Of a stretch of 64,000 bases of DNA, positions 1 to 64,000 are shown piece after piece (the stretch's first letter is position 1; the number at the start of each line of letters is the position of its first letter). The notes beneath the pieces are model-generated. The model saw nothing but the letters and a program-made list of their open reading frames with translations. It was not told the origin of the DNA and ran no database searches. This stretch comes from Puia dinghuensis (GTDB taxonomy: Bacteria; Bacteroidota; Bacteroidia; Chitinophagales; Chitinophagaceae), in contig JAMFSL010000073.1 in assembly GCA_026225275.1 (NCBI GenBank), positions 1 to 64,000 of the forward strand. Direction: 5' to 3'. The translations under genes and the position numbers were made by a program.

Positions 1-123
1 ATTTATTCGCTCACTGGACGATCGGCGCAACGCCGTCGGTTGGATAATAGGAGCCGGATGCGGCGAGAGCCTCACGTCCGGTTCTGTGAGAACTTAGAGT
101 TGAAACACTTTAATTTACTCGTT
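1..123 (+). mobile_element. Group II intron, 3' end (domain V and probable domain VI); partial
   Basis: Positions 51-84 fold as a textbook 34-nt group II intron domain V. An 8-bp lower stem (GAGCCGGA with TCCGGTTC) includes the catalytic AGC triad. It is followed by the 2-nt CG bulge and an upper stem (TGCGGC with GCCTCA) capped by a GAGA tetraloop. A CGGCG-CAA-CGCCG hairpin sits at 23-35, just upstream. The stretch after domain V (about 85-123, ending near TTTACTCGTT) is a plausible domain VI, although its stem is imperfect and I cannot fix the splice junction exactly. The body of the intron and any reverse transcriptase lie left of the window. The ORF track runs through this RNA (reading REPHVRFCE), a familiar artefact of translating domain V. 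Confidence 0.88.
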
Positions 124-141
124 GATATGATGCATTCATTA

Positions 142-2160
142 ATGAACAACAAGTACAGGGCGGCGCTGCTGTCCTGTGCGTTGCTTTTTGGCGGCTGGGC
201 CGGGGCGCAGGTTGCGCCAGTTACACAGGTTGCGCCAGCTGCGCCGATGAAAGATTATCCGATACGGCCGGTGCCTTTTACAGCGGTGAAGCTGGATGAC
301 CATTTCTGGTTGCCGCGGATCGAGACCAACCGGGTGGTGACGATTCCTGCGAGTTTTGCCCGCTGTGAGAATACAGGCCGGGTCAAGAATTTCGAGATGG
401 CGGCTGTGCGAAAGGGGAAGTTCTGTACCAAGTATCCTTTTGACGATACGGATATTTATAAGACCATCGAAGGGGCTTCTTATTCGTTGGCCGTGCATCC
501 GGACCGTGTGCTGGCAAAGTATGTCGATTCGCTGATAACGATCGTCGGAAAGGCCCAGGAGCCAGATGGCTATTTATATACAGCGCGCACTATCGACTCG
601 CTGCATCCGCATCCCTGGTCCGGAATGGACCGGTGGGTGAAGGAGAATGAGCTTAGTCATGAATTGTATAACTCCGGGCATTTGTTCGAGGCTGCGAGTG
701 CGCATTATCTGGCGACGGGGGAGAGGCATTTTTTGGATATCGCGCTGAAGAATGCCGATCTGCTGGTGCGGACTTTTGGTCCGGACAAGCGGCATGTCGC
801 GCCGGGGCATGAGATAGTCGAAATGGGGCTGGTGCGGCTGTACCGGATCACGGGTCAAAAGGAATACCTGGACCTTGCCAAATTCTTCATTGACGAGCGG
901 GGGCACAGGGCGTATGATAGGAGTTCAACCGATGAGTGGAAGAATGGGATGTACTGGCAGGACGACGAACCCGTTGTCGACCAGGATGAGGCGGAGGGGC
1001 ATGCCGTGCGGGCTATGTACCTGTATTCCGGAATCGCCGATGTGGCTGCGCTGACGGGTGACACGATATATATCCATGCCATCGACAGGATATGGAATAA
1101 CATGGTCGGCAAGAAAATTTATGTGCAAGGGGGGATCGGTGCGGTTGGTAATGGGGAAAGGTTCGGTGCGGATTATGAACTGCCGAATACGACTGCTTAC
1201 AATGAGACCTGCGCATCGGTAGGAGAGGTTTTCTGGAACCAGCGAATGTTCTTACTACATGGAGATTCGAAGTATATCGATTTGCTGGAAAAGGTGCTGT
1301 ATAATGGATTGATCTCAGGTGTGGGGCTCGATGGGAAGTCCTTTTTTTATACCAATGCTATGCAGGTGGTGAAGGATTCCAGCTATCCGGATCTGGAGAA
1401 GACGAGGTCCGGATGGTTTGAGTGTTCGTGCTGTCCTACCAACATAGCTCGCTTTCTTCCTTCTTTGCCGGGGTATATTTATGCCGGGCAGGGGGACCGG
1501 TTATATGTGAATTTGTTCATTGCGGGGACGGCGGATGTGAAAATAGGAGGCAAGGCGGTGCGGATCACGCAGGTGAATGATTATCCGTGGAAGGGGGATC
1601 TGCATTTTACGGTGGATCCGGTTTCGCCGGTGCGGATGGATTTGCGGTTGAGATTGCCGGGATGGGTGCGGTCAGAGGCGATCCCTTCCGGCCTGTATGA
1701 ATATGTGCCGGGGATCTCCGGAGACGTGGTATTGAAGGTGAATGGAAAGGAAGTGGAATATAAGCAGGAGAAAGGATATGCGGTGATCGGGCGGACGTGG
1801 AAAAAAGGGGACCGGGTAGAACTCACGCTGCCGATGCCTGTCCGGGAAGTTGTCGCCAATGATTCGCTGAAAGATGACCTGGGCAAGGTAGCCCTGCAGC
1901 GAGGGCCGATCATGTATGCGGCGGAGTGGAAGGATAATGTGACTGAGGTGAGTAATATGGTGTTGCCTTCGATGGTGAAGTTATCGCCGGTGTTTGAGCC
2001 AGGATTGCTGCATGGGGTGATGGTGTTGAAGGGGGCGGTAGGGAAAAAAGATGGGGGTTCGGTGGAGATGACTGTAATACCTTATTGTGACTGGGCCAAT
2101 CGGGGAGAGGGGGAAATGAGGCTTTGGTTCCCGGTGGAGGGGGCTGCACATGTGGAGTAA
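142..2160 (+). CDS. GH127-family beta-L-arabinofuranosidase (DUF1680-type), secreted
   Basis: This is a glycoside hydrolase expected to release terminal beta-L-arabinofuranose from arabinose-containing glycans. After a signal peptide (MNNKYRAALL...GAQ) comes the (alpha/alpha)6-barrel region typical of DUF1680 proteins (AVKLDDHFW, ELYNSGHLFEA, GHAVRAMYLY). The family's zinc site is visible as NETC (Glu and Cys) and further on as ECSCC, whose CC pair corresponds to the catalytic and zinc-binding cysteines of the characterised enzyme HypBA1. A beta-sandwich follows at the C-terminus. The ORF track starts at 40 inside the intron. In-frame ATGs at 127, 130 and 142 are the realistic starts, and 142 gives the cleanest signal peptide. 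The next gene overlaps it by 11 bp. Substrate linkage is inferred from the family. Confidence 0.9.
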   Translation: MNNKYRAALLSCALLFGGWAGAQVAPVTQVAPAAPMKDYPIRPVPFTAVKLDDHFWLPRIETNRVVTIPASFARCENTGRVKNFEMAAVRKGKFCTKYPFDDTDIYKTIEGASYSLAVHPDRVLAKYVDSLITIVGKAQEPDGYLYTARTIDSLHPHPWSGMDRWVKENELSHELYNSGHLFEAASAHYLATGERHFLDIALKNADLLVRTFGPDKRHVAPGHEIVEMGLVRLYRITGQKEYLDLAKFFIDERGHRAYDRSSTDEWKNGMYWQDDEPVVDQDEAEGHAVRAMYLYSGIADVAALTGDTIYIHAIDRIWNNMVGKKIYVQGGIGAVGNGERFGADYELPNTTAYNETCASVGEVFWNQRMFLLHGDSKYIDLLEKVLYNGLISGVGLDGKSFFYTNAMQVVKDSSYPDLEKTRSGWFECSCCPTNIARFLPSLPGYIYAGQGDRLYVNLFIAGTADVKIGGKAVRITQVNDYPWKGDLHFTVDPVSPVRMDLRLRLPGWVRSEAIPSGLYEYVPGISGDVVLKVNGKEVEYKQEKGYAVIGRTWKKGDRVELTLPMPVREVVANDSLKDDLGKVALQRGPIMYAAEWKDNVTEVSNMVLPSMVKLSPVFEPGLLHGVMVLKGAVGKKDGGSVEMTVIPYCDWANRGEGEMRLWFPVEGAAHVE

Positions 2161-3703
2161 ACGGCGGACCTGGTTGTTCCGGGGGATAGCCCTGCTTTTA
2201 CCGGTGGTCATGCTGGTGGTGATGGAGATGCTGTTGCAATTATTTGGTTATGGTCATGATACGAGCTTGTTTGTCCGGTATCCGGATAACCGGGATTATT
2301 GGGTGATGAACAAATATGCTTCCGAACGTTATTTTTCCGACACCGTGAACGAGACCCATGGCAGCATCGAGCCTTTTGCGGTGTCGAAGGCGTCCGGCAT
2401 TTTTCGGATTTTTGTGTTAGGGGAGTCGACGACTGCGGGATATCCCTATTTTCATAATGGGTCATTTGATCGATGGCTGAAGTTTCGGTTGATGCACGAG
2501 CATCCTGATGTGCATTTCGAGGTCGTCAATGTTTCGTTGACGGCGGTCAATTCTTATACTGTGCTGGATTTTGGGAAGCAGGTAGTCGACTATCAGCCAG
2601 ATGCCGTTATGGTGTATGTCGGCCACAATGAGTATTATGGGGCGCTGGGTGTGGGGTCGACAAGCCGCATCGGGAACCGGCGGTGGTTGGTGAAGCTGTT
2701 GTTGATGTTGCGTCGATTGCGGTTGGTGCAGTTAATTGGGCGGCTGGTTTCGGGGTTTCGCCCTGGTGGCGGTGTTGGAGTGGATGCGCGGGAGAACTTG
2801 ATGCAGCGGATGGCGGCCCGGCAGCGGATCGGTTATGGGTCGGCGGATTATTATGCCGGGATCCGGCAGTTTCGGGATAATATGGAGGAGCTGTGCAGGG
2901 TGATGAAGGATGCCGGGGTTCCGGTTTTCCTGAGTACGTTGGTGAGTAATGAGCGGGATTGCAAGCCTTTTGTTGGTGGCTCTTCGGTATTTGCCTCAGG
3001 GGATAGTGCTTTTGCTGCGGGAAATTATGTTGCTGCGAGGCGGGACTATGATATGGCCCGGGATTCGGATATGCTGCGGTTTCGGGCGCCTTCGGCGATC
3101 AATGGGGAGATACGGGATCTGGTGGGGAAATTTCCTACGGTGCATTTGGTGGAGGCAGAGCGGCTTTTCGATAGCTGTTCGCCGCATGGGATTGTGGGGA
3201 ATACGACACTGCTGGAGCATGTGCATCCGAATCTTTTCGGATATGCGCTGTTGTCGGAGGCTTTCTATGAGGCCATAGAGAAGGCAGGGTTATTTAAAAG
3301 TAAGGGAGATCGGGGAGAGATAATGAGTTTAGAACAATTGTTGGAAAAGATGCCTATAACGGGTGTCGATTCTCTGAATGGGGAGTATACCATCATGATG
3401 CTGAAGACCAGATGGCCTTTCAATGAGCCGCTGCCTGCGGGATTCAAACGAGGCAATTCCGTAGGGGAGCAATTAGCCGGGGCCCTGGCGGTAGGGCGGA
3501 TCAGTTGGCTGGATGCGATGAATCAGCTGTTTCAATATAGTCAGCGGGTGGGTGATAAAAGAGCAGCTTTGCGGGCGGTAGAAGCTGTTTCGCTGGAATA
3601 TCCTGACAATGAGACTTACAAAATATTTGCGAGCAGGTTGTGCCTTGAGCTGGGCGATCGAAAGGGAGCGGATTTTTATTACCGGCTGACGAAGGAGCCG
3701 TAA
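2150..3703 (+). CDS. SGNH/GDSL-fold hydrolase with N-terminal membrane anchor and C-terminal TPR-like region
   Basis: A 517-residue protein with a transmembrane or signal-anchor helix (about residues 11-31). The SGNH core follows: GESTTAGYP carries the block I serine (about residue 93), GHNEYYG is block III (about 158-164), and EHVHPN (about 355-360) supplies the block V histidine with Glu in the position usually held by Asp. The last 150 residues are helical and TPR-like (AALRAVEAVSLEYPDNETYK). Such proteins are usually esterases or acyl hydrolases acting outside the inner membrane; the substrate is not known here. The ATG overlaps the end of the GH127 gene by 11 bp, so the two are probably translated together, and de-esterification of an arabinose-containing glycan is a reasonable guess. 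Confidence 0.8.
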   Translation: MWSKRRTWLFRGIALLLPVVMLVVMEMLLQLFGYGHDTSLFVRYPDNRDYWVMNKYASERYFSDTVNETHGSIEPFAVSKASGIFRIFVLGESTTAGYPYFHNGSFDRWLKFRLMHEHPDVHFEVVNVSLTAVNSYTVLDFGKQVVDYQPDAVMVYVGHNEYYGALGVGSTSRIGNRRWLVKLLLMLRRLRLVQLIGRLVSGFRPGGGVGVDARENLMQRMAARQRIGYGSADYYAGIRQFRDNMEELCRVMKDAGVPVFLSTLVSNERDCKPFVGGSSVFASGDSAFAAGNYVAARRDYDMARDSDMLRFRAPSAINGEIRDLVGKFPTVHLVEAERLFDSCSPHGIVGNTTLLEHVHPNLFGYALLSEAFYEAIEKAGLFKSKGDRGEIMSLEQLLEKMPITGVDSLNGEYTIMMLKTRWPFNEPLPAGFKRGNSVGEQLAGALAVGRISWLDAMNQLFQYSQRVGDKRAALRAVEAVSLEYPDNETYKIFASRLCLELGDRKGADFYYRLTKEP

Positions 3704-3722
3704 GGGGTCGCCGGCGGGAGTA

Positions 3723-5999
3723 TCAGAGCGTCACCTGCATCGTCAGGTAGAAGCTTCTTCCATCTGCGGGGATGATGCCGGGTCCGGGATAACTTTCCGC
3801 ACGGTGGGTATAATACTTTTGATTAGAAAGGTTGTTGATCGATGCCGACAGCAGGAAGATATGGTTGAATTTGTAATCGGCGGAGAGGTCCATCACCTCA
3901 TAAGAAGCTACTGGCCCATTAATACCGTTATTACTGGGTGTCGTGGCATCCGTGGCATCCCCGAACTGTTTTGCCGTGTAGGCGTACTGCCATGTTACGC
4001 TGAGTTTTTTTTGCTGAAAATTGATACCCGTCCTGAAGATGACAGGCGGTACGAATTCCACTTTTTTGTTTTCATACGCCGATACTTTGCTGTCTATATA
4101 CCGGGCATCGATGAAAGAAAAATTGGTGAAGATGGCCAGTTTCATTTTTGCCGCGCTGCCCCGGATCAGCCGCCAGATATCTACCTCTTCAAAAGATTCC
4201 ACGCCCAGGTTGCGGGATTTGGAGATATTCGTCGTGTACTGATAGGTGATCGAATTGCTGTCCGTCAGCCACACCGTGCCGATCCGATCGGCATAGTCGA
4301 TGGTGAAGAGGCTGAGGTCATAATGAAATATGTCGTTGACATGGCCCCGGATGCCGAGATCTGCCGAGTAGCCCTTCTCGTCTTTCAGGTTAGGGTCGAC
4401 ACGGAAATTGGGGTTGACAATGCTCATGTCGTTGAAATTAATCGCGCGGTAATTCTGCGAGATATTGCCGTAGAACTCCATCGATGCATTCTCGTCGTAG
4501 CTGAAACCGATCCCGCCAATGAGAAACGAGCGGTTGCTGAGACGATGTTCGGTTACCAACTGGTTGGAGATGACAGTGCCCGTATACATGCTGGAGAGGT
4601 CCTGCTGGGGGTTATTATAGAAGCCAGCTGCATTGGTCGAGATGTTCTCATACCGGCCACCCGGAATAATGCTGAGTTTGGAACCGATGCGAAAGATATT
4701 TTCCGCGAAGAGGGACAGGTTGTGATTGGGAAAGGTATAACGGGAGTAGCTGAGTGAATCGTATTCGTTGGATTTGTCGAAGGCGAAGTCCGATTTGGCG
4801 CCACCCGATCCTGCATTGCCGAGACCGATCTGTCTGTCCGTATAACCATCGTAGTAACGGAGACCGCCTAGCAGCACGAAGGGGTTGGAGGATCTTGTAT
4901 TATAGGTATAGATGAGACGGCTTTCGTTGCCCCTGTTCTTGTAGGCGTCCGTCGTATAGTTCCTGGGGCCGCCGGGATCGTTGACCGTATTGATGGCGCC
5001 TATGGCGGAGCGATCCGCGAGTAAGCCGAAAAACCTCGAGTTGAATTTAAGGTGATCCGTGATCGAATAGTCGATCAGTAATGCTTCCAGGTTCCAGTCG
5101 ACGCGGAACCAGTTGCGGGCCTTCGTCGATAGTCGAGGGTCTGTGGCGAACATGACATCATTGAGGCCGCCGGCCTGGTGTTCCAGGTAATCCATATGGG
5201 TGTATTCCGCCGTTACTGACAGCCGGGTAGTGGCCGCCAGCGTAGCCGAGAGATAACCCATGTTGACATTGAACTGGGAGTTAGGCCGCCAGCCGAGACC
5301 CGACTTGTGCTGATAAAAGGCGTAATACGTCAGTTTGCCGGTTTTGCCTCCGACGCTCGTTGAGGTGTTGAAAAAATTCCAGGTTCCGCCCGTCAGCCGG
5401 GTAACGATCTGTGGTGTGGTGTTGTCGCCGCCGCTTTTCATTTTAAAATTCAGGATACCGCCGAACTGGGTGCCATATTGAAGAGATGCCGCTCCGCGTA
5501 CAATTTCGATCCTATCCACTACTTCAGCGGGCGGGGTATAATAGCTTTCGGGGTAACCGAGTGCATCGGCACTGATGTCGTAGCCGTTTTGGCGGGTGTT
5601 GAAATTACTTACCCGGTTCGGGTCCAAACCCCTGCCGCCGATGGCGAGCTGCGTGCCTGCTCCGCCGTCATTTTCATAGATATTCAATCCCGCCACTTTC
5701 GAGTAGACCTGCCGGGCATTGTTGGTGGCGGTATTGGCGGTGATATCTTTCAGGACGATGACTTCGCTTTTCATACCGGCATAGATGCCTGCTCCGTCGA
5801 CGTCTTTGAGGCGGGTGATGCCGAAGGTACGTGCTGCGGCCTTTACTTTTACGGAGTCCAAAGTGGAGACACGGGGGATGGAGTCACGAGTCGGTGAGAA
5901 AGGGTGAGGTACGGGCGGTTGTTGTGCGACCGCGATCAGGGATAAGCTGGCGACCAATATGGTGAGGATGAACGATTTCATGAGGTGAGACGATTTCAT
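3723..5999 (-). CDS. TonB-dependent outer-membrane receptor (FecA-like)
   Basis: A TonB-dependent receptor of about 758 residues. It has a signal peptide (MKSFILTILVASLSLIAVAQ), a plug domain with typical motifs (GLNIYENDGGAGTQLAIGGRG, EVVDRIEIVRGAASLQYGTQFGG), a long 22-strand-type barrel and an aromatic-containing C-terminal strand (YLTMQVTL). It lacks the STN and carboxypeptidase-like domains of SusC proteins, so it resembles siderophore or metal receptors. I chose the ATG at 5999 because it overlaps the stop of the upstream HTTM gene as ATGA, a coupling signal. The ORF track starts seven codons earlier and an ATG at 5981 is also possible. It is the last gene of the DUF4856-imelysin-HTTM-receptor unit, which suggests iron or another metal as substrate. 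The ligand cannot be read from sequence. Confidence 0.9.
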   Translation of the reverse strand: MKSSHLMKSFILTILVASLSLIAVAQQPPVPHPFSPTRDSIPRVSTLDSVKVKAAARTFGITRLKDVDGAGIYAGMKSEVIVLKDITANTATNNARQVYSKVAGLNIYENDGGAGTQLAIGGRGLDPNRVSNFNTRQNGYDISADALGYPESYYTPPAEVVDRIEIVRGAASLQYGTQFGGILNFKMKSGGDNTTPQIVTRLTGGTWNFFNTSTSVGGKTGKLTYYAFYQHKSGLGWRPNSQFNVNMGYLSATLAATTRLSVTAEYTHMDYLEHQAGGLNDVMFATDPRLSTKARNWFRVDWNLEALLIDYSITDHLKFNSRFFGLLADRSAIGAINTVNDPGGPRNYTTDAYKNRGNESRLIYTYNTRSSNPFVLLGGLRYYDGYTDRQIGLGNAGSGGAKSDFAFDKSNEYDSLSYSRYTFPNHNLSLFAENIFRIGSKLSIIPGGRYENISTNAAGFYNNPQQDLSSMYTGTVISNQLVTEHRLSNRSFLIGGIGFSYDENASMEFYGNISQNYRAINFNDMSIVNPNFRVDPNLKDEKGYSADLGIRGHVNDIFHYDLSLFTIDYADRIGTVWLTDSNSITYQYTTNISKSRNLGVESFEEVDIWRLIRGSAAKMKLAIFTNFSFIDARYIDSKVSAYENKKVEFVPPVIFRTGINFQQKKLSVTWQYAYTAKQFGDATDATTPSNNGINGPVASYEVMDLSADYKFNHIFLLSASINNLSNQKYYTHRAESYPGPGIIPADGRSFYLTMQVTL

Positions 6000-7297
6000 G
6001 GTTGATAGGGGAGTATCCATTTTTTGGGTAAAAAGTTTTCCTGCTGGCGGGCGAGGTCGACAGTGCTGTCGATATAGAGCCGGCTGCCGCTGCCGTTCAA
6101 CGTGACATAGCTTTCGACGGTGACGATAGGGTCTTTGATGCCTTTGGCATCGTACGTGTCGTGCAGGTAGTGTGCGAACTGGAGGATCATGTCGGGTTGT
6201 GTCTGCATCATCCTTTCCTGCAAGGGCGTCAGGAATTGAGTATTGATCACTTCACCTCTCCGGCCGGTGCGGGCATCTTTGACATAGAAAAAGGCGGTGC
6301 CGGCTTTTTCCATCAGCATGACGCGCCAGGAAAAGCGATACCCTTCTTCCGTCCAGAATAATTTTCCGGGATAGAGGAGGTAACGAAAGGGAAGGGTTAG
6401 CTGCAGGCATATGTAGAGGGCCAGGATCGGGTAGAGCCAGTTCTTTTTTCGGGTTGTGAGACGGAGGGGGATCTGGGTTTCTTCCTTTTGGGGGATGTCG
6501 TCGGCGAAAAATATCACGGTGGCGGCGATCATGATATAGGGGAACATGCCGATCTTGAACAGTAGTCCGGTGAGTACATGAAAGAGAATGACGAAGATGT
6601 AGGCGATCCTTCTCGATGGCTTGTACAGGAGGAAGAAGCCGATCGTCAGATCAAAGAGGGCGCCGAACCAACTGAAGGCGTAGGCCACCCAGGTCTGCTT
6701 TAATAGCGGTCCGATCAGGGGCATGTGGTCGTTGGCGGGCAGCCAGAGTTTTAGTGGCATTGCCGCGAGCAGCCAATCGTAGTTTAGTTTGCTAAGGCCG
6801 GCACAAAAATAGACGAGGCAGAGCTGGGCCTGGAAGACGCGGATCATCCAGGCGGGGACATGGGTGATCTTGCTTTGTGGATGTCTCAGCACGTCCAGCG
6901 AGAAATAGCGATGGGCCGGTACCAGCATCAGCAGGAAGGTGATGAGGGTGACGAAATAATAATGGTTGAGGTAGTAGCTTTTATCCAGTAGTTCGACGTA
7001 GACAAAGCAGATAAAAAAAGTCACGATCGACGCCCTGTAGAAGAGGCCGATCGTGATAAGAATCGTTGTTAGCACCATCAATGCGAAGACGAGATACATG
7101 CCCGTTGCCGGGAGGGGGTGCACCCATTCGAACCCGTAAAAGGGGAAATAGAATTTTGGGACAATATAGAATTCCCGTACCCATCCCTTGGCGATGAAGC
7201 GGATCGTGCTGATGAGCATGATCAGGCCGAAGGCTATGCGAAGGACCGCCAGGGGCGCGATCGGGCGGGGTCTACTAATCTCCATCGTTGTCGCCAT
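5996..7297 (-). CDS. HTTM-domain integral membrane protein
   Basis: A 433-residue polytopic membrane protein with the arrangement of the HTTM (horizontally transferred transmembrane) family, the fold shared with vitamin K-dependent gamma-carboxylase. The first helix starts at PLAVLRIAFGL, and the conserved stretch FWGLSKLNYDW-type is seen here as FCAGLSKLNYDWLL. Several further helices precede a soluble C-terminal region of about 120 residues. No carboxylase activity should be assumed. It overlaps the end of the imelysin gene (23 bp from the first ATG, 11 bp from the second ATG at 7285) and is ATGA-coupled to the receptor downstream. The context therefore makes it the inner-membrane member of a putative metal-uptake unit. 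Confidence 0.83.
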   Translation of the reverse strand: MATTMEISRPRPIAPLAVLRIAFGLIMLISTIRFIAKGWVREFYIVPKFYFPFYGFEWVHPLPATGMYLVFALMVLTTILITIGLFYRASIVTFFICFVYVELLDKSYYLNHYYFVTLITFLLMLVPAHRYFSLDVLRHPQSKITHVPAWMIRVFQAQLCLVYFCAGLSKLNYDWLLAAMPLKLWLPANDHMPLIGPLLKQTWVAYAFSWFGALFDLTIGFFLLYKPSRRIAYIFVILFHVLTGLLFKIGMFPYIMIAATVIFFADDIPQKEETQIPLRLTTRKKNWLYPILALYICLQLTLPFRYLLYPGKLFWTEEGYRFSWRVMLMEKAGTAFFYVKDARTGRRGEVINTQFLTPLQERMMQTQPDMILQFAHYLHDTYDAKGIKDPIVTVESYVTLNGSGSRLYIDSTVDLARQQENFLPKKWILPYQP

Positions 7298-8408
7298 AAG
7301 TAATGAGTACGCCTAAAGCTGAGGGCATATCTGTTTTCAAGAGAGCGACCAGCTTCTGGCTTTCGTTGAAGGCTGCCTGGGCGGAAGCAGGGTTCGACTG
7401 GATCGTCTGAGACAATGGATCAGGCACGGCCTGCAGGTCCGTTACATCAAGGGTGAAGGCTGCCGTGATCGAGTCGCTGAGCAGGCCACCATTGTATTGT
7501 GCTTTTGCATTGACCAGGTAGGTGATCAGTCCCAGGCCGTTACCTTTTACGCTGTTGCCGAGAAAGATACCCTGTACCGCCTTCAATTGAGCGAGGGCCA
7601 ATTGGGCGGAGATTCCGCTATAATACGCTTCCACTTCCTGTGGCAGCACCGGGGAGGTGACGCCAACGGGGATCAGGCCGAGGGGGATGCCCAGGCGATC
7701 GTTCTTTAGGATTTCGAAATCCTGGTCCATCGAATTGATCAATAATCCCAGTGAACTGGAGACACTATTACCCGAGCCGGTGATGAACGTATTGATGTAA
7801 TTGCTGCCGCTGGCCGACCAGGCGGTGAGTACGGCATTCGACTCCGTCTTGATATCGGCTGACACCGCTGCGAGGTAGCTTTTCCGGTTAGCCGCTTCGG
7901 CATCCGACGTATAGTTAGTCAGGGTATTGCCGCCGGCGCCGAACAGGAGATAGTCCAGTGCGGGGAAGCCTTTGGCGGCCGTGTTGGCGAAAGTATTGAC
8001 ATTGTCGCTGTTGATCCGGATGTTGCTGTCGATCAGTGTAGCGTTAGTTGGCCACACGTTGAGGGCGGACAGCACGGGCTGGTTAGTCGAAGCCGGACCG
8101 AAGTAATCATATTCCGAAGCGGATTGCCAGGCGACATAGGCTGTCTTAAAGAGGGCCTGGACATTCCCGAGTTTCGTGGCATTCGGGCTGCTGTTAAAGT
8201 CGCCGATCGAAGAATCCAGGGAATTGACTGCGGTGGCCAGCTGCTGGTAAGACGGCAGGATAATGTTCTCGCCTAAGTTCACCAGGATAGAATCGCTGTT
8301 GCCGGCGGTGGTGGAGTTGCTGCCGGATTTGGAGCTACTCTTACTGCAATTAATGGACAGGATGGTGACTGCGGCGCCCGTGAGAAATAATATTACGATA
8401 CGTTGCAT
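7275..8408 (-). CDS. Imelysin-family lipoprotein (IrpA/EfeO-like)
   Basis: A 377-residue lipoprotein: the lipobox SINC is followed by a Ser-rich linker, then a largely helical imelysin (peptidase M75) domain. Characterised relatives are periplasmic or outer-membrane proteins linked to iron uptake, with a GxHxxE motif. Here the corresponding stretch reads GFPALDYLLFG (about 7938-7970), so the His and Glu are replaced by Pro and Asp. This GxPxxD form suggests altered metal binding, or a scaffold or partner role. It lies 18 bp after the DUF4856 gene and overlaps the HTTM gene. Direct evidence is the fold-typical motifs; function is inferred from the neighbours. Confidence 0.85.
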   Translation of the reverse strand: MQRIVILFLTGAAVTILSINCSKSSSKSGSNSTTAGNSDSILVNLGENIILPSYQQLATAVNSLDSSIGDFNSSPNATKLGNVQALFKTAYVAWQSASEYDYFGPASTNQPVLSALNVWPTNATLIDSNIRINSDNVNTFANTAAKGFPALDYLLFGAGGNTLTNYTSDAEAANRKSYLAAVSADIKTESNAVLTAWSASGSNYINTFITGSGNSVSSSLGLLINSMDQDFEILKNDRLGIPLGLIPVGVTSPVLPQEVEAYYSGISAQLALAQLKAVQGIFLGNSVKGNGLGLITYLVNAKAQYNGGLLSDSITAAFTLDVTDLQAVPDPLSQTIQSNPASAQAAFNESQKLVALLKTDMPSALGVLITYGDNDGD

Positions 8409-8426
8409 ACGTATGGGATTAATAAA

Positions 8427-9566
8427 TTATAGAAGCGGTAATTGTGTTGCCGAGAAGCCGTATATCTGGCCGATCAGCTGAGCGATAGCATTCGTCTTAG
8501 CCTCGATCTGTGCGACCGTGAGACCTGCATTGACACCGACGAAGTTATACAGGTTCGGGCTGTTAGGGCTATTGCTGTCATAGAGCGCCAGCAGCTGGGC
8601 TATCTGCGCACTGGTGATGATCCGGGTTGGGCTATTGTTGTAGGCCAGGTTGCGTACGAAGCCCAGTGATTCCGACAGCGTACCATAGGCGGCAACGGCG
8701 TCACCGGCCTCGATATTTGTATTCGTTTCGTGCATTTCCTGGACGATAGCGCCTGCATCGAGGGAATCGAAAGCGGAGATCAGCAGTGAGGCCTGGGCCT
8801 TCATGGTGGTGAGGTCGTTATTGGCGATAGCGGCGCGGCCTTTGAGGAAGGCATTCATGATGGTCGTATTCGAATTCAAGCCGGCGTTCACCTGGTTAGA
8901 ATAAGAACCGAAATAGCGGAGGCCCGTCGTATTGGTCGGGAAATTGACCGGTACGCCGAAGAGGCCGAAAGCTTCGTCCCAATAGTGTTCGAGGGTAGTG
9001 GTATCCGTCGTGCTGTTGACCGAATCGGCCATATAGACGTCGGCGATCTGGTAGGCGCACATGCCCATGAATGCTTTTTTCGTCGCCTGGCTGTAGAAGA
9101 CGCCATTGGGTGACAGCAGGTAGAGCTTGCTGGGGGTCACGGAGCTCGGAGAGACGCCGGCGACGCCCAATCTTGCCGATTTGGTGGACTGGCTGTAGAG
9201 GCCGACGCTGTCGAAGTAGTTTTCGACATCCGACAGGGCGGCAGTAGGGAACTCATTGACGAGCTTTAGTCCCGAGGAATTCAATTGCAGGGTGGAGTCG
9301 ACGAAAAAGCCGCCGGTGTTGTTCAGCATAGCGTCAAGCGTCTGTGTGCTTACCACCGTGTTGGGTGATGAGTTGGCCAGGTTGATCCTGGCGAGGACCT
9401 GGTCTGCCATGAGGAGGATAGTGAGACTATTATTGTCATTGACATTGGCAAAGGTATAAGTAGTGGGGACGGTATAATTGGTATTTGTTCCGGAGCTCGA
9501 ATTTGATTTTTTGCAACTGCAGCTAAAGAGTATGATGACAAGGGAGGCGAAAACTCTTCTTCTCAT
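8427..9566 (-). CDS. DUF4856-family lipoprotein
   Basis: A 379-residue lipoprotein (signal ending FSCSCKKS) whose N-terminal mature part (VPTTYTFANVN) and helical body match my recollection of DUF4856, a family that accompanies imelysin proteins in Bacteroidota. Motifs such as HYWDEAFGLFG and VQEMHETNTN lie in the body and contain His and Glu residues that could bind metal. It is the first gene of the four-gene minus-strand unit. An 11-bp palindrome (GGTTT-T-AAACC, 9582-9592) sits just upstream and could be an operator. No biochemical function is established; an accessory metal-binding role is inference. Confidence 0.8.
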   Translation of the reverse strand: MRRRVFASLVIILFSCSCKKSNSSSGTNTNYTVPTTYTFANVNDNNSLTILLMADQVLARINLANSSPNTVVSTQTLDAMLNNTGGFFVDSTLQLNSSGLKLVNEFPTAALSDVENYFDSVGLYSQSTKSARLGVAGVSPSSVTPSKLYLLSPNGVFYSQATKKAFMGMCAYQIADVYMADSVNSTTDTTTLEHYWDEAFGLFGVPVNFPTNTTGLRYFGSYSNQVNAGLNSNTTIMNAFLKGRAAIANNDLTTMKAQASLLISAFDSLDAGAIVQEMHETNTNIEAGDAVAAYGTLSESLGFVRNLAYNNSPTRIITSAQIAQLLALYDSNSPNSPNLYNFVGVNAGLTVAQIEAKTNAIAQLIGQIYGFSATQLPLL

Positions 9567-9581
9567 AATTTTGTTTTTATA

Positions 9582-9592
9582 GGTTTTAAACC
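9582..9592. promoter_or_regulatory. Short palindrome upstream of the DUF4856 operon
   Basis: GGTTT-T-AAACC, an 11-bp perfect palindrome with one central base, lies 16 bp upstream of the first gene of the metal-uptake-like operon. It could be an operator or part of the leader. There is no second copy in the window that I noticed, so the assignment is weak. Confidence 0.25.
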
Positions 9593-9674
9593 GGATGCAA
9601 GATTACGCCCATGCCTTCGCTTACGTCTTACGAGATCGGTAATTCGGTTTGTACAATCGGGAAAAAGGAGAGCG

Positions 9675-10601
9675 TTACTTGCGGCAGATGAGGCGGTAGG
9701 CGCCGGGAGTGAGGCCTTCAGAGCGTTTGAAGGCCCGGACGAAATAATTCACATCGGAGAAGCCGCATTGCTGGCCGACTTCGGAGACCGAGTCGTTTTC
9801 TTCGGCGAGTAACTGGCGGGCGAGGCGGATGCGTTCGCGGGTGATGTATTCCAGCGGGGTGAGGCCGAACTGATGCTTGAACCATTTGAAGAAGATGTTG
9901 CGGCTCAGGTAGGCCTGACGGCTGAGGGTATCGACCTGGATCTTTTCCGTAAGGTGTTCGTGAATGTATTGCAATACGAAGTGGAGGCGACTTTTGTTGT
10001 TGTTGTCTTCGGCATTCTCTTCCAGCAGTCGCAGATGCTGGCTTTGGAGGATACGGATGAGCAGTTCTTTCAGATTGAGATCGGCGTAGATATTCTTGGA
10101 TCTGTCGGTGCTGCTACAGATACGGATCAATTTGTCGATCAGGGCCGTCACGTCCGTATCGTTGTTGAAATGATACTGCGAGAAATGAAGTTGCCAGTCG
10201 GCGGGTTCATCGTCGGCATTATTATAGTGTCCATTCAGATATTCCAGCGTATGGCGGATATAATCGCTGTCTACGGCGAGGGCGATGCATTGGGTAGGGT
10301 TTTCCGCTGCGGCTTCCGGGAAATCGATGAGCATCGTCTCCCGGGCGGGAACGATAACAGACTCGCCCGGCAGGTATTCGAATGCGGGCTGATCGGGGAG
10401 GTGCATGATCTTTTTGCCACGCACCATACTGGTAATGACGAAATCGCCGAAGGTGAGGGGGACGAGGTAGCTGGATTCGTAGCTTTCGAAGACGTTCAGT
10501 TCGCAGTTCTGCAGGTTGAAGATGCGTCGGTTTTCCGTCAGTGTCTGGAGACGCCTGGGGTCTGTGAGGGAAATTTTCTGTAAAGGAGACTTTACGGGCA
10601 T
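9675..10601 (-). CDS. AraC-family transcriptional regulator, divergent from aldehyde dehydrogenase
   Basis: A 308-residue regulator. Residues 1-190 form a cupin-like AraC N-terminal sensing domain (FNLQNCELNVFES, GESVIVPARETMLIDFP). Residues 205-305 hold the two helix-turn-helix units (DTLSRQAYLSRNIFFKWFKHQ and VSEVGQQCGFSDVNYFVRAFK). It is transcribed away from the aldehyde dehydrogenase gene across a 223-bp intergenic region. This layout is typical of a local activator responding to an alcohol or aldehyde. The inducer is not evident. Confidence 0.9.
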   Translation of the reverse strand: MPVKSPLQKISLTDPRRLQTLTENRRIFNLQNCELNVFESYESSYLVPLTFGDFVITSMVRGKKIMHLPDQPAFEYLPGESVIVPARETMLIDFPEAAAENPTQCIALAVDSDYIRHTLEYLNGHYNNADDEPADWQLHFSQYHFNNDTDVTALIDKLIRICSSTDRSKNIYADLNLKELLIRILQSQHLRLLEENAEDNNNKSRLHFVLQYIHEHLTEKIQVDTLSRQAYLSRNIFFKWFKHQFGLTPLEYITRERIRLARQLLAEENDSVSEVGQQCGFSDVNYFVRAFKRSEGLTPGAYRLICRK

Positions 10602-10824
10602 GGCAATCGTATAAGGATAGACAAGTTACTGAATTTTCGGGGAAGCGGATGGAGGGAGAGGGGTTTTCGGGACGGTAGGGGCGCGCAGGAGAAAAGAGAG
10701 GTACGATTGTGCTATAAATAAATACAGAATTGACCGAAGCTGCGGGGTTTGTTTGCCAACTTACGGGCCAGCAGCCGCGGAAGCGGAACCTGACATTATT
10801 ATTAACGACTAAAATGCTTTTGCC
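10602..10824. promoter_or_regulatory. Divergent regulatory region, AraC regulator / aldehyde dehydrogenase
   Basis: This 223-bp intergenic region must contain both promoters. It holds an AT-rich element (CTATAAATAAATAC, about 10710-10725) and a GTTTGTTTG at 10749-10757, but no clean TTTG/TAnnTTTG pair. I see no tRNA, riboswitch or long inverted repeat. A 14-nt match to the 16S rRNA 530-loop core (10767-10780) is judged fortuitous. Confidence 0.5.
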
Positions 10825-12360
10825 ATGAGTACAACCGCAGCGGCGCCCGCCTCTACTTCCAATCTGGCGGCCCGGCCTTCATTCAAGGAAAAATACGATC
10901 ATTTTATTGGTGGTCAATGGGTTGCTCCCGCGAGTGGGGAGTACTTCGACAATATCAGCCCTATTGACGGCAAGGTCTTCACCCGGGCGGCGCGGGGAAA
11001 TGCCAAAGATATCGAGCGGGCCATCGGAGCGGCGCATACCGCCTTTCCCTTGTGGAGCAAAACGAGTGCGGCTTATCGCAGCAACATCCTGCTGAAGATA
11101 GCTCAGGTAGTAGAGGACAACCTGGAAAAACTGGCGGTGATCGAGACCATCGACAATGGGAAAGCCATCCGGGAAACCAGGGCTGCCGATCTTCCGCTGG
11201 TGGTCGATCATTTCCGGTATTTTGCGGGGGTGATCCGCAGTGAAGAAGGGACGATGAGCGAGCATGACGAGACGACCGTTTCTCTTAATATTCACGAGCC
11301 CATTGGGGTAGTGGGGCAGATCATTCCATGGAATTTTCCATTGCTTATGGCGACGTGGAAAATGGCTCCGGCATTGGCGGCAGGATGTTGTGTCGTTGTA
11401 AAACCGGCCGAGCAGACGCCGACGAGTATTATGTGCCTGATGGAACTGATCGGCGATCTTCTTCCGCCGGGCGTGCTGAATGTGGTCACCGGTTTTGGGC
11501 CGGAAGCGGGTAAGCCGCTGGCGTCTTCACCACGGGTGCAGAAGGTGGCATTCACCGGAGAGACGACGACGGGAAGATTGATTATGCAATACGCTTCGGA
11601 GAATTTGATCCCCGTTACTATGGAGCTGGGCGGCAAGAGTCCGAATATCTTCTTCGAATCGGTGATGGATGCCGACGATGAATTCGTGGACAAGGCCGTG
11701 GAGGGTGCAGTGATGTTTGCCCTCAACCAGGGAGAGGTCTGTACCTGTCCCAGCCGGATCCTGGTACATGAAAAGATATATGATGCTTTTATGGACCGCG
11801 TGATCCGCAGGACCAAGGCGATCAAGATGGGCAATCCGCTGGATGCTACGGTGATGATGGGGGCACAGGCTTCCGAGGACCAGTACCATAAGATACTGAG
11901 CTACCTGGATATCGGCCGGCAGGAAGGCGCCAAGGTGCTGTGTGGTGGAGAGGCGTTTCACCAGAACAGCGGGCTGGAACATGGCTATTATATTCAACCG
12001 ACACTTTTCAAAGGCCATAACAAGATGCGGATCTTCCAGGAAGAGATCTTCGGCCCGGTCAGCTGCGTGACGACTTTCAGTTCGACGCAGGAGGCCATAG
12101 ATATTGCTAATGATACACTGTATGGTTTGGGGGCAGGCGTCTGGACACGTGATGCGCACGAGCTCTACCAGGTACCCAGGGCCATTCAGGCCGGACGGGT
12201 ATGGGTGAATTGCTATCATGCTTATCCGGCGCATGCGCCATTCGGCGGGTACAAGAAATCAGGTTTTGGGCGTGAGACACATAAAATGATGTTGAACCAT
12301 TATCGCCAGACCAAGAACATGTTGATCTCCTATAGTAAAACCAAACTGGGCTTTTTCTGA
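10825..12360 (+). CDS. aldB: Aldehyde dehydrogenase, AldB/ExaC type
   Basis: A 511-residue cytoplasmic NAD(P)-dependent aldehyde dehydrogenase that oxidises acetaldehyde or related aldehydes to acids. Visible signatures include PWNFPLLM (cofactor-binding loop), ELGGKSP with the general-base Glu at about residue 267, and [11 protein letters not shown] with the nucleophile Cys at about residue 306. The GEVCTC form rather than GQxC is characteristic of E. coli AldB and Pseudomonas ExaC, and the length fits that group. Its stop overlaps the ATG of the DUF779 gene by one base (TGATG). A divergent AraC regulator probably controls it. Confidence 0.93.
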
Positions 12361-12731
12361 TGAGCATTTCCCGAATCATATCGACCGATAAGGCGGCTGA
12401 GTTGATCGTCAAGCTGGAGGAGATGCATGGCCCACTCATGTTTCATCAGAGCGGAGGATGTTGCGATGGGTCTCAACCCATGTGCTTTTCCGAAGGAGAA
12501 TTCAAGACCGGCAGCAGTGACGTATGTCTGGGCATCGTTAACGGCTGTCGGTTCTATATGGGTAAGGACCAGTTCGAGTATTGGCAGCACACGCAGTTGA
12601 TCCTGGATGTTACGCCGGGGAGGGGGAGTAGTTTTTCACTGGAGATCCCGTTGGGGGTGAGATTTCATATCCGGTCGAGGGTGTTTACTGATGAGGAGTT
12701 GGGGGAGCTGGAGGAGGTGGAGGTAGGATGA
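12360..12731 (+). CDS. DUF779 family protein
   Basis: A 123-residue soluble protein with the DUF779 hallmark HQSGGCCDGSQPMC (about residues 29-42), in which paired cysteines, His and Asp look like a metal or redox site. DUF779 genes are commonly found next to AldB/ExaC-type aldehyde dehydrogenases, and here translation is coupled by a TGATG overlap. A helper role in aldehyde oxidation is inferred from this association; no activity is established. Confidence 0.88.
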   Translation: MSISRIISTDKAAELIVKLEEMHGPLMFHQSGGCCDGSQPMCFSEGEFKTGSSDVCLGIVNGCRFYMGKDQFEYWQHTQLILDVTPGRGSSFSLEIPLGVRFHIRSRVFTDEELGELEEVEVG

Positions 12732-12752
12732 GGCCTGTGCGCTATCAGGCCT
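12731..12752. terminator. Inverted repeat between convergent genes (possible terminator)
   Basis: AGGCCTG-8 nt-CAGGCCT forms a 7-bp stem exactly at the junction of the convergent DUF779 and VOC genes, overlapping the last codons of the latter. There is no strong T-run on either side, so a bidirectional terminator is only possible. Confidence 0.35.
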
Positions 12753-13155
12753 TCGTATAATTAAGCATCCAGAGCACTCCGAACTTGTCCGTCAATTCGC
12801 CGAAGGTGGCGCCCCAGAAGCTCTGATGCAAGGGTGTTTTGACCTGACCGCCAGAGGACAGGCGGGTAAAGAAATCATTGATCTCTGCGTCGCTGCTGCA
12901 GTTAAGACAGAGAACGACGGAATTGCCGGGTCTAAGGGCGTTGCCCATCATATCTGAGCCCATCAGCATCACGGCGCCGTTTCGGGTCAGGCAGCCATGG
13001 AGAATATTAGCGCCGGCCTCCGAAGGCATCTTGGCGGCCATCGGTGATTCGGAGATTTTCTGAAGGTACAGGTCTCCGTCCAGGCATTCCTTATAAAAAG
13101 TCAGGGCTTCACGGCATTGGCCGTTGAAATTGAGATAGGCATTTACTTGTGTCAT
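12745..13155 (-). CDS. VOC-superfamily protein (PhnB/YjdN-like)
   Basis: A 136-residue protein of the glyoxalase/bleomycin-resistance/dioxygenase superfamily, PhnB-like subgroup. It shows the typical start (YLNFNGQCREALTFYKECLDG), the middle strand NAVMLMGSD (here NGAVMLMGSD) and the end (FWGATFGELTDKFGVLWMLNY). These small cytoplasmic proteins form dimers of beta-alpha-beta-beta-beta units, but the reaction is usually unknown. It stands alone on the minus strand, 162 bp from the divergent GlxA-type regulator. Confidence 0.88.
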   Translation of the reverse strand: MTQVNAYLNFNGQCREALTFYKECLDGDLYLQKISESPMAAKMPSEAGANILHGCLTRNGAVMLMGSDMMGNALRPGNSVVLCLNCSSDAEINDFFTRLSSGGQVKTPLHQSFWGATFGELTDKFGVLWMLNYTKA

Positions 13156-13317
13156 GGTTAGAGTTTTGATTGTCCGGATAAAGCTAGGCGGATTTTCCGG
13201 GGCAGAAGATGTACTGTTCTGTCAATCAAAGGGGTTGTTTGCGACAAATTTTGGGGTTATCTTTAGCTGAGAGACCGCGCGAGAACGGAGCGAGCAACCT
13301 ACGAAACGAACAACGCC

Positions 13318-14295
13318 ATGAAAAATATTGCCATACTCGTCCCGGAGACCGCGGTGGTGGAAGCCGTCGCCGACCCCCGATATGCTTTTACAGCAGTGAA
13401 CGAATTTTTGAAGAGTTCCGGTGAGCAGCCGATGTTTTATGTTCAATTGGTAGGGCTGACATCCGAAGTGAAGGTAACGGAAGGGCTTTTTTCGATCCAT
13501 ACCGATGCGGTGTTGGAAACCGCCCGGAAGCCGGATCTCATCATTATACCGGCGCTCAGCGGCGATCTGCAACGGGCATTGGAGCTCAACAAAGATTTTC
13601 TTCCCTGGATCGTCGGGCATTATAAGCAGGGGACGGAGGTAGCGAGCCTCTGCCTCGGCGCTTTTTTGCTAGCAGAGACAGGCTTGCTCGATGGCAAGAC
13701 TTGCAGTACGCACTGGCTTTTCGCCAATGAATTCAGGAACCGTTATCCTGCAGTGGAGTTACTGGACGATAAGATCGTGACTGACCAGACGGGGCTTTAT
13801 ACCAGTGGCGGAGCGAATGCCTACTGGAACCTGCTGTTATACCTGATCGAGAAGTACACCAACCGCCAATTAGCGGTGCTCACCGCCAAGTTCTTTGTGC
13901 TGGATATCGATAAAAAGAGCCAGTCACCGTTCAATATCTTCAAAGGGCAGAAAGTGCACAATGATCCCGACATCATGAAGGTCCAGGAGTATATCGAATC
14001 CAATTACCAGGACAAGATCACCGTGGGCGAGCTATGCCGGAAATTCGGCATTGCGCGACGGACTTTCGAGCGGCGGTTCAAGAAGGCCACGCATAACACC
14101 GTGCTGGAATACTGGCAACGGGTTAAGATCGAGGCGGCCAAGCGGCAACTGGAGATGAGCCGGAAGACCGTAGGAGAGGTTATGTATGAGGTAGGGTATA
14201 ACGATACCAAGGCTTTCCGGGATATTTTCCGAAAGGTGACGTCTATGTCGCCGGTGGATTACCGGAATAAATACAATAAGGAGGCTTTGAATTAG
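13318..14295 (+). CDS. GlxA-family transcriptional regulator (DJ-1/PfpI domain plus AraC HTH)
   Basis: A 325-residue fusion. Residues 1-190 form a DJ-1/PfpI-type amidotransferase-like domain with the nucleophile-elbow region VASLCLGAFLLAETGLLDG. Residues about 220-320 form an AraC-type DNA-binding domain (ITVGELCRKFGIARRTFERRFKKAT, VGEVMYEVGYNDTKAFRDIFRKVT). The first domain normally senses ligand rather than acting as an enzyme. The gene is divergent from the VOC gene and 58 bp upstream of a large permease, either of which could be its target. Confidence 0.92.
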   Translation: MKNIAILVPETAVVEAVADPRYAFTAVNEFLKSSGEQPMFYVQLVGLTSEVKVTEGLFSIHTDAVLETARKPDLIIIPALSGDLQRALELNKDFLPWIVGHYKQGTEVASLCLGAFLLAETGLLDGKTCSTHWLFANEFRNRYPAVELLDDKIVTDQTGLYTSGGANAYWNLLLYLIEKYTNRQLAVLTAKFFVLDIDKKSQSPFNIFKGQKVHNDPDIMKVQEYIESNYQDKITVGELCRKFGIARRTFERRFKKATHNTVLEYWQRVKIEAAKRQLEMSRKTVGEVMYEVGYNDTKAFRDIFRKVTSMSPVDYRNKYNKEALN

Positions 14296-14353
14296 GAATG
14301 CTTTAACACACATAGGGAGGAATTTGTATTAATTTTTCGGACAAACTCTTCTT

Positions 14354-16735
14354 ATGAACAAATTGGCGGCATTTTATGCGAAGCTCCTGCGGCGCAGCGT
14401 TCTGAAAAACAAATCCCATTTCCTACTGAACCTGGCGGGGCTTACCCTGGGCATCAGTTGCTTCCTCTTCTCCCTGCTGTATTTTAATTATGAAACGAGC
14501 TATGACCATTATCATGTCAACAAGGACCGGATTGCGCGGATCGTTACGACCGTCGTATCGGGTGGAAGCGTGATGCATACCGCTTTAAGCAACGGGTTCC
14601 TGGCGCCCAACCTGCCAAAGCTCTATCCGCGGATTGAAACGATGGTCAGGTTCAAGCCTTTCCAGGGCAGAGTTGCTATCCGGACAGCCAATCTTGGGGA
14701 GGCCTTTACGTTAGACAAGGCGTTCTATTGCGATTCGAATGTCTTCAAAGTGTTCAGCTATACCTTAAGGGAAGGCGACAGGGCCACCTGTCTGTCGGCA
14801 CCGAATACGATTGTCCTGAGCCGGCAGACGGCCAAAAAGCTGTTTGGTCAGTCGGCTGCCATGAATGCGTTGGTCAAGGTCAATAACGAGACGCTGACAG
14901 TCACGGGGATCATGGACGATCTGCCGGGCAATTCGGACATTACATTCGACGGGCTGATCTCGTGGAATACTCTACCTCCAGCCGGGGATGACGGTTTTGT
15001 CTATAGCTACGCGCTGCTGAAAAGTCCGTCGGGCATGGCTGGTCTTCAGGCCGATCTGGATTCCTTCACTACGAAATATTTAAATCCGCAACTGGCCAAA
15101 TCCAATACGGCCTTCAGCTATAAGCCAGAGCCACTAGGCTCGCTTCATTTCATCAACAGCTATGTCTATGACACGCCGAAAGGCAATAAGGTATCATTGG
15201 ACATCTTTCTGACGCTTGGGATACTGATCCTTGTCATTGCCTGCACCAACAGTATCAATATGATGGTGGTCAGGTCATTTGCCAGATCGATGGAAGTCAC
15301 CCTACAAAAGATCTATGGCGCCAACCGGGCAGCACTTATTTTTCAGCAGTTGCTGGAGTCGCTGATCGTCGGCATTATCGCCATTGTGTTATCTCTTGTA
15401 CTGGTGTGGTTGTTATTACCTGCCTTTGGCACGATGGTGAACAGGCCCATTGCTGCAGCGGATCTGCTGAACTGGAAAACGGGCGTGGCGCTGGGGGCGG
15501 CGCTGATTGTAATGACGGGGAGCGGAGCAGTATATTCAGGGCTGTACCTGCAACGGGCGAACCTGACCGATTTGCTGCGGTCAAAGAGTAACAAAGGGCA
15601 GGGAATGCGGATCGTACCGAAAATGATGTTAGGATTCCAGTTCTTCATTTCCATCGGGATGATCGTGGCGGGTTTGCTGGTCTTCCGCCAGGTGCGTTAT
15701 CTGCAAAGCATTCCGCTGGGATTCGATGCGACCAATGTGCTGGTCGCAGGATTGCCGCAAGGGGCATATGCCGCGAGCGGAGATGACTACCTGAAAAATC
15801 AATTGAGCGCTGATCCGGGGGTATTGAAGCTGGCGTTATGCGGCGAGAAAGCCCTGCCCGGACAATTTGCGGATTTCGACGTCATGACATATCGGGCCAA
15901 CGGGACGCTCGTCAATAAAGGCGTCAACGACATTTCCGTCGACGAGAATTACCTGTCCTTGCTGGGGGTGTCGGTGATTGCCGGCAGCGGGTTTCAGCCG
16001 GTAAAGGACAGCAGTGCCAGGCACCAGGTGATCGTGACCGAACTGTTTGCGCGGCAGGCGGGCTGGGACCATCCGATCGGACAAGTCATTGCGGAGGGAG
16101 ATGACAAGGTCCAGGTCGTAGGAGTCGTCAAGGACTTTCATTTTAGTTCTTTGCACCATCCCGTAGCACCGATGGTCATCTTTCAGGCCCCCGACGAACC
16201 CGCCTACCTGATGGTGAAGGTAGCCAACCATCAGACCGGCGAAGTGGTCCGGCAACTGCAGAAAGCCTGGGGTAAGGCCTTCCCGGCATTCCCGTTCGCT
16301 TATTTTTCGCTGGACGAGCACCTGCTGCAGCAATACAAGGATGAAGGCAACCTGCTGACCTTACTGATCAGCCTGTCCGTGCTGGTGATAGCTATCAGCT
16401 GTATCGGGTTAATAGCCTATACTTCCTATATCGTTCGCATGGCGATGACAGATATCGCCATCCGGCGGATCATCGGGGCTTCTTTCCGCGACATCTTCCA
16501 TCTCTTCAACCGGCAGTTCGTGTGGCTGCTGATCATTGGTCTTGCCGTAGCCGTGCCGGCGAGTTGGTATTTGCTCGGGCGCTGGCTGGAGCAGTTTGCC
16601 TATCACGTCGAGGTGCGACCGGTGGATTATGTCATTGCTGCGGGGGCGATGGCGGCTATTGTGGGCATGGTGGTGGTACGGTATATCGCCAGGTGTATAC
16701 GGGTCAGCCCGGCGAAGATTATAAGGGAGCAATAA
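14354..16735 (+). CDS. ABC transporter permease, MacB/FtsX type
   Basis: A 793-residue inner-membrane protein. An N-terminal helix (LLNLAGLTLGISCFLFSLLYF) is followed by a large MacB-type periplasmic domain, then three helices around residues 285-400. A second periplasmic domain follows a helix near residue 430, and three final helices close the protein, including the FtsX-type block ISCIGLIAYTSYIVRMAMTDIAIRRIIGA. This duplicated architecture is that of Bacteroidota permeases involved in lipoprotein or peptide export or stress response. No ATPase gene is adjacent, so the partner must be encoded elsewhere. It follows the GlxA-type regulator and ends 3 bp from a convergent gene. Confidence 0.9.
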   Translation: MNKLAAFYAKLLRRSVLKNKSHFLLNLAGLTLGISCFLFSLLYFNYETSYDHYHVNKDRIARIVTTVVSGGSVMHTALSNGFLAPNLPKLYPRIETMVRFKPFQGRVAIRTANLGEAFTLDKAFYCDSNVFKVFSYTLREGDRATCLSAPNTIVLSRQTAKKLFGQSAAMNALVKVNNETLTVTGIMDDLPGNSDITFDGLISWNTLPPAGDDGFVYSYALLKSPSGMAGLQADLDSFTTKYLNPQLAKSNTAFSYKPEPLGSLHFINSYVYDTPKGNKVSLDIFLTLGILILVIACTNSINMMVVRSFARSMEVTLQKIYGANRAALIFQQLLESLIVGIIAIVLSLVLVWLLLPAFGTMVNRPIAAADLLNWKTGVALGAALIVMTGSGAVYSGLYLQRANLTDLLRSKSNKGQGMRIVPKMMLGFQFFISIGMIVAGLLVFRQVRYLQSIPLGFDATNVLVAGLPQGAYAASGDDYLKNQLSADPGVLKLALCGEKALPGQFADFDVMTYRANGTLVNKGVNDISVDENYLSLLGVSVIAGSGFQPVKDSSARHQVIVTELFARQAGWDHPIGQVIAEGDDKVQVVGVVKDFHFSSLHHPVAPMVIFQAPDEPAYLMVKVANHQTGEVVRQLQKAWGKAFPAFPFAYFSLDEHLLQQYKDEGNLLTLLISLSVLVIAISCIGLIAYTSYIVRMAMTDIAIRRIIGASFRDIFHLFNRQFVWLLIIGLAVAVPASWYLLGRWLEQFAYHVEVRPVDYVIAAGAMAAIVGMVVVRYIARCIRVSPAKIIREQ

Positions 16736-16738
16736 TAT

Positions 16739-17605
16739 TTATAATACGACGAGTTTGCGGGTTACAATTTTGGTGGTGCCCGTGGGGTCGATAGCCCGAA
16801 TGAAGTATATGCCGGCTGCCAGTGACGAGGGAATATCGAGATCGTCCACCTGGGAAGGATTGATCACTTCCAGTGATTGTTGTCTGATCAGCTGGCCCGC
16901 GGAGTTATACAACGCCACAAGGTAATTGCCCGGTGGTGTCTGCCAACTGAGACGGATAGCCTGGCCACGCTGAACGGGGTTGGGATAGATCGTCAGATCG
17001 CGAGGCGGGAAGAGAGCTGACAAAGAATCGGCGACTTTTTGGCGCAGAGAGTCGAAGAGATTGCTGGTTGTCACGTAAGTGCATGTCGTGATTCCCATAG
17101 CGCCCATCCTGGTGGTGCTGCCATAACTGATGACAGTGACGGTTGGAAGGGTTTTGACGGGGAAGGAATCCTGGGTAACCGGAGGGGCGGGGGGCAAAGA
17201 TGAGATTGCGGCGGGAGCGGAAGATGCAATTTTGCCGATGGTTGCGGGAATCCGCGGCGATGCGGGTGCTTGTTGTTGGGTCGTTGCTTTGGGAGGACGG
17301 GTCTGGGCCGACAGCCTGGAGGTGAGGAAGATCCCTGCCAGCAGCCAATGCCATCCCGACCACCGGCGGTGCCCGACTGGGGAGGAGGCGATAATGGGCC
17401 GGTGCAGTTGGTCCGGCGCCAGGCGGCCGCAGATGTTCTGTCCGGGGCGGGCGAGCAGAGTCAGGATTTCCCTGTCTGGCATATTAGTAAAATCTATAAC
17501 GGATTTCCGGCAAGCGCTGCAATACCGGCCATGGTCATCCGGGTGCATATTGTCCCAATTTTCGTGACAGGGGGTCTGGATATGCAGTTGAATAGGGTTG
17601 TTCAT
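16739..17605 (-). CDS. T9SS type A sorting-domain protein with N-terminal cysteine-rich cytoplasmic-like segment
   Basis: A 288-residue protein in three parts. Residues 1-75 have a conserved Bacteroidota N-terminal motif with cysteines (PCHENWDNM, GRYCSACRKSVIDFTNM). Residues about 84-100 form a hydrophobic segment ending in a possible signal-peptidase site (LLAGIFLTSRLSAQ). A Pro/Ala/Ser-rich linker leads to a C-terminal type IX secretion type A sorting domain (LTIYPNPVQRGQAIRLSW, GIYFIRAIDPTGTTKIVTRKLVV). A sorting domain implies passage across both membranes, which fits poorly with a 75-residue N-terminal extension before the hydrophobic segment. Function unknown. Confidence 0.75.
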   Translation of the reverse strand: MNNPIQLHIQTPCHENWDNMHPDDHGRYCSACRKSVIDFTNMPDREILTLLARPGQNICGRLAPDQLHRPIIASSPVGHRRWSGWHWLLAGIFLTSRLSAQTRPPKATTQQQAPASPRIPATIGKIASSAPAAISSLPPAPPVTQDSFPVKTLPTVTVISYGSTTRMGAMGITTCTYVTTSNLFDSLRQKVADSLSALFPPRDLTIYPNPVQRGQAIRLSWQTPPGNYLVALYNSAGQLIRQQSLEVINPSQVDDLDIPSSLAAGIYFIRAIDPTGTTKIVTRKLVVL

Positions 17606-17715
17606 TTCTTCGGTTTATTACCGGATGCGTGGGCGAGCCGGATTACACAAGGATCCTTAATTTTAATTAATGGATCAAGAAGCATAATTTTACGCGCTAA
17701 TTCAACCAGCTGCCG

Positions 17716-18285
17716 TTGCATTCCCGAATCCTGACTGACGAAAAAAACCTTTTACAGCAAATAGCGCAGGGGGATGAGGCTGCGTTCTCCACATTATTTT
17801 ACGCCTACCTGGATATCCTGCAAACTTTTATTATGAAGTTGACGCGGTCGACCACTGACACAGAAGAGGTTGTGCAGGAGACTTTTATGCGTTTATGGAT
17901 GGGTCGGGACAAATTGGCGGAGGTGCGGAGCCTGCACGCCTGGATCTATACCATTGCGGCTAACGAGTGCTATAAATTTTTGAAGAAGAGGAGCAGCCGG
18001 GAACAGGGTCTTGCGCCCATAGAAAGGCTGGTGGAGGCTGATGGAGGTGATGATGCGGTGGTGGAAGGGCTGGACCTGAAGGAGGTGCACCAATTGATCA
18101 TTGAGGCGGTTGGCCGACTGCCGGCCCAACGGCGGCGGGTCTATCAAATGAGCCGGGATGAGGGGATGAAGATCGGGGAGATTGCGGAGCGGCTGGGTAT
18201 TTCACCTAATACTGTCAAAAATACGCTTGTTATGTCGCTGGGGTTTATCCGAAAATACCTGGCCGAGCGGGGGCATGAGTTGTGA
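17716..18285 (+). CDS. ECF RNA polymerase sigma factor, TTG start
   Basis: A 189-residue sigma-70 family factor of the Bacteroidota FecI-like group. Region 2 is seen at TDTEEVVQETFMRLW and region 4 at MKIGEIAERLGISPNTVKNTLV. The start appears to be TTG at 17716: an in-frame TAA at 17698 rules out an upstream ATG, and the protein must begin before LLQQIAQGDEAAF. It lies 86 bp before a FecR anti-sigma gene and a SusC/SusD pair, so it probably directs transcription of that receptor system when the FecR protein signals. Confidence 0.92.
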   Translation: MHSRILTDEKNLLQQIAQGDEAAFSTLFYAYLDILQTFIMKLTRSTTDTEEVVQETFMRLWMGRDKLAEVRSLHAWIYTIAANECYKFLKKRSSREQGLAPIERLVEADGGDDAVVEGLDLKEVHQLIIEAVGRLPAQRRRVYQMSRDEGMKIGEIAERLGISPNTVKNTLVMSLGFIRKYLAERGHEL

Positions 18286-18371
18286 GTGGGGTAGGGGTGC
18301 TAAAAAGAATATTTATTTCAGCAATAGTCCTAATTGGCCGCGTGGTGTTCTTTTAATGTGGAGGGGCTATT

Positions 18372-19604
18372 ATGCAATCACAGCGCATTCATTATTTATT
18401 GGACCGGTACATCAAAGGACTTCTGACCGGGGAGGATGAGCGGGAACTTGCTAAACTTTTGCAGGATCCGGCGCAGGAATCTTTTTTCCGGGAGGAGCTG
18501 GTGAGGTTTTTAGAGGCGGAGGCATTAATTGATGGTGTTGCCGGGCGTGAAGAAGTGACGGAGGGTGGAGAGGCTTGGGAACCCGTGTTGCAACGCGTGC
18601 TGTCAGTGGATAAGAGCGGGGTGGGTGAGGTCGAGAAAGGTGTACTGCGACGTCTTGGGTATGGGCTGCGGCGATGGAGTGTTGCCGCGATCTTGTTGTT
18701 GCTTGCCGGCGGCGGCGTCCTGTTATTTCTTCGCGGGCGTGAGGCCAAGCCTATAGTGACCGTTGCGGTGAAACCGGCTGCACGGATCCAGCCCGGGGCG
18801 AACAAGGCGGTTTTGACATTGGCGAACGGGCAGCAGATCATCCTGAACAATGTGCAGAATGGTACGATCGGCCAGCAGGGAAATATCCGGGTGATCAAAC
18901 TGGACAGTGGTCAATTGGCGTATGCGACCCCGACGGCAGCTTCGCCGGCAGACCAGTTGGCGAAGGACCTTCTCTATAATACTATTACTACTCCCCGGGG
19001 CGGTCAATACCAGGTGACTATGGCGGATGGAACGAAGGTTTGGCTGAATGCCGAGTCTTCCATACGCTTCCCCACAGCTTTTACAGGCAAGAACAGGGAA
19101 GTGGAACTGACTGGCGAGGCCTATTTCGAGGTGAAAGCGGACAAAGACAAGCCTTTTCTGGTGAAGGCCGGGCAGACGGAGACGCGGGTACTTGGAACCA
19201 GTTTCAATATTATGGCTTATTCCGACGAGGGTGCGGTAAAGGCGACTTTGCTGGATGGTGCGGTGAGCATGGGATTGGGGACGCATAGCGCTCTGCTGCA
19301 GCCCGGTGAGCAGGGGCAATACGATGAAAGCAGGGGCAGTATGGCGACCCGGATGGTCAATACACGGGCAGTGGTGGCCTGGAAGGACGGTTATTATTTC
19401 TTTGACCGGACGCCGGTGAAAAGTGTGATGCGGCAGATTGCCCGGTGGTATGACGTGACGATTGTTTACCAAGGTGCGGCACCTAAGGATGAGATTGTTG
19501 GGAAATTGCCCCGTACGGCTGATGTATTGGAGGTGCTGCATATCATGGAACTCATCGGCATCCGATTTAAAATAGAAGGAAAGACGATCATCGTCCGGGG
19601 ATAG
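18372..19604 (+). CDS. FecR-family anti-sigma factor
   Basis: A 410-residue inner-membrane regulator. The cytoplasmic N-terminal domain (LLDRYIKGLLTGEDERELAKLL) binds the sigma factor. A single transmembrane helix (about residues 98-116) leads to the periplasmic FecR domain (TTPRGGQYQVTMADGTKVWLNAESS) and a C-terminal STN-like DUF4974 domain (DVLEVLHIMELIGIRFKIEG). It is expected to relay occupancy of the downstream SusC receptor, through that receptor's STN domain, to the ECF sigma factor encoded just upstream. Confidence 0.93.
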   Translation: MQSQRIHYLLDRYIKGLLTGEDERELAKLLQDPAQESFFREELVRFLEAEALIDGVAGREEVTEGGEAWEPVLQRVLSVDKSGVGEVEKGVLRRLGYGLRRWSVAAILLLLAGGGVLLFLRGREAKPIVTVAVKPAARIQPGANKAVLTLANGQQIILNNVQNGTIGQQGNIRVIKLDSGQLAYATPTAASPADQLAKDLLYNTITTPRGGQYQVTMADGTKVWLNAESSIRFPTAFTGKNREVELTGEAYFEVKADKDKPFLVKAGQTETRVLGTSFNIMAYSDEGAVKATLLDGAVSMGLGTHSALLQPGEQGQYDESRGSMATRMVNTRAVVAWKDGYYFFDRTPVKSVMRQIARWYDVTIVYQGAAPKDEIVGKLPRTADVLEVLHIMELIGIRFKIEGKTIIVRG

Positions 19605-19814
19605 ACAGAATGGGGTAGCGATTCAGCAGAAACCAAAAACCATTGCATATGGAAACGTAGAATCCTTCGCGGAGACTCCATAAAAAACCGGAAGCGCTTG
19701 CAACACTTCCGGCTGACATCCTGGTTACCCAGGAATATATGGGGTATCCCACGCAAAAAATGTTCGCTTCTTAGACAGACTTTTTCACGTTCAAAAACCC
19801 AACTCATCAAAAGT
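19605..19814 (+). promoter_or_regulatory. Leader region of susC with two hairpins
   Basis: The 210-bp stretch between fecR and susC contains CCGGAAG-11 nt-CTTCCGG (19688-19712) and a smaller CCTGG-TTAC-CCAGG-type hairpin (19720-19733). Neither is followed by a T-run, so these look like leader structures rather than terminators. The ORF track reads 39 codons through the last part of this region, which I regard as untranslated. Confidence 0.4.
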
Positions 19815-22800
19815 ATGGAATTATTGACTCTTTCCACACCCCCATCCGGTGGGGTGGAATTTTTCCCATCCAGGGGAAAATTGCTTGCTAAAACGCTACT
19901 AATTATGAGGTTGACAGCCATCTTCTTATTAGCTACTGCCTTACAGATCTCCGCTAAAGGGGTTTCCCAAAAGATTTCGATCTCGGGAAAGAAGCTGCCT
20001 TTGGAGAAAGTCTTTGCTACTGTCGAGCAGCAAAGCGGCTATTCTTTTATTTACAAGTACAACGACCTGGTGCAGGCGCGGCCGGTGGACCTGCATCTGA
20101 GGAATGCGGATATCCGGACGGTGATGAATGCCTGTTTGAAAGAGCAGAACCTGACGTATACGATCGAGAAAAATATCATTGCCATCAGGGCGGTGGGAGA
20201 TGAGGGAGCGAGCCTGGCGGAGACTGTAGTGACCGCAATACAGGCCGCACTGGTCACGGGGACAGTAAAAAACGAGCAGGGGGAAGTCCTTGCGGGTGTG
20301 ACCGTGCTGTTGAAAGGCACACAGAAATCGGTGCTGACCAATGACAAGGGAGAATTTTCGATCCAGGCGAATGAAGGTGAGATCCTGGTGTTCACGTACG
20401 TAGGTTATAGCGCCAAGGAGGTGACTATCGGAACGGATAAGACGTTGTCGGTAGTGATGACCGTAGGGCAGAGCGACCTGGGTGCGGTAGTGATCACGGC
20501 GCTGGGTATCAGAAGGTCTGAAAAGTCGCTGACGTACGCCGCGCAACAGGTGGATGGCGAGCAACTGACGACGGTGAAGACGGACAACCTGATGAATTCG
20601 TTGAACGGTAAGGTTGCCGGGTTGACGATTTCGCCCAGCGCTTCAGGGGTAGGCGGCTCAGTGAAGGTGATCCTGCGTGGCAGCCGGTCAGCCAACGGTA
20701 ACAACCAGCCTTTATATGTGATCGACGGTATTCCGATCAGCAATACCAGCAATGGTAATACCCAGCCCAACAGTACCTACGGAGGCTCACCCGATGGTGG
20801 TGACGGGATCTCCAATCTGAATCCAGAGGATATCGCCAGCGTTACCGTACTGGAAGGCGCCAGCGCTGCGGCGCTATACGGCAGCCAGGCGGAGAACGGG
20901 GTGATCCTGATCACCACCAAGCATGGCAAGGCCGGGCAGACACAGATCAATTATTCTTCTTCCATTTTTGCTCAGCAGACGGCCTACCGGCCCAAATTCC
21001 AGAGCTCTTACGGCCAGACGTCGACAGGCGCTGTCGACAGCTGGGGATCGGCTATCAGCGGTTCGCCGGATAACCTTTCGCCATTCTTCCAGACCGGTAG
21101 TAACTGGACCAATTCGGTCAGCCTGTCCGGCGGCACGACCAATGCTCAGACCTATTTTTCATACGCCAATACGGCCGCAACTGGGGTAGAGCCTAATAAC
21201 AAACTGGACCGCAATAATTTTACGGTACGTGAAACGGCCAAGGCGCTGAATAACAAGCTGACGATCGATGCGAATGTCAACTATATCTATCAGAAGATCA
21301 ACAACAGCCCGGCGTTGGGCATCTATTCGAACCCTTTGATCAGCTTGTATTTGTATCCCCGGGGTCAGAGCATAGCGCCATATAAGCATGACTATCTCAA
21401 CCCCGATGCGACCGGGTATGCCCGGCAGGTCTGGCCGATCGTCGATAAATCATTGTACCAGGAGAATCCCTGGTGGATAACCAACGAGCAGCCGGGCGTA
21501 GCGAACAGGAACCGCGTGCTTTTCAACGGCAGCCTGCGGTATGATGTGAGCAAATGGCTCTATGTCCAGGTGAGGGGTAATGTGGACCGGATCGCAGACA
21601 CTTATCAGCACGACGAGTATTCCGGGACCAACAGTTATTACAATTCCAACGGCAATGGTACCCTGTCCATCAATGACCAGACAACGGAGCAGAAGTACGG
21701 CGACTTTATCATCAACTTCAACCCGGCATTGCATACAGCCTTTAAGGTCGACGGATTTGTCGGCGGAAGCATTACCGACAATACGGTAACTGGTTTGAAT
21801 GGGGGCGGTAATCTCTCCACGCCGGATTTCTTTGCGTTGAGCAATGTCATTGTGACGCTGCCGAACCAGACGACGCTGAACACCAGCCCGATAACAACCT
21901 ATCAGGCAGGATCATACCCGCTGCATAGCCAGATCCAGTCATTTTTTGGCAATGCGAACCTGTCCTATAAAGACTGGCTATACCTGGCGCTGACTGCGAG
22001 GAACGACTGGTCGTCCAACCTGGCCTTCACCCCGAACGACTCCTATTTCTATCCCAGTGCAGGCTTATCGGTGATCCTGTCTCAGCTGCTGCACCTGCCT
22101 ACCTGGATCAGCTATGCGAAGGTCAGAGGATCGTATGCGCAGGTCGGCAATACTGTACCACCCTACCTGACCTATATTCAGAATACGCAGAATTCCAGCG
22201 GACAGCTGGTGTTCAATACGAATGAAGCCTTCCGGACGCTGAAGCCCGAGAAGACGCATTCCACGGAATTGGGAACGGAATGGCGATTCTTCGACAACCG
22301 GCTGAACTTCACGTTCACTTATTACAAGACGAACACATTGAACCAGTATTTCCCAGTCTCGCCGGTAGTGGCTTCGTTGGTGTCGACGGGCTATGTGAAT
22401 GCGGGGAATATCCAGAATGACGGGATTGAATTCACGCTGAGCTATAATGTGATCCGGGGCAGGAAGTTCGACTGGACCACTTCCTTCAATGGCGCAATGA
22501 ACCGCAACAAGATCCTCGATGTGGATTCGAAAGACAGCATCACTAAATTCGTGCTGACCGGGAACGATAACAATAATTATGAGTCGCAGTTGGTGAAGGG
22601 TGGAGAATATGGAGACATTTATGGCTATACGCTGGTCAAGAATGCTTCAGGCAAGATCGTCTTTAACGGCAACGGAACGGCGGCGACCCCTTATACTCCG
22701 CAGCAGAGCAGCGTCTTCAATTATATTGGCAATCCCAATCCGAAATTCCAGCTGGGATGGCGAAATGACTTTACCTACGGCAAATGGAACCTGGGCGTCC

Positions 22801-23255
22801 TGGTCGACGGCAAATTCGGCGGGCACGTGCTGTCGATGACACAGGGTATCCTGGATCAGTATGGTGTCTCCAAAGTTACCGGGGATGCGCGTAATGCAGG
22901 TGGGGTAAAAGTGAATGGGGTGGATGCGAACGGCAATCCTCTCACCTCCGAAGTGACGGCCAAGGCCTGGTATGAAGCGATAGGAGGCCGGAACGGTATT
23001 TCCGGGGAGTATATGTACAGCGCTACAGTCATCCGGCTGCGTGAAGCGTCGCTGGGGTATATAGTACCGATACCACAGGGGTTTTTCAAGTCCGTCAAGG
23101 TATCACTGGTTGGCCGGAACCTGATCTATTTCTACAAACCGGCGCCTTTCGATCCTGAGCTGACGATGTCCACCGGCAATGGCCTTTCCGGTGTGGATGT
23201 GTTCAACCAGCCTGCGACGAGGAATATGGGCCTGAGTATAAATGCCAGCTTTTAA
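19815..23255 (+). CDS. susC-like: SusC/RagA-family TonB-linked outer-membrane protein (signal-transducing type)
   Basis: A receptor of about 1146 residues. The signal region (LIMRLTAIFLLATALQISAKG) is followed by an STN domain (KISISGKKLPLEKVFATVEQQSG), a carboxypeptidase-like beta-sandwich (VTGTVKNEQGEVLAGVTVLLKGT), a plug (NSLNGKVAGLTISPSASG, GSRSANGNNQPLYVIDGI) and a large barrel. The STN domain marks it as the sensor for the upstream FecR/ECF pair. The STN-to-plug region reads VVITALGIRR, a variant of SusC that I associate with SusD-like_2 partners, in agreement with the next gene. I chose ATG 19815; ATG 19905 is the other candidate. Substrate unknown, since no enzyme gene is attached. 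Confidence 0.93.
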   Translation: MELLTLSTPPSGGVEFFPSRGKLLAKTLLIMRLTAIFLLATALQISAKGVSQKISISGKKLPLEKVFATVEQQSGYSFIYKYNDLVQARPVDLHLRNADIRTVMNACLKEQNLTYTIEKNIIAIRAVGDEGASLAETVVTAIQAALVTGTVKNEQGEVLAGVTVLLKGTQKSVLTNDKGEFSIQANEGEILVFTYVGYSAKEVTIGTDKTLSVVMTVGQSDLGAVVITALGIRRSEKSLTYAAQQVDGEQLTTVKTDNLMNSLNGKVAGLTISPSASGVGGSVKVILRGSRSANGNNQPLYVIDGIPISNTSNGNTQPNSTYGGSPDGGDGISNLNPEDIASVTVLEGASAAALYGSQAENGVILITTKHGKAGQTQINYSSSIFAQQTAYRPKFQSSYGQTSTGAVDSWGSAISGSPDNLSPFFQTGSNWTNSVSLSGGTTNAQTYFSYANTAATGVEPNNKLDRNNFTVRETAKALNNKLTIDANVNYIYQKINNSPALGIYSNPLISLYLYPRGQSIAPYKHDYLNPDATGYARQVWPIVDKSLYQENPWWITNEQPGVANRNRVLFNGSLRYDVSKWLYVQVRGNVDRIADTYQHDEYSGTNSYYNSNGNGTLSINDQTTEQKYGDFIINFNPALHTAFKVDGFVGGSITDNTVTGLNGGGNLSTPDFFALSNVIVTLPNQTTLNTSPITTYQAGSYPLHSQIQSFFGNANLSYKDWLYLALTARNDWSSNLAFTPNDSYFYPSAGLSVILSQLLHLPTWISYAKVRGSYAQVGNTVPPYLTYIQNTQNSSGQLVFNTNEAFRTLKPEKTHSTELGTEWRFFDNRLNFTFTYYKTNTLNQYFPVSPVVASLVSTGYVNAGNIQNDGIEFTLSYNVIRGRKFDWTTSFNGAMNRNKILDVDSKDSITKFVLTGNDNNNYESQLVKGGEYGDIYGYTLVKNASGKIVFNGNGTAATPYTPQQSSVFNYIGNPNPKFQLGWRNDFTYGKWNLGVLVDGKFGGHVLSMTQGILDQYGVSKVTGDARNAGGVKVNGVDANGNPLTSEVTAKAWYEAIGGRNGISGEYMYSATVIRLREASLGYIVPIPQGFFKSVKVSLVGRNLIYFYKPAPFDPELTMSTGNGLSGVDVFNQPATRNMGLSINASF

Positions 23256-23278
23256 TCAAAACATTTCAAACTTTTGCC

Positions 23279-24889
23279 ATGAAGATGCAATTCAATAGCG
23301 GATCAGCTGTTTTGTTCGCCTCGCTGCTAATAGGGGCCAGCAGCTGTACGAAGAATTTCGAATCATACGACACCAATCCGACGAGTCTGTCCAGCAGTCA
23401 GACCATCGCTATATTGCCGACGGCTTTCGGTCCGTTGGAGCAGAATATTTATCATAACTACCAAACGGCGCAGAACCTGAGTGCGGATGCGTATGGCGGG
23501 TATTTTATGACGCCGACCCCATTCAAGGCCTCGGATAACCTGAACTACTTCCTGGTGGATGGCTGGGATGTGAATGGCTTTAATGACATGTATAATTATG
23601 AGATGTCTCCTGTCGCCAAAATTGCTGCGGCGGGGACACGCACTGCGCGGCCGGATTACTGGGCTATTGCGCTGATCATGCAGGTAGAGGCCATGGACAG
23701 GTGTACCGATCGTTTCGGCCCCATTCCTTACAGTAAGGCGGGGACTTCGCTGACGTCGGAACCTTATGACAGTCAGCAGGATATCTACAACCTGTTCTTC
23801 CTTCAGCTGGACACGGCGGTCAGTAATCTCGAGACCTATATTGCTGCCAATCCCGGATCAGCGCCACTAGGCGCTAGTGACCTGGTCTATGGCGGAAATT
23901 ATGTCGAGTGGGTGAAATTTGCCAACTCGCTCCGGCTCAGGCTGGCCATGCGGATTGTGAAGGCCGATCCTACTACGGCACAGACCCAGGCAGAAAAGGC
24001 GCTGACCGACACTGGTGGCGTGATGACCGTGAAGGCAGATGATGCGCTGGTCGCTCAGTCGGGGGGGCGCAACAATGATATCTGGCAGGTGACGGCTTCT
24101 TACGGGAATAACAACATGAATGCGGCGCTGATGACGTATATGGTGGGATTCAATGACCCCCGGTTGCCGGTATATGCTACTCCGGCTACGGATGCATCGG
24201 TGGTGGCTGCTTTGGGCAGCGGGTACTATGAAGGGATCCGTATCGGCATCAATTTAACGCAGTCGCTCTACCAGGGTTTTGCCCTTCCTAATTGCACACT
24301 GCCGAGTATTCAGACGGCGCCATTTGCGCAGACGGCGCCGCAGTATATCATGACGGCTGCAGAAGTATGGTTCCTCAAGGCGGAGGCTGCGCTTCGTGGC
24401 TGGGCCAATGCCGGGACTGTGCAGACCGATTATCAAACCGGCATCACTACTTCATTTACGCAATGGGGGGTCAGTAGCAGCACCTATCTCACCGATAATA
24501 CCAGCACGGAGACCGCACTTGTGGACCCGCGGAATTCCGCGAACAATTCACCGGCTTTATCGACCATCACTATTGCCTGGGACCCGGCGGCTTCGCAGGA
24601 GACCATGCTGGAGCGCATTATCACCCAGAAATGGATTGCGATGTACCCCGACGGTCAGGAGGCCTGGGCGGACTACCGCCGGACGGGCTATCCCCGGCTG
24701 TTCCCGGTGGTCAATAATTTCAGCGGCGGCACGATCAGTACCTCGGTGCAGATCCGCCGGCTGGCTTATCCCTCCAACGAATACACGACCAACAGTGTAG
24801 CGGTCAATGCGGCGGTGGCCAATCTGCTGGGCGGCCCGGACAATGGCGGGACGCGGCTATGGTGGGATACGGGTGGGTCAAATTTTTAG
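23279..24889 (+). CDS. susD-like: SusD/RagB-family nutrient-binding lipoprotein (SusD-like_2 type)
   Basis: A 536-residue outer-membrane lipoprotein. The lipobox ASSC is followed by TKNFESYDTNPTSLS, the usual start of SusD-like_2 proteins. The body has TPR-like helices (EVWFLKAEAALRGW) and a C-terminal block (ERIITQKWIAMYPDGQEAWADYRRTGYP) typical of this group. It forms the lid of the SusC transporter. It lies 23 bp after susC and is closed by a strong terminator, so the sigma, FecR, SusC and SusD genes form a complete regulated unit without hydrolases. Confidence 0.93.
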   Translation: MKMQFNSGSAVLFASLLIGASSCTKNFESYDTNPTSLSSSQTIAILPTAFGPLEQNIYHNYQTAQNLSADAYGGYFMTPTPFKASDNLNYFLVDGWDVNGFNDMYNYEMSPVAKIAAAGTRTARPDYWAIALIMQVEAMDRCTDRFGPIPYSKAGTSLTSEPYDSQQDIYNLFFLQLDTAVSNLETYIAANPGSAPLGASDLVYGGNYVEWVKFANSLRLRLAMRIVKADPTTAQTQAEKALTDTGGVMTVKADDALVAQSGGRNNDIWQVTASYGNNNMNAALMTYMVGFNDPRLPVYATPATDASVVAALGSGYYEGIRIGINLTQSLYQGFALPNCTLPSIQTAPFAQTAPQYIMTAAEVWFLKAEAALRGWANAGTVQTDYQTGITTSFTQWGVSSSTYLTDNTSTETALVDPRNSANNSPALSTITIAWDPAASQETMLERIITQKWIAMYPDGQEAWADYRRTGYPRLFPVVNNFSGGTISTSVQIRRLAYPSNEYTTNSVAVNAAVANLLGGPDNGGTRLWWDTGGSNF

Positions 24890-24925
24890 GTTAAGGTTCA
24901 CTACATACTACACATGAGGAATAGG

Positions 24926-24955
24926 GAAGCCGGCTTAGCGCCGGCTTCTTTTTTT
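24926..24955 (+). terminator. Rho-independent terminator after susD
   Basis: GAAGCCGGC-TTAGC-GCCGGCTTC is a perfect 9-bp GC-rich stem followed directly by seven T residues. It lies 37 bp after the SusD stop codon. The convergent bestrophin-like gene ends just beyond it. Confidence 0.93.
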
Positions 24956-24969
24956 AGGGGAACAGATTT

Positions 24970-25923
24970 TTAAGTGAGCAGGTAATTTGTTGGTGGCGGC
25001 GGGTCGGGCATCAGGGGGCGTTCGGCCATTTCAAGCACTGCATTTTCAAGATTGCGGCACATGGCATCGAGGGGGAGGTCGTTGGGGGATGTTCCGAAGG
25101 GGTCTTCGAGTTCATCTGCGATCGCCTCGAGGGCGACGTAGGTATAGGCGATGAAGACGACGATGGGGGGCATTGTCCAACCGAGGCTGTCGAGCAGGCC
25201 GAGTGGCAGGAGGAAGCAATAGATATAAACCGTGCGGTGGATGAGCACGCTGTAAGAATAAGGCAGGGGGGTATTAGCGATGCGTTCGCAGCCACCGAGC
25301 ATATCGAAGGCCAGCGAGAGATTGTCGTCGAAGGCGACCTGCCGGACCGAGTCCATGCGGCCCTGCAGACGGGCTGCCTGTATCCAGCAGCCCATTTCTT
25401 TGATCAGCATGGCGGGTTTGAAGCGGGCCTGACCGATGCGGGTGGCGACGTCCGGGGGAAGGAGCCTGGTCAAATCAGGGGTGGGGTCGGTTTTGCGGAG
25501 CTGGTGTTTGAGTGCGTAGGCCAGAGCGATCGAGTAATTGATAAAAAGAGTACGGCCCTGGGTATTGGCGGGGTCGGGAGCAGTTAAGGGGCTGTTTTCA
25601 TCCACCGGGTCGATAAGGGTGAGTGCCTGCAGGGCGAGGGAGCGGGATGTATTGAGGAGTCCGCCCCAGAGTTTTCTTCCTTCCCAGAAGCGATCATAGC
25701 TGGCGCTATTGCGGAAGCCGAGGAACAGGGCCAGCGCGATGCCGAACAGGGTGAATGGCGCAGGGTTGAGGTGGAGGCTATAATGGAAGATAAAGTCTTT
25801 GACGAGGACGACGATAGTCGACCAGATGAACAGCAATAGCAGCTGTGGCAGTAATTTGGGTAGAACGGAACCATGCCAGACGAGCAGCATTTTGAACCAA
25901 TGTAGTTTTTGGCGAATGATCAT
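24970..25923 (-). CDS. Bestrophin-family (UPF0187) ion-channel protein
   Basis: A 317-residue membrane protein. It has the N-terminal hydrophobic helix pair (LPQLLLLFIWSTIVVLV) and the family signature LFLGFRNSASYDRFWEGRKLWGGLLNTSR. Later helices include YSVLIHRTVYIYCFLLPLGLLD and a C-terminal block with EAIADELEDPFGTSPNDLPLD. Bacterial bestrophins are pentameric channels, often cation- or anion-selective. It is a single minus-strand gene between two plus-strand units. Confidence 0.92.
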   Translation of the reverse strand: MIIRQKLHWFKMLLVWHGSVLPKLLPQLLLLFIWSTIVVLVKDFIFHYSLHLNPAPFTLFGIALALFLGFRNSASYDRFWEGRKLWGGLLNTSRSLALQALTLIDPVDENSPLTAPDPANTQGRTLFINYSIALAYALKHQLRKTDPTPDLTRLLPPDVATRIGQARFKPAMLIKEMGCWIQAARLQGRMDSVRQVAFDDNLSLAFDMLGGCERIANTPLPYSYSVLIHRTVYIYCFLLPLGLLDSLGWTMPPIVVFIAYTYVALEAIADELEDPFGTSPNDLPLDAMCRNLENAVLEMAERPLMPDPPPPTNYLLT

Positions 25924-26027
25924 GCCAATAAAGATCGGTGATTTCCGGTAGGGGGTGCAATATTAACTCATCATTAATTCAGCGTTTCGGGCAGGGGGTG
26001 ACTCTATGGGTGTAGAAGTTTTTACCT

Positions 26028-27476
26028 ATGTTCGTCATCCATCAAACTCCCTGGACTGTCATGCAAGTACTATTTAATTTTATTACCCTTCCTTTCCTGG
26101 GAGAGGTGAATCTAACCGGAGGACTACTCATCTTATTCTTTCTCTGTCTGTTTGCGGTTGTTTGTTTCGAATTTGTCAATGGTTTCCATGATACAGCCAA
26201 TGCCGTGGCCACCGTTATCTATACCAAGGCGCTGAAGCCGATGGTAGCGGTGCCCTGGTCAGGGTTCTGGAATTTCATGGGTGTATTCACCGGTGGCGTT
26301 GCCGTAGCCATGGGTATCCTCAAGCTGGTGCCGCTGAACGAGATGATGGCCTTGCCGGTAAAAGTGGGTGCTGTGTTGGTGCTGGCAGTGTTGCTGGCTT
26401 CGATCATCTGGAATCTGGGTACCTGGTGGCTGGGTATACCCTGTTCGAGCTCGCATACGCTGATTGGGGCAATGATCGGCGCCGGTCTTGGATTTACTAT
26501 CTTTTATAAGGGCAGTGTCAACTGGGACAAAGCCGGAGAGATAGGGTTGTCGCTGATCATATCACCGTTGATCGGTTTTGGTCTGGCCATGCTGCTGATG
26601 CTTTTCCTGCGGCATGTGGTGAAGTCGCCGATCCTCTTTCATGCGCCGACTGGCGAAAACGACAGGCCACCTCTCCTGATCCGGTTGCTGCTGATCACGA
26701 CCTGTACGCTGGTCAGCTATTTTCACGGTAGCAATGACGGACAAAAGGGTGTCGGTCTGCTGATGCTGATCCTGATCGCCTTCCTGCCCGCCAAATTCGC
26801 CCTTGATCAACGGGTTGACGATAGCAAAATTTTAGTATCTTTAAATAGCATCGAAAGTACGTTGAAGGCGGATCCTACCACGGCGGGGCAGGAAACGATA
26901 AGCCACCTGGGTACGTCGATCGCCGCAGCTAAAGCTACGATTGCCGCAGGTCAGAGCCGGGATCCCAAGAATGTATTCCAGTTCCGGAAGCAGGTACAGG
27001 CTGTGGTCAAGAATGCGAGGGCAGTCGAGGCGGATAAGGGGATCACGCTGACGAACGATGCCCGGGCGGCATTGTCCAAAGGGATAAGGGAGATGAACAG
27101 TACGACCGATTATGCACCCATATGGGTTATCGCCATGATCTCCATTTCGCTGGGTATCGGAACGATGATTGGCTGGAAGAAGATAGTGACGACGATCGGG
27201 GAGAAGATCGGAAAGGAGCACCTGAACTATGCCCAGGGGGCTACTGCTGAAATCGTTGCCGCCGGCACGATCGGAATGAGCACCTGGTTTGGTCTCCCGG
27301 TGAGCACGACACATGTGCTATCCAGCGGTATCGCGGGCGCCATGGTGGCTTCGAACGGTACGAAAAATCTGAACAAGAATACGTTGAGGGCTATTGCGAT
27401 GGCGTGGATATTGACGCTGCCGGTATCGATTGCCCTGGCGTTTATCCTGTTCATGCTATTCCATTTATTTGTCTGA
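26028..27476 (+). CDS. Inorganic phosphate transporter, PiT family
   Basis: A 482-residue inner-membrane cation/phosphate symporter. The two inverted PiT signatures are present: NGFHDTANAVATVIYT near residue 47 and LPVSTTHVLSSGIAGAM near residue 424. Between the halves, around residues 265-365, lies a hydrophilic insert of about 100 residues (SLNSIESTLKADPTTAG...) that is predicted helical and presumably cytoplasmic. The start may be ATG 26061 rather than 26028. A universal stress protein gene follows after 28 bp, so phosphate uptake and a stress or energy signal may be linked. Confidence 0.93.
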   Translation: MFVIHQTPWTVMQVLFNFITLPFLGEVNLTGGLLILFFLCLFAVVCFEFVNGFHDTANAVATVIYTKALKPMVAVPWSGFWNFMGVFTGGVAVAMGILKLVPLNEMMALPVKVGAVLVLAVLLASIIWNLGTWWLGIPCSSSHTLIGAMIGAGLGFTIFYKGSVNWDKAGEIGLSLIISPLIGFGLAMLLMLFLRHVVKSPILFHAPTGENDRPPLLIRLLLITTCTLVSYFHGSNDGQKGVGLLMLILIAFLPAKFALDQRVDDSKILVSLNSIESTLKADPTTAGQETISHLGTSIAAAKATIAAGQSRDPKNVFQFRKQVQAVVKNARAVEADKGITLTNDARAALSKGIREMNSTTDYAPIWVIAMISISLGIGTMIGWKKIVTTIGEKIGKEHLNYAQGATAEIVAAGTIGMSTWFGLPVSTTHVLSSGIAGAMVASNGTKNLNKNTLRAIAMAWILTLPVSIALAFILFMLFHLFV

Positions 27477-27504
27477 TCGTTGAATCATCACTAACTCTTA
27501 CAAC

Positions 27505-28326
27505 ATGAAAAAAATATTAGTTGCTACCGATTTTTCCGCGTGTGCGTCAAATGCTATGGAATACGCTTTGGACCTGGCTAAGGTCCTGAAGGTTGGTGTC
27601 CATGCCATTCATGCCATCGGGTCTTTCGAAGGACTCTTTAACAATACTTACAATGCCCTGTACATTGACGATTACTACAATAGCAAGCGGCAGGCGTTGC
27701 AGAACTGGGCGGCTACCTATACTTCACAGCCAGGCTACAGCCAGGTGACGGTGACGACGAGTGCCGATGTCGGGTCGGTGAGCGGCGTGATCGGGAAATA
27801 TATCGAAACCAATCCCGTGGAGATGCTGGTGATGGGCACGATGGGATCGTCGGGCATTGCCGGGCTGTTCGGAAGCAATGCCAGCAGCATGGTGGAGCGG
27901 ACCAAAATACCTACGCTGATCATCCCGCTGGGGAGTAAGTTTTCCGTGAACCCCGTCATTACACTGGCGACCGACTTTTCTTCTACTCCGCTGGCAGATG
28001 ATATCACTGCACTGAATGAACTGGTGAAGGCTTTTGGTTCACCAAAGATGAACGTAGTGAATATCGTCGAAGGTGGGGCCTGGAAGACCAATGAAAAGGG
28101 CGAAGAGACCCTTAGGGGGCTTCTTCCGCATACAACACTGGAGTTCAAATATCTGAAAGAGGACGGCCCTATCGAGGGCATTATGAATTTCATTGCGAGC
28201 AGTGAAACAGATATCGTCAGCCTGGTGAAGCGGCATCATGGATTGGTATACAGGTTGTTCAATACCAGTACGGTCAACAGAGTGCTGAGCAAGTCGATCA
28301 AGGCTATCCTGGTATTACATGAATAG
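27505..28326 (+). CDS. Universal stress protein (two UspA domains)
   Basis: A 273-residue cytoplasmic protein made of two UspA-like halves. The first is better conserved (KKILVATDFSACASNAMEYALDLA, and the nucleotide-binding loop VMGTMGSSGIAGLFGSNASSMVE). The second begins at NPVITLATDFSSTPLADDI and lacks a clear G-2x-G-9x-G loop, so it may not bind ATP. It is probably co-transcribed with the PiT transporter 28 bp upstream. Confidence 0.92.
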   Translation: MKKILVATDFSACASNAMEYALDLAKVLKVGVHAIHAIGSFEGLFNNTYNALYIDDYYNSKRQALQNWAATYTSQPGYSQVTVTTSADVGSVSGVIGKYIETNPVEMLVMGTMGSSGIAGLFGSNASSMVERTKIPTLIIPLGSKFSVNPVITLATDFSSTPLADDITALNELVKAFGSPKMNVVNIVEGGAWKTNEKGEETLRGLLPHTTLEFKYLKEDGPIEGIMNFIASSETDIVSLVKRHHGLVYRLFNTSTVNRVLSKSIKAILVLHE

Positions 28327-28382
28327 AGGCTGAGCGTGCCGGGACTTTCATGAGGCTTGTTTTAATGCAAATAATTGGGTAT

Positions 28383-28389
28383 TTTGGAT
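28383..28389 (+). promoter_or_regulatory. Possible TATTTTG -7 box
   Basis: TATTTTG about 20 bp before the ATG of the small lipoprotein gene resembles the Bacteroidota TAnnTTTG -7 element but is one T short. A TTG lies further upstream in GCTTGTTTTAATG. Weak evidence. Confidence 0.25.
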
Positions 28390-28408
28390 TTTCTAATATC
28401 CATTTTGC

Positions 28409-28885
28409 ATGAAAAACATACTATTTTGTCTCCTTATCCTGGCGGGCGTTGCCGGTATTTTGCCGGGCTGTAAGAAGAGCACTACAAAGCCTGAGGGGAG
28501 TGATTCGACCACGACCACCAAGGTCGATTCCAGCACCTATGCATCGGTGAGCCTGCTAGCGGCCAGATGGTCGATCGTTCGTGACACTGTCACGAATGTC
28601 AACAGTTACACTTATGATTCTTATGTCCCATCTTCCCGGAATTATATAGGCGGACCTAACGATTATCTCAATTTTACTGCTGCGGGAGTGGTGTCCGGCA
28701 GCGAGGATGGCGTTTCCATTACCGGGACCTATACGTTAAGCGCCAACAACGGCATCTCCCTTTCGATGTTACCTGCCTTTCCCAATGGGAAGATCCTCGC
28801 GCTGACGGCCAATGCGCTGACCATTGCCGGCACGAATGGAAGCGGCAATAGTTCGATCACCGATACCATTTATCTGAGTCGCTAG
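28409..28885 (+). CDS. Small lipoprotein of unknown function
   Basis: A 158-residue lipoprotein (lipobox LPGC, then KKSTTKPEGSD linker). The mature domain is beta-rich, with a pattern (LAARWSIVRDTV, DYLNFTAAGVVSG, GTYTLSANNGISLSM) resembling lipocalin-like domains common in Chitinophagaceae lipoproteins. No enzyme motif is visible. It is a single gene, convergent with the following minus-strand gene. A perfect 10-bp palindrome CCGGATCCGG (28898-28907) lies between them. Confidence 0.72.
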   Translation: MKNILFCLLILAGVAGILPGCKKSTTKPEGSDSTTTTKVDSSTYASVSLLAARWSIVRDTVTNVNSYTYDSYVPSSRNYIGGPNDYLNFTAAGVVSGSEDGVSITGTYTLSANNGISLSMLPAFPNGKILALTANALTIAGTNGSGNSSITDTIYLSR

Positions 28886-28913
28886 TCGAGGGGTCAGCCG
28901 GATCCGGTCAGCA

Positions 28914-29471
28914 CTAAAGCTGCTGCATTCTTTTAGCGGCCAGGAGAGACCAGGAGACGCGGAAGGACAGCATATCCTGGGATGGCTCGCTGGAAACGAA
29001 GATATGTTCGTAACGGATGCCGAAATTCAGCGGCAGTGACGCTTTTGGGATGATATAACCAAAGCCCAGTCCTGCGCTCGGGCCGGATAGATTCTCGTCT
29101 TCTGCGTTGCCGGCATTGTCATAGACGGTGTTTCCTGCGGCATTGACTTTGGTGATATCCGTTCCACCAAAGGTATAACCTGCGAAGGGTTCCAGATAGA
29201 AACCGGCGCCGCTGCCGTTGAGGGTATGGCGATAGCCGATCAGCAAGGGGATGTCGGCGATATGGGAGGCGTCATGCGTAAAAAAGTCCACGGCGGCTTC
29301 GACGCTGAGCTCGTCAGCCTTGCCGATAGGGAAGCCGGGTCGGAGAAAGACGCCATAGCCGGTGGAGGATTCACCTTTCGAAAATAAATGAGCTGTTTCT
29401 ATTTGAGCGTGGAGGGTGTTGCTGATGCAAAATAATGCAAGGAACAGCAAAAGGTTGTTGTTGAGGCGCAT
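28914..29471 (-). CDS. Small outer-membrane beta-barrel protein
   Basis: A 185-residue protein with a signal peptide (LLLFLALFCISNTLHAQ). Alternating amphipathic strands follow (GYGVFLRPGFPIG, GAGFYLEPFAGYTFGG, SAGLGFGYIIPKASLPLNFGIRYEHIF), as in OmpW/OmpX-like porin-fold proteins of Bacteroidota. Function unknown. It probably stands alone, 84 bp from the next minus-strand gene. Confidence 0.78.
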   Translation of the reverse strand: MRLNNNLLLFLALFCISNTLHAQIETAHLFSKGESSTGYGVFLRPGFPIGKADELSVEAAVDFFTHDASHIADIPLLIGYRHTLNGSGAGFYLEPFAGYTFGGTDITKVNAAGNTVYDNAGNAEDENLSGPSAGLGFGYIIPKASLPLNFGIRYEHIFVSSEPSQDMLSFRVSWSLLAAKRMQQL

Positions 29472-29555
29472 GGATATTGGATATTAGAAATTAGGCCGAA
29501 AAGGTAGGAAGAGTTTGGAAACCGGCCAAGCATTTCCGTTTAAAAAATTGTTAGT

Positions 29556-30833
29556 CTATTGTAAAGAGATCGTTCGGTTACTACTGGTAGTGAATTGGGC
29601 GCTGCGGACTGCGCAGGTTCCGGTAAAGCGATACTGTACGCCAACGATATCCGAAGGTTCGTGGGGGAAGCTAACGGAGGCGGCCCGTCGCCCGTTGACG
29701 AAGAAGTTGACCTGGCGGTGGCTGCTGATGACTTTGAGTGTACTCCACTGCGTGAGGTCGCAGCCGAAGCCTGAGAGATCAGCCTGCTGGCTGCTGATGC
29801 CCTTACCAGGCGTCCAGAGGTAGATGTCACCGATGCAAGCCTTGGCGGCGAGAGGAATGATGAAGACATCATTCTTACACTGGATCAGTACCTCAACGTA
29901 CTGGCAGACGCCCGATCCCTTATTGAAGCTATTGCTGAGGGTTGTTTCGAAACTGAAGTCGGCGTCGTTGAGTCCATCCATATCCTTTATATAGAATAGC
30001 CTGACCTTCGGCGCTTCCGGCAGGAGAGAAAGGTGGTAACGGGCGAGTGCGGCAGAATCGACGGCTATGCCTTCCTTCTTTTGGATGTCTTCTTTGGTGA
30101 AATAGAGCGGGATCGGGTCATTGTCCACGAGGCCGAGCCAGCCGCCGGAGGAGATCATGAGGTTCCGGGTCTTAACGATCTGGGTGTCGACTACGAGTTT
30201 GGCGTTGAAATAGCCCGGATGATAATAGATGGCCGAATAGACGCTGTCGGTAGCGGGTACGGCTTTTTTTCTGGACATATCCCAGGTCTGAACGATGAAT
30301 ACCGAATCGGTAGAGGTGACCGGGGCTTTGTAGTGAAAGACGACCGAGTTAGGGACGCCTTCCGTGACGGCTTTGTTGATGGTGAAGGCGAAGTCGGCTA
30401 CCGGCAGGGGGTGATTGCCGGGTTTACGATTGAGGACCGAGTAGCCCAGGAGGGCGATCGGGAGGATGAGGAGTGGCCACCAGTGGGTGAGGGGGCGGCT
30501 TGGTTTTGGGGCTGTGGTCGCGGGGGGTGTCGCCTGCGGCAAGCCTTCGGCGACCGAGGCGTGTTGTTGCCGGAAGGCAGTCCAGTCTTCATAGCCGATG
30601 AAGCGGGCGAGGGTATTGAGTGTATGGACAGAGGGCAGGTTTGTATAGGATACTTTGCCGAAGACACGTTTGAGGGTAGAGATGCTGAGGGAGATGCCGG
30701 TGGTGTCATAGATATCTACGCTGAGCTTTTCAAAGTCATAGCTCTTCCAGTCCACGCTGGCGCCCCGTTGCCATTTGGCTTCTATGAGGCGGAGGCATTT
30801 TTCGAGATAAGAAGCTTCTGAATTTATATTCAT
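29556..30833 (-). CDS. Putative membrane-spanning regulator with extracytoplasmic lectin-like domain
   Basis: About 425 residues from the ATG at 30833; the longer ORF start at 30917 lies in the divergent promoter region. The N-terminal 95 residues are helical and look like a small DNA- or protein-binding module of Bacteroidota (LSVDIYDTTGISLSISTLKRVFGK, TLNTLARFIGYEDWTAF). One transmembrane helix follows (WWPLLILPIALLGYSVL), then a PKD-like stretch and a C-terminal concanavalin/LamG-like beta-sandwich (VNFFVNGRRAASVSFP). This is the layout of a one-component sensor in the inner membrane. It is divergent from a secreted protein that also has a LamG-like fold. The DNA-binding role is inference. 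Confidence 0.6.
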   Translation of the reverse strand: MNINSEASYLEKCLRLIEAKWQRGASVDWKSYDFEKLSVDIYDTTGISLSISTLKRVFGKVSYTNLPSVHTLNTLARFIGYEDWTAFRQQHASVAEGLPQATPPATTAPKPSRPLTHWWPLLILPIALLGYSVLNRKPGNHPLPVADFAFTINKAVTEGVPNSVVFHYKAPVTSTDSVFIVQTWDMSRKKAVPATDSVYSAIYYHPGYFNAKLVVDTQIVKTRNLMISSGGWLGLVDNDPIPLYFTKEDIQKKEGIAVDSAALARYHLSLLPEAPKVRLFYIKDMDGLNDADFSFETTLSNSFNKGSGVCQYVEVLIQCKNDVFIIPLAAKACIGDIYLWTPGKGISSQQADLSGFGCDLTQWSTLKVISSHRQVNFFVNGRRAASVSFPHEPSDIVGVQYRFTGTCAVRSAQFTTSSNRTISLQ

Positions 30834-30962
30834 TTTATAATCAACATGTTGCGATTCTGAACGCCATTGAACCAACGTGAATGGATTTGAAGACCGTTTA
30901 GCTGGCCGGCTCTCCATCTTTGTGTCATCCGATCATTAATTAAACATAAAAATAATCAATCT

Positions 30963-32075
30963 ATGATGACAAAGGTATTTCTTGTTGCCGGCTGCTGTTG
31001 TTTTGCATTGGCGGTGTCGGCGCAAAAAAAAGATGCTACAGTAACGGTGCCGCTGCGGGCAGAAAACTGGACCTTCAGGCCCGGGGGGGTGGAATTTACC
31101 GGCGGCGACCATCCGGCAATGAAGATCATTTCTTCGGGGGGAACGGTGGCTTTAAAGGACTTTGATTTTACGGACGGTACTATTGAATTCGATGATCAGC
31201 CGGCGCAGGTGCGGTTTGCGTCATTTTATTTCCGGTGGCAGGACTCGCTGGAGAGCGAGTGTTTTTATTTCCGGGTCCCGCATAGCGGGGATGTGGATGC
31301 GGTTCAGTATGCACCCATCATCAAAGGCATCAATTTCTGGAATATGCTGGAGTATTACCAGGGTAATGTGGTGATTCAGCAGCAGGCGCCGAACCATGTC
31401 AAGCTGGTGATCTCGGGGCGGCAGATGCGGGTGTATGTGAATAGTGTAGCGCTGCCGGTATTGGAAGTGCCCTGCCTGGAAGGCAATACTACGCATGGTA
31501 CACTGGCTTTTGACGGGGAGGTCACCATTTCCAACCTGGTGGTGCGGCGGGGGCAGGTGGAAGGGCTGGCCGCTGCGGAAGGGCTAGACCCAACCTATAA
31601 CGACTCCCGGTATATCCGGCATTGGCAGGTGACCGAACCGGACAGCATTCCGAGAGGTATTGAGTTCAGCTATGACCTGTTGCCAGGCAAGCTGACTGCC
31701 TGGAAGCCGATCGTTGCGGAGCGGCGGGGGTTGATCGATCTTTCGCGGCTATATGGGGGGAGCCATAGCCGGCGGATTGCGTGGCTGAAGACGACCCTGC
31801 ATGCCGAGGCGGCGCGTACGTGTCAACTGCGGTTGGGTTTCCTGAATGATACATGGGTGATGGTCAATGGCAAGTTTGTGTATATAGATAAGAATATTTA
31901 CGGGCATCCCATGGCAAAGGTGCCGGATGGACGATTATCTATCGATAATGCAACCATTACCCTTCCTTTACAACAGGGGGATAATGAGCTGATAATAGGC
32001 GTCGCGAATGATTTTTATGGCTGGGGGATTATGGCGCGACTGGATGATCTGCGGGGGATCACGCTGGAGAAATGA
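30963..32075 (+). CDS. Secreted LamG/DUF1080-like protein of unknown function
   Basis: A 370-residue exported protein (signal MMTKVFLVAGCCCFALAVSAQ). Residues about 25-195 resemble a concanavalin-like sandwich of the DUF1080/LamG kind (FDFTDGTIEFDDQ, VKLVISGRQMRVYVNS, GTLAFDGEVTISNLVV). The second half is another beta-rich, galactose-binding-like domain (LRLGFLNDTWVMVNGKFVYID, LPLQQGDNELIIGVAND). No catalytic residues can be named. It is divergent from the putative membrane regulator, which is probably its controller or partner. Confidence 0.7.
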   Translation: MMTKVFLVAGCCCFALAVSAQKKDATVTVPLRAENWTFRPGGVEFTGGDHPAMKIISSGGTVALKDFDFTDGTIEFDDQPAQVRFASFYFRWQDSLESECFYFRVPHSGDVDAVQYAPIIKGINFWNMLEYYQGNVVIQQQAPNHVKLVISGRQMRVYVNSVALPVLEVPCLEGNTTHGTLAFDGEVTISNLVVRRGQVEGLAAAEGLDPTYNDSRYIRHWQVTEPDSIPRGIEFSYDLLPGKLTAWKPIVAERRGLIDLSRLYGGSHSRRIAWLKTTLHAEAARTCQLRLGFLNDTWVMVNGKFVYIDKNIYGHPMAKVPDGRLSIDNATITLPLQQGDNELIIGVANDFYGWGIMARLDDLRGITLEK

Positions 32076-32214
32076 GTGGGGTGTAGGGGGGCCATAGAGT
32101 AGTCGCGTACAGCCAATGTATCAAAAGCGAACGCTTATTTGATCCCGCTGAACTGTTAATGATTTGATTTATAGGTAAGTGAGTGGCTGGCATCGGGCTT
32201 GCAACCTGTGGTGT

Positions 32215-32394
32215 ATGTTACGGAGTTACCTGATCACGATCATTGTGTTATTGAACGCTATCGGCGGGTTGGTTTTGCTGATCACCTGTATTCATTTTCT
32301 GGGGTGGCTTGCGCTGTTGCTGGCGGGGCTGGGTTTCATCACGGCGATGGTCGCAGGCAATTTCCTAAAAGTAGTGGGATTTATAGGATTTTAA
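32215..32394 (+). CDS. Small hydrophobic protein, two transmembrane helices
   Basis: A 59-residue reading frame from ATG 32215 (the ORF track starts at a GTG 36 bp earlier), encoding two hydrophobic helices (YLITIIVLLNAIGGLVLLI and LALLLAGLGFITAMVAG). It overlaps the end of the convergent hemerythrin gene by 4 bp. The composition is convincing for a membrane peptide, but there is no recognised family. Confidence 0.45.
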   Translation: MLRSYLITIIVLLNAIGGLVLLITCIHFLGWLALLLAGLGFITAMVAGNFLKVVGFIGF

Positions 32395-33071
32395 TTAAAC
32401 GGGGAGAGGTAGAGGAGCTGAGCGTTCAGTTCCTTTTCCATTTTCAGGGCTTTGGGGATCAGCACTTCTTCCTCGATGTGGGCGTGAACAGAGAGGTCCT
32501 GTTCGAAGGCCTGCAGTTGGGAGAGCAGGATGCGGTACAGGGATTCATTGGTTTGGGGAGGGGCGTAGAGGCGGATCGTCTGGCGGATGTCTTTCAGTTC
32601 GTCTTCCGTGTCATGGTGATCGCTGAGGAACTGGTTGATGGAATAGTCGCGGCGGGCGATCAGGAAGTGGGAGAAGTGGGCGGGTGTCTTTTCGGCTTCC
32701 TGGAGTATCTTAATATAAGGCAGCAGCAATTGTTCTTCGGCATGGATATGTAGCGACAGGTCCTGGACATACCGGTGAAAGAAGTTTTGCAATGCGGCCA
32801 GAATGGGATGATGAGAGTCGTAGTGACCGGATAGCAGCAGTATGCTTTGTTCTATTTCGGGAAGTTTCTTTTGGAAGTAAAAGATATGCGTCCGCTGGAT
32901 GTAATCGACAATTATTTCGACGGGAAAGGTATCAAAATCCCGCGCGTTGAACAATTTGTCCTCAAACACCCGAAGGAGGGTGGCTATAAACTCTATATGT
33001 TCACCCGGCATGGACGGTTGTGACGGATACCGTTGCATGACCTGGGGGTAAAAATCGCTGTTTTCAGGCAT
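32391..33071 (-). CDS. Hemerythrin-domain protein related to RIC/YtfE iron-sulfur repair proteins
   Basis: A 226-residue soluble protein. The DYIQRTHIFYFQKKLPEIE start and the later HPIL, HIHAEEQLLLPYI, HHDTEDELKDI and HAHIEEEVLIPKA segments supply the His and Glu ligands of a di-iron four-helix bundle. The arrangement is like the C-terminal domain of RIC (YtfE/ScdA). The N-terminal ScdA_N CxxC domain is absent. RIC proteins repair iron-sulfur clusters damaged by nitric oxide or peroxide. An inverted repeat, TTACC-N5-GGTAA, lies 63 bp upstream and may bind a stress-responsive regulator. Confidence 0.85.
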   Translation of the reverse strand: MPENSDFYPQVMQRYPSQPSMPGEHIEFIATLLRVFEDKLFNARDFDTFPVEIIVDYIQRTHIFYFQKKLPEIEQSILLLSGHYDSHHPILAALQNFFHRYVQDLSLHIHAEEQLLLPYIKILQEAEKTPAHFSHFLIARRDYSINQFLSDHHDTEDELKDIRQTIRLYAPPQTNESLYRILLSQLQAFEQDLSVHAHIEEEVLIPKALKMEKELNAQLLYLSPFN

Positions 33072-33134
33072 GGCTTCCAGCTTTTATATCAAACCGACTA
33101 CAAAAATAAGGTAATTCCCGATAATGCAGCGGAC

Positions 33135-33149
33135 TTACCTATAAGGTAA
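33135..33149. promoter_or_regulatory. Inverted repeat TTACC-N5-GGTAA, candidate operator
   Basis: This is a 5+5 bp inverted repeat with a 5-bp spacer. A second half-site in the same sense (ATAAGGTAA, 33106-33114) lies 31 bp away. Both are in the region between the divergent hemerythrin and GH18 genes. The spacing suits a dimeric regulator such as a CRP/FNR-type protein, but the sequence is not the standard FNR or NsrR site. Confidence 0.45.
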
Positions 33150-33184
33150 CTATTAGCCGAAATAGTTTTCCTGCCGTCGGGGGT

Positions 33185-33213
33185 TTTGTGGCAAGGTTTT
33201 AACGGTATGTTTA
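33185..33213 (+). promoter_or_regulatory. Bacteroidota-type promoter for the GH18 gene (probable)
   Basis: TTTG at 33185-33188 and TATGTTTA at 33206-33213 approximate the TTTG/TAnnTTTG pair with a 17-bp spacer (one mismatch in the -7 box). This would start transcription roughly 50 bp before the ATG of the chitinase gene. Confidence 0.45.
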
Positions 33214-33272
33214 GAATACAGGCTGTCGGCCAATGTCTGTTTTCATTTTTCATTTTCAAACCTAATTCTATT

Positions 33273-34661
33273 ATGAGAAAGCGTACCTTTTTCACATTAA
33301 CGACGTGTTCTCTCTTTTTATTACTGCTGGCATCGTGCGAAAAAAATATTACCGGGTCATCCGCTGGTAAGACCGAGCCGAGGGCGGTGACGGGGTCCTT
33401 CAAGGTAGTCGGTTATTTACCTTCTTATAGCGGTGCGGTGAGCCACGTGCAGTTCAGCAAGCTGACCCATATTATCTATGCTTTTTTGATCCCTACTTCC
33501 AGCGGCGGTTATGATGCTGTTGACAATCCTGTTAAACTGGACAGTATGGTGACCTATGCACATGCCAACGGAGTAAAGGCTATGATCTCTGTAGGCGGCG
33601 GCGGAGGTGGAAACGGATTTGCCGGTATTGTGGCCAGCTCTTCCAACATCACGACTTTCGTGAACAATATGATGAGCTTCTGCAACCAGTATAATCTTGA
33701 CGGGGTCGATATCGACTGGGAATATCCCAGCGGGGGCACGCAGGCCACTAATTTCCTGACGATGATGCAGCAGCTGGGTACGGCGCTGCACAATGCCGGG
33801 AAGCAGCTGAGCGTTGCCGTCATCGGGGAAGACGGTGGCAACTATATCGAAAGCGGCATGTACAAGACGATCGATTTCATGACCATTATGGCCTATGATG
33901 ACAATAATTTTCAGCATTCCACTTATGAGCTGGCCACGCAGTGCATGGCTTACTGGCTTGGCCAGGGATGTCCTGCCTCCGAGGCTGTGCTGGGGGTGCC
34001 ATTCTACGGGCATGACTCATCGCTTAGTGAAAATGACCCCAATGACGAGCCGGAATATAATACGATCATTGCAGGGGGTGGTAATCCGCAGCTGGATGTC
34101 TTCGGCGCTATCGGGTATAATGGTCTGCTGACCATGAAGAGCAAGACGAGCTATGCCATGGCGACAGGCGGCGGCATCGGTATCTGGGAACTGTCGGGTG
34201 ATGCGACGGGCAGCAGTTCCCTGCTGTCGGCTATTTACCAGGTGGTCCAGGCCAACGGGGTCGTCAGTACGGGTGCACCTGTAGGGACGATAGTGACATT
34301 CAAGGGTTTTAATGGTCTGTATGTCACCAGTAATGATGGTGATTCCTCGATGGAATGCAACAGGGCGACGGCGCAGGCCTGGGAGGATTTCACTGTTGTC
34401 GATGCCGGCTATGGCAAGGTAGCCCTACAGGCGATGAGTCATTATGTCTCTTCGGAGGATGGTGGCATACCGATCACCTGTAACAGGACGAGCTATAGTA
34501 CCTGGGAAGAGTTCGACTGGATACCGGTACCGGGAAGTACTACGCAGGTGTACCTGAGAGGGACCAACGGGCTGTTCATTTCCAGCGAGGATGGATTACA
34601 GGCGATGACCTGTACCTGGCCGGTCGCGAGCGGTTGGGAGGCCTTTGGGGTAAATCAATAA
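33273..34661 (+). CDS. GH18 chitinase-type glycoside hydrolase with fascin-like beta-trefoil tail, lipoprotein
   Basis: A 462-residue surface lipoprotein (lipobox LASC). Residues about 45-335 form a GH18 TIM barrel: VVGYLPSYSG start, ISVGGGGGG strand and the catalytic DGVDIDWE motif (D143, D146, D148 and the acid Glu150). MAYDD and GIWELSGD follow further on. The family cleaves chitin or related beta-1,4-GlcNAc glycans by substrate-assisted catalysis. The C-terminal 125 residues form a three-repeat fascin-like trefoil (FKGFNGLYVTSNDG, CNRATAQAWEDF), probably a glycan-binding module. The GH16 gene at 50195 has the same module. I use ATG 33273; the ORF start at 33186 precedes the likely promoter boxes. 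Confidence 0.93.
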   Translation: MRKRTFFTLTTCSLFLLLLASCEKNITGSSAGKTEPRAVTGSFKVVGYLPSYSGAVSHVQFSKLTHIIYAFLIPTSSGGYDAVDNPVKLDSMVTYAHANGVKAMISVGGGGGGNGFAGIVASSSNITTFVNNMMSFCNQYNLDGVDIDWEYPSGGTQATNFLTMMQQLGTALHNAGKQLSVAVIGEDGGNYIESGMYKTIDFMTIMAYDDNNFQHSTYELATQCMAYWLGQGCPASEAVLGVPFYGHDSSLSENDPNDEPEYNTIIAGGGNPQLDVFGAIGYNGLLTMKSKTSYAMATGGGIGIWELSGDATGSSSLLSAIYQVVQANGVVSTGAPVGTIVTFKGFNGLYVTSNDGDSSMECNRATAQAWEDFTVVDAGYGKVALQAMSHYVSSEDGGIPITCNRTSYSTWEEFDWIPVPGSTTQVYLRGTNGLFISSEDGLQAMTCTWPVASGWEAFGVNQ

Positions 34662-34692
34662 TTTTAGGCCGACAGCCTTTATAAATAAGGTA

Positions 34693-34730
34693 AAGGCCGC
34701 CCTGGTTCGGGCGGCCTTCTTTACTTTTTT
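34693..34730 (+). terminator. Rho-independent terminator after the GH18 gene
   Basis: AAGGCCGCCC-TGGTTC-GGGCGGCCTT is a perfect 10-bp stem followed by CTTTACTTTTTT. It lies between the convergent GH18 and GDPD genes. The opposite strand reads TACCTTATTTAT after the stem, so it may also stop the GDPD operon. Confidence 0.9.
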
Positions 34731-34743
34731 GGGGCGGCTTTCT

Positions 34744-35622
34744 TTATTTCCGGCGTAGGTATTGCACCAGTTCCCTGGGTCTGTCCGTCTGAATGATCGT
34801 GGCGCCATGCGCGATCAGCCAATCCCAACTGTCCCGGGTATTCCCATCCTCCACGGCCATATCATCGCAGTGCCCCCCATTGAGACTTGGCCAAAGGGCA
34901 TTTATCCAGATCCCGACATGATGGTCGTGGATGAAGCGGGTGTCTAACAGAACCGAGGAAGTATCCTTTTGGAAGATCAATTCGAATGCATAAGGCGTCA
35001 TGTGTTGCAGAAAGGCATCGATCTTTGCCCGGGCAAGCGGTTTATCCAGGTAAACCACGGGCATGTAGATGATGCTGTCGAGCAGATCACCATATTTAGC
35101 CTGCAGATCGGTATAGTCCGCATCCGACTTGAAGATGGCCTGCCGGAGAGTATGCGTTTCCTTTAGAATGGCATATGCCTCCCGGTAATAATCATAGCTT
35201 TTATCCAGGTTGACCATCACCGGCTTACCGCGCAGCGCGATCATCACCTCCCGTAACGTGGGGATACGGTTATTCGTCAATACCCCCAGGCCGTCTTTCA
35301 ACCGGAACTGTTGCAGTTCCGCCAGCATGTAATCGGCTGGCCGGCCTTTGCCATTGCTTGTGCGGTCAAGGGTCTGATCATGCAGGATAACAATCTCGCC
35401 ATCCTTTGTCTTATTCAAATCGAGTTCTACTATGTCCACGCCCAGCCCGGCGGCGTCGAGGAAGGCCCGGACGGAATTTTCAGGCGCATCGCGCCAATCT
35501 CCGCGATGCGCCGCTACCTGTACCCGCTGTTTCGCTGCAAGCTGCGGTCCTTCTGTGGCTGCCGGTGCAGCCGACGGGCCGTACGAAACGCATAACAACA
35601 GTAAACTATATAGCTTTATCAT
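34744..35622 (-). CDS. Glycerophosphodiester phosphodiesterase (GDPD), exported
   Basis: A 292-residue GDPD-family TIM-barrel enzyme that hydrolyses glycerophosphodiesters to glycerol 3-phosphate and an alcohol. The catalytic and metal residues are visible in AAHRGDWRDAPENS and ELDLNKTKDGEIVILHD; the final strand region is NALWPSLNGGH. A signal peptide starts at ATG 35622 (MIKLYSLLLLCVSYG), which sits 1 bp after the SusD stop, so this start is preferred to the ORF-track start. As the last gene of a SusC/SusD unit it probably acts on what that pair captures. Confidence 0.93.
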   Translation of the reverse strand: MIKLYSLLLLCVSYGPSAAPAATEGPQLAAKQRVQVAAHRGDWRDAPENSVRAFLDAAGLGVDIVELDLNKTKDGEIVILHDQTLDRTSNGKGRPADYMLAELQQFRLKDGLGVLTNNRIPTLREVMIALRGKPVMVNLDKSYDYYREAYAILKETHTLRQAIFKSDADYTDLQAKYGDLLDSIIYMPVVYLDKPLARAKIDAFLQHMTPYAFELIFQKDTSSVLLDTRFIHDHHVGIWINALWPSLNGGHCDDMAVEDGNTRDSWDWLIAHGATIIQTDRPRELVQYLRRK

Positions 35623-35623
35623 A

Positions 35624-37039
35624 TCAGTACCCTGGATTTTGTGCGAAAATACTTGGATTAGCCATGATTTCAATTTCCGGTTCGGGAATCGGATACAAAT
35701 AATTAAACGACTGAAAGTTCACCGGCGTCAGCCCGGACGCTGCGAAGGCTGCTGCTGCCGAATTTGTCCGGCATAAGTCGAACCAACGGTGCAGCTCCAG
35801 CGGCAGTTCCAGCCGCCGTTCCTGCCATACCGCCTGGCGGAAACTTGCCTGATCGGATAATTGTGCAGCCGTAAACAGCGTCGCACCGGCTCTGGACCGC
35901 ACGGCATTCAGATTGGCGAAGGCCGGCCCATTGGGATCTGAATCGTATCCGACTTCATTCGAGGCCTCTGCGTACATGAGCAGTACATCGGCATACCGCA
36001 ACACGATGAAATCGTTGCCCAATGCCTTTGTATTAGGATCATAGGTGTCATAATATTTCAGCACCGGCTTGTCATTCGCATCCAGTGTGGCGGTAGTCAG
36101 CAACGCCCCCCGGGTATCCGTAGGCCCATAAGCGCTGATCAGGTTGGGGTCGAGGCCAGGTTGATTGAAGTATGACGGCAGCGCATGTCCTTCTCCCGGA
36201 ACAGATTTATTATACTGGATAGCGAAAATGACCTCTGCATTCATTTTGTTATTGACATCGAAGACCGAAGCGATAGAAGGCAGCAGCGAATAGCCATAGG
36301 GATTACCGGCTGCAAGCAAAGGCTGTAGTGTGCTGACTGCCTGAGGATACTTCTCCTCTGTCAGGTATACTTTTCCCAGCAAGGCTATCGCCGCACCTTG
36401 TGTCGCCCGCCCCAGCTCGGTAGTATTGGAATAGGTCGGCGGCAACAAGCTCATCGCCTGGGTCAGGTCACCCTCGATTGCCGCATATACCTGTGGGACA
36501 GTGCTGCGACCTACCTTCAGCGACTGGCTGGCTGTGATAGGGGTCAGCACCACTGGCGCACCGCCCCACATCCTGACGATGTTGAAATAGTGGAGGGCGC
36601 GCAGGAATAGGAGTTCCCCCTGATATTGGCCCTTCAGGGTGGAATCTGTCACCACATTGATATTGGACAGGGCAAGATTGCACCGGTAGATCGCATGATA
36701 GAGCGAATCCCAGGCGGCAGCGATATCTGTATTGTCGGAGCCTGCCAGGAAACGGTCGACATTGTATTCCGTACCTGCATTAGCGCCGGGATTGAGATCC
36801 TGGATATTATCACTGCGTGCCTCCATCATTGTGATGAAAACCGGGGTCAGGCTGGGATAATTGCCCATATACAATGTCTGCAAGGGCGCATAGGCGGCGA
36901 TCACTGCATTGTCGATATCGGTCGTTGTCTTGAAGAAATTGGCATCCGTCGTCTCCGAAGGCGGCAGCAAAGTCAGAAAGCTTTTCTTACAGGAGAACAG
37001 GGCCGCACTGAGGACAAGATATAGAATCGATCTTTTCAT
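35624..37039 (-). CDS. susD-like: SusD/RagB-family nutrient-binding lipoprotein
   Basis: A 471-residue outer-membrane lipoprotein (lipobox ALFSC). The SusD N-terminal region (KSFLTLLPPSETTDANFF, YHAIYRCNLALSNI) and TPR helices are present. The C-terminal RagB block (NDFIVLRYADVLLMYAEASNEVG, LELPLELHRWFDLCRT) is also clear. It lies 17 bp after susC and 1 bp before GDPD. It belongs to the classical SusD_RagB type, unlike the SusD-like_2 protein at 23279. Confidence 0.94.
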   Translation of the reverse strand: MKRSILYLVLSAALFSCKKSFLTLLPPSETTDANFFKTTTDIDNAVIAAYAPLQTLYMGNYPSLTPVFITMMEARSDNIQDLNPGANAGTEYNVDRFLAGSDNTDIAAAWDSLYHAIYRCNLALSNINVVTDSTLKGQYQGELLFLRALHYFNIVRMWGGAPVVLTPITASQSLKVGRSTVPQVYAAIEGDLTQAMSLLPPTYSNTTELGRATQGAAIALLGKVYLTEEKYPQAVSTLQPLLAAGNPYGYSLLPSIASVFDVNNKMNAEVIFAIQYNKSVPGEGHALPSYFNQPGLDPNLISAYGPTDTRGALLTTATLDANDKPVLKYYDTYDPNTKALGNDFIVLRYADVLLMYAEASNEVGYDSDPNGPAFANLNAVRSRAGATLFTAAQLSDQASFRQAVWQERRLELPLELHRWFDLCRTNSAAAAFAASGLTPVNFQSFNYLYPIPEPEIEIMANPSIFAQNPGY

Positions 37040-37056
37040 TGTCTGAGGGTTGATAG

Positions 37057-40000
37057 TTAAAATTTCACATTTAGACCAACGAGGTAAGTTTTGGAGACAG
37101 GATAGCTGCCATAATCGATACCCTGCTGGATGGGATTGGGATCGATGCTGACTTCGGGATTATATCCATTGTATTTGGTAACGGTAAAGGGATTTTCGGC
37201 TGTGACATACAGTCTCACACTCGACAGATGCGCCCAATGTAATGTCTTCTGGGGCGCCGTGATACCCAGCGTCAGGTCCCGGACCCGCATATAAGACCCG
37301 GACGAGAGATGATAGGTGGAGATAGTGGCGTTCAGTCCTGTCTCGCTGCGGTTGGCCCTGGCATCTCTGCCGTTGCCGGGATCCTGTGGTGACATCCACC
37401 GGCCCAGTGCGTCTGTCGTATTATTGCCATAGCTCTCAGAAGAATTGTAATGCCGCTGTGCAATATTGGCTATCGTATTGCCATACAACCCTTGTAAGGC
37501 CGCGCCGAAGTCCAGTATACCATATTGTAGTTGTCCGGAGTATCCATACATGAACTTGGGCTGATAGTTGCCGGTGATCGCTTTGTCATTGCCATCGATG
37601 ACCCCATCCCCATTGACATCCTTAAATTTGAAGTCTCCCGGCTGGACACCGGCCGCCTTTGCCTTCGTCGTATCCACATCCGTCTGGTCCCGGAATACGC
37701 CTGTCTTTACCAGTGTATAGTAGTTGCCAATCGGCTTGCCCACCTGGGTAATGAAATAGATCACACTCTGTGCCTCGGTAATGATGGAATTCACCCCGCC
37801 CAGGCTGATGACCTTGTTGCGGTTAGCGCTGTAATTAATGGAATTGGTGAACCTGAACTTGCCCAGCTGGCTGGTGTTCGTCAGCGTAATTTCGATCCCC
37901 TTGTTATTCACCCTTCCGATATTGACCAGATTCGAGGCGAATCCCGATGCATTCGGGACAGGGACATTGAGCAGCAGATGACTGGTATTGTTGTTGTATA
38001 CATCGACCGTAGCACCCAGCAATCCCTGCCACAACGAGACGTCCGTGCCGATATCGACGGCGGCCGTCTTTTCCCATCCCAGTTCAGGATTTGCGGGATT
38101 GTTTTCATACAGGCCGGCCTGTAGTGTACCCGATGCCGGTCCCGTTACGTAATTGGCCTGCGTAAGCGTGGCCAGGTAGGCATAATCGCCAATCTGAAAA
38201 TTACCTGTCTGACCATAGCTACCGCGGACCTTTAAATTGCTGATCACCCGACTGTCTTTGAGGAAATCCTCGTCGCTCACCACCCAGCCGGCGCTGGCAG
38301 ATGGGAAATAGCCGTACTTCGTATCGGGACCGAAGCGGGATGATCCATCCGCCCTGATCGCCGCAGACAGCAGATAGCGGTCCTTGTAGCTATATTGCAC
38401 GCGGGCGATGCCTGATAACAGGGACCATTCATTGATAGCCGAGGACCAGCTGGTAATGGTGGTAGCGGCATTCAGCGTTTGCACGAGATCATTAGGGAAG
38501 CCGGTCGCTCCGATATTGGAGGCGTTATCCCGTTCCTTCTGGAGGGTGAAGCCCGCCAGCGCCTGGATCGAATGATCACCCCATCGTTTGGTGTAATTCA
38601 AGGTGTGTTCCATGACCCAGTTGGTGATATTGTTGCCGATATAGCTGGCAGTGGGTACAGAGGGTGTAGTCAGCGTCAACGGGCTGGGCAGTGTGGAAGG
38701 TGCAAACATGCTCCTGTTGAAATTGCTGATATCCGCGCCGAACGAGACCCGGTAGCGTAATCCCTTCATCAGTTCATATTCCGCGAACAGATTACCCAGC
38801 AGTTTTTGTTCGAAGGTCTGGTCCTTCTTCAGCATGGCCAGGGCCACGGGATTGACCCCATTCGACTGGGACCACTGCCAGGCGTATTGACTGAAGTTAT
38901 AGGTGCCGTCGGCATTATGTACGGGAAAAAAGGGAGATGCGACGAGAGCGCCTTCTATGATGTTCTGATTGGCATTGTTGAACGCGCCTTCCGTCTGCAG
39001 GTAGTCATAGATCGCATAATCGTAGCTGATGCTGGCGCCGACGCGGAAGCGGTCATAATGAGCATCCAGGTTGACCCGGGTAGAATACCGTTTGAAGCCG
39101 GAGTTGACGACGATACCGTCCTGGTCCAGGTAATTACCGGAAATATAATACTGGATATGATCAGAACCGCCGGAAGTGGACAGCGTATGGCTCTGGATAG
39201 GCGCGGTCTGGAAAATGGCCTTCTGCCAGTTGGTATTCGTCAGCCCCGGTTCGTGGTTAAGATAAGGAAAGATCTCTGGAGGCATCTCGTAAGGCAGACT
39301 GGTATTGGTCGGTGCGGCCCCCAGGTTGGCCAGGCGCGTCGCATTGTTATCCGTGGCGTTGCCGCTGCGACCCAGGGCCTCCAGGTCATCGAAATAGGTA
39401 TTGTTGTGTGCATCATAGATGAGCTGAGCGTACTGCGTGGCATTGAGCATGGGGATCATTTTCGACACCTGCTGCTGGCCATAGTAGCTATTGAGGTTGA
39501 CCGACAGTTGGTCCTTCTTCCCCCGCTTGGTGGTGATGATCACGACGCCATTCGATCCTCTCGACCCATAGATGGCCGCGGCGGAGGCATCCTTGAGTAC
39601 ATCGATGCTTTCAATATCGTTTACGTTGATGGCATTCAGGGGATTCACCTTGAAGCCGGGACCGGTGACATCATTATCAGACAAGGGAACACCGTCTATC
39701 ACGTATAGGGGATCGCTGCCTGCCGTAATCGTGCCCGTTCCACGGACATGGATCGAGATGCCGGCGCCCGGCGCCCCATCCGGTTCCAATACCTGCACGC
39801 CGGCCAATTTTCCCTTCATCGCTTTGTCTACTCCGGTTGACGGGAAGTTGTTGACGTCGTCCGCGTGAAGGCTTGCAATAGAGGTTGTAATATCCCGCTT
39901 GGCCTGCGTTCCATAACCGACGACCACCGCCTGGCCCAGGTTGTTCGATGCAATAGCCATGACAATGTTGATCACCTGCCGACCGGCCACTTTCACCTCC

Positions 40001-40485
40001 TGCATCGTATAACCGACATGGGAGATGATCAGCGTAGCATTGTCACCTACCGGGATGCGGAAATTGCCATCCTTGTCCGATGCCGTGGCAGCATTGCTAT
40101 TTCTGACCCGTACCGTCACATCCGGCAAAGGCTTCCCGGATTCGTCGGTGATCCTGCCTGTAATCGTTTCCAGTGGAGATGCAGTTTTCGCCTTTCGCGT
40201 GACTACAATCGTCTGGCCAACGATCTGATAAGCCAGCGGCTGGTCTTTGAAGCAGAGGTCCAACGCCTGGACGAGGGGTACTTCCTTTACGGAGATCGTG
40301 ATGGCAGTGGCGTCATTCAGCAGATTATTTTCGTACCAGAAAATAAATCCGCTTTGTTTTTTAATTTCGGTGAATGCTTTTTCGAGCGGAGCATCCTTCA
40401 GGGAAAGAGAGATCTTCTGGCCGTCACCGGCAAAAGAAGCCTGGCAGCAGACAATGACTGCTGTTACGAAAGCAATAATTTTCAT
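37057..40485 (-). CDS. susC-like: SusC/RagA-family TonB-linked outer-membrane protein with STN domain
   Basis: A 1142-residue receptor. The signal peptide ends near ASFAG. An STN domain (ISLSLKDAPLEKAFTEIKKQSGF) and a carboxypeptidase-like sandwich (ITGRITDESGKPLPDVTVRVRN) follow. Then comes the VVVGYGTQAKRDI segment, a plug (KAMKGKLAGVQVLE, GTITAGSDPLYVIDGVPLSD, ASAAAIYGSRGSNGVVIITTK) and the barrel, ending YLVGLNVKF. The STN domain fits signalling through the FecR protein encoded 75 bp upstream. With SusD and GDPD it forms an uptake unit, probably for glycerophosphodiester-containing material. Confidence 0.94.
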   Translation of the reverse strand: MKIIAFVTAVIVCCQASFAGDGQKISLSLKDAPLEKAFTEIKKQSGFIFWYENNLLNDATAITISVKEVPLVQALDLCFKDQPLAYQIVGQTIVVTRKAKTASPLETITGRITDESGKPLPDVTVRVRNSNAATASDKDGNFRIPVGDNATLIISHVGYTMQEVKVAGRQVINIVMAIASNNLGQAVVVGYGTQAKRDITTSIASLHADDVNNFPSTGVDKAMKGKLAGVQVLEPDGAPGAGISIHVRGTGTITAGSDPLYVIDGVPLSDNDVTGPGFKVNPLNAINVNDIESIDVLKDASAAAIYGSRGSNGVVIITTKRGKKDQLSVNLNSYYGQQQVSKMIPMLNATQYAQLIYDAHNNTYFDDLEALGRSGNATDNNATRLANLGAAPTNTSLPYEMPPEIFPYLNHEPGLTNTNWQKAIFQTAPIQSHTLSTSGGSDHIQYYISGNYLDQDGIVVNSGFKRYSTRVNLDAHYDRFRVGASISYDYAIYDYLQTEGAFNNANQNIIEGALVASPFFPVHNADGTYNFSQYAWQWSQSNGVNPVALAMLKKDQTFEQKLLGNLFAEYELMKGLRYRVSFGADISNFNRSMFAPSTLPSPLTLTTPSVPTASYIGNNITNWVMEHTLNYTKRWGDHSIQALAGFTLQKERDNASNIGATGFPNDLVQTLNAATTITSWSSAINEWSLLSGIARVQYSYKDRYLLSAAIRADGSSRFGPDTKYGYFPSASAGWVVSDEDFLKDSRVISNLKVRGSYGQTGNFQIGDYAYLATLTQANYVTGPASGTLQAGLYENNPANPELGWEKTAAVDIGTDVSLWQGLLGATVDVYNNNTSHLLLNVPVPNASGFASNLVNIGRVNNKGIEITLTNTSQLGKFRFTNSINYSANRNKVISLGGVNSIITEAQSVIYFITQVGKPIGNYYTLVKTGVFRDQTDVDTTKAKAAGVQPGDFKFKDVNGDGVIDGNDKAITGNYQPKFMYGYSGQLQYGILDFGAALQGLYGNTIANIAQRHYNSSESYGNNTTDALGRWMSPQDPGNGRDARANRSETGLNATISTYHLSSGSYMRVRDLTLGITAPQKTLHWAHLSSVRLYVTAENPFTVTKYNGYNPEVSIDPNPIQQGIDYGSYPVSKTYLVGLNVKF

Positions 40486-40522
40486 AATCTAAATAGCTAG
40501 GTTGAGAATAAATCTAATGTCT

Positions 40523-40551
40523 GACCTTCGGTCTAATCGCCTTCGGCGATT
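40523..40551. promoter_or_regulatory. Tandem hairpins between fecR and susC
   Basis: Two adjacent inverted repeats with identical loops: GACC-TTC-GGTC (40523-40533) and AATCGCC-TTC-GGCGATT (40535-40551). On the plus strand the second is followed by TTTT, so it could act as a terminator for antisense transcripts. On the minus strand, the sense of the operon, it would be an intercistronic RNA structure that partly uncouples fecR from susC expression. Confidence 0.45.
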
Positions 40552-40560
40552 TTTTGTGTG

Positions 40561-41721
40561 TTATGGCATGATCGTGATCTTTCTGCCTTTAACAGTGAAG
40601 TGTATCTGGTTTAACTCGAGTATCTTCAATAGTTCGGAGATGTCCGCCTTTCGCGAAATGCCCCCAGTGAAATTCCTTTTTGGCAGTTGTCCCTGGTATT
40701 CTACATCCACATCATACCAGCGGGACACCTTGCGCATGATGGCGGTTATGTCTTCGCCGGCAAACAAGGTCTGGCCGTTCTTCCAGGCCAACGCCTCTTC
40801 CGTATCGGCATCATCCAATAACCGGAACATTCCATCCTTCAATTGTCCCTGCTGACCGGGGTGCAGCAACTTTGTTTCTGTCCCATGCACCAATCTTATG
40901 GCGCCTTCCAGCAGCGTCGTTTTCACCACTCCCTCGTCTTCATAGGCCATGATATTGAACGAGGTGCCCAATACCTGCACCTCCATTTGTCTGCCGCCCT
41001 TAGCATTGTTCACGGCCACTTTGAACGGTTTTGACTTATCGGGCGCTACTTCCAGATAGGCCTCGCCGCTGATCTCCACCAATCGTTCTTCACCGGTGAA
41101 AGCCGCAGGAAAGCGGATCGAAGACGCGGCATTCAGCCATACCCGTGTTCCATCGGGTAGTGTCACGGCGTACTGGCCGCCCCTGGGTGTAGTTACTGTA
41201 TTATATAAAGGTTCTGCGGCTGATGTTCTTTGCTGCTCGTAAGTGATCGCGCCATCAAACCGCTTAACAACCCCTGTGGTCCCCTGCATCGCCAGCAATC
41301 CATTTTTCGCGCTATCCAATATGACCTGCCGTCCGTTGGCTAGCGTCAGCACCGCTTTATTTCCACCCGGAAGGATCAGCGTATCGGCAGCGGGGCGTTC
41401 ATTTATGGCCATCGATGGCTGTGGCGTCCGGCTGATATAGAGCGTTGTCAGCCCGCCAAGCAACAACAGGACCGCAGCTGCGGCGGCCCAATACCGGCGT
41501 ATCGGTATGACCTTCTTCCGGGTTCTTTCCTTTTCAATCCCTGCATAGAGTCGTTCGCGCACGGCTTCGGGCGTCTCGTCTTCCAGCTCAGGCATCGTGC
41601 TGTCATCGAACCCGGCGTACCAGGTTTCCAACTCCACCTTTTCCTCCGGCGTCAGCCTTCCTTCTTTCCATTTCCTGGCCAGATCCGCCATCCTTTCTCT
41701 ATCCTGTTGTCGATCGGTCAT
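40561..41721 (-). CDS. FecR-family anti-sigma factor
   Basis: A 386-residue inner-membrane protein. The cytoplasmic sigma-binding region (LARKWKEGRLTPEEKVELETWY) is followed by a transmembrane helix at about residues 78-95 (YWAAAAAVLLLLGGLTTLY). The periplasmic FecR domain (TTPRGGQYAVTLPDGTRVWLNAASS) and an STN-like C-terminal domain (KADISELLKILELNQIHFTVKG) complete it. It heads the SusC-SusD-GDPD unit and is divergent from an ECF sigma gene across 162 bp. Confidence 0.94.
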   Translation of the reverse strand: MTDRQQDRERMADLARKWKEGRLTPEEKVELETWYAGFDDSTMPELEDETPEAVRERLYAGIEKERTRKKVIPIRRYWAAAAAVLLLLGGLTTLYISRTPQPSMAINERPAADTLILPGGNKAVLTLANGRQVILDSAKNGLLAMQGTTGVVKRFDGAITYEQQRTSAAEPLYNTVTTPRGGQYAVTLPDGTRVWLNAASSIRFPAAFTGEERLVEISGEAYLEVAPDKSKPFKVAVNNAKGGRQMEVQVLGTSFNIMAYEDEGVVKTTLLEGAIRLVHGTETKLLHPGQQGQLKDGMFRLLDDADTEEALAWKNGQTLFAGEDITAIMRKVSRWYDVDVEYQGQLPKRNFTGGISRKADISELLKILELNQIHFTVKGRKITIMP

Positions 41722-41752
41722 TCCTGTCGGTTTATTACCTACGAGTCAATGG

Positions 41753-41778
41753 AACCAGACTTAACCCTTAGTCTGGTT
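41753..41778. promoter_or_regulatory. 9-bp inverted repeat with T-run in the sigma/fecR divergent region
   Basis: AACCAGACT-8 nt-AGTCTGGTT is a perfect 9-bp stem. On the plus strand it is followed after 5 nt by eight T residues, so it has the form of a rho-independent terminator pointing towards the sigma gene. It lies 31 bp upstream of the fecR start codon and 106 bp upstream of the sigma start. It could be a terminator of antisense RNA, an attenuator in the sigma leader, or an operator. Confidence 0.55.
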
Positions 41779-41883
41779 GTATATTTTTTTTGATAATGAT
41801 TCCTTAATCTGGATGCACTTTTCTTTCCTGAAACATAGAAGTACTTTCGCCTTCAATAACTGCATTTCTTCTTCAATTTTATT

Positions 41884-42468
41884 ATGTCTCCTCACAGCCA
41901 ACTGAATGATTTCGAGCTGGTCGCTCTCCTCAAAGCCGGTGAAGAAGCCGCCTTCCGGGAGATCTATGATCGATATTGGCAACGACTGTACATCATTGCC
42001 CGCAACCGTCTGGGCGAGGTAACCGATGCCGAGGAGATAGTACAGGAAATCTTCCTGGACTTCTGGAACCGACGATCCGGATTTGAACTGGAAAAAGGGC
42101 TCGAAAACTATTTCGTCACTGCCGTAAAATTCAGGGTCTTCAACCGGCTGAGCCAATTAGCCCGCCATGGACGGCATGCGCGGGATTATGCCGCCTCTCA
42201 ATCGGAGGCCGATAATAATGTCATTTCCCTGCTGGACTATAAGGAATTGAAACAGCAGGTCACCTTTGTGATCGGTTCCTTACCGGATAAATGCAGGCAC
42301 GTGTTCCTGCTTCGTCATGAACAAGGTTATTCGCCCCGACAGATTGCCGAAGAACTCAACATCTCCGAAAAGACCGTTGAAGCGCATCTAACCAAAGCCC
42401 GCAAAACGCTTCGCGGGGCTTTGGATGTTATTGGCGTCACTACTCTTATCGCATACTTTTATTTGTAG
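41884..42468 (+). CDS. ECF RNA polymerase sigma factor
   Basis: A 194-residue sigma-70 family factor. Region 2 contains DAEEIVQEIFLDFWNRR, and region 4 contains YSPRQIAEELNISEKTVEAHLTKARKTLR. The hydrophobic C-terminal tail (IGVTTLIAYFYL) is common in Bacteroidota FecI-like factors. It is divergent from the FecR gene rather than co-directional, which is less usual for this module. It overlaps the end of the convergent M14 peptidase gene by 10 bp. It presumably drives the fecR-susC-susD-GDPD unit. Confidence 0.94.
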   Translation: MSPHSQLNDFELVALLKAGEEAAFREIYDRYWQRLYIIARNRLGEVTDAEEIVQEIFLDFWNRRSGFELEKGLENYFVTAVKFRVFNRLSQLARHGRHARDYAASQSEADNNVISLLDYKELKQQVTFVIGSLPDKCRHVFLLRHEQGYSPRQIAEELNISEKTVEAHLTKARKTLRGALDVIGVTTLIAYFYL

Positions 42469-45257
42469 AGTTGATTGAACAGAAGTTTGAATGTTCCGTG
42501 CGTCTGGGCGCGGAAGGTGATCTCCGGTCCGATGACGTATAATTTGCCTTCACCGACGTTGGCTACGAATGCGGCGACGCCGTCGCGGAGATACGCCTGG
42601 CCCCAGGCCCAGCCGCTGCGGAGAGGTTTGTCGTCGGCGAACCAGGCGATCGGGCGGATTGTGCCATTGGCGTAGGCGGCGGGCTCGATATTAAATACCG
42701 GGCTTGCATCGAAGTAGACGTCAGCCACGCTGCTCATTCCCCAGGCGGGTTGACTGGCGGAGTCCAGTGAGACCCGCAATACGCTGCCGGGGATATAGAA
42801 CTTTTCTCCGGGCAGTTTGCGTTCTTTGCCGCCGACCAGTTCGACGAGGGCGTCGTGTACGGGCAGCTTCAGCTGATAGGCCAGATTGGCGCTCGAGCCG
42901 ATCGTCACGATATGACCGCCGGCCTTGAGAAATTTTTCCAGTTCGGGGATCGAGTGTTCCGGTGTGATGCGTCCCAGGTGCGTGCGATATTCCGCGGGGA
43001 GGCTGTCAGCATCAGGCTGCCGCCTGTTACCGTAGGGAGATTCGTTGCCCGGGGAAACCGCCGGAATAGCTCCGCCTACGAAGACGATCACGTCATATTT
43101 CGAGCGGAGGTTGCCGGAATCGATATCACGGCCATAGATGACCGTTACAGGGAAATGATATTGTTCGGAGATCCACCTGATCCAGCCCGAGGGCATAGAT
43201 CCGCCGTAGGTATCCCAGAGGGCGATACGGGCGGCGGTAATTTTAACTGTGTTTGCGGGACGATGACCGGAGACATAGAAATCGCCGTTTGAGGTGCTGC
43301 GATAAACAGGTTTGCCGGCCTTCAGGAGATCGTTGACAGCTATGTAGGAAGCGTTGCTGCGGGCATCCAGCCGGCCATCTTTTGGAGTGACAGGGGCTGC
43401 CGTTTGAAGCTCGCCGTAAGGAATGCGGTCGAAAGGGCCGTCAAAGGCATCTGTGATGCGGTCGAATTTGACGCCCATCGTATAAGCCAGTGTCCAGCCG
43501 GCTGCGTCATAAGGCGGAATGGGGGGACCGCCGGGGTAGGCGAAGTCATTAGGATGGTCCTGGGGTTCGAACATATCCAGCACGTGAGGTCGGAAGGCCT
43601 GGTCTGTCTTGACGATATAAGAGCCGGCGGGGTATTGTTTGCCGGCGACCGTGAAAGGCGCCGATGCCTTCGAGACGGCGATACCGTTGCCGATCAGGGC
43701 GTTGATGAAACGTACGGCGGTGGTGAAGTCAGGTTGGTCCGAGGAGACGATATATCCGCGGGCATCGCGGTAAGCCGGATTTTTCAGCACGCTGTCATAG
43801 AACCGGGTGGGGATCACCGTCTGACCTTCCCGCTCGCCGCCGCCGGGGGATTCGATCTCAGCTGCGGAGTCGGCGGCATTACGATTGCCGCCTGTGCGCG
43901 GGGTACGGGGGCCGGCGCCACCGCGGCTGGTATCCGTCCGGTTGCGACCAGCGCCACGACCTGTAGGGGCAGAGGTAGTGGAGGCTGCATAGAGATCGTT
44001 GATCTGCGCGATACGTCGCGGGGAGAGTGTCCAGTAGTCTTTGCTGCCTCTGTCGATAGAGTTTCGGCCCATCTTATAAATATTATATAGCAATTCGTCC
44101 CGGTAGCGGGAGGCATAGTCCAGCACGGCGTAGTTGAGCGATATAGAGTAGTCGATCGATTCCCGGAAGTACCATTTCTGCGGGGTAACGGGAAAGGGTG
44201 TAGCGTCGTTGGGGATGAGCCGTTGCGGTACGAGTGGTACGTCGGCCGGTGTCGGGCCGCCGATGATCTCCGTCAGCAAGCCTACCATATTGTGAAAATA
44301 AGTGGTGGTGCGAAGGCCGCCGTTGTACCAGGTGGAATAAACCGAGCCGGCGCGTTTGGTATAGCCGGGTTTGCCTTCCAGGTTGAGGCGATCGATCATG
44401 GCCGCGCCGACGGCGTCGAGACTGGTCATGACCAGGGGGTCAAAGACATAGTTAAAGGGATCGCGATAGGGTGGTCCTGCAAGGATAGAGCCGGCGGGGC
44501 CGGCCTGGTGGTGGTTATACATGATCTGCGGTATCCACTCGACGAAGAGCTGGCGGCCAATATTCTGTGTCTCTTTCAGGTTGAGCATGTAGAAATCGCG
44601 GTTATTATCATGGCCTGCATATTTTTCCCAGAGGCGTGGCACCTGTTCCAGCGAGCGTTTTTCCGGAATGGGATTGCGCATATACCAGTCCGATACCAGT
44701 TCCTGACCGTCGGGGTTGGCATGCGTTAGCAGGATGATGACGTTGTCGAGGATGCGCATCGTCTCAGGATCTGTCCGGCTGGTGAGTTGATAAGCAGTCT
44801 CGATGAGCTGATGGGCGCCTACGACTTCCGTCGCGTGCAGACCGCCGTCGATCCAGACGACTGCCTTGCCTTCAGCTGCCAGGGCGTGTGCCTGCTCATC
44901 GGTGATGCCATCGGCGTGCGCCAATTGCTGGGAGATGCTTTTATAGCGATCGAGCATTTTTAAGTTAGCCGGGGAGGAGACGATCAGCATGATCTGGTCG
45001 CGTCCTTCTTCCGTTTTGCCGATGACGGTTAGGCGGATGCGGTCGCTGGCGGCGGCGAGTTTTTTAAAATACGCCTCCGTCGTTGTGTAGTTCGCGAGCA
45101 TATAGTTGTCGCCTATCGAGAAGCCGAAGTGAGATTTCGGGGTGGGGATGGCGGGGTTGAAAGAGGCCTGTGTGCCGGGGGAGGTAGGCTGTGCTTGCAG
45201 GACCAGGGTCAGCAGGAGGGCGCCAAGGATGAAGGCAAGGTGTCTGTTTTTTCTCAT
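42459..45257 (-). CDS. M14-family zinc carboxypeptidase, secreted
   Basis: A 932-residue exported peptidase (signal peptide ending LQAQ). The M14 domain occupies roughly residues 45-385. Zinc ligands are visible as GGLHATE (His141, Glu144) and the later His in MYNHHQAG (about 249-250), with NPDG between them. A Gly/Arg/Asn-rich disordered stretch (about residues 430-480) separates it from a C-terminal region of about 450 residues with a glutamine-amidotransferase-like pattern (YDVIVFVGGAIPAVSPG, FLKAGGHIVTIGSSA). Such long M14 proteins are common in Bacteroidota and are thought to degrade external peptides. Confidence 0.9.
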   Translation of the reverse strand: MRKNRHLAFILGALLLTLVLQAQPTSPGTQASFNPAIPTPKSHFGFSIGDNYMLANYTTTEAYFKKLAAASDRIRLTVIGKTEEGRDQIMLIVSSPANLKMLDRYKSISQQLAHADGITDEQAHALAAEGKAVVWIDGGLHATEVVGAHQLIETAYQLTSRTDPETMRILDNVIILLTHANPDGQELVSDWYMRNPIPEKRSLEQVPRLWEKYAGHDNNRDFYMLNLKETQNIGRQLFVEWIPQIMYNHHQAGPAGSILAGPPYRDPFNYVFDPLVMTSLDAVGAAMIDRLNLEGKPGYTKRAGSVYSTWYNGGLRTTTYFHNMVGLLTEIIGGPTPADVPLVPQRLIPNDATPFPVTPQKWYFRESIDYSISLNYAVLDYASRYRDELLYNIYKMGRNSIDRGSKDYWTLSPRRIAQINDLYAASTTSAPTGRGAGRNRTDTSRGGAGPRTPRTGGNRNAADSAAEIESPGGGEREGQTVIPTRFYDSVLKNPAYRDARGYIVSSDQPDFTTAVRFINALIGNGIAVSKASAPFTVAGKQYPAGSYIVKTDQAFRPHVLDMFEPQDHPNDFAYPGGPPIPPYDAAGWTLAYTMGVKFDRITDAFDGPFDRIPYGELQTAAPVTPKDGRLDARSNASYIAVNDLLKAGKPVYRSTSNGDFYVSGHRPANTVKITAARIALWDTYGGSMPSGWIRWISEQYHFPVTVIYGRDIDSGNLRSKYDVIVFVGGAIPAVSPGNESPYGNRRQPDADSLPAEYRTHLGRITPEHSIPELEKFLKAGGHIVTIGSSANLAYQLKLPVHDALVELVGGKERKLPGEKFYIPGSVLRVSLDSASQPAWGMSSVADVYFDASPVFNIEPAAYANGTIRPIAWFADDKPLRSGWAWGQAYLRDGVAAFVANVGEGKLYVIGPEITFRAQTHGTFKLLFNQLYK

Positions 45258-45437
45258 GTGTAGTTGTTTTAGTTGGTGAAGCGGCCCGGGAGTGCAGCCG
45301 GTACCTGAAAATATCGATAATTCGGTTTCCCGGTAAAAAAATACACGAGCGGGGCATTGTCGGGATATATTTAGTATTTTCCCGCCTCAGGGTAGGAAAC
45401 TGCACCTTCGGTGTCAATAAGACAGGAGTATGCCATC

Positions 45438-47426
45438 ATGAAGTATTTAATCATTGCCCTATTGATCTTACTGGCCGGGTATGCGAATGCGCAGACCTGC
45501 ACCGGGGGGTTGGGTGATCCTATTGCTGATATAACGTTTGGGGCAGGTACTGGCTTTGGCGGTCCGCTGGCGGCTGGTATTACGAATATGTCTTATGTTG
45601 CGAATCAGTGTCCCAGTGATGGCTATTACACCATCGCCAGCAGCACTGCGAATTGTTTTGGCAATACCTGGCTGAACGTCACCCACGATCACACCGGCGA
45701 CCCGAATGGCTATTTCATGCTGATCAATGCCAGTTATTCCCCCAGTCAGTTTTACACGCAGACCATTACCGGCCTTTGTCCGGGCACCTCCTACCAGTTT
45801 GCTGCCTGGATCCTCAACATGGATAATGAACAGGGGCTGATCCTTCCCAATATTACTTTTACCATTTCGAGTACTGACGGCACAGTGTTGCAGACTTATT
45901 CGACAGGTGATATTCAGGCGTCGGGCAGCGTCAACTGGGTGCAATACGCCACTTATTTCAATACGCCAGCCAGCGTCACCTCTGTGGTCCTGCAGATGAC
46001 CAATAATGCCAGCGGGGGTGACGGCAATGATATTGCGTTGGACGATATCACGTTCAGGGCGGCGGGCCCCACCACTCTCGAGACCATAACAGGTTATACC
46101 ACCGATAGTATTATCTTCTGCCAGAACAATCTCAGCGTATTGACCTTCAATGCTACTGTTGAGAACTGTTATCCCACCGTTGCTTATCAATGGCAGGAGA
46201 GCACCGACGGTGGGACGACGTGGGCGGATATTCCCGGCGCAACGGGGCTCAACTATTTGCGATCGCCGACAGGCACAGGGGTCTATGATTACCGGTTGCT
46301 CGTAGCGCAGGCCGGTAATATCGGAATTTCCACCTGTGAGGTGGCGTCATCGCCGATCAGCATCAATGTGGTGCCTATTCCATCGCCGGCGGTCACTATT
46401 ACTGTCAATCCCGACAGCAGCTGTGTGGGGAAGACCGTTACTTTTACGGCGATACCCGACAGCGGAGGCGCCAGTCCGGTCTATCAATGGATGGTCAATG
46501 GAGTGGGTTCCGGGACGGGGGGTGTGACGTACAGCACTTCCAGTCTGGCCAGCAGTGATGTCGTCAATTGTATAATGACCAGCGATGCGACTTGTGTGTT
46601 GAACCCTGTTGTTGTCAGCAATGATCTGTCTGTTTACGTGACGACAGTGCCAGTTACGGGGGTGTCCATTGCCTCATCGGCGTTGAGCATCTGCCAGGAC
46701 AGCGTCGTTGTTTTTACGGCGACGCCTTCTAACGGCGGGGGGGAACCGACCTATCAATGGACCGTCAACGGGCAGGGTACGGGGTCGGATGCGGCGGTCT
46801 TTGCGGACAGCCTGCTGAATAACGGTGATGTCGTCAACTGCACGATGACCGGCAGTCTGTTGTGTTCGTTGCCTGTTACGCCGCCTCAGCCTATAACGAT
46901 GACCATATATCCACTGCCTGCGATATTGTTGCCGGCGGATACTGTGATTGCGGGTGGGCAAAGCCTGCAGCTGGATCCCATCATCACAGGTACTATCGCC
47001 AGTTATCAATGGAGTCCGGATACGTGGTTAGACAATACGACCGTGGCTAATCCGGTTGCGACGCCTGTAGGGACGACGACTTATTCGCTGATGGTGGTAT
47101 CGTCCGATGGCTGCAAGGCGTCCGCCAGTGAGACCGTAGGGGTATTCTATTCCCTGCAGATGCCCAGTGGTTTTACGCCTAACGGGGATGGTCGCAATGA
47201 TTTGTTTCGGGTGCCACCGTCGATTCCTGTCATTATCCGGCAGCTGGCTGTCTATAATCGGCAGGGGTTGATGGTGTTTTCGACCAGTAATGTTGGCGTG
47301 GGTTGGGATGGTACTTTTAATGGGCATCCGCAGCCGGCAGGTGTATATGTATGGGAGCTGGTGTATGATAATCCGCTGAGCCGGCGGATTGAGTCGGCAA
47401 AGGGGACGGTGATGCTGGTGCGATGA
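45438..47426 (+). CDS. T9SS type B sorting-domain surface protein with Ig/PKD-like repeats
   Basis: A 662-residue secreted protein (signal KYLIIALLILLAGYANAQ). An N-terminal jelly-roll domain of about 200 residues (GYFMLINASYSP, GLCPGTSYQFAAWILNM, ALDDITFR) resembles carbohydrate-binding folds. Several Ig-like repeats follow; two successive ones share YQWMVNG/YQWTVNG and DVVNCIMT/DVVNCTMT. The C-terminus is the gliding-motility-associated type B sorting domain (PSGFTPNGDGRNDLFRV, QPAGVYVWELVY). It probably acts as a surface adhesin or filament. The start is ATG 45438, nine codons inside the listed ORF. It is a single gene with a 180-bp upstream region. Confidence 0.88.
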   Translation: MKYLIIALLILLAGYANAQTCTGGLGDPIADITFGAGTGFGGPLAAGITNMSYVANQCPSDGYYTIASSTANCFGNTWLNVTHDHTGDPNGYFMLINASYSPSQFYTQTITGLCPGTSYQFAAWILNMDNEQGLILPNITFTISSTDGTVLQTYSTGDIQASGSVNWVQYATYFNTPASVTSVVLQMTNNASGGDGNDIALDDITFRAAGPTTLETITGYTTDSIIFCQNNLSVLTFNATVENCYPTVAYQWQESTDGGTTWADIPGATGLNYLRSPTGTGVYDYRLLVAQAGNIGISTCEVASSPISINVVPIPSPAVTITVNPDSSCVGKTVTFTAIPDSGGASPVYQWMVNGVGSGTGGVTYSTSSLASSDVVNCIMTSDATCVLNPVVVSNDLSVYVTTVPVTGVSIASSALSICQDSVVVFTATPSNGGGEPTYQWTVNGQGTGSDAAVFADSLLNNGDVVNCTMTGSLLCSLPVTPPQPITMTIYPLPAILLPADTVIAGGQSLQLDPIITGTIASYQWSPDTWLDNTTVANPVATPVGTTTYSLMVVSSDGCKASASETVGVFYSLQMPSGFTPNGDGRNDLFRVPPSIPVIIRQLAVYNRQGLMVFSTSNVGVGWDGTFNGHPQPAGVYVWELVYDNPLSRRIESAKGTVMLVR

Positions 47427-47533
47427 GTAGCGGCCGATCGTTTATTATAAAATTTTATTATATAATAGGTATCCGTTCGGATCAATTTAAGAAAAGAATG
47501 CAGGGAATAGCGCGGGATTCAGGCGAGGGGCAT

Positions 47534-47541
47534 TAGTTTTG
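47534..47541 (+). promoter_or_regulatory. TAGTTTTG -7 box upstream of the MDR gene
   Basis: TAGTTTTG is an exact match to the Bacteroidota TAnnTTTG consensus, 24 bp before the ATG of the oxidoreductase gene. No good TTTG -33 element is seen at the right distance. Confidence 0.45.
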
Positions 47542-47564
47542 TGGCAAATTCAAAAAATCAATAG

Positions 47565-48500
47565 ATGAAAGCAATTATTCTTAAGGAATTCGGCGGGGTA
47601 GATCAATTGGAATTGACGGAACTGCCGACGCCGGTGATCGGCGAAGGAGAAGTATTGGTACAGGTAAAGGCGATCAGCATCAACCCGGTGGATGTGAAGA
47701 CGAGGGCGGGTAAAGGGGCTGCGGGGGCGTTGAAAGACCAGAAGCCGATGATCCTGGGGTGGGATATTGCGGGCATCGTGACCGAATCAAAGTCAGAGGA
47801 ATTTGAGGCAGGGGATGAGGTCTTCGGGATGGTTCATTTTCCTGGTCATGGTAAGGCTTATGCGGAGTATGTGGCTGCGCCGGCGGATCAGCTGGCGTTG
47901 AAGCCTGCAAATATAAGTTTTGAGGCGGCAGCCGCGTCTACACTGGCAGCATTGGCGGCCTGGCAGGCTTTTTCCGATCACGGCAGGCTGCGGGCGGGTC
48001 AGCGGGTGTTGATCCATGCGGCGGCAGGCGGCGTGGGGCATTTTGCGGTACAGATCGCGCGGCATACCGGAGCCTATGTGATCGGCACGGCTTCGGCGGA
48101 GAATAAAGATTTCGTGCTGGGGTTAGGGGCCAATGAGTGTATAGATTATAAGGCGCAGCGTTTTGAAGACGTGGTCAAGGATATCGATTTTGTGCTGGAC
48201 ACCCATGGCGGGGAATATGTGGACCGGTCACTGCAGGTGATCAAAAAAGGGGGAACGATCGTGAGCATCCCTTCGTCAGTAAATGCGGGTGTGAAGGAAA
48301 AGGCGAAGGCGAAAGGCATCAACGGCCTGACGATGATGGTGCAATCGAGCGGGGAGGACATGCAGCACCTTGCGGGCTGGCTGGGAGACGGGACTTTGCG
48401 GGCGGAGGTTTCCAAGGTGTTTTCGTTTGAGCAAATGGCGGAAGCTCACCAGGCGGTAGAGACGGGAAAGACGAGGGGGAAAGTGGTGGTTATATTTTGA
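47565..48500 (+). CDS. MDR-family NADP-dependent oxidoreductase (quinone oxidoreductase-like)
   Basis: A 311-residue cytoplasmic medium-chain reductase without the zinc-binding residues of alcohol dehydrogenases. It has the GroES-like N-terminal domain (KAIILKEFGGVDQLELTELPTP, VDVKTRAGKGAAG) and the Rossmann motif VLIHAAAGGVGHFAVQIAR, in which AAGGVG is the nucleotide-binding loop. Enzymes of this group reduce quinones or activated alkenes with NADPH. It appears to be monocistronic, as a promoter-like box lies just upstream. Confidence 0.93.
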   Translation: MKAIILKEFGGVDQLELTELPTPVIGEGEVLVQVKAISINPVDVKTRAGKGAAGALKDQKPMILGWDIAGIVTESKSEEFEAGDEVFGMVHFPGHGKAYAEYVAAPADQLALKPANISFEAAAASTLAALAAWQAFSDHGRLRAGQRVLIHAAAGGVGHFAVQIARHTGAYVIGTASAENKDFVLGLGANECIDYKAQRFEDVVKDIDFVLDTHGGEYVDRSLQVIKKGGTIVSIPSSVNAGVKEKAKAKGINGLTMMVQSSGEDMQHLAGWLGDGTLRAEVSKVFSFEQMAEAHQAVETGKTRGKVVVIF

Positions 48501-48510
48501 CCGGCGGGGA

Positions 48511-48541
48511 TTGGTTTTTACGAAATAAATGATTATATTTA
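48511..48541 (+). promoter_or_regulatory. Probable Bacteroidota promoter for the small membrane protein gene
   Basis: TTGG at 48511 and TATATTTA at 48534-48541 are separated by about 20 bp, matching the TTTG/TAnnTTTG arrangement with one mismatch in each box. The downstream ATG is at 48579. Confidence 0.5.
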
Positions 48542-48578
48542 GATTGCTATTGTCTTTCTATCTATTAAAATTGCTGCC

Positions 48579-48851
48579 ATGTCTAAACAAGAACACCCCC
48601 TGTTTACTTACTCATTTTATACATTCCTTTTTAACAGCTATAAGAACCCGCCCGAGAGACGTCATGCCGAAGATTATCGGCTGAAGCATGAAGCAGCGGC
48701 CGATGTCGATGAGGGTTGGTATATTGGAGACGATACCTTGTATATTGAAGACGATACGCGGCAGAAGAGTCTTTTAAAATGGCGTATCCTGATGGTCTTA
48801 TTCCTGTCGATGGCAGCAGCTGCGGCTTACTTTTCCATTATGATTAAATAA
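48579..48851 (+). CDS. Small protein with C-terminal transmembrane helix, unknown function
   Basis: A 90-residue protein. The charged N-terminal 65 residues (NPPERRHAEDYRLKHEAAAD, YIGDDTLYIEDDTR) precede a single C-terminal hydrophobic helix (ILMVLFLSMAAAAAYFSIMI), so it is probably tail-anchored in the inner membrane. A promoter-like pair upstream and good codon use support a real gene. No family is recognised. Confidence 0.65.
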   Translation: MSKQEHPLFTYSFYTFLFNSYKNPPERRHAEDYRLKHEAAADVDEGWYIGDDTLYIEDDTRQKSLLKWRILMVLFLSMAAAAAYFSIMIK

Positions 48852-48859
48852 GGCGGGAT

Positions 48860-49975
48860 CTACGGTTCGTAGTCGTACGGGAGCAAGGTGGCCATCTTTT
48901 GCGACCAGGTCCAGAAGCCAACGAATTGCATATCCGGATTTCTGGAACTGCCGTTAGAAAAGACCTCTATGGGTATCCCGCTTGCCAACTCCAGGGTGGT
49001 GGTCATGCCATCGTCGTTTGTGCGGGTCAAAGAATGCCTGACCTGGCTTTCCGGGTTGGTGGGATCCAGTCCGTAATCGTTAAGGTATTCCTGTGGGAGC
49101 GACTTGCGCAGGTATGTGACTTTCACCACACCTTCGAAGCTCAGCACCAGAGCATTGCTATCCCGGGCGGTTATAAGATAGGAAGGATCGATGGACTTAT
49201 TTTGATCGACCAACGTGCTATCCTGATGGGCGAGCAGGCCCATCGAAAACCCTTCCTCCTTTACCCGGTTGCGGAACAGGGCCCTGTAGAAATGCATGGA
49301 AGATCCGTAATACGACACCTCCCGGTTTTTGGTCCATTGTTTTTTCTGCTTGGGGGTCCCATCCATTTCCTTAAACAAGGGGAAAGTGGAAAAAGAGATG
49401 TGCTGGTTATTAAAATCCAGCTTGAAGTCTTCCAGGTTCACCTGGAGCAGATAGCCCAGAGCACTGTTCTCGATGAGCATGGGTCCATTGGAATGAGCCG
49501 ATAGAACCCTCATGATCCGGTTATAATGGATATGCACGATTTCCGGGTTGAGGAGCCTGCACTGTTTGGCAAAAGCCGAGGTGCCGATAAACTGCTCCCT
49601 GAAGAACTCCCCCCACCTATTCCATCCATCCTTGTCATAGCCCTGTACGGTAACCGCATTCAGCTCTTCAGACTTGAGGTGCAAGGCGATATTATAAAAC
49701 GGCTTGAGGCTGCGGCTGTCGATGGACTCCAGGTCCGTCTGGTAGCCGACGTTCGAAATAACCAGCGTGTATTTGCCGGCAGGTATATTATGGAGGACGA
49801 AATCTCCTTTGTCGTCGGTCGCTGCTCCCTTTGAGGTATTGCTGAAAAAGATGCTGACTCCTGCGATCGGCGCACCGGTCTCGGCGGCCACGACTTTGCC
49901 CCGGATGAAGTCCTGGGCCACGGTGCGAATAGCGCAAAAAAAGAGGAAGGAAAAGAAGGCAAGGCCGCGTAACAT
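48860..49975 (-). CDS. Exported protein with carboxypeptidase-like regulatory domain, unknown function
   Basis: A 371-residue secreted protein. The signal peptide (GLAFFSFLFFCAIRTVAQ) is followed by a CarboxypepD_reg-like beta-sandwich (IRGKVVAAETGAPIAGVSIFFSNTSKG, YTLVISNVGYQT) at residues about 23-110. A C-terminal domain of about 250 residues follows, with no motif I recognise (WNRWGEFFREQFIG, KEEGFSMGLLAHQDS). The domain order resembles many Bacteroidota periplasmic proteins of unknown role. It is not a TonB receptor because the barrel is missing. Confidence 0.8.
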   Translation of the reverse strand: MLRGLAFFSFLFFCAIRTVAQDFIRGKVVAAETGAPIAGVSIFFSNTSKGAATDDKGDFVLHNIPAGKYTLVISNVGYQTDLESIDSRSLKPFYNIALHLKSEELNAVTVQGYDKDGWNRWGEFFREQFIGTSAFAKQCRLLNPEIVHIHYNRIMRVLSAHSNGPMLIENSALGYLLQVNLEDFKLDFNNQHISFSTFPLFKEMDGTPKQKKQWTKNREVSYYGSSMHFYRALFRNRVKEEGFSMGLLAHQDSTLVDQNKSIDPSYLITARDSNALVLSFEGVVKVTYLRKSLPQEYLNDYGLDPTNPESQVRHSLTRTNDDGMTTTLELASGIPIEVFSNGSSRNPDMQFVGFWTWSQKMATLLPYDYEP

Positions 49976-50011
49976 GAGTCTCCGTTAATACCACAATATA
50001 CACTTAATTAA

Positions 50012-50048
50012 TAGAGCCGTATAAACACTTATGGGGGCTTTTTTTTAA
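50012..50048 (+). terminator. Hairpin followed by T8 (weak)
   Basis: AGCC-GT-ATAA-ACAC-TTAT-GG-GGCT forms an interrupted stem followed by eight T residues. It lies in the 219-bp region between the divergent 48860 and GH16 genes, reading towards GH16. It may stop antisense or upstream-initiated RNA. The stem is weak. Confidence 0.3.
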
Positions 50049-50194
50049 AGGTATCGACGACTGCGTTTGAGCGGCGGTGATAGCTGGTGGTTTTAAAAAC
50101 TTATCCACCTAATTATTTTTTTGGGGTATAGAGCAGTAGTTTGCCGTGTCATTTTAGGTCGATTATTAAATCTTATCACCTTAAAGTAGTCACT

Positions 50195-51481
50195 ATGAGA
50201 CCCAAACAAAGCCTTATTCTGAAAATGGCTGGCGGCGGCATCCGGCGCACGCTTGGCATTCGGCGCACGCTGATTGGCGGCAGCGCAATCCTGCTGATCT
50301 TCGCTGCCAGTTCCTGTAAAAAAAATCTGAAAGCGGATGGGGGGACCAACGGGACTATCCCGCGGGCCATTGCCTATCAACTCATCTGGGACGATGAATT
50401 CAACGGGACCAGCCTCAACACCAGCAACTGGAACATCGATGTCGGCAATCCGGGTGTTAACAGCGAGCAGGAGTATTACCAGGCCTCCAATGTAACGGAA
50501 ACGGGCGGCAACCTGGTCCTTACCGCTAACAACCAAACGGTTGACGGGCAGCCGTACACGTCCGGCAAGATCGATACCTACGGGAAATTCTCCACGACTT
50601 ACGGGCGGATCGAGGCCCGGATCGCTTTACCGATGGTGCAGGGTATGTGGCCTGCTTTCTGGATGCTGGGTAACTCCATCAATACGGGAACAGGTTGGCC
50701 GCAGTGTGGGGAGATTGACATTATGGAGCAGGTCAATACCAACAACACCATCCTTGGGACGATGCACTGGTATGACAATGGAGATGCGTCGTATGGCGGC
50801 AGTCTGCCGACGGACAACACACCAGCGGACTTCCATATTTATGCGGTAGAATGGACTAGCACGGGTATCAACTGGTATGTGGATGATAGTCTATACTGGT
50901 CGGGTAATACCACCAACAATATCAACAATACGGGCGCTTTCCAGGATCCTTTCTACATTATCTTCAACCTGGCGGTCGGCGGCACGCTATCGGGGCCGAC
51001 AGTCAATACCGGCGCATTGCCGGCGAGTATGCTGGTGGATTATGTGCATGTATACAGCCTGACCGGCAGCGCCCCGCCTGTGGGCCAGGTGATCACGCTG
51101 AAGGGGAGTAATGGGTTGTATGTGACCAGCAATAACGCCGAGCCTGATTCGGCCATGCAATGTAACCGGGCGACCGCACAGGCCTGGGAGCAATTCACGG
51201 TTGGCGATGCGGGTAATGGGCTGATCACGCTGAAAGGAAGCAATGGGTTATACGTGACGGGCAATAACGCCGGGGCCGACTCTGCCATGCAATGTAACCG
51301 GGCAACGGCACAGGCCTGGGAGCAGTTCAGGTGGATTGTCAATTCCAATGGTACGATCTCGCTGCAGGGGACGAATGGAGACTATGTGACTGGCAATAAT
51401 GCGACGCCTGATTCGGCGATGCAATGTAACCGGCTGCAAGCGCAGGCCTGGGAACAGTTTACTTATAACGTTGTGAATTGA
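50195..51481 (+). CDS. GH16 beta-glucanase (laminarinase-like) with fascin-like beta-trefoil repeats, lipoprotein
   Basis: A 428-residue surface lipoprotein (lipobox AASSC). Residues about 60-285 are a GH16 jelly roll: LIWDDEFNGTSLNTSNWN start, and catalytic GEIDIMEQ with nucleophile Glu173, Asp175 and acid/base Glu178. The family hydrolyses beta-1,3 or beta-1,3/1,4 glucans. The C-terminal 130 residues consist of three closely similar trefoil repeats (LKGSNGLYVT, MQCNRATAQAWEQF) like those in the GH18 protein. I use ATG 50195; the listed ORF start is 18 codons earlier. The stop overlaps the next ATG (TGATG). Confidence 0.93.
   Translation: MRPKQSLILKMAGGGIRRTLGIRRTLIGGSAILLIFAASSCKKNLKADGGTNGTIPRAIAYQLIWDDEFNGTSLNTSNWNIDVGNPGVNSEQEYYQASNVTETGGNLVLTANNQTVDGQPYTSGKIDTYGKFSTTYGRIEARIALPMVQGMWPAFWMLGNSINTGTGWPQCGEIDIMEQVNTNNTILGTMHWYDNGDASYGGSLPTDNTPADFHIYAVEWTSTGINWYVDDSLYWSGNTTNNINNTGAFQDPFYIIFNLAVGGTLSGPTVNTGALPASMLVDYVHVYSLTGSAPPVGQVITLKGSNGLYVTSNNAEPDSAMQCNRATAQAWEQFTVGDAGNGLITLKGSNGLYVTGNNAGADSAMQCNRATAQAWEQFRWIVNSNGTISLQGTNGDYVTGNNATPDSAMQCNRLQAQAWEQFTYNVVN
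51089..51464 (+). repeat. Three tandem coding repeats (fascin-like trefoil units)
   Basis: Units at about 51089-51199, 51221-51330 and 51356-51464 start at positions 132 and 135 bp apart and share long nearly identical DNA stretches (for example GCAATGTAACCGG and CAGGCCTGGGA in all three). Units 1 and 2 are the most alike. This suggests recent internal duplication or conversion in the glycan-binding tail of the GH16 gene. Confidence 0.85.
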
Positions 51482-52431
51482 TGAGAAATACGCTTGGGGC
51501 CCCCCGACTGTTCGTCGGGGGGATTTTATTCTGTCTGCTGTTGGGCGGATCCCGGGGGGTGGCGCAAAGCAAGGCCGCCGATGCGTCTGGTGTACAACCG
51601 CTACAGGAGCCGACATGGCTGATCGGCCTGTCGGGGGGATATCAGCGCCAGGATTTCCGGTGGTCGATCGCGGGCAACAGCGCGGGCCGGGATCCTAATA
51701 TTTATTCCGAACTGAAATGGCGGGGGGTGAGTGGTCCAACCGCCGCCATTGATCTGCACTGGAATGCGTGGAAACGCTGGCGGGTGTATGCGAGCGGCAG
51801 CCGGGTATTCACGCGTGGGGGAACGATGAGCGATACCGATTATGGCCTGGACAACCGGAATGATATTTTATATCACGAATCTTTTGCGGCTGTCGCCGGT
51901 TATGATGAGGCGGTTGCGGTGGGTATCGGCTATGCTCTGCTGGGCGGCGGCAGTTGGCGGCTGACACCTTACGTCGGCTACGGCGTCGACGCACAATATT
52001 TTCCTATCACGGACCCCGGTGGTTCCTTCGGATCGCTGGACAGCTCGTATTCCGCCAAATGGCTGGGGCCGCTGGTGAGGGTGGAAGCGTCGCTTACTCT
52101 GGGCCGGCGCTGGCAGGTAGTGGCTGATGCGGCTTATCATCAGGCGACTTATCATGGCTGGGCCGATTGGAATCTCATCCCGACGTTTGCGCAACCGGTG
52201 AGTTTCCGGCATAGGGCAGACGGTTATGGCGTCGAGGCGGATGGAAGTCTCCGGTATATTGCCGGACGGCGGATTTCGGTGGAAATCGGGGGCGGGTATT
52301 TCAACTGGCAAACGGGCACAGGCATCGATCAATTGTATCTCAGTGGGGGTGGTTCCGACCAGACGCAACTCAATGGGCTCGTCAGGGAAGGATGGCGGTG
52401 TAAGCTGGGCGTGGAGATCGGGATCTACTGA
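51481..52431 (+). CDS. Outer-membrane beta-barrel protein (omptin-like appearance), coupled to GH16
   Basis: A 316-residue protein with a signal peptide (LFVGGILFCLLLGGSRGVAQ) and about ten amphipathic strands (LIGLSGGYQRQDFRWSI, RWRVYASGSRVF, WQVVADAAYHQATYHGWADWN, RISVEIGGGYFNWQTG). The ELKWRG segment and length recall omptin-fold outer-membrane proteins, but I cannot identify a catalytic Asp/His set with confidence, so only the barrel is claimed. ATG 51481 overlaps the GH16 stop by one base, so both proteins are probably made together. Confidence 0.75.
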   Translation: MRNTLGAPRLFVGGILFCLLLGGSRGVAQSKAADASGVQPLQEPTWLIGLSGGYQRQDFRWSIAGNSAGRDPNIYSELKWRGVSGPTAAIDLHWNAWKRWRVYASGSRVFTRGGTMSDTDYGLDNRNDILYHESFAAVAGYDEAVAVGIGYALLGGGSWRLTPYVGYGVDAQYFPITDPGGSFGSLDSSYSAKWLGPLVRVEASLTLGRRWQVVADAAYHQATYHGWADWNLIPTFAQPVSFRHRADGYGVEADGSLRYIAGRRISVEIGGGYFNWQTGTGIDQLYLSGGGSDQTQLNGLVREGWRCKLGVEIGIY

Positions 52432-52455
52432 TCGTGGAGGGTGCTGTAGCGGCTG

Positions 52456-52495
52456 GAAATAAAAAGGGTTGCCGATGGATGATGCCGGCAACCCC
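52456..52495 (-). terminator. Rho-independent terminator of the 54106-52511 gene
   Basis: Read on the minus strand, GGGTTGCCG with CGGCAACCC (9-bp stem, 11-nt loop) is followed by TTTTTATTT. It begins 17 bp after the stop codon of the minus-strand gene. The plus strand has no T-run after the stem, so it is directional. Confidence 0.82.
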
Positions 52496-52510
52496 GGGGA
52501 CAGAAGATGT

Positions 52511-54106
52511 TTATAAAGCTTCGATCGACAGTCTTGTCGTCTTTTCTCTCTTGTTGTATTCGGACACCATGACGTAGCCTTCTTTAGCAGGGAGGACATT
52601 GATGGTAGTGCTGCCATCCTTGCGTGGGATGGAACGGGCGATCTTGTTCTGTGTAACGTTATAAATATCGATTTTTCGATCCGAGTCAATGACCATGTAA
52701 TCGCTGTGGGTTTCCGGATTGGCCAAGGTGTAGTAGCTGCGCGGATCGACCACGAAAAGGGGATAGGAGCAGAATTGATATATTCCTGTCTTCTCCGGTA
52801 TAGCGTTCGCAAGGGATATTTTCCCGGCAGGATCTTGTTTAATCAGCAGGACGTCTTTAAAGGCATATCTATGTAAACCGCCTCCGACATAGAGGAAAGG
52901 AGGAAGTATGAACGGCGAAAGGATCGTGCCCCAGCAAAGCCCGCCCCAGCGGAATCTCCGTTTGACACCGTCGGCGGCAAACCAGGTATTGCCATTGAAG
53001 TCCTTAAAGGAGCGTTCCACATTGGCATAAAGGTGCGGGTCTTGGAAATAACCGTGGTTATCCACAAAGGTTTGAGAGCCGTCGGCCCAATAGGAAAAGG
53101 AAGAATGGATATCTTTTTTGCCATGTCCGTTGAAGTTGATGGTAAAGACACCATCATAGGGGCCATGGCGGAGGTTGTTGCCGCTCAGGAAATGATTGCC
53201 GTGCCTGGGATCGATGATCATGCCGGACACAAATGGCTTGCCTGTGACCGGATCGTTGTCATACGCCAATACTTTCAGCGAGTTTCCATTTTGGTCTTTC
53301 AGGAGGAATTTGGGGTAGTCTGTGGAGTCGTTGGTGTTATAGCCCAGGATTTCGTATCCGCCTTCTTTCATTTCCTCATCTTTTTTGGCGAGCAGGTCGA
53401 TTTCCGGCCCGGAGGTGAGCAAGGTGAAATCAGTGGCTTCTTCTTTGACCTGTTTTTGCCAGATCAATATGCCCTTGGTATTATAGACCAGCAGGTTATT
53501 CTTGTTGTCGTCGCCGTAGAAGATGGCAAACCCTTTCCCGGAAATATTCCGGAGCTGGATCTGTTGTTTAAGCTTTCCGTTTCCGATCAGTTTAGCCCGA
53601 CCGAAGGGCGCATTAGCGCCCAATTCAGTTTCCAGTTTTACGTCCAGCTTAACATTGTTGGTCGCGATGATCTTGCCGCTCAAGCTGACGAACTGCGTGA
53701 ACAGGACTGTTTTCGCGTCCGAGGTCTGACGGCGGAAATCTCTTCCGTTCCGGAATTCTTTTCCGACGATGTTGCTTTTCACGTAAGCCAGGCAGAGAAT
53801 GTCCCCTTCGAAGGACACTTCTTTCAGGATGAGGTTTTCCTGGCGGAAATCGACCTTGCCGATGTCATTCAGGTTTTCGTCCATAATGCTCAGGCGGTAA
53901 TGCAAGGAATCCGCGCTGGCTTTTTCCAGGGTAGTGAAGGCCAGATAGCCCACCAGTTTACCATCCTGGAGGATAGTCGCCATCTGGGAGGAAATGTCGT
54001 CTCCTACTTCCTTAAATACTTTGGTTTGTGCCTGGGTAGAATAGGTCATCCCGGTTAGCAGAAGCAGATAAAAGGTTGCTTTCAGAAATCGGTCGAGGTT
54101 GAGCAT
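52511..54106 (-). CDS. Exported protein of unknown function (possibly DUF6770)
   Basis: A 531-residue protein with a signal peptide (ATFYLLLLTGMTYSTQAQ). The mature part is rich in short beta strands (YRLSIMDENLNDIGKVDF, KGFAIFYGDDNKNNLLVYN, NHFLSGNNLRHGPYDGVFTINF), suggesting a propeller-like fold. No catalytic motif is visible. I associate it with an uncharacterised Bacteroidota family, possibly DUF6770, from memory. It follows an M48 peptidase gene by 15 bp and is probably co-transcribed, ending at the terminator just downstream. Confidence 0.75.
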   Translation of the reverse strand: MLNLDRFLKATFYLLLLTGMTYSTQAQTKVFKEVGDDISSQMATILQDGKLVGYLAFTTLEKASADSLHYRLSIMDENLNDIGKVDFRQENLILKEVSFEGDILCLAYVKSNIVGKEFRNGRDFRRQTSDAKTVLFTQFVSLSGKIIATNNVKLDVKLETELGANAPFGRAKLIGNGKLKQQIQLRNISGKGFAIFYGDDNKNNLLVYNTKGILIWQKQVKEEATDFTLLTSGPEIDLLAKKDEEMKEGGYEILGYNTNDSTDYPKFLLKDQNGNSLKVLAYDNDPVTGKPFVSGMIIDPRHGNHFLSGNNLRHGPYDGVFTINFNGHGKKDIHSSFSYWADGSQTFVDNHGYFQDPHLYANVERSFKDFNGNTWFAADGVKRRFRWGGLCWGTILSPFILPPFLYVGGGLHRYAFKDVLLIKQDPAGKISLANAIPEKTGIYQFCSYPLFVVDPRSYYTLANPETHSDYMVIDSDRKIDIYNVTQNKIARSIPRKDGSTTINVLPAKEGYVMVSEYNKREKTTRLSIEAL

Positions 54107-54121
54107 GGTAATCGGTTAGGG

Positions 54122-55579
54122 TTATTTTTTTTCAAAGTTGTCTGCAAATTCACAATACATACTGCCGGCGTTGCCTGTGGCGAACGTATGGGCGGCCCTG
54201 GTTTTGTTATGATCGGAGTCATCGGGGTCCAATGCAAGGGTATAGAGCAGGTCTTTCATCCCTTGTTCCGGGGTGGAGAGGCCGTTCCAGAAGTCTGCTT
54301 TGCTCAGGGTTTCGCAGTATTGGCGGAGATTATCGCGGGGCACCTGTTCCAGGAAGGTCTGAAGGGCGTAGCAGTCCCGGGAAATAAATTCTTTTTGGAC
54401 AATACCGACGGCGCCGAAGCGGTTGAGCTGCCGGTCCGCGTAATAAAGACTATAGAAGCAATTGCTAAGCATAAAATCGTACCAGGGGTCTTTGTTGCCT
54501 TTGTCTTTTTCCAGCAGGATCCGATAGATCACAGGGGTGACTTTGGATGAAGTGAAAAGTTCCCAGATCAGCATTTTGTTTGCCTTTTCCCCGACAGACG
54601 CGGGAATGGGCGTCATCTGCTGGTGTGCCGATGACCGGTCACGGGTCCGGGCGTAACGTTCGGGGCAATCGGGGTGGGTCTTCAGGGAGTCTTCGATGGT
54701 GGAAGTTTCCGAGAAATTATACGCCCGGGTGGAAAGGCCATGAGAACGTTTGGTTGCCCAACTGTCCTCGAAAGTCAACTGATAGGGAGTGAAATAGGCT
54801 GCCAGTGGTTGACGCAGATGTTGCAGGTATTCGTTGTCCGAGCTGTCCAGGTGAAGGAAAAAATCGGCGTTAAAGGAAATACTACTCTTCTTCAACAGTA
54901 TGATGGCCAGAGAGTCGGCGTCCGATTCATGGTAGCGCTGGTGGCGGCTGCGGCTAAAGGTATAGCCCTCCAATATTTTTTGAAGCCGGGTGAGGCGATC
55001 GTAGCGGGAGCTCAGGACGGAATTCATGGATTGGCGATACTCTTCGGAGGTCAGCCAGGCCGCTTTTTCCTGAATGGCGGTTTCGAAATGTTGCAAATAA
55101 TTATGAGACAGTTCGTGTGCGATGGTCAGGGCCAGGTCTTCGCGGCAGCGGGCGAAGGTGATCATGCCCAGGTTAACGATCAGGACATTATCCCCTAACG
55201 AATAGGCGTTAGCGGCAGAGCTCCTGTCGATCAGTAAAAGCTGGTTTGCGGGAACGTACTGCGGGTTTGCGGCCGCGATCTGCTGGACGATGCCTGCGAT
55301 ATAGCTGTAAACCTCCCGGTCATGAATATAGTCATCCCCGTTAATGGAGCTGATGATGCTTTCAGTGCGGGAGTCCCAAAATTCCTTGTATTGTTTTTGT
55401 GCGGCCTTATCGTCTTTAAAGACAACCGGGCAGACCCAGGTTTTTTTCAGCGAATCTTTTTGCTTTTGGTAATAGAGGTGAGACAAATCCTGGTAGTTGT
55501 ACAGGCTTTGGGTTTGGCCATAGGCGGTTGCCATAAGACCGGACAGGGCGCAGAACAATAGGACTTTTAATAGGGGCAT
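54122..55579 (-). CDS. M48-family zinc metalloprotease, exported
   Basis: A 485-residue protein with a signal peptide (LLKVLLFCALSGLMATAYG). The zinc site is HELSH (residues 155-159) in LALTIAHELSHNYLQH, with the third ligand in YHESDADSLA. Such M48 proteins (BepA/LoiP-like) act in the periplasm on misfolded or envelope proteins. The C-terminal half is helical and TPR-like. It is flanked by genes on the same strand: the Spy-like gene 43 bp upstream and the unknown exported protein 15 bp downstream, so an envelope quality-control unit is plausible. Confidence 0.9.
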   Translation of the reverse strand: MPLLKVLLFCALSGLMATAYGQTQSLYNYQDLSHLYYQKQKDSLKKTWVCPVVFKDDKAAQKQYKEFWDSRTESIISSINGDDYIHDREVYSYIAGIVQQIAAANPQYVPANQLLLIDRSSAANAYSLGDNVLIVNLGMITFARCREDLALTIAHELSHNYLQHFETAIQEKAAWLTSEEYRQSMNSVLSSRYDRLTRLQKILEGYTFSRSRHQRYHESDADSLAIILLKKSSISFNADFFLHLDSSDNEYLQHLRQPLAAYFTPYQLTFEDSWATKRSHGLSTRAYNFSETSTIEDSLKTHPDCPERYARTRDRSSAHQQMTPIPASVGEKANKMLIWELFTSSKVTPVIYRILLEKDKGNKDPWYDFMLSNCFYSLYYADRQLNRFGAVGIVQKEFISRDCYALQTFLEQVPRDNLRQYCETLSKADFWNGLSTPEQGMKDLLYTLALDPDDSDHNKTRAAHTFATGNAGSMYCEFADNFEKK

Positions 55580-55583
55580 AGGA

Positions 55584-55602
55584 GGTTGGCCTTAAGCCAA
55601 CC
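55584..55602. promoter_or_regulatory. Intercistronic hairpin just upstream of the M48 start codon
   Basis: GGTTGGC-CTTAA-GCCAACC is a perfect 7-bp stem located 4 bp from the M48 ATG, in the 43-bp gap after the Spy-like gene. There is no T-run, so it is more likely to affect translation or RNA stability than termination. Confidence 0.45.
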
Positions 55603-55622
55603 AGAACGCGAAAATGGATAAA

Positions 55623-56078
55623 TTATTGGATTTTGCCGGCTTGTTTCTTTTCTTCCGCCTTTTCTTTCTGTTGTTGTTTCCATTGAGCATATTGCACCTG
55701 CTGCTCCGTATTGAGCAGGCCATAGATGCTGCCATCGGCGTACTGGTTGATGGCTCTACGGGCCTTCCCATCGGTTTTGGGATCGCCGGATGGGTTATTG
55801 CTTATGCTGTCAAGGGCAATGACTTTATTCAAGATGATCATGCGGATCTGTACGACCTGGTCCTGGTTAAGGTTGAGCTGAGTAGTCAGCGTTTTTAGCT
55901 GTTGAGCGGCTCTTTGAGCGGGAGATTTTTTCGGGGCGGCGGAGCCTTGCTGAGTCATGCTTTGCTGAGCAGGGTTTTGCCGGACGGGGCTGTCATAGAG
56001 GGAGCTGTCTGTCGATTGTGCGTGGATCAGACCTTGGAGGCCTAGTCCGAAGGTTAGCAGTAACAGGAAGGATTTCAT
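55623..56078 (-). CDS. Small periplasmic Spy/CpxP-like protein
   Basis: A 151-residue exported protein (signal SFLLLLTFGLGLQGLIHAQ). A Gln/Ser/Pro-rich N-terminus leads to a helical domain (AAQQLKTLTTQLNLNQDQVVQIRMIILNK) and a charged Lys/Glu/Gln-rich tail. The helix with the L-N-x-x-Q-x-x-x-I-x pattern and the later NTEQQVQYAQWK recall the LTxxQ-type motifs of Spy/CpxP chaperones and Bacteroidota DUF4890 proteins. Its place before an M48 protease fits periplasmic protein quality control. Confidence 0.68.
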   Translation of the reverse strand: MKSFLLLLTFGLGLQGLIHAQSTDSSLYDSPVRQNPAQQSMTQQGSAAPKKSPAQRAAQQLKTLTTQLNLNQDQVVQIRMIILNKVIALDSISNNPSGDPKTDGKARRAINQYADGSIYGLLNTEQQVQYAQWKQQQKEKAEEKKQAGKIQ

Positions 56079-56232
56079 AGCCTTACATCTAAATTATGGG
56101 GTTGAGACTGCGGGGAGAGCCAAAGGTTTAAAGGGTTTTATAAAAGATTTAAATCATATGTTGTTTTAAACTTTTGATGGCCCCTTGAATCCAATCCCGC
56201 CGGGGAGGGTATCCAAATGCCCGGCGTCGAAC

Positions 56233-58176
56233 ATGAAAACAGTCTTTAAAATTCTGGGGATAGTGCTGGTGCTCCTGGGCGGCCATCTTCTTCTTTCTTC
56301 TTTTATGGCGGGGATGCTGCCGATGCATGCGTTGGATGGCGCAAGGCTGTCGCTGCCATCGTTGGATGGAACGAGGATACCGCCCTACCGATTTCCCTTC
56401 CGCCAGGCGGGGTTGACCGACCGCCAGGCGGCGGCGCACCTGTTAAGCCGGTTTACCTATGGAGCCTCGCCGGGGCAGGTCGATGCTGTGGTGACGATGG
56501 GGCTGGAGAATTGGTGGGCGCAGCAGCTGGCGGCCGATCTTCCGGATGATTCGCTGTCGCAATGCCTGAGCCAGTATGATGCCCTGCAACTGACCAATCA
56601 GCGGGTAGCGGACCTCTATCCCAAGCCCGGTCAGGTGGCCCGGATGGCGATCAGGGATGGAGTGATCGATAAAGATTCTGTCAAAACGGATCGGAAGGAA
56701 TACCGGGAGTTCATCCGGAGTTATATGCAGGAAAAGGGGCTTAAGCCGGAGCAGGATCTGTTCCGGCAATTTTTTTGTCAGAAGGTGCTTCGTGCGGCTT
56801 ATTCCCACAATCAATTACAGGAGGTGATGACCGATTTCTGGTTCAACCATTTCAATGTATCCATCACGAAGAATGATTGTGCAGGGTTTATCCCGGCGTA
56901 TGAGCGGGATGTGATTCGGCCAAATGCGCTTGGGCGGTTTGGGGATCTTTTGGTGAAGACGGCGAAGTCGCCGGCGATGCTTTATTATCTTGATAATTTT
57001 AGTAGTTCGGCGCCGTTGCCGGGGGGGCAGGAGATGGGGGGTGATACGACGTTGATGGCGAAAGTCCAGCAGGCACGGAAGAACAGAGGGTTGAATGAAA
57101 ATTATGCGCGGGAGGTCATGGAGCTCCACACGCTGGGGGTTGATGGCGGCTATACCCAGCAGGATGTGACCCAGGCGGCGCGGGTGCTGACCGGGTGGAC
57201 TGTTTACCCGATGAACGACGCAGGCAAGGGCCTCCTTACGCGTTTCAGCGAAGATCAGTTGGCCAGCCGGGGTTTTGTACATGAAGGAGATTTTTTATTC
57301 AATGCCAACCGGCATGATAAAGGCGAGAAGATCGTGTTAGGCCATACATTCCCTGCGGGTGGCGGCTATGATGAAGGGGTGACGCTGCTGGGGATGTTGG
57401 CGCATCATCCTTCGACGGCGCGGTTCATCGCGCGCAAGCTGGCTGTCCGGTTTGTGAGTGACGATCCGCCACAGACGCTTATCAATAAGATGACCAAGAC
57501 CTTCCTTGAGAAGGACGGCGATATCCGGCAGGTGCTGATCACGATGGTGAGTGCTCCGGAATTCTGGAGCGCTACGGCGGTGCGGGAGAAGACAAAGTCG
57601 CCGTTCGAGCTGGCGATCGGGGCTGTGCGCAGTCTGCACGGCGTTATCGAGCAGCCTTATCCCTTGTATAACTGGGTGAGTAAGATGGGAGAAAAAAAAT
57701 ATTATTACCAGGCGCCGACAGGTTTTCCTGACAAGGGGTCTTACTGGATCAATACCGGCAGCCTGCTGAACCGCATGAACTTCGGGCTGGCGCTGGCGAC
57801 AGGCAGGATACCGGGGGTGCGGATCGACCTGGTAGCGCTGAATAACGGGCATGAGCCGGAGGATGCGCAGGCAGCGTTGGTTATCTTCAGTAAGATCATG
57901 CTGCCCGAGCGGAATTTGGATGCGACTATCAAGCGGCTGACGCCAATGCTGAATGATCCGAATTTGGCACAGAAAGTGGATGCGGCGAGTGTGAGGACGG
58001 AGGATGGCGGGGGCATGGGAGCTGGTCGGAACGGCGCGGATGGCGGGCAAAGCGGGACGGCCGGCATACAGCCGGACAATGATATGGCGATGGTGGCGGC
58101 CAATGATGGACGGGCGGCGCAATTAGGGCAGGTAGTGGGTATCATTATCGGATCGCCGGAATTTCAAAGACGTTGA
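56233..58176 (+). CDS. DUF1800 domain-containing exported protein
   Basis: A 647-residue protein with an N-terminal hydrophobic signal (MKTVFKILGIVLVLLGGHLLLS). The DUF1800 region is recognised by HLLSRFTYGASPGQVDAV, MTDFWFNHFNVSI, ENYAREVMELHTLGVDGGYTQQDVTQAARVLTGW and HPSTARFIARKLAVRFVSDDP. A Gly/Asp-rich flexible stretch lies near the C-terminus (GGGMGAGRNGADGGQ). The biochemical role of DUF1800 is unknown. It is nearly always paired with DUF1501, as here (53 bp apart). ATG 56233 is preferred over the listed start at 56185. Confidence 0.9.
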   Translation: MKTVFKILGIVLVLLGGHLLLSSFMAGMLPMHALDGARLSLPSLDGTRIPPYRFPFRQAGLTDRQAAAHLLSRFTYGASPGQVDAVVTMGLENWWAQQLAADLPDDSLSQCLSQYDALQLTNQRVADLYPKPGQVARMAIRDGVIDKDSVKTDRKEYREFIRSYMQEKGLKPEQDLFRQFFCQKVLRAAYSHNQLQEVMTDFWFNHFNVSITKNDCAGFIPAYERDVIRPNALGRFGDLLVKTAKSPAMLYYLDNFSSSAPLPGGQEMGGDTTLMAKVQQARKNRGLNENYAREVMELHTLGVDGGYTQQDVTQAARVLTGWTVYPMNDAGKGLLTRFSEDQLASRGFVHEGDFLFNANRHDKGEKIVLGHTFPAGGGYDEGVTLLGMLAHHPSTARFIARKLAVRFVSDDPPQTLINKMTKTFLEKDGDIRQVLITMVSAPEFWSATAVREKTKSPFELAIGAVRSLHGVIEQPYPLYNWVSKMGEKKYYYQAPTGFPDKGSYWINTGSLLNRMNFGLALATGRIPGVRIDLVALNNGHEPEDAQAALVIFSKIMLPERNLDATIKRLTPMLNDPNLAQKVDAASVRTEDGGGMGAGRNGADGGQSGTAGIQPDNDMAMVAANDGRAAQLGQVVGIIIGSPEFQRR

Positions 58177-58229
58177 TCCGTGACGGCATATCGAGATCAC
58201 AACGACGTTAACATTTAAAACATACGATC

Positions 58230-59501
58230 ATGGTAACGAGAAGAGGTTTCCTGAAGGGTGGTGGTCTGGCCTTATTAGGTGTAGGCCTGATGGGCGGCAT
58301 TCCTGCTTTTATGGCGGAGGCGGCAGCGAGTGATAAGATCTTTCGACCATATAAGCGTAAGAAGGTGTTGGTCTGTATTTTTCAGCGCGGGGCCATGGAT
58401 GGGTTGATGGCGGTGACGCCGTTTACCGATACCTATCTTCAGTCAGCCCGACCGGGGTTGTCGTTATCGGCGGCCAAGAGCGGCAATGGGAATCCGCTGA
58501 TCGACCTGGATGGCCGCTGGGGTTTGCATCCGGGGATGAAGGCCTTTGAGCCATTGTTCCGCGACGGCAGGTTGGGCATCGTCCATGGAATCGGTTCGCC
58601 CAACAATACCCGGTCGCATTTCGACGCGCAGGACTACATGGAATCCGGGACGCCTTTCAATAAAGGAACGGCCAGCGGTTGGCTGAACAGGGCTGTAGGG
58701 TTGCTGGGCCATGATGCGGTAACGCCTTTTACCGCAGTGAGCCTGACATCGGCGTTGCCGCGATCTTTTTATGGCGATCATCCTTCGGTGGCTATCAGCA
58801 ACCTGCAGGACTTTGCTATCGAGCTGAAGAGTAACCCCGCAGCGGCGAATACGGCGGCACGCAGCTTTGAAGACCTGTATGACCAGACTTCTTCGGGGCT
58901 GCTGCAGCAGACCGGCAAAGAAAGCTTTGAAGCCATGAAGATGTTACAGGCTGCGGATGTCCGCCATTACCGGCCGGCTAACGGCGCTATCTATCCTACC
59001 TCGCCGTTGGGCAACTCCTTGCGGCAGATCGCTCAACTCATCAAGATGGACGTCGGGTTAGAGGTGGCCTTTACCGAGTCCAATGGTTGGGATACCCATT
59101 TCAATCAGGGAACCGACAACGGGATCTTTGCGCGGAACGTGACGGACCTTAGTAATAGCATTGCGGCATTCTGGACCGACCTCGATGCCAGCCAGGACGA
59201 TGTTACGCTGATGACGATGACTGAATTTGGCCGGACGGTGCATCAGAATGGCACCGGAGGTACCGATCACGGGCGGGGATCGTGTAATTTTATCCTGGGT
59301 AAAGATATTGCCGGGGGTAAAGTACATGGTCAGGTGGCAGCTCTGGCGACGGAAAATCTGGAAGACGGGCGGGATCTGCCGGTGACGACGGATTTCCGCA
59401 GTGTTTTTAGTGCGGTGGCGGATGGGCATCTTCAGATCGCGAATGATAAGGTGTTATTTCCCGATTGGGTGGGGGCGAAGGCGCCGGTCATGAAGGGGTA
59501 G
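58230..59501 (+). CDS. DUF1501 domain-containing protein with Tat signal
   Basis: A 423-residue protein starting with a twin-arginine signal (VTRRGFLKGGGLALLGVGL), so it is exported folded, possibly with a cofactor. The DUF1501 (sulfatase/phosphatase-like alpha/beta) region shows VLVCIFQRGAMDGL, LHPGMKAFEPLFRDGRLGIVHGIGSPNNTRSHFDAQDYME, WDTHFNQG and TMTEFGRTVHQNGTGGTDHGRGS. These motifs contain conserved metal-binding-type His and Asp residues. It is probably co-transcribed and works with the DUF1800 protein upstream; substrate unknown. Confidence 0.92.
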   Translation: MVTRRGFLKGGGLALLGVGLMGGIPAFMAEAAASDKIFRPYKRKKVLVCIFQRGAMDGLMAVTPFTDTYLQSARPGLSLSAAKSGNGNPLIDLDGRWGLHPGMKAFEPLFRDGRLGIVHGIGSPNNTRSHFDAQDYMESGTPFNKGTASGWLNRAVGLLGHDAVTPFTAVSLTSALPRSFYGDHPSVAISNLQDFAIELKSNPAAANTAARSFEDLYDQTSSGLLQQTGKESFEAMKMLQAADVRHYRPANGAIYPTSPLGNSLRQIAQLIKMDVGLEVAFTESNGWDTHFNQGTDNGIFARNVTDLSNSIAAFWTDLDASQDDVTLMTMTEFGRTVHQNGTGGTDHGRGSCNFILGKDIAGGKVHGQVAALATENLEDGRDLPVTTDFRSVFSAVADGHLQIANDKVLFPDWVGAKAPVMKG

Positions 59502-59588
59502 GGGTAGCTTGTGGGCGAAGAGGGCCAGGGAATCCGGGCCTGTGGGGGAGGGCATGATTTTTTCATAACTATCGCTAAATGAGATGTT

Positions 59589-60077
59589 ATGGAAAATAAT
59601 AATAAAGAACCGCGGGATGAATCCAGCCAGATAGGGGATCCGAATGATTTTACTTCAAGCTTTCCCTTTATGAAAGCGCTGATGACCGGTCTGGCCATCG
59701 GCATTACAGATACTGTTCTTTGCCTGGGCTATAACCTGTTATACAGGGATGGGGGGCATGGATTTTTTTCTTCCGATATTATCAATGTGTCTTCGATCAT
59801 TTTCGGGACGAATATTCTTTTCGTTTTGATAGGGGTGCTGTTCTTTGCGTTTGCGAAAGGCGCGATGAAAGGGGAGGTGATGTTCAGCATCCTCTTTATT
59901 GTGTTGACGATCATTGGCGCTATTTGGGCCGGGCATGTGCATCGGTCGGCCGATCCGGATATGAATGCGAGGTTTCATGGGTTGTTGGTGGGTATGGTGC
60001 TGATCTTCGGTGTCAGTGCGGCTGTAGGGATGCCGGTACTGTATCATAGCCGGAAGTTTGGGCAGTATGTGTTGTAG
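59589..60077 (+). CDS. Four-helix membrane protein of unknown function
   Basis: A 162-residue protein: a polar N-terminus of about 25 residues, then four hydrophobic helices (ALMTGLAIGITDTVLCLGYNL, SIIFGTNILFVLIGVLFFAFA, MFSILFIVLTIIGAIWAG, GLLVGMVLIFGVSAAVGMP). No family is recognised with confidence. It lies 87 bp after the DUF1501 gene and is convergent with the sensor kinase gene. Confidence 0.7.
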   Translation: MENNNKEPRDESSQIGDPNDFTSSFPFMKALMTGLAIGITDTVLCLGYNLLYRDGGHGFFSSDIINVSSIIFGTNILFVLIGVLFFAFAKGAMKGEVMFSILFIVLTIIGAIWAGHVHRSADPDMNARFHGLLVGMVLIFGVSAAVGMPVLYHSRKFGQYVL

Positions 60078-60091
60078 GACGAGGCGGCAGG

Positions 60092-63000
60092 TTAAAATTT
60101 CTTCATCTCCTGGATAAATTGCGTAGGCGTTTTGCCGAATTCCTTTTTGAATGCTTTAGTGAAATAAGACTGGGTTTGGATGCCGACGCGGACCATCACT
60201 TCCGTTAGTGATACGTCTTCGTGCGTCATGATCTGGACGGCTGTCTTGAGGCGGACCGTCCGGATGAAATCGCCGATGGGTTGTTGGCTGATGCTTTTTA
60301 TTTTTTGATAGAGGCGGGTACGGCTCATGCCCATTTCCTGGCAAAGGTAGCCGATCTCGAAATCGGGGTTGGCCAATTGGGCATCGATGATCTGCAGCAG
60401 GCGGGTCATGAATTCCTTGTCTTTTTCGGAATGGACGAGTTCCATGGCCTGGACATGGGAGTCATGGGAGTAGCGTTGTTTCAGTTTGCGGTCCTGGTCG
60501 AACCGGTTCCGGATCGTGAGCAACAGCAGTTCCATGTTCAGCGGCTTACCGAAATAATAGTCGGCTCCGGCGTCGAGTCCTTCCACCTGGGAGGAAGTCG
60601 TTGTTCTGGCGGTGAGGATGATGACGGGGATATGGCTGGTATCGATGTCCTGTTTGACGGCACGGCAGAGGTCGAAGCCGTTCATGCCGGGCATGATGAC
60701 GTCGGTGATGATGAGGCCCGGGCCATTGGCTTTTGCCATCGCCAGGCCATCTTTTCCGTTGGGGGCTTGCATGACGTGGTAGATTTCGCCGAGACTGTCG
60801 TGCAGGAATTGTCTTAGCTCATCATTGTCTTCGACGAGCAGGATGGATTCGGATAATGCAGGGAGGGATTGAGTTGACGAGGCGGTGTTTTGCTGTTCGT
60901 CGGCGATGAGATTAAAGCCTTCGAGGCGGACACCTCCTGAGGGTTGGGCCGTTGTTTTTTCCTCTTGTTGGTAGTCGGATCTATCAATAGGGATGCCGAC
61001 AATGATCTCGGTGCCTTTCAATCGGTCACTATAGACATAGATATCGCCCTTATGCAGCAAGGTCAGGCTTTTGACGAAGGCCAGTCCGACGCCAGATCCC
61101 AGGTGTGAATCGGTGGTGCGGTAATAACGTTCGAATAAGTGTGCAATAGACTCTTTCGAGATACCGATGCCATTGTCTGCTACTCTTATATAGGCGTAGG
61201 CGCTGCCCCGGAACTCATTTTTCAGAATAAGCTCATTAGCGAACGTGGGTTTGAACCCTTCCAGAGAGGAAAGGTATTCGAGGGTGATGTGTCCGCCGGC
61301 CTTCGTATACTTGAAGGAATTATGGAGCAGGTTCAGCACAATCTTTTCCAGCACCTGTCTGTCGAACCAGGTATCCGGCAAAACGACAGTATCGAGGAAG
61401 GTGAAGTTAATTTCTTTTCTAACCGCCCAGTCCCTGAATTCCTCTGCGAGTTCATCGAGAAAGGTATTGAGGTTGCCCTTCAATACATTGAGGTGTAAAG
61501 ATCCGCTCTCCAGCTTGCCGAAGTCCATCAATTCATTGATCAGGCTCAACAGCCGCTGGGTATTGCGGTGCATGATAGAATAATAGTGCCGGAAGGTCGA
61601 ATGAGGGTTCTCTTTCATGATCTTTTCCAGCGGCCCGAGGATCAGGGAAAGTGGGGTCCTGAATTCATGAGATATATTGGTAAAGAATTGCAATTGCACC
61701 TGCCGGATCTCTTCTTTTTTTGCCGATTCCAGCTGGTTTAGTTTGAGTCGGGTCCTGAACCGGTAAAAGGCGTACAGGCAGGCTGCGATGATGATGAACA
61801 GGAGGATAATGAACCAATCGGTTTTCCAGAAGGGGGGAGTGATGATGATTTTTATAGCGGCGCCTTCGTCATTCCAGACGCCGTCATTATTAGAGGCCCT
61901 GACACGGAATGTGTACTCGCCCGGGTCAAGATTCGTATAGGCTGCCTTTTTTTCTTTGCCGACAAAGTTCCAACTTGTATCCAACCCTTCCAGCCTATAG
62001 GCATATTCATTATTTTCAGGGGCGATGTAGTTCAGTGCGGCAAAATTGAAAGAGAAGGTCGATTGCCGGTAAGAGAGCGTGATCTCTTTGGTGAGGCTGA
62101 TATCGTCCGTCAAAGGGGAGCCTTTTTCGCCGGCGTTGACCTTTCTGTTGAAGAGCTGAAAGCCGGTGATGTATACCGGTGGTACGAACTGATTAGCCTT
62201 TATATTAGCGGGGTAGAAAGAATTGAATCCGTTGATACCGCCGAAATACATTTCCCCATCCTTTGTCTTCAGGCAGGCGTTGGCTTCGAATTCGACTCCC
62301 TGCAGGCCGTCGCCCGTATTATATTTCTTATAATAGCGCGTATCCGGATTGAACTCAACAAGGCCATTCGAGCCGGCGATCCAGAGATTGCCCTGGCCAT
62401 CTTCGGTGATGCCCTTTATGAAGTCGTCCGAAAGTCCTGCTTTATCCGTGCAGATGCGGAAGCTATCAGAAGCCACATCTAAAAGGTATAATCCCTTCTG
62501 TCCTACCCACACGCGTCCCCTGCTGTCACAAAAGATCACCCGCAGATCGGCCATTCTTTCCCCCTTATTGAAATAATGAGAGAAATGGCGGGTAGTGGGA
62601 TGGTAACAATTCAGTCCGCCATCGTCCGTACCGACCCAGATATTTCCTTCTTTATCATCGTTGATGGCGACAATGTTTTTGCCCGTCAGGCTTGTTTGAC
62701 CGGAGGGATCGTCGACGAGGCGGGTAAATTTCCTTGTTTTCGGGTCCAGCAGGTTAAGGCCGCCGTAATAGGTAGCTACCCATATTTTCCCTTCATAGTC
62801 TTCAAATGTTTGCTGGACAAAATCGGAACTGATGGAAGTGCTGTCGGTGGCATGGTGCTGGTAGCGGGTAAAGCGTTGGGTCGTTTTATCGAGCAGGTTA
62901 AGGCCTCCCCCCCAGGTGGAGACCCATAGGTTGCCTTGTTTGTCCTGCATGACATTTAATATGGCGTCCGATCCGACGCTGTTATTGTTAAAGGGATCAT

Positions 63001-64000
63001 AGCGGTAGTGTTGGAAAATGTGTTTATCCCGGAGGAAGAGATCCAGACCGCCGCCGTCAGTGCCCACCCAGATATTGCCGCCATCTGCTTCACAAAAGGT
63101 CCTTACATCGCTATAACTGAGGCTATTAGGGGAAGATTCCTGCCGGTAGAGGTTGAATTTGCCTGTACCGGGAGAGTATATATTAATACCGCCCCGGTGG
63201 GTACCGATCCATAGATTACCCTGGTTGTCTTCGAACAGGGCCGAGACCGTCCGTTGGGACAGACTTTCAGCATTCCCCGGTTCGTTCTCATAATGCGAAA
63301 AGGATCTGGCTGCGGGGTTGTACAGATTCAGGCCGCCATTGATCGTCCCGCACCAGAGCCGGCCTTTTTTGTCTACCAGCAAAGTCTTGACCATGTTATT
63401 GCCCAGGCTGCCGGGGTCTTTATCCGAGTGAGCGAATGAGGTGAAGGTCTTTTGGAGCGGGTCGAACAGGAGGAGGCCATCATTTTTGGTGCCGAGCCAG
63501 AGATTGCCCTGTCTGTCTTCGCCGATGACTGTGATGGCATTCCCGGACAGGCTGGCGGCGGCTGAATGGAGATAAGAAGTGAAATTGCCGGCGGCGGGGT
63601 TGAAGAGATCGAGACCGGCTTCGGTTCCCACCCAGCAATTCCCTTTTTTGTCCACATAGATATGATTCACCCTGTCATCTGCCAGACTATTGGCCGTGGA
63701 AGGCTGGTGATGGAAATGAATGAACCTGTTCCTGCCGTTGTCCAGCAGGTTGACTCCGCCACCATCGGTGCCGATCCACAGGTTACCTTTTTTGTCTGCA
63801 GCTATGGAAGTCACCCCATTACTACTAAGGCTGTTAGGGTCCGACGCCAGGTGCCGGAAGCGGGTGAAATTGTTTTTTGCCCTGTTGAATCTGTTCAGGC
63901 CATTGATCGTCCCGATCCATAAATTATGCTCCTGGTCTTCACCAATGCACCGGATATAGCTATCGCTGAGGCTGGTCGTATCGGACGGGTTATTCCGGTA
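60092..64000 (-). CDS. Hybrid two-component system protein (propeller sensor, histidine kinase, receiver, AraC HTH); partial at right edge
   Basis: The visible part encodes about 1302 residues. The frame stays open from the listed start at 63814 to the window edge (reading ...EHNLWIGTINGLNRF...), so the gene is truncated by the window. In order: Reg_prop beta-propeller repeats (many GNLWIGT units) and a Y_Y_Y domain (YRLEGLDTSWNFVG, YTFRVRASNNDGVW). Then a transmembrane helix (WFIILLFIIIAACLYAFYRF), the histidine kinase (FFTNISHEFRTPLSLILGP; ATPase motifs DNGIGIS and GSGVGLAFVK), a receiver (IITDVIMPGMNGFD) and a C-terminal AraC HTH (RTVRLKTAVQIMT, VGIQTQSYFTKAFKKEFGKTP). Such proteins sense periplasmic oligosaccharides and activate nearby polysaccharide loci. 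Confidence 0.95.
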   Translation of the reverse strand, partial: YRNNPSDTTSLSDSYIRCIGEDQEHNLWIGTINGLNRFNRAKNNFTRFRHLASDPNSLSSNGVTSIAADKKGNLWIGTDGGGVNLLDNGRNRFIHFHHQPSTANSLADDRVNHIYVDKKGNCWVGTEAGLDLFNPAAGNFTSYLHSAAASLSGNAITVIGEDRQGNLWLGTKNDGLLLFDPLQKTFTSFAHSDKDPGSLGNNMVKTLLVDKKGRLWCGTINGGLNLYNPAARSFSHYENEPGNAESLSQRTVSALFEDNQGNLWIGTHRGGINIYSPGTGKFNLYRQESSPNSLSYSDVRTFCEADGGNIWVGTDGGGLDLFLRDKHIFQHYRYDPFNNNSVGSDAILNVMQDKQGNLWVSTWGGGLNLLDKTTQRFTRYQHHATDSTSISSDFVQQTFEDYEGKIWVATYYGGLNLLDPKTRKFTRLVDDPSGQTSLTGKNIVAINDDKEGNIWVGTDDGGLNCYHPTTRHFSHYFNKGERMADLRVIFCDSRGRVWVGQKGLYLLDVASDSFRICTDKAGLSDDFIKGITEDGQGNLWIAGSNGLVEFNPDTRYYKKYNTGDGLQGVEFEANACLKTKDGEMYFGGINGFNSFYPANIKANQFVPPVYITGFQLFNRKVNAGEKGSPLTDDISLTKEITLSYRQSTFSFNFAALNYIAPENNEYAYRLEGLDTSWNFVGKEKKAAYTNLDPGEYTFRVRASNNDGVWNDEGAAIKIIITPPFWKTDWFIILLFIIIAACLYAFYRFRTRLKLNQLESAKKEEIRQVQLQFFTNISHEFRTPLSLILGPLEKIMKENPHSTFRHYYSIMHRNTQRLLSLINELMDFGKLESGSLHLNVLKGNLNTFLDELAEEFRDWAVRKEINFTFLDTVVLPDTWFDRQVLEKIVLNLLHNSFKYTKAGGHITLEYLSSLEGFKPTFANELILKNEFRGSAYAYIRVADNGIGISKESIAHLFERYYRTTDSHLGSGVGLAFVKSLTLLHKGDIYVYSDRLKGTEIIVGIPIDRSDYQQEEKTTAQPSGGVRLEGFNLIADEQQNTASSTQSLPALSESILLVEDNDELRQFLHDSLGEIYHVMQAPNGKDGLAMAKANGPGLIITDVIMPGMNGFDLCRAVKQDIDTSHIPVIILTARTTTSSQVEGLDAGADYYFGKPLNMELLLLTIRNRFDQDRKLKQRYSHDSHVQAMELVHSEKDKEFMTRLLQIIDAQLANPDFEIGYLCQEMGMSRTRLYQKIKSISQQPIGDFIRTVRLKTAVQIMTHEDVSLTEVMVRVGIQTQSYFTKAFKKEFGKTPTQFIQEMKKF

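Follow-up and report, generated by a model that had tools for sequence, protein, structure and literature searches.

A four-gene unit of Bacteroidota, found here in a window of 64,000 nucleotides (the whole stretch of DNA that was analysed), joins two lipoproteins and a TonB-dependent receptor (TBDR) to a homologue of the vitamin K-dependent gamma-carboxylase (VKGC; GGCX in human). Iron uptake by this unit is well supported, and the intact active-site residues of the VKGC suggest, from sequence, that bacteria may use carboxylation chemistry to build a metal-capturing protein. The reading preferred here, which falls a little short of an even chance, is that the unit serves to acquire iron (metal) and that its VKGC would modify a partner lipoprotein, plausibly at the acidic tail of the imelysin. 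The identity of the metal, the carboxylase activity, its substrate and the modified residue are the parts of this reading that we infer.

All four genes lie on the reverse strand. The first (8427-9566, 379 aa) encodes a DUF4856 lipoprotein and the second (7275-8408, 377 aa) an imelysin-family lipoprotein, as seen from the list of open reading frames (ORFs) and Pfam. The third (5996-7297, 433 aa) encodes the VKGC homologue, which has an HTTM domain and a VKGC lumenal domain, and the fourth (3723-5999) encodes a TBDR with plug and barrel. The longest ORF of the TBDR extends to 6020, where a second in-frame ATG is an alternative upstream start. A gap of 18 bp (8409-8426) separates the DUF4856 and imelysin genes, the reading frames of imelysin and VKGC overlap by 23 bp (7275-7297), and the TBDR ATG at 5999 overlaps the VKGC stop codon (5998-5996) as ATGA. 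The original prediction of four genes of the DUF4856, imelysin, HTTM and TBDR families, with this packing, two lipoproteins and a receptor free of an STN domain (only TonB barrel and Plug are matched in Pfam), is borne out by the ORFs, the Pfam matches and the coordinates. The lipobox cysteines are C18 in the DUF4856 protein, kept in 102 of 102 aligned relatives, and C21 in the imelysin, kept in 108 of 108. An SGNH/GDSL-type hydrolase gene (2150-3703, forward strand) is convergent with the operon, and its end is 20 bp away from the stop codon of the TBDR gene. Window positions 9675-12731 hold an AraC regulator gene and, in divergent orientation to it, an aldehyde dehydrogenase gene followed by a small ORF (12360-12731); these look like an unrelated aldehyde-oxidation module.

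The order of the four genes is kept across Bacteroidota. In a prevalence sample of 148 Bacteroidota genomes, 36 have a VKGC lumenal domain, 37 an imelysin and 24 a DUF4856. An imelysin gene adjoins 31 of the 40 VKGC genes. The VKGC-imelysin unit is present in 31 of the 148 genomes, and 29 of these 31 units show the complete order DUF4856-imelysin-VKGC-TBDR; of the other two, one is without a detected DUF4856 gene and the other is truncated where its contig ends. DUF4856 is nearly exclusive to the unit, which is carried by 22 of the 24 genomes with this domain. The same order was seen nearly throughout 80 loci from named genomes, which span Pontibacter, Hymenobacter, Mucilaginibacter, Pedobacter, Chitinophaga, Spirosoma, Fodinibius, Flavobacterium and others; these loci were picked by the similarity of their VKGC to the query alignment and therefore show neighbourhood and not prevalence. 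Across 94 complete operons, the pairwise distances of any one of the four proteins correlate with those of any other at 0.84-0.89, suggesting that the four genes are co-inherited. The neighbourhood survey of DUF4856 with HTTM that had been proposed with the original prediction has found a conserved order, in 29 complete units among 148 genomes and in the 80 loci, and the co-occurrence of the four families is firm. No fifth conserved gene was found in the surveyed units, where no flanking family turns up in more than 13 loci, and the conserved unit in these loci contains no EfeU permease, EfeB-type peroxidase, biosynthetic genes or inner-membrane transporter.

The third protein had been assigned to the HTTM family. 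The HTTM domain is present (PF05090, E 3.4e-85), but the assignment was incomplete, as it missed the lumenal domain that follows (PF22777, E 1.6e-54); the presence of both domains in one protein indicates a whole VKGC homologue and more than an HTTM fold. By phmmer against PDB sequences, the protein matches vitamin K-dependent gamma-carboxylase structures only (human GGCX, E ~3e-46), and 32% of 401 aligned positions are identical between it and human GGCX. The equivalents of GGCX N159, H160, K218, H287 and Q374 in the alignment are N111, H112 (codon 6962-6964, reverse strand), K170 (codon 6788-6790, reverse strand), H240 and Q299, and these residues are invariant in 31 of 31 operon VKGCs and in 9 of 9 stand-alone VKGCs. 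In human GGCX, K218 acts as the catalytic base, and H160 belongs to the active site. The original prediction of a complete outer-to-inner membrane route is not supported, since this protein is an enzyme homologue with GGCX residues and not a known permease, and the conserved unit encodes no inner-membrane transporter. As the sole inner-membrane protein of the unit, the VKGC might still be an inner-membrane permease or an energy-coupling scaffold that completes such a route, but strictly kept GGCX active-site residues would be unexpected in a permease and the VKGC/HTTM family has no known transport function, which makes this role very unlikely.

The invariant residues are those of a quinol enzyme, and they would also suit a menaquinol-dependent redox protein at the periplasmic face, which would take Fe3+ delivered by the lipoproteins, reduce it to Fe2+ for an importer of the FeoB type whose gene lies outside the unit, and modify no protein. 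The iron regulation of relatives would fit such a protein, as would a unit that holds neither a permease nor an obvious invariant Glu substrate. However, GGCX uses the same residues for carboxylation and epoxidation, the VKGC family has no known heme or flavin site, and the invariant DGD C-terminus of the imelysin would be left unexplained; we consider this redox role improbable. The quinone that Bacteroidota usually have is menaquinone (vitamin K2). A vitamin K cycle through VKOR was rejected, because VKOR does not co-occur with VKGC: it is found in only 5 of the 36 VKGC-bearing genomes of the Bacteroidota sample. The family and pattern searches covered the whole genome of the window, and the former gave no match to PF07884 (VKOR), so that the classical epoxide-recycling route is absent there. 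A second type of VKGC, which stands alone and has the same catalytic residues, was observed in loci L071, L076, L078, L079, L086 and L087, with no imelysin nearby in any of the six. It directly follows ribF (FAD synthetase/riboflavin kinase) in the Pfam-scanned loci L071, L076 and L086, and in L078, L079 and L087 the gene before it matches the ribF case in size and position. An imelysin partner is therefore not obligatory for the VKGC family.

The imelysin of the unit (PF09375, E 1.9e-35) has a predicted fold close to that of the iron-regulated IrpA/ICMP imelysins, and its AF2 model (mean pLDDT 87.8) matches the imelysin folds 4ecg (E 4e-10), 7xrx and 3pf0 in Foldseek. The GxHxxE motif is missing from the window protein, which reads GFPALDY with loss of the His, and the operon copies are likewise without this His. 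The window protein ends in D375-G376-D377-COOH (codons 7278-7286, reverse strand). DGD stands immediately before the stop codon in every operon imelysin of the phylum sample, and over both samples 107 of 108 VKGC-adjacent imelysins end exactly in DGD-COOH. The single exception (L157, 1716-2822, ending ...DNPSDSD) comes from a metagenome-assembled genome and has an unusual gap to the VKGC gene; its DSD ending is possibly an assembly or frame effect. None of nine non-partner imelysins, including paralogues in unit-bearing genomes, ends in DGD. An origin of DGD as a by-product of the imelysin/VKGC overlap was rejected, because 67 of the 108 pairs have no overlap of their reading frames (at most 41 do). 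K358, N225 and G244 are among the residues specific to VKGC-associated imelysins in an alignment comparison; this comparison chose DGD-ending imelysins, and its own DGD count, being circular, is excluded as evidence. The last residues of the AF2 model are of low confidence, as expected for a tail that is engaged by another protein, and the modelled tail is probably flexible. Extra copies were seen in two loci: a DGD-ending imelysin upstream of DUF4856 (L108, 3014-4147), and a second imelysin-like ORF (L167, 3027-4133), with ~1.6 kb, between the DGD-imelysin and VKGC genes.

No Glu residue in the aligned partner imelysins is both invariant and specific to VKGC partners, which leaves gamma-carboxylation proper without a clear site in the imelysin. 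Imelysin E260 was rejected as such a residue (present in 96 of 108; other imelysins have Glu or His there), and E299 of the DUF4856 protein, which is near-invariant (101 of 102), was set aside as a VKGC-specific substrate because it could be structural. Asp is a poor substrate of GGCX. The most specific proposal, namely that vitamin K2-dependent carboxylation of the imelysin at its DGD C-terminus, by an iron-regulated VKGC, makes a metal-capture site, is doubtful, if with a real chance of being right. The preferred reading as a whole is weakened by the lack of VKOR, by the presence of Asp and not Glu in the tail, by the stand-alone VKGCs that have no imelysin, and by the window promoter, which has no Fur-like box.

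The DUF4856 domain was matched in Pfam with E 8.5e-23, and the protein also shows a weak match to FEA1-related lipoproteins. Its AF2 model (mean pLDDT 78.6) has no fold relative in the PDB, the best E being 0.25. In the TBDR, the TonB barrel (E 4.3e-30) and the Plug (E 2.6e-9) are above the Pfam cut-offs, and the protein remains below the cut-off of the TonB-dependent siderophore receptors (TIGR01783; 117.6 bits vs 223.5). TBDRs usually import chelates, and siderophore receptors gave the best score of the window TBDR, if one below the cut-off. On these grounds, the VKGC might modify (for example, carboxylate) a small molecule such as a siderophore or another metal chelator, and the DGD tail would then do no more than bind metal or dock to the TBDR or to the DUF4856 protein. 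Yet no biosynthetic genes travel with the unit, the known substrate of the VKGC family is a protein, and DGD tails track the VKGC neighbourhood, so that modification of a small molecule seems unlikely.

A site with no more than two mismatches from ATTTAGN6TCTAAAT precedes the first gene in 79 of 101 operons, where ~2 are expected from shuffles. This box resembles the Riemerella Fur box ATTTAGAATTATTCTAAAT, at which binding has been shown by EMSA at four other promoters (PMC5609570). The genes RAYM_09779-09794 of Riemerella anatipestifer (TBDR, VKGC, imelysin and hypothetical) appear in a table of Fur/iron-regulated genes (PMC5609570). The gene order, the Fur-box-like sites in most relatives and this table uphold the metal-uptake part of the original prediction, whose membrane route is unsupported, as described above. 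Upstream of the window operon, no Fur-like box was found (the best site has five mismatches), and the box is not enriched in the genome of the window over a reversed-pattern control; it was thus rejected as the control site of this operon. Given this lack, it is from the relatives that we infer iron control of the window operon. It is rather improbable that the unit serves copper, zinc, heme or an organic nutrient instead of iron: the imelysin is without the canonical GxHxxE His and the window copy without the box, but Fur-like boxes in 79 of 101 relatives and Fur/iron regulation in Riemerella (PMC5609570) point to iron.

In place of the Fur-like box, the window and most of the Chitinophagaceae-type loci examined have a tandem direct repeat. 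The window copy, TTTCCCGATTGTACAAA and ATTACCGATCTCGTAAG, lies upstream of the first gene (9627-9664, reverse strand) with unit starts 21 bp apart; repeats of the TTTCCCGATNNNGTAAA type have the same spacing in L093, L106, L139, L144 and L150 and a spacing of 22 bp in L125 and L170. A spacing of 21-22 bp suggests a dimeric regulator on one face of the DNA, perhaps of the LytTR type. In a search for a regulon, the consensus doublet had no match in the genome of the window, whose own copy is too degenerate for the pattern. The upstream AraC gene was rejected as the operon regulator, since no close AraC relative lies directly upstream in the surveyed loci; it more likely serves the divergent aldehyde dehydrogenase gene.

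In the preferred reading of VKGC-assisted iron acquisition, the TBDR would bring a metal, or a chelate of it, through the outer membrane. At the outer-membrane or periplasmic face, the DUF4856 and imelysin lipoproteins would capture the metal and pass it on. The VKGC homologue would act in the inner membrane as an enzyme that uses reduced menaquinone, O2 and CO2, deprotonating and carboxylating acidic residues of a partner lipoprotein on the periplasmic side, and this carboxylation would create a stronger metal ligand. We regard such carboxylation as the most economical role for the VKGC. Foremost among the candidate sites is the free C-terminal DGD of the imelysin, where Asp would become beta-carboxy-Asp; alternatively, DGD may be a docking signal for carboxylation elsewhere.

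The component families and the operon in the Riemerella expression table (PMC5609570) were already known. Among the papers searched, there was no mention of DUF4856, no paper joining HTTM with imelysin or a TBDR, and none describing the VKGC unit, its conservation, its intact active site or the DGD tail. What the blood-clotting carboxylase's relatives do in bacteria becomes a question for a single experiment once one of them is placed in a strictly conserved unit that is iron-regulated in relatives, keeps the key residues of the enzyme and has a partner with a nearly unvarying last tripeptide. If the proposal is true, the GGCX family would have a bacterial function, vitamin K2-dependent carboxylation in nutrient uptake, and a post-translational step would be added to outer-membrane metal capture across much of Bacteroidota. 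Beta-carboxyaspartate would possibly serve as a surface metal ligand, and the unit would offer a simple bacterial model for GGCX.

Human GGCX shares the HTTM and lumenal domains and the five aligned key residues with the window VKGC, and is longer (758 aa vs 433 aa). GGCX couples vitamin K epoxidation to Glu carboxylation, an activity that is putative in the window VKGC. Unlike GGCX, the window VKGC has lipoprotein partners with no recognised propeptide or Gla domain. SdpB of B. subtilis, which we take to be an HTTM-family protein, may offer a precedent for HTTM proteins in the maturation of exported proteins. It is needed for processing of the C-terminal part of secreted SdpC (PMC6818787). 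The SdpAB/SdpC system thus matures the C-terminal part of an exported partner, a likeness to the VKGC unit that is drawn from the presumed family; it differs from the unit in partner and purpose. A bacterial carboxylase homologue is also carried by Leptospira (PMC4555120). The Riemerella genes have the order and annotations of the window unit, although their fourth gene is matched by the annotation "hypothetical" only; that operon is known from an expression table, its VKGC has no assigned function, and its type of box is absent from the window. The imelysin/EfeB iron clusters (the P. aeruginosa ICMP operon, Leptospira LruB and EfeUOB) likewise have an imelysin lipoprotein, to whose IrpA/ICMP-like fold that of the window protein is predicted to be similar. 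The VKGC unit differs from them in GFPALDY for GxHxxE, in the DGD tail and in its DUF4856 and VKGC partners, and it includes neither an EfeB-type peroxidase nor EfeU. Iron regulation is common to these clusters and the relatives of the window unit. The TBDR and the two lipoproteins follow a common design for capture at the outer membrane, and the unit represents a form of TonB-dependent, lipoprotein-assisted metal uptake whose chemistry is possibly new.
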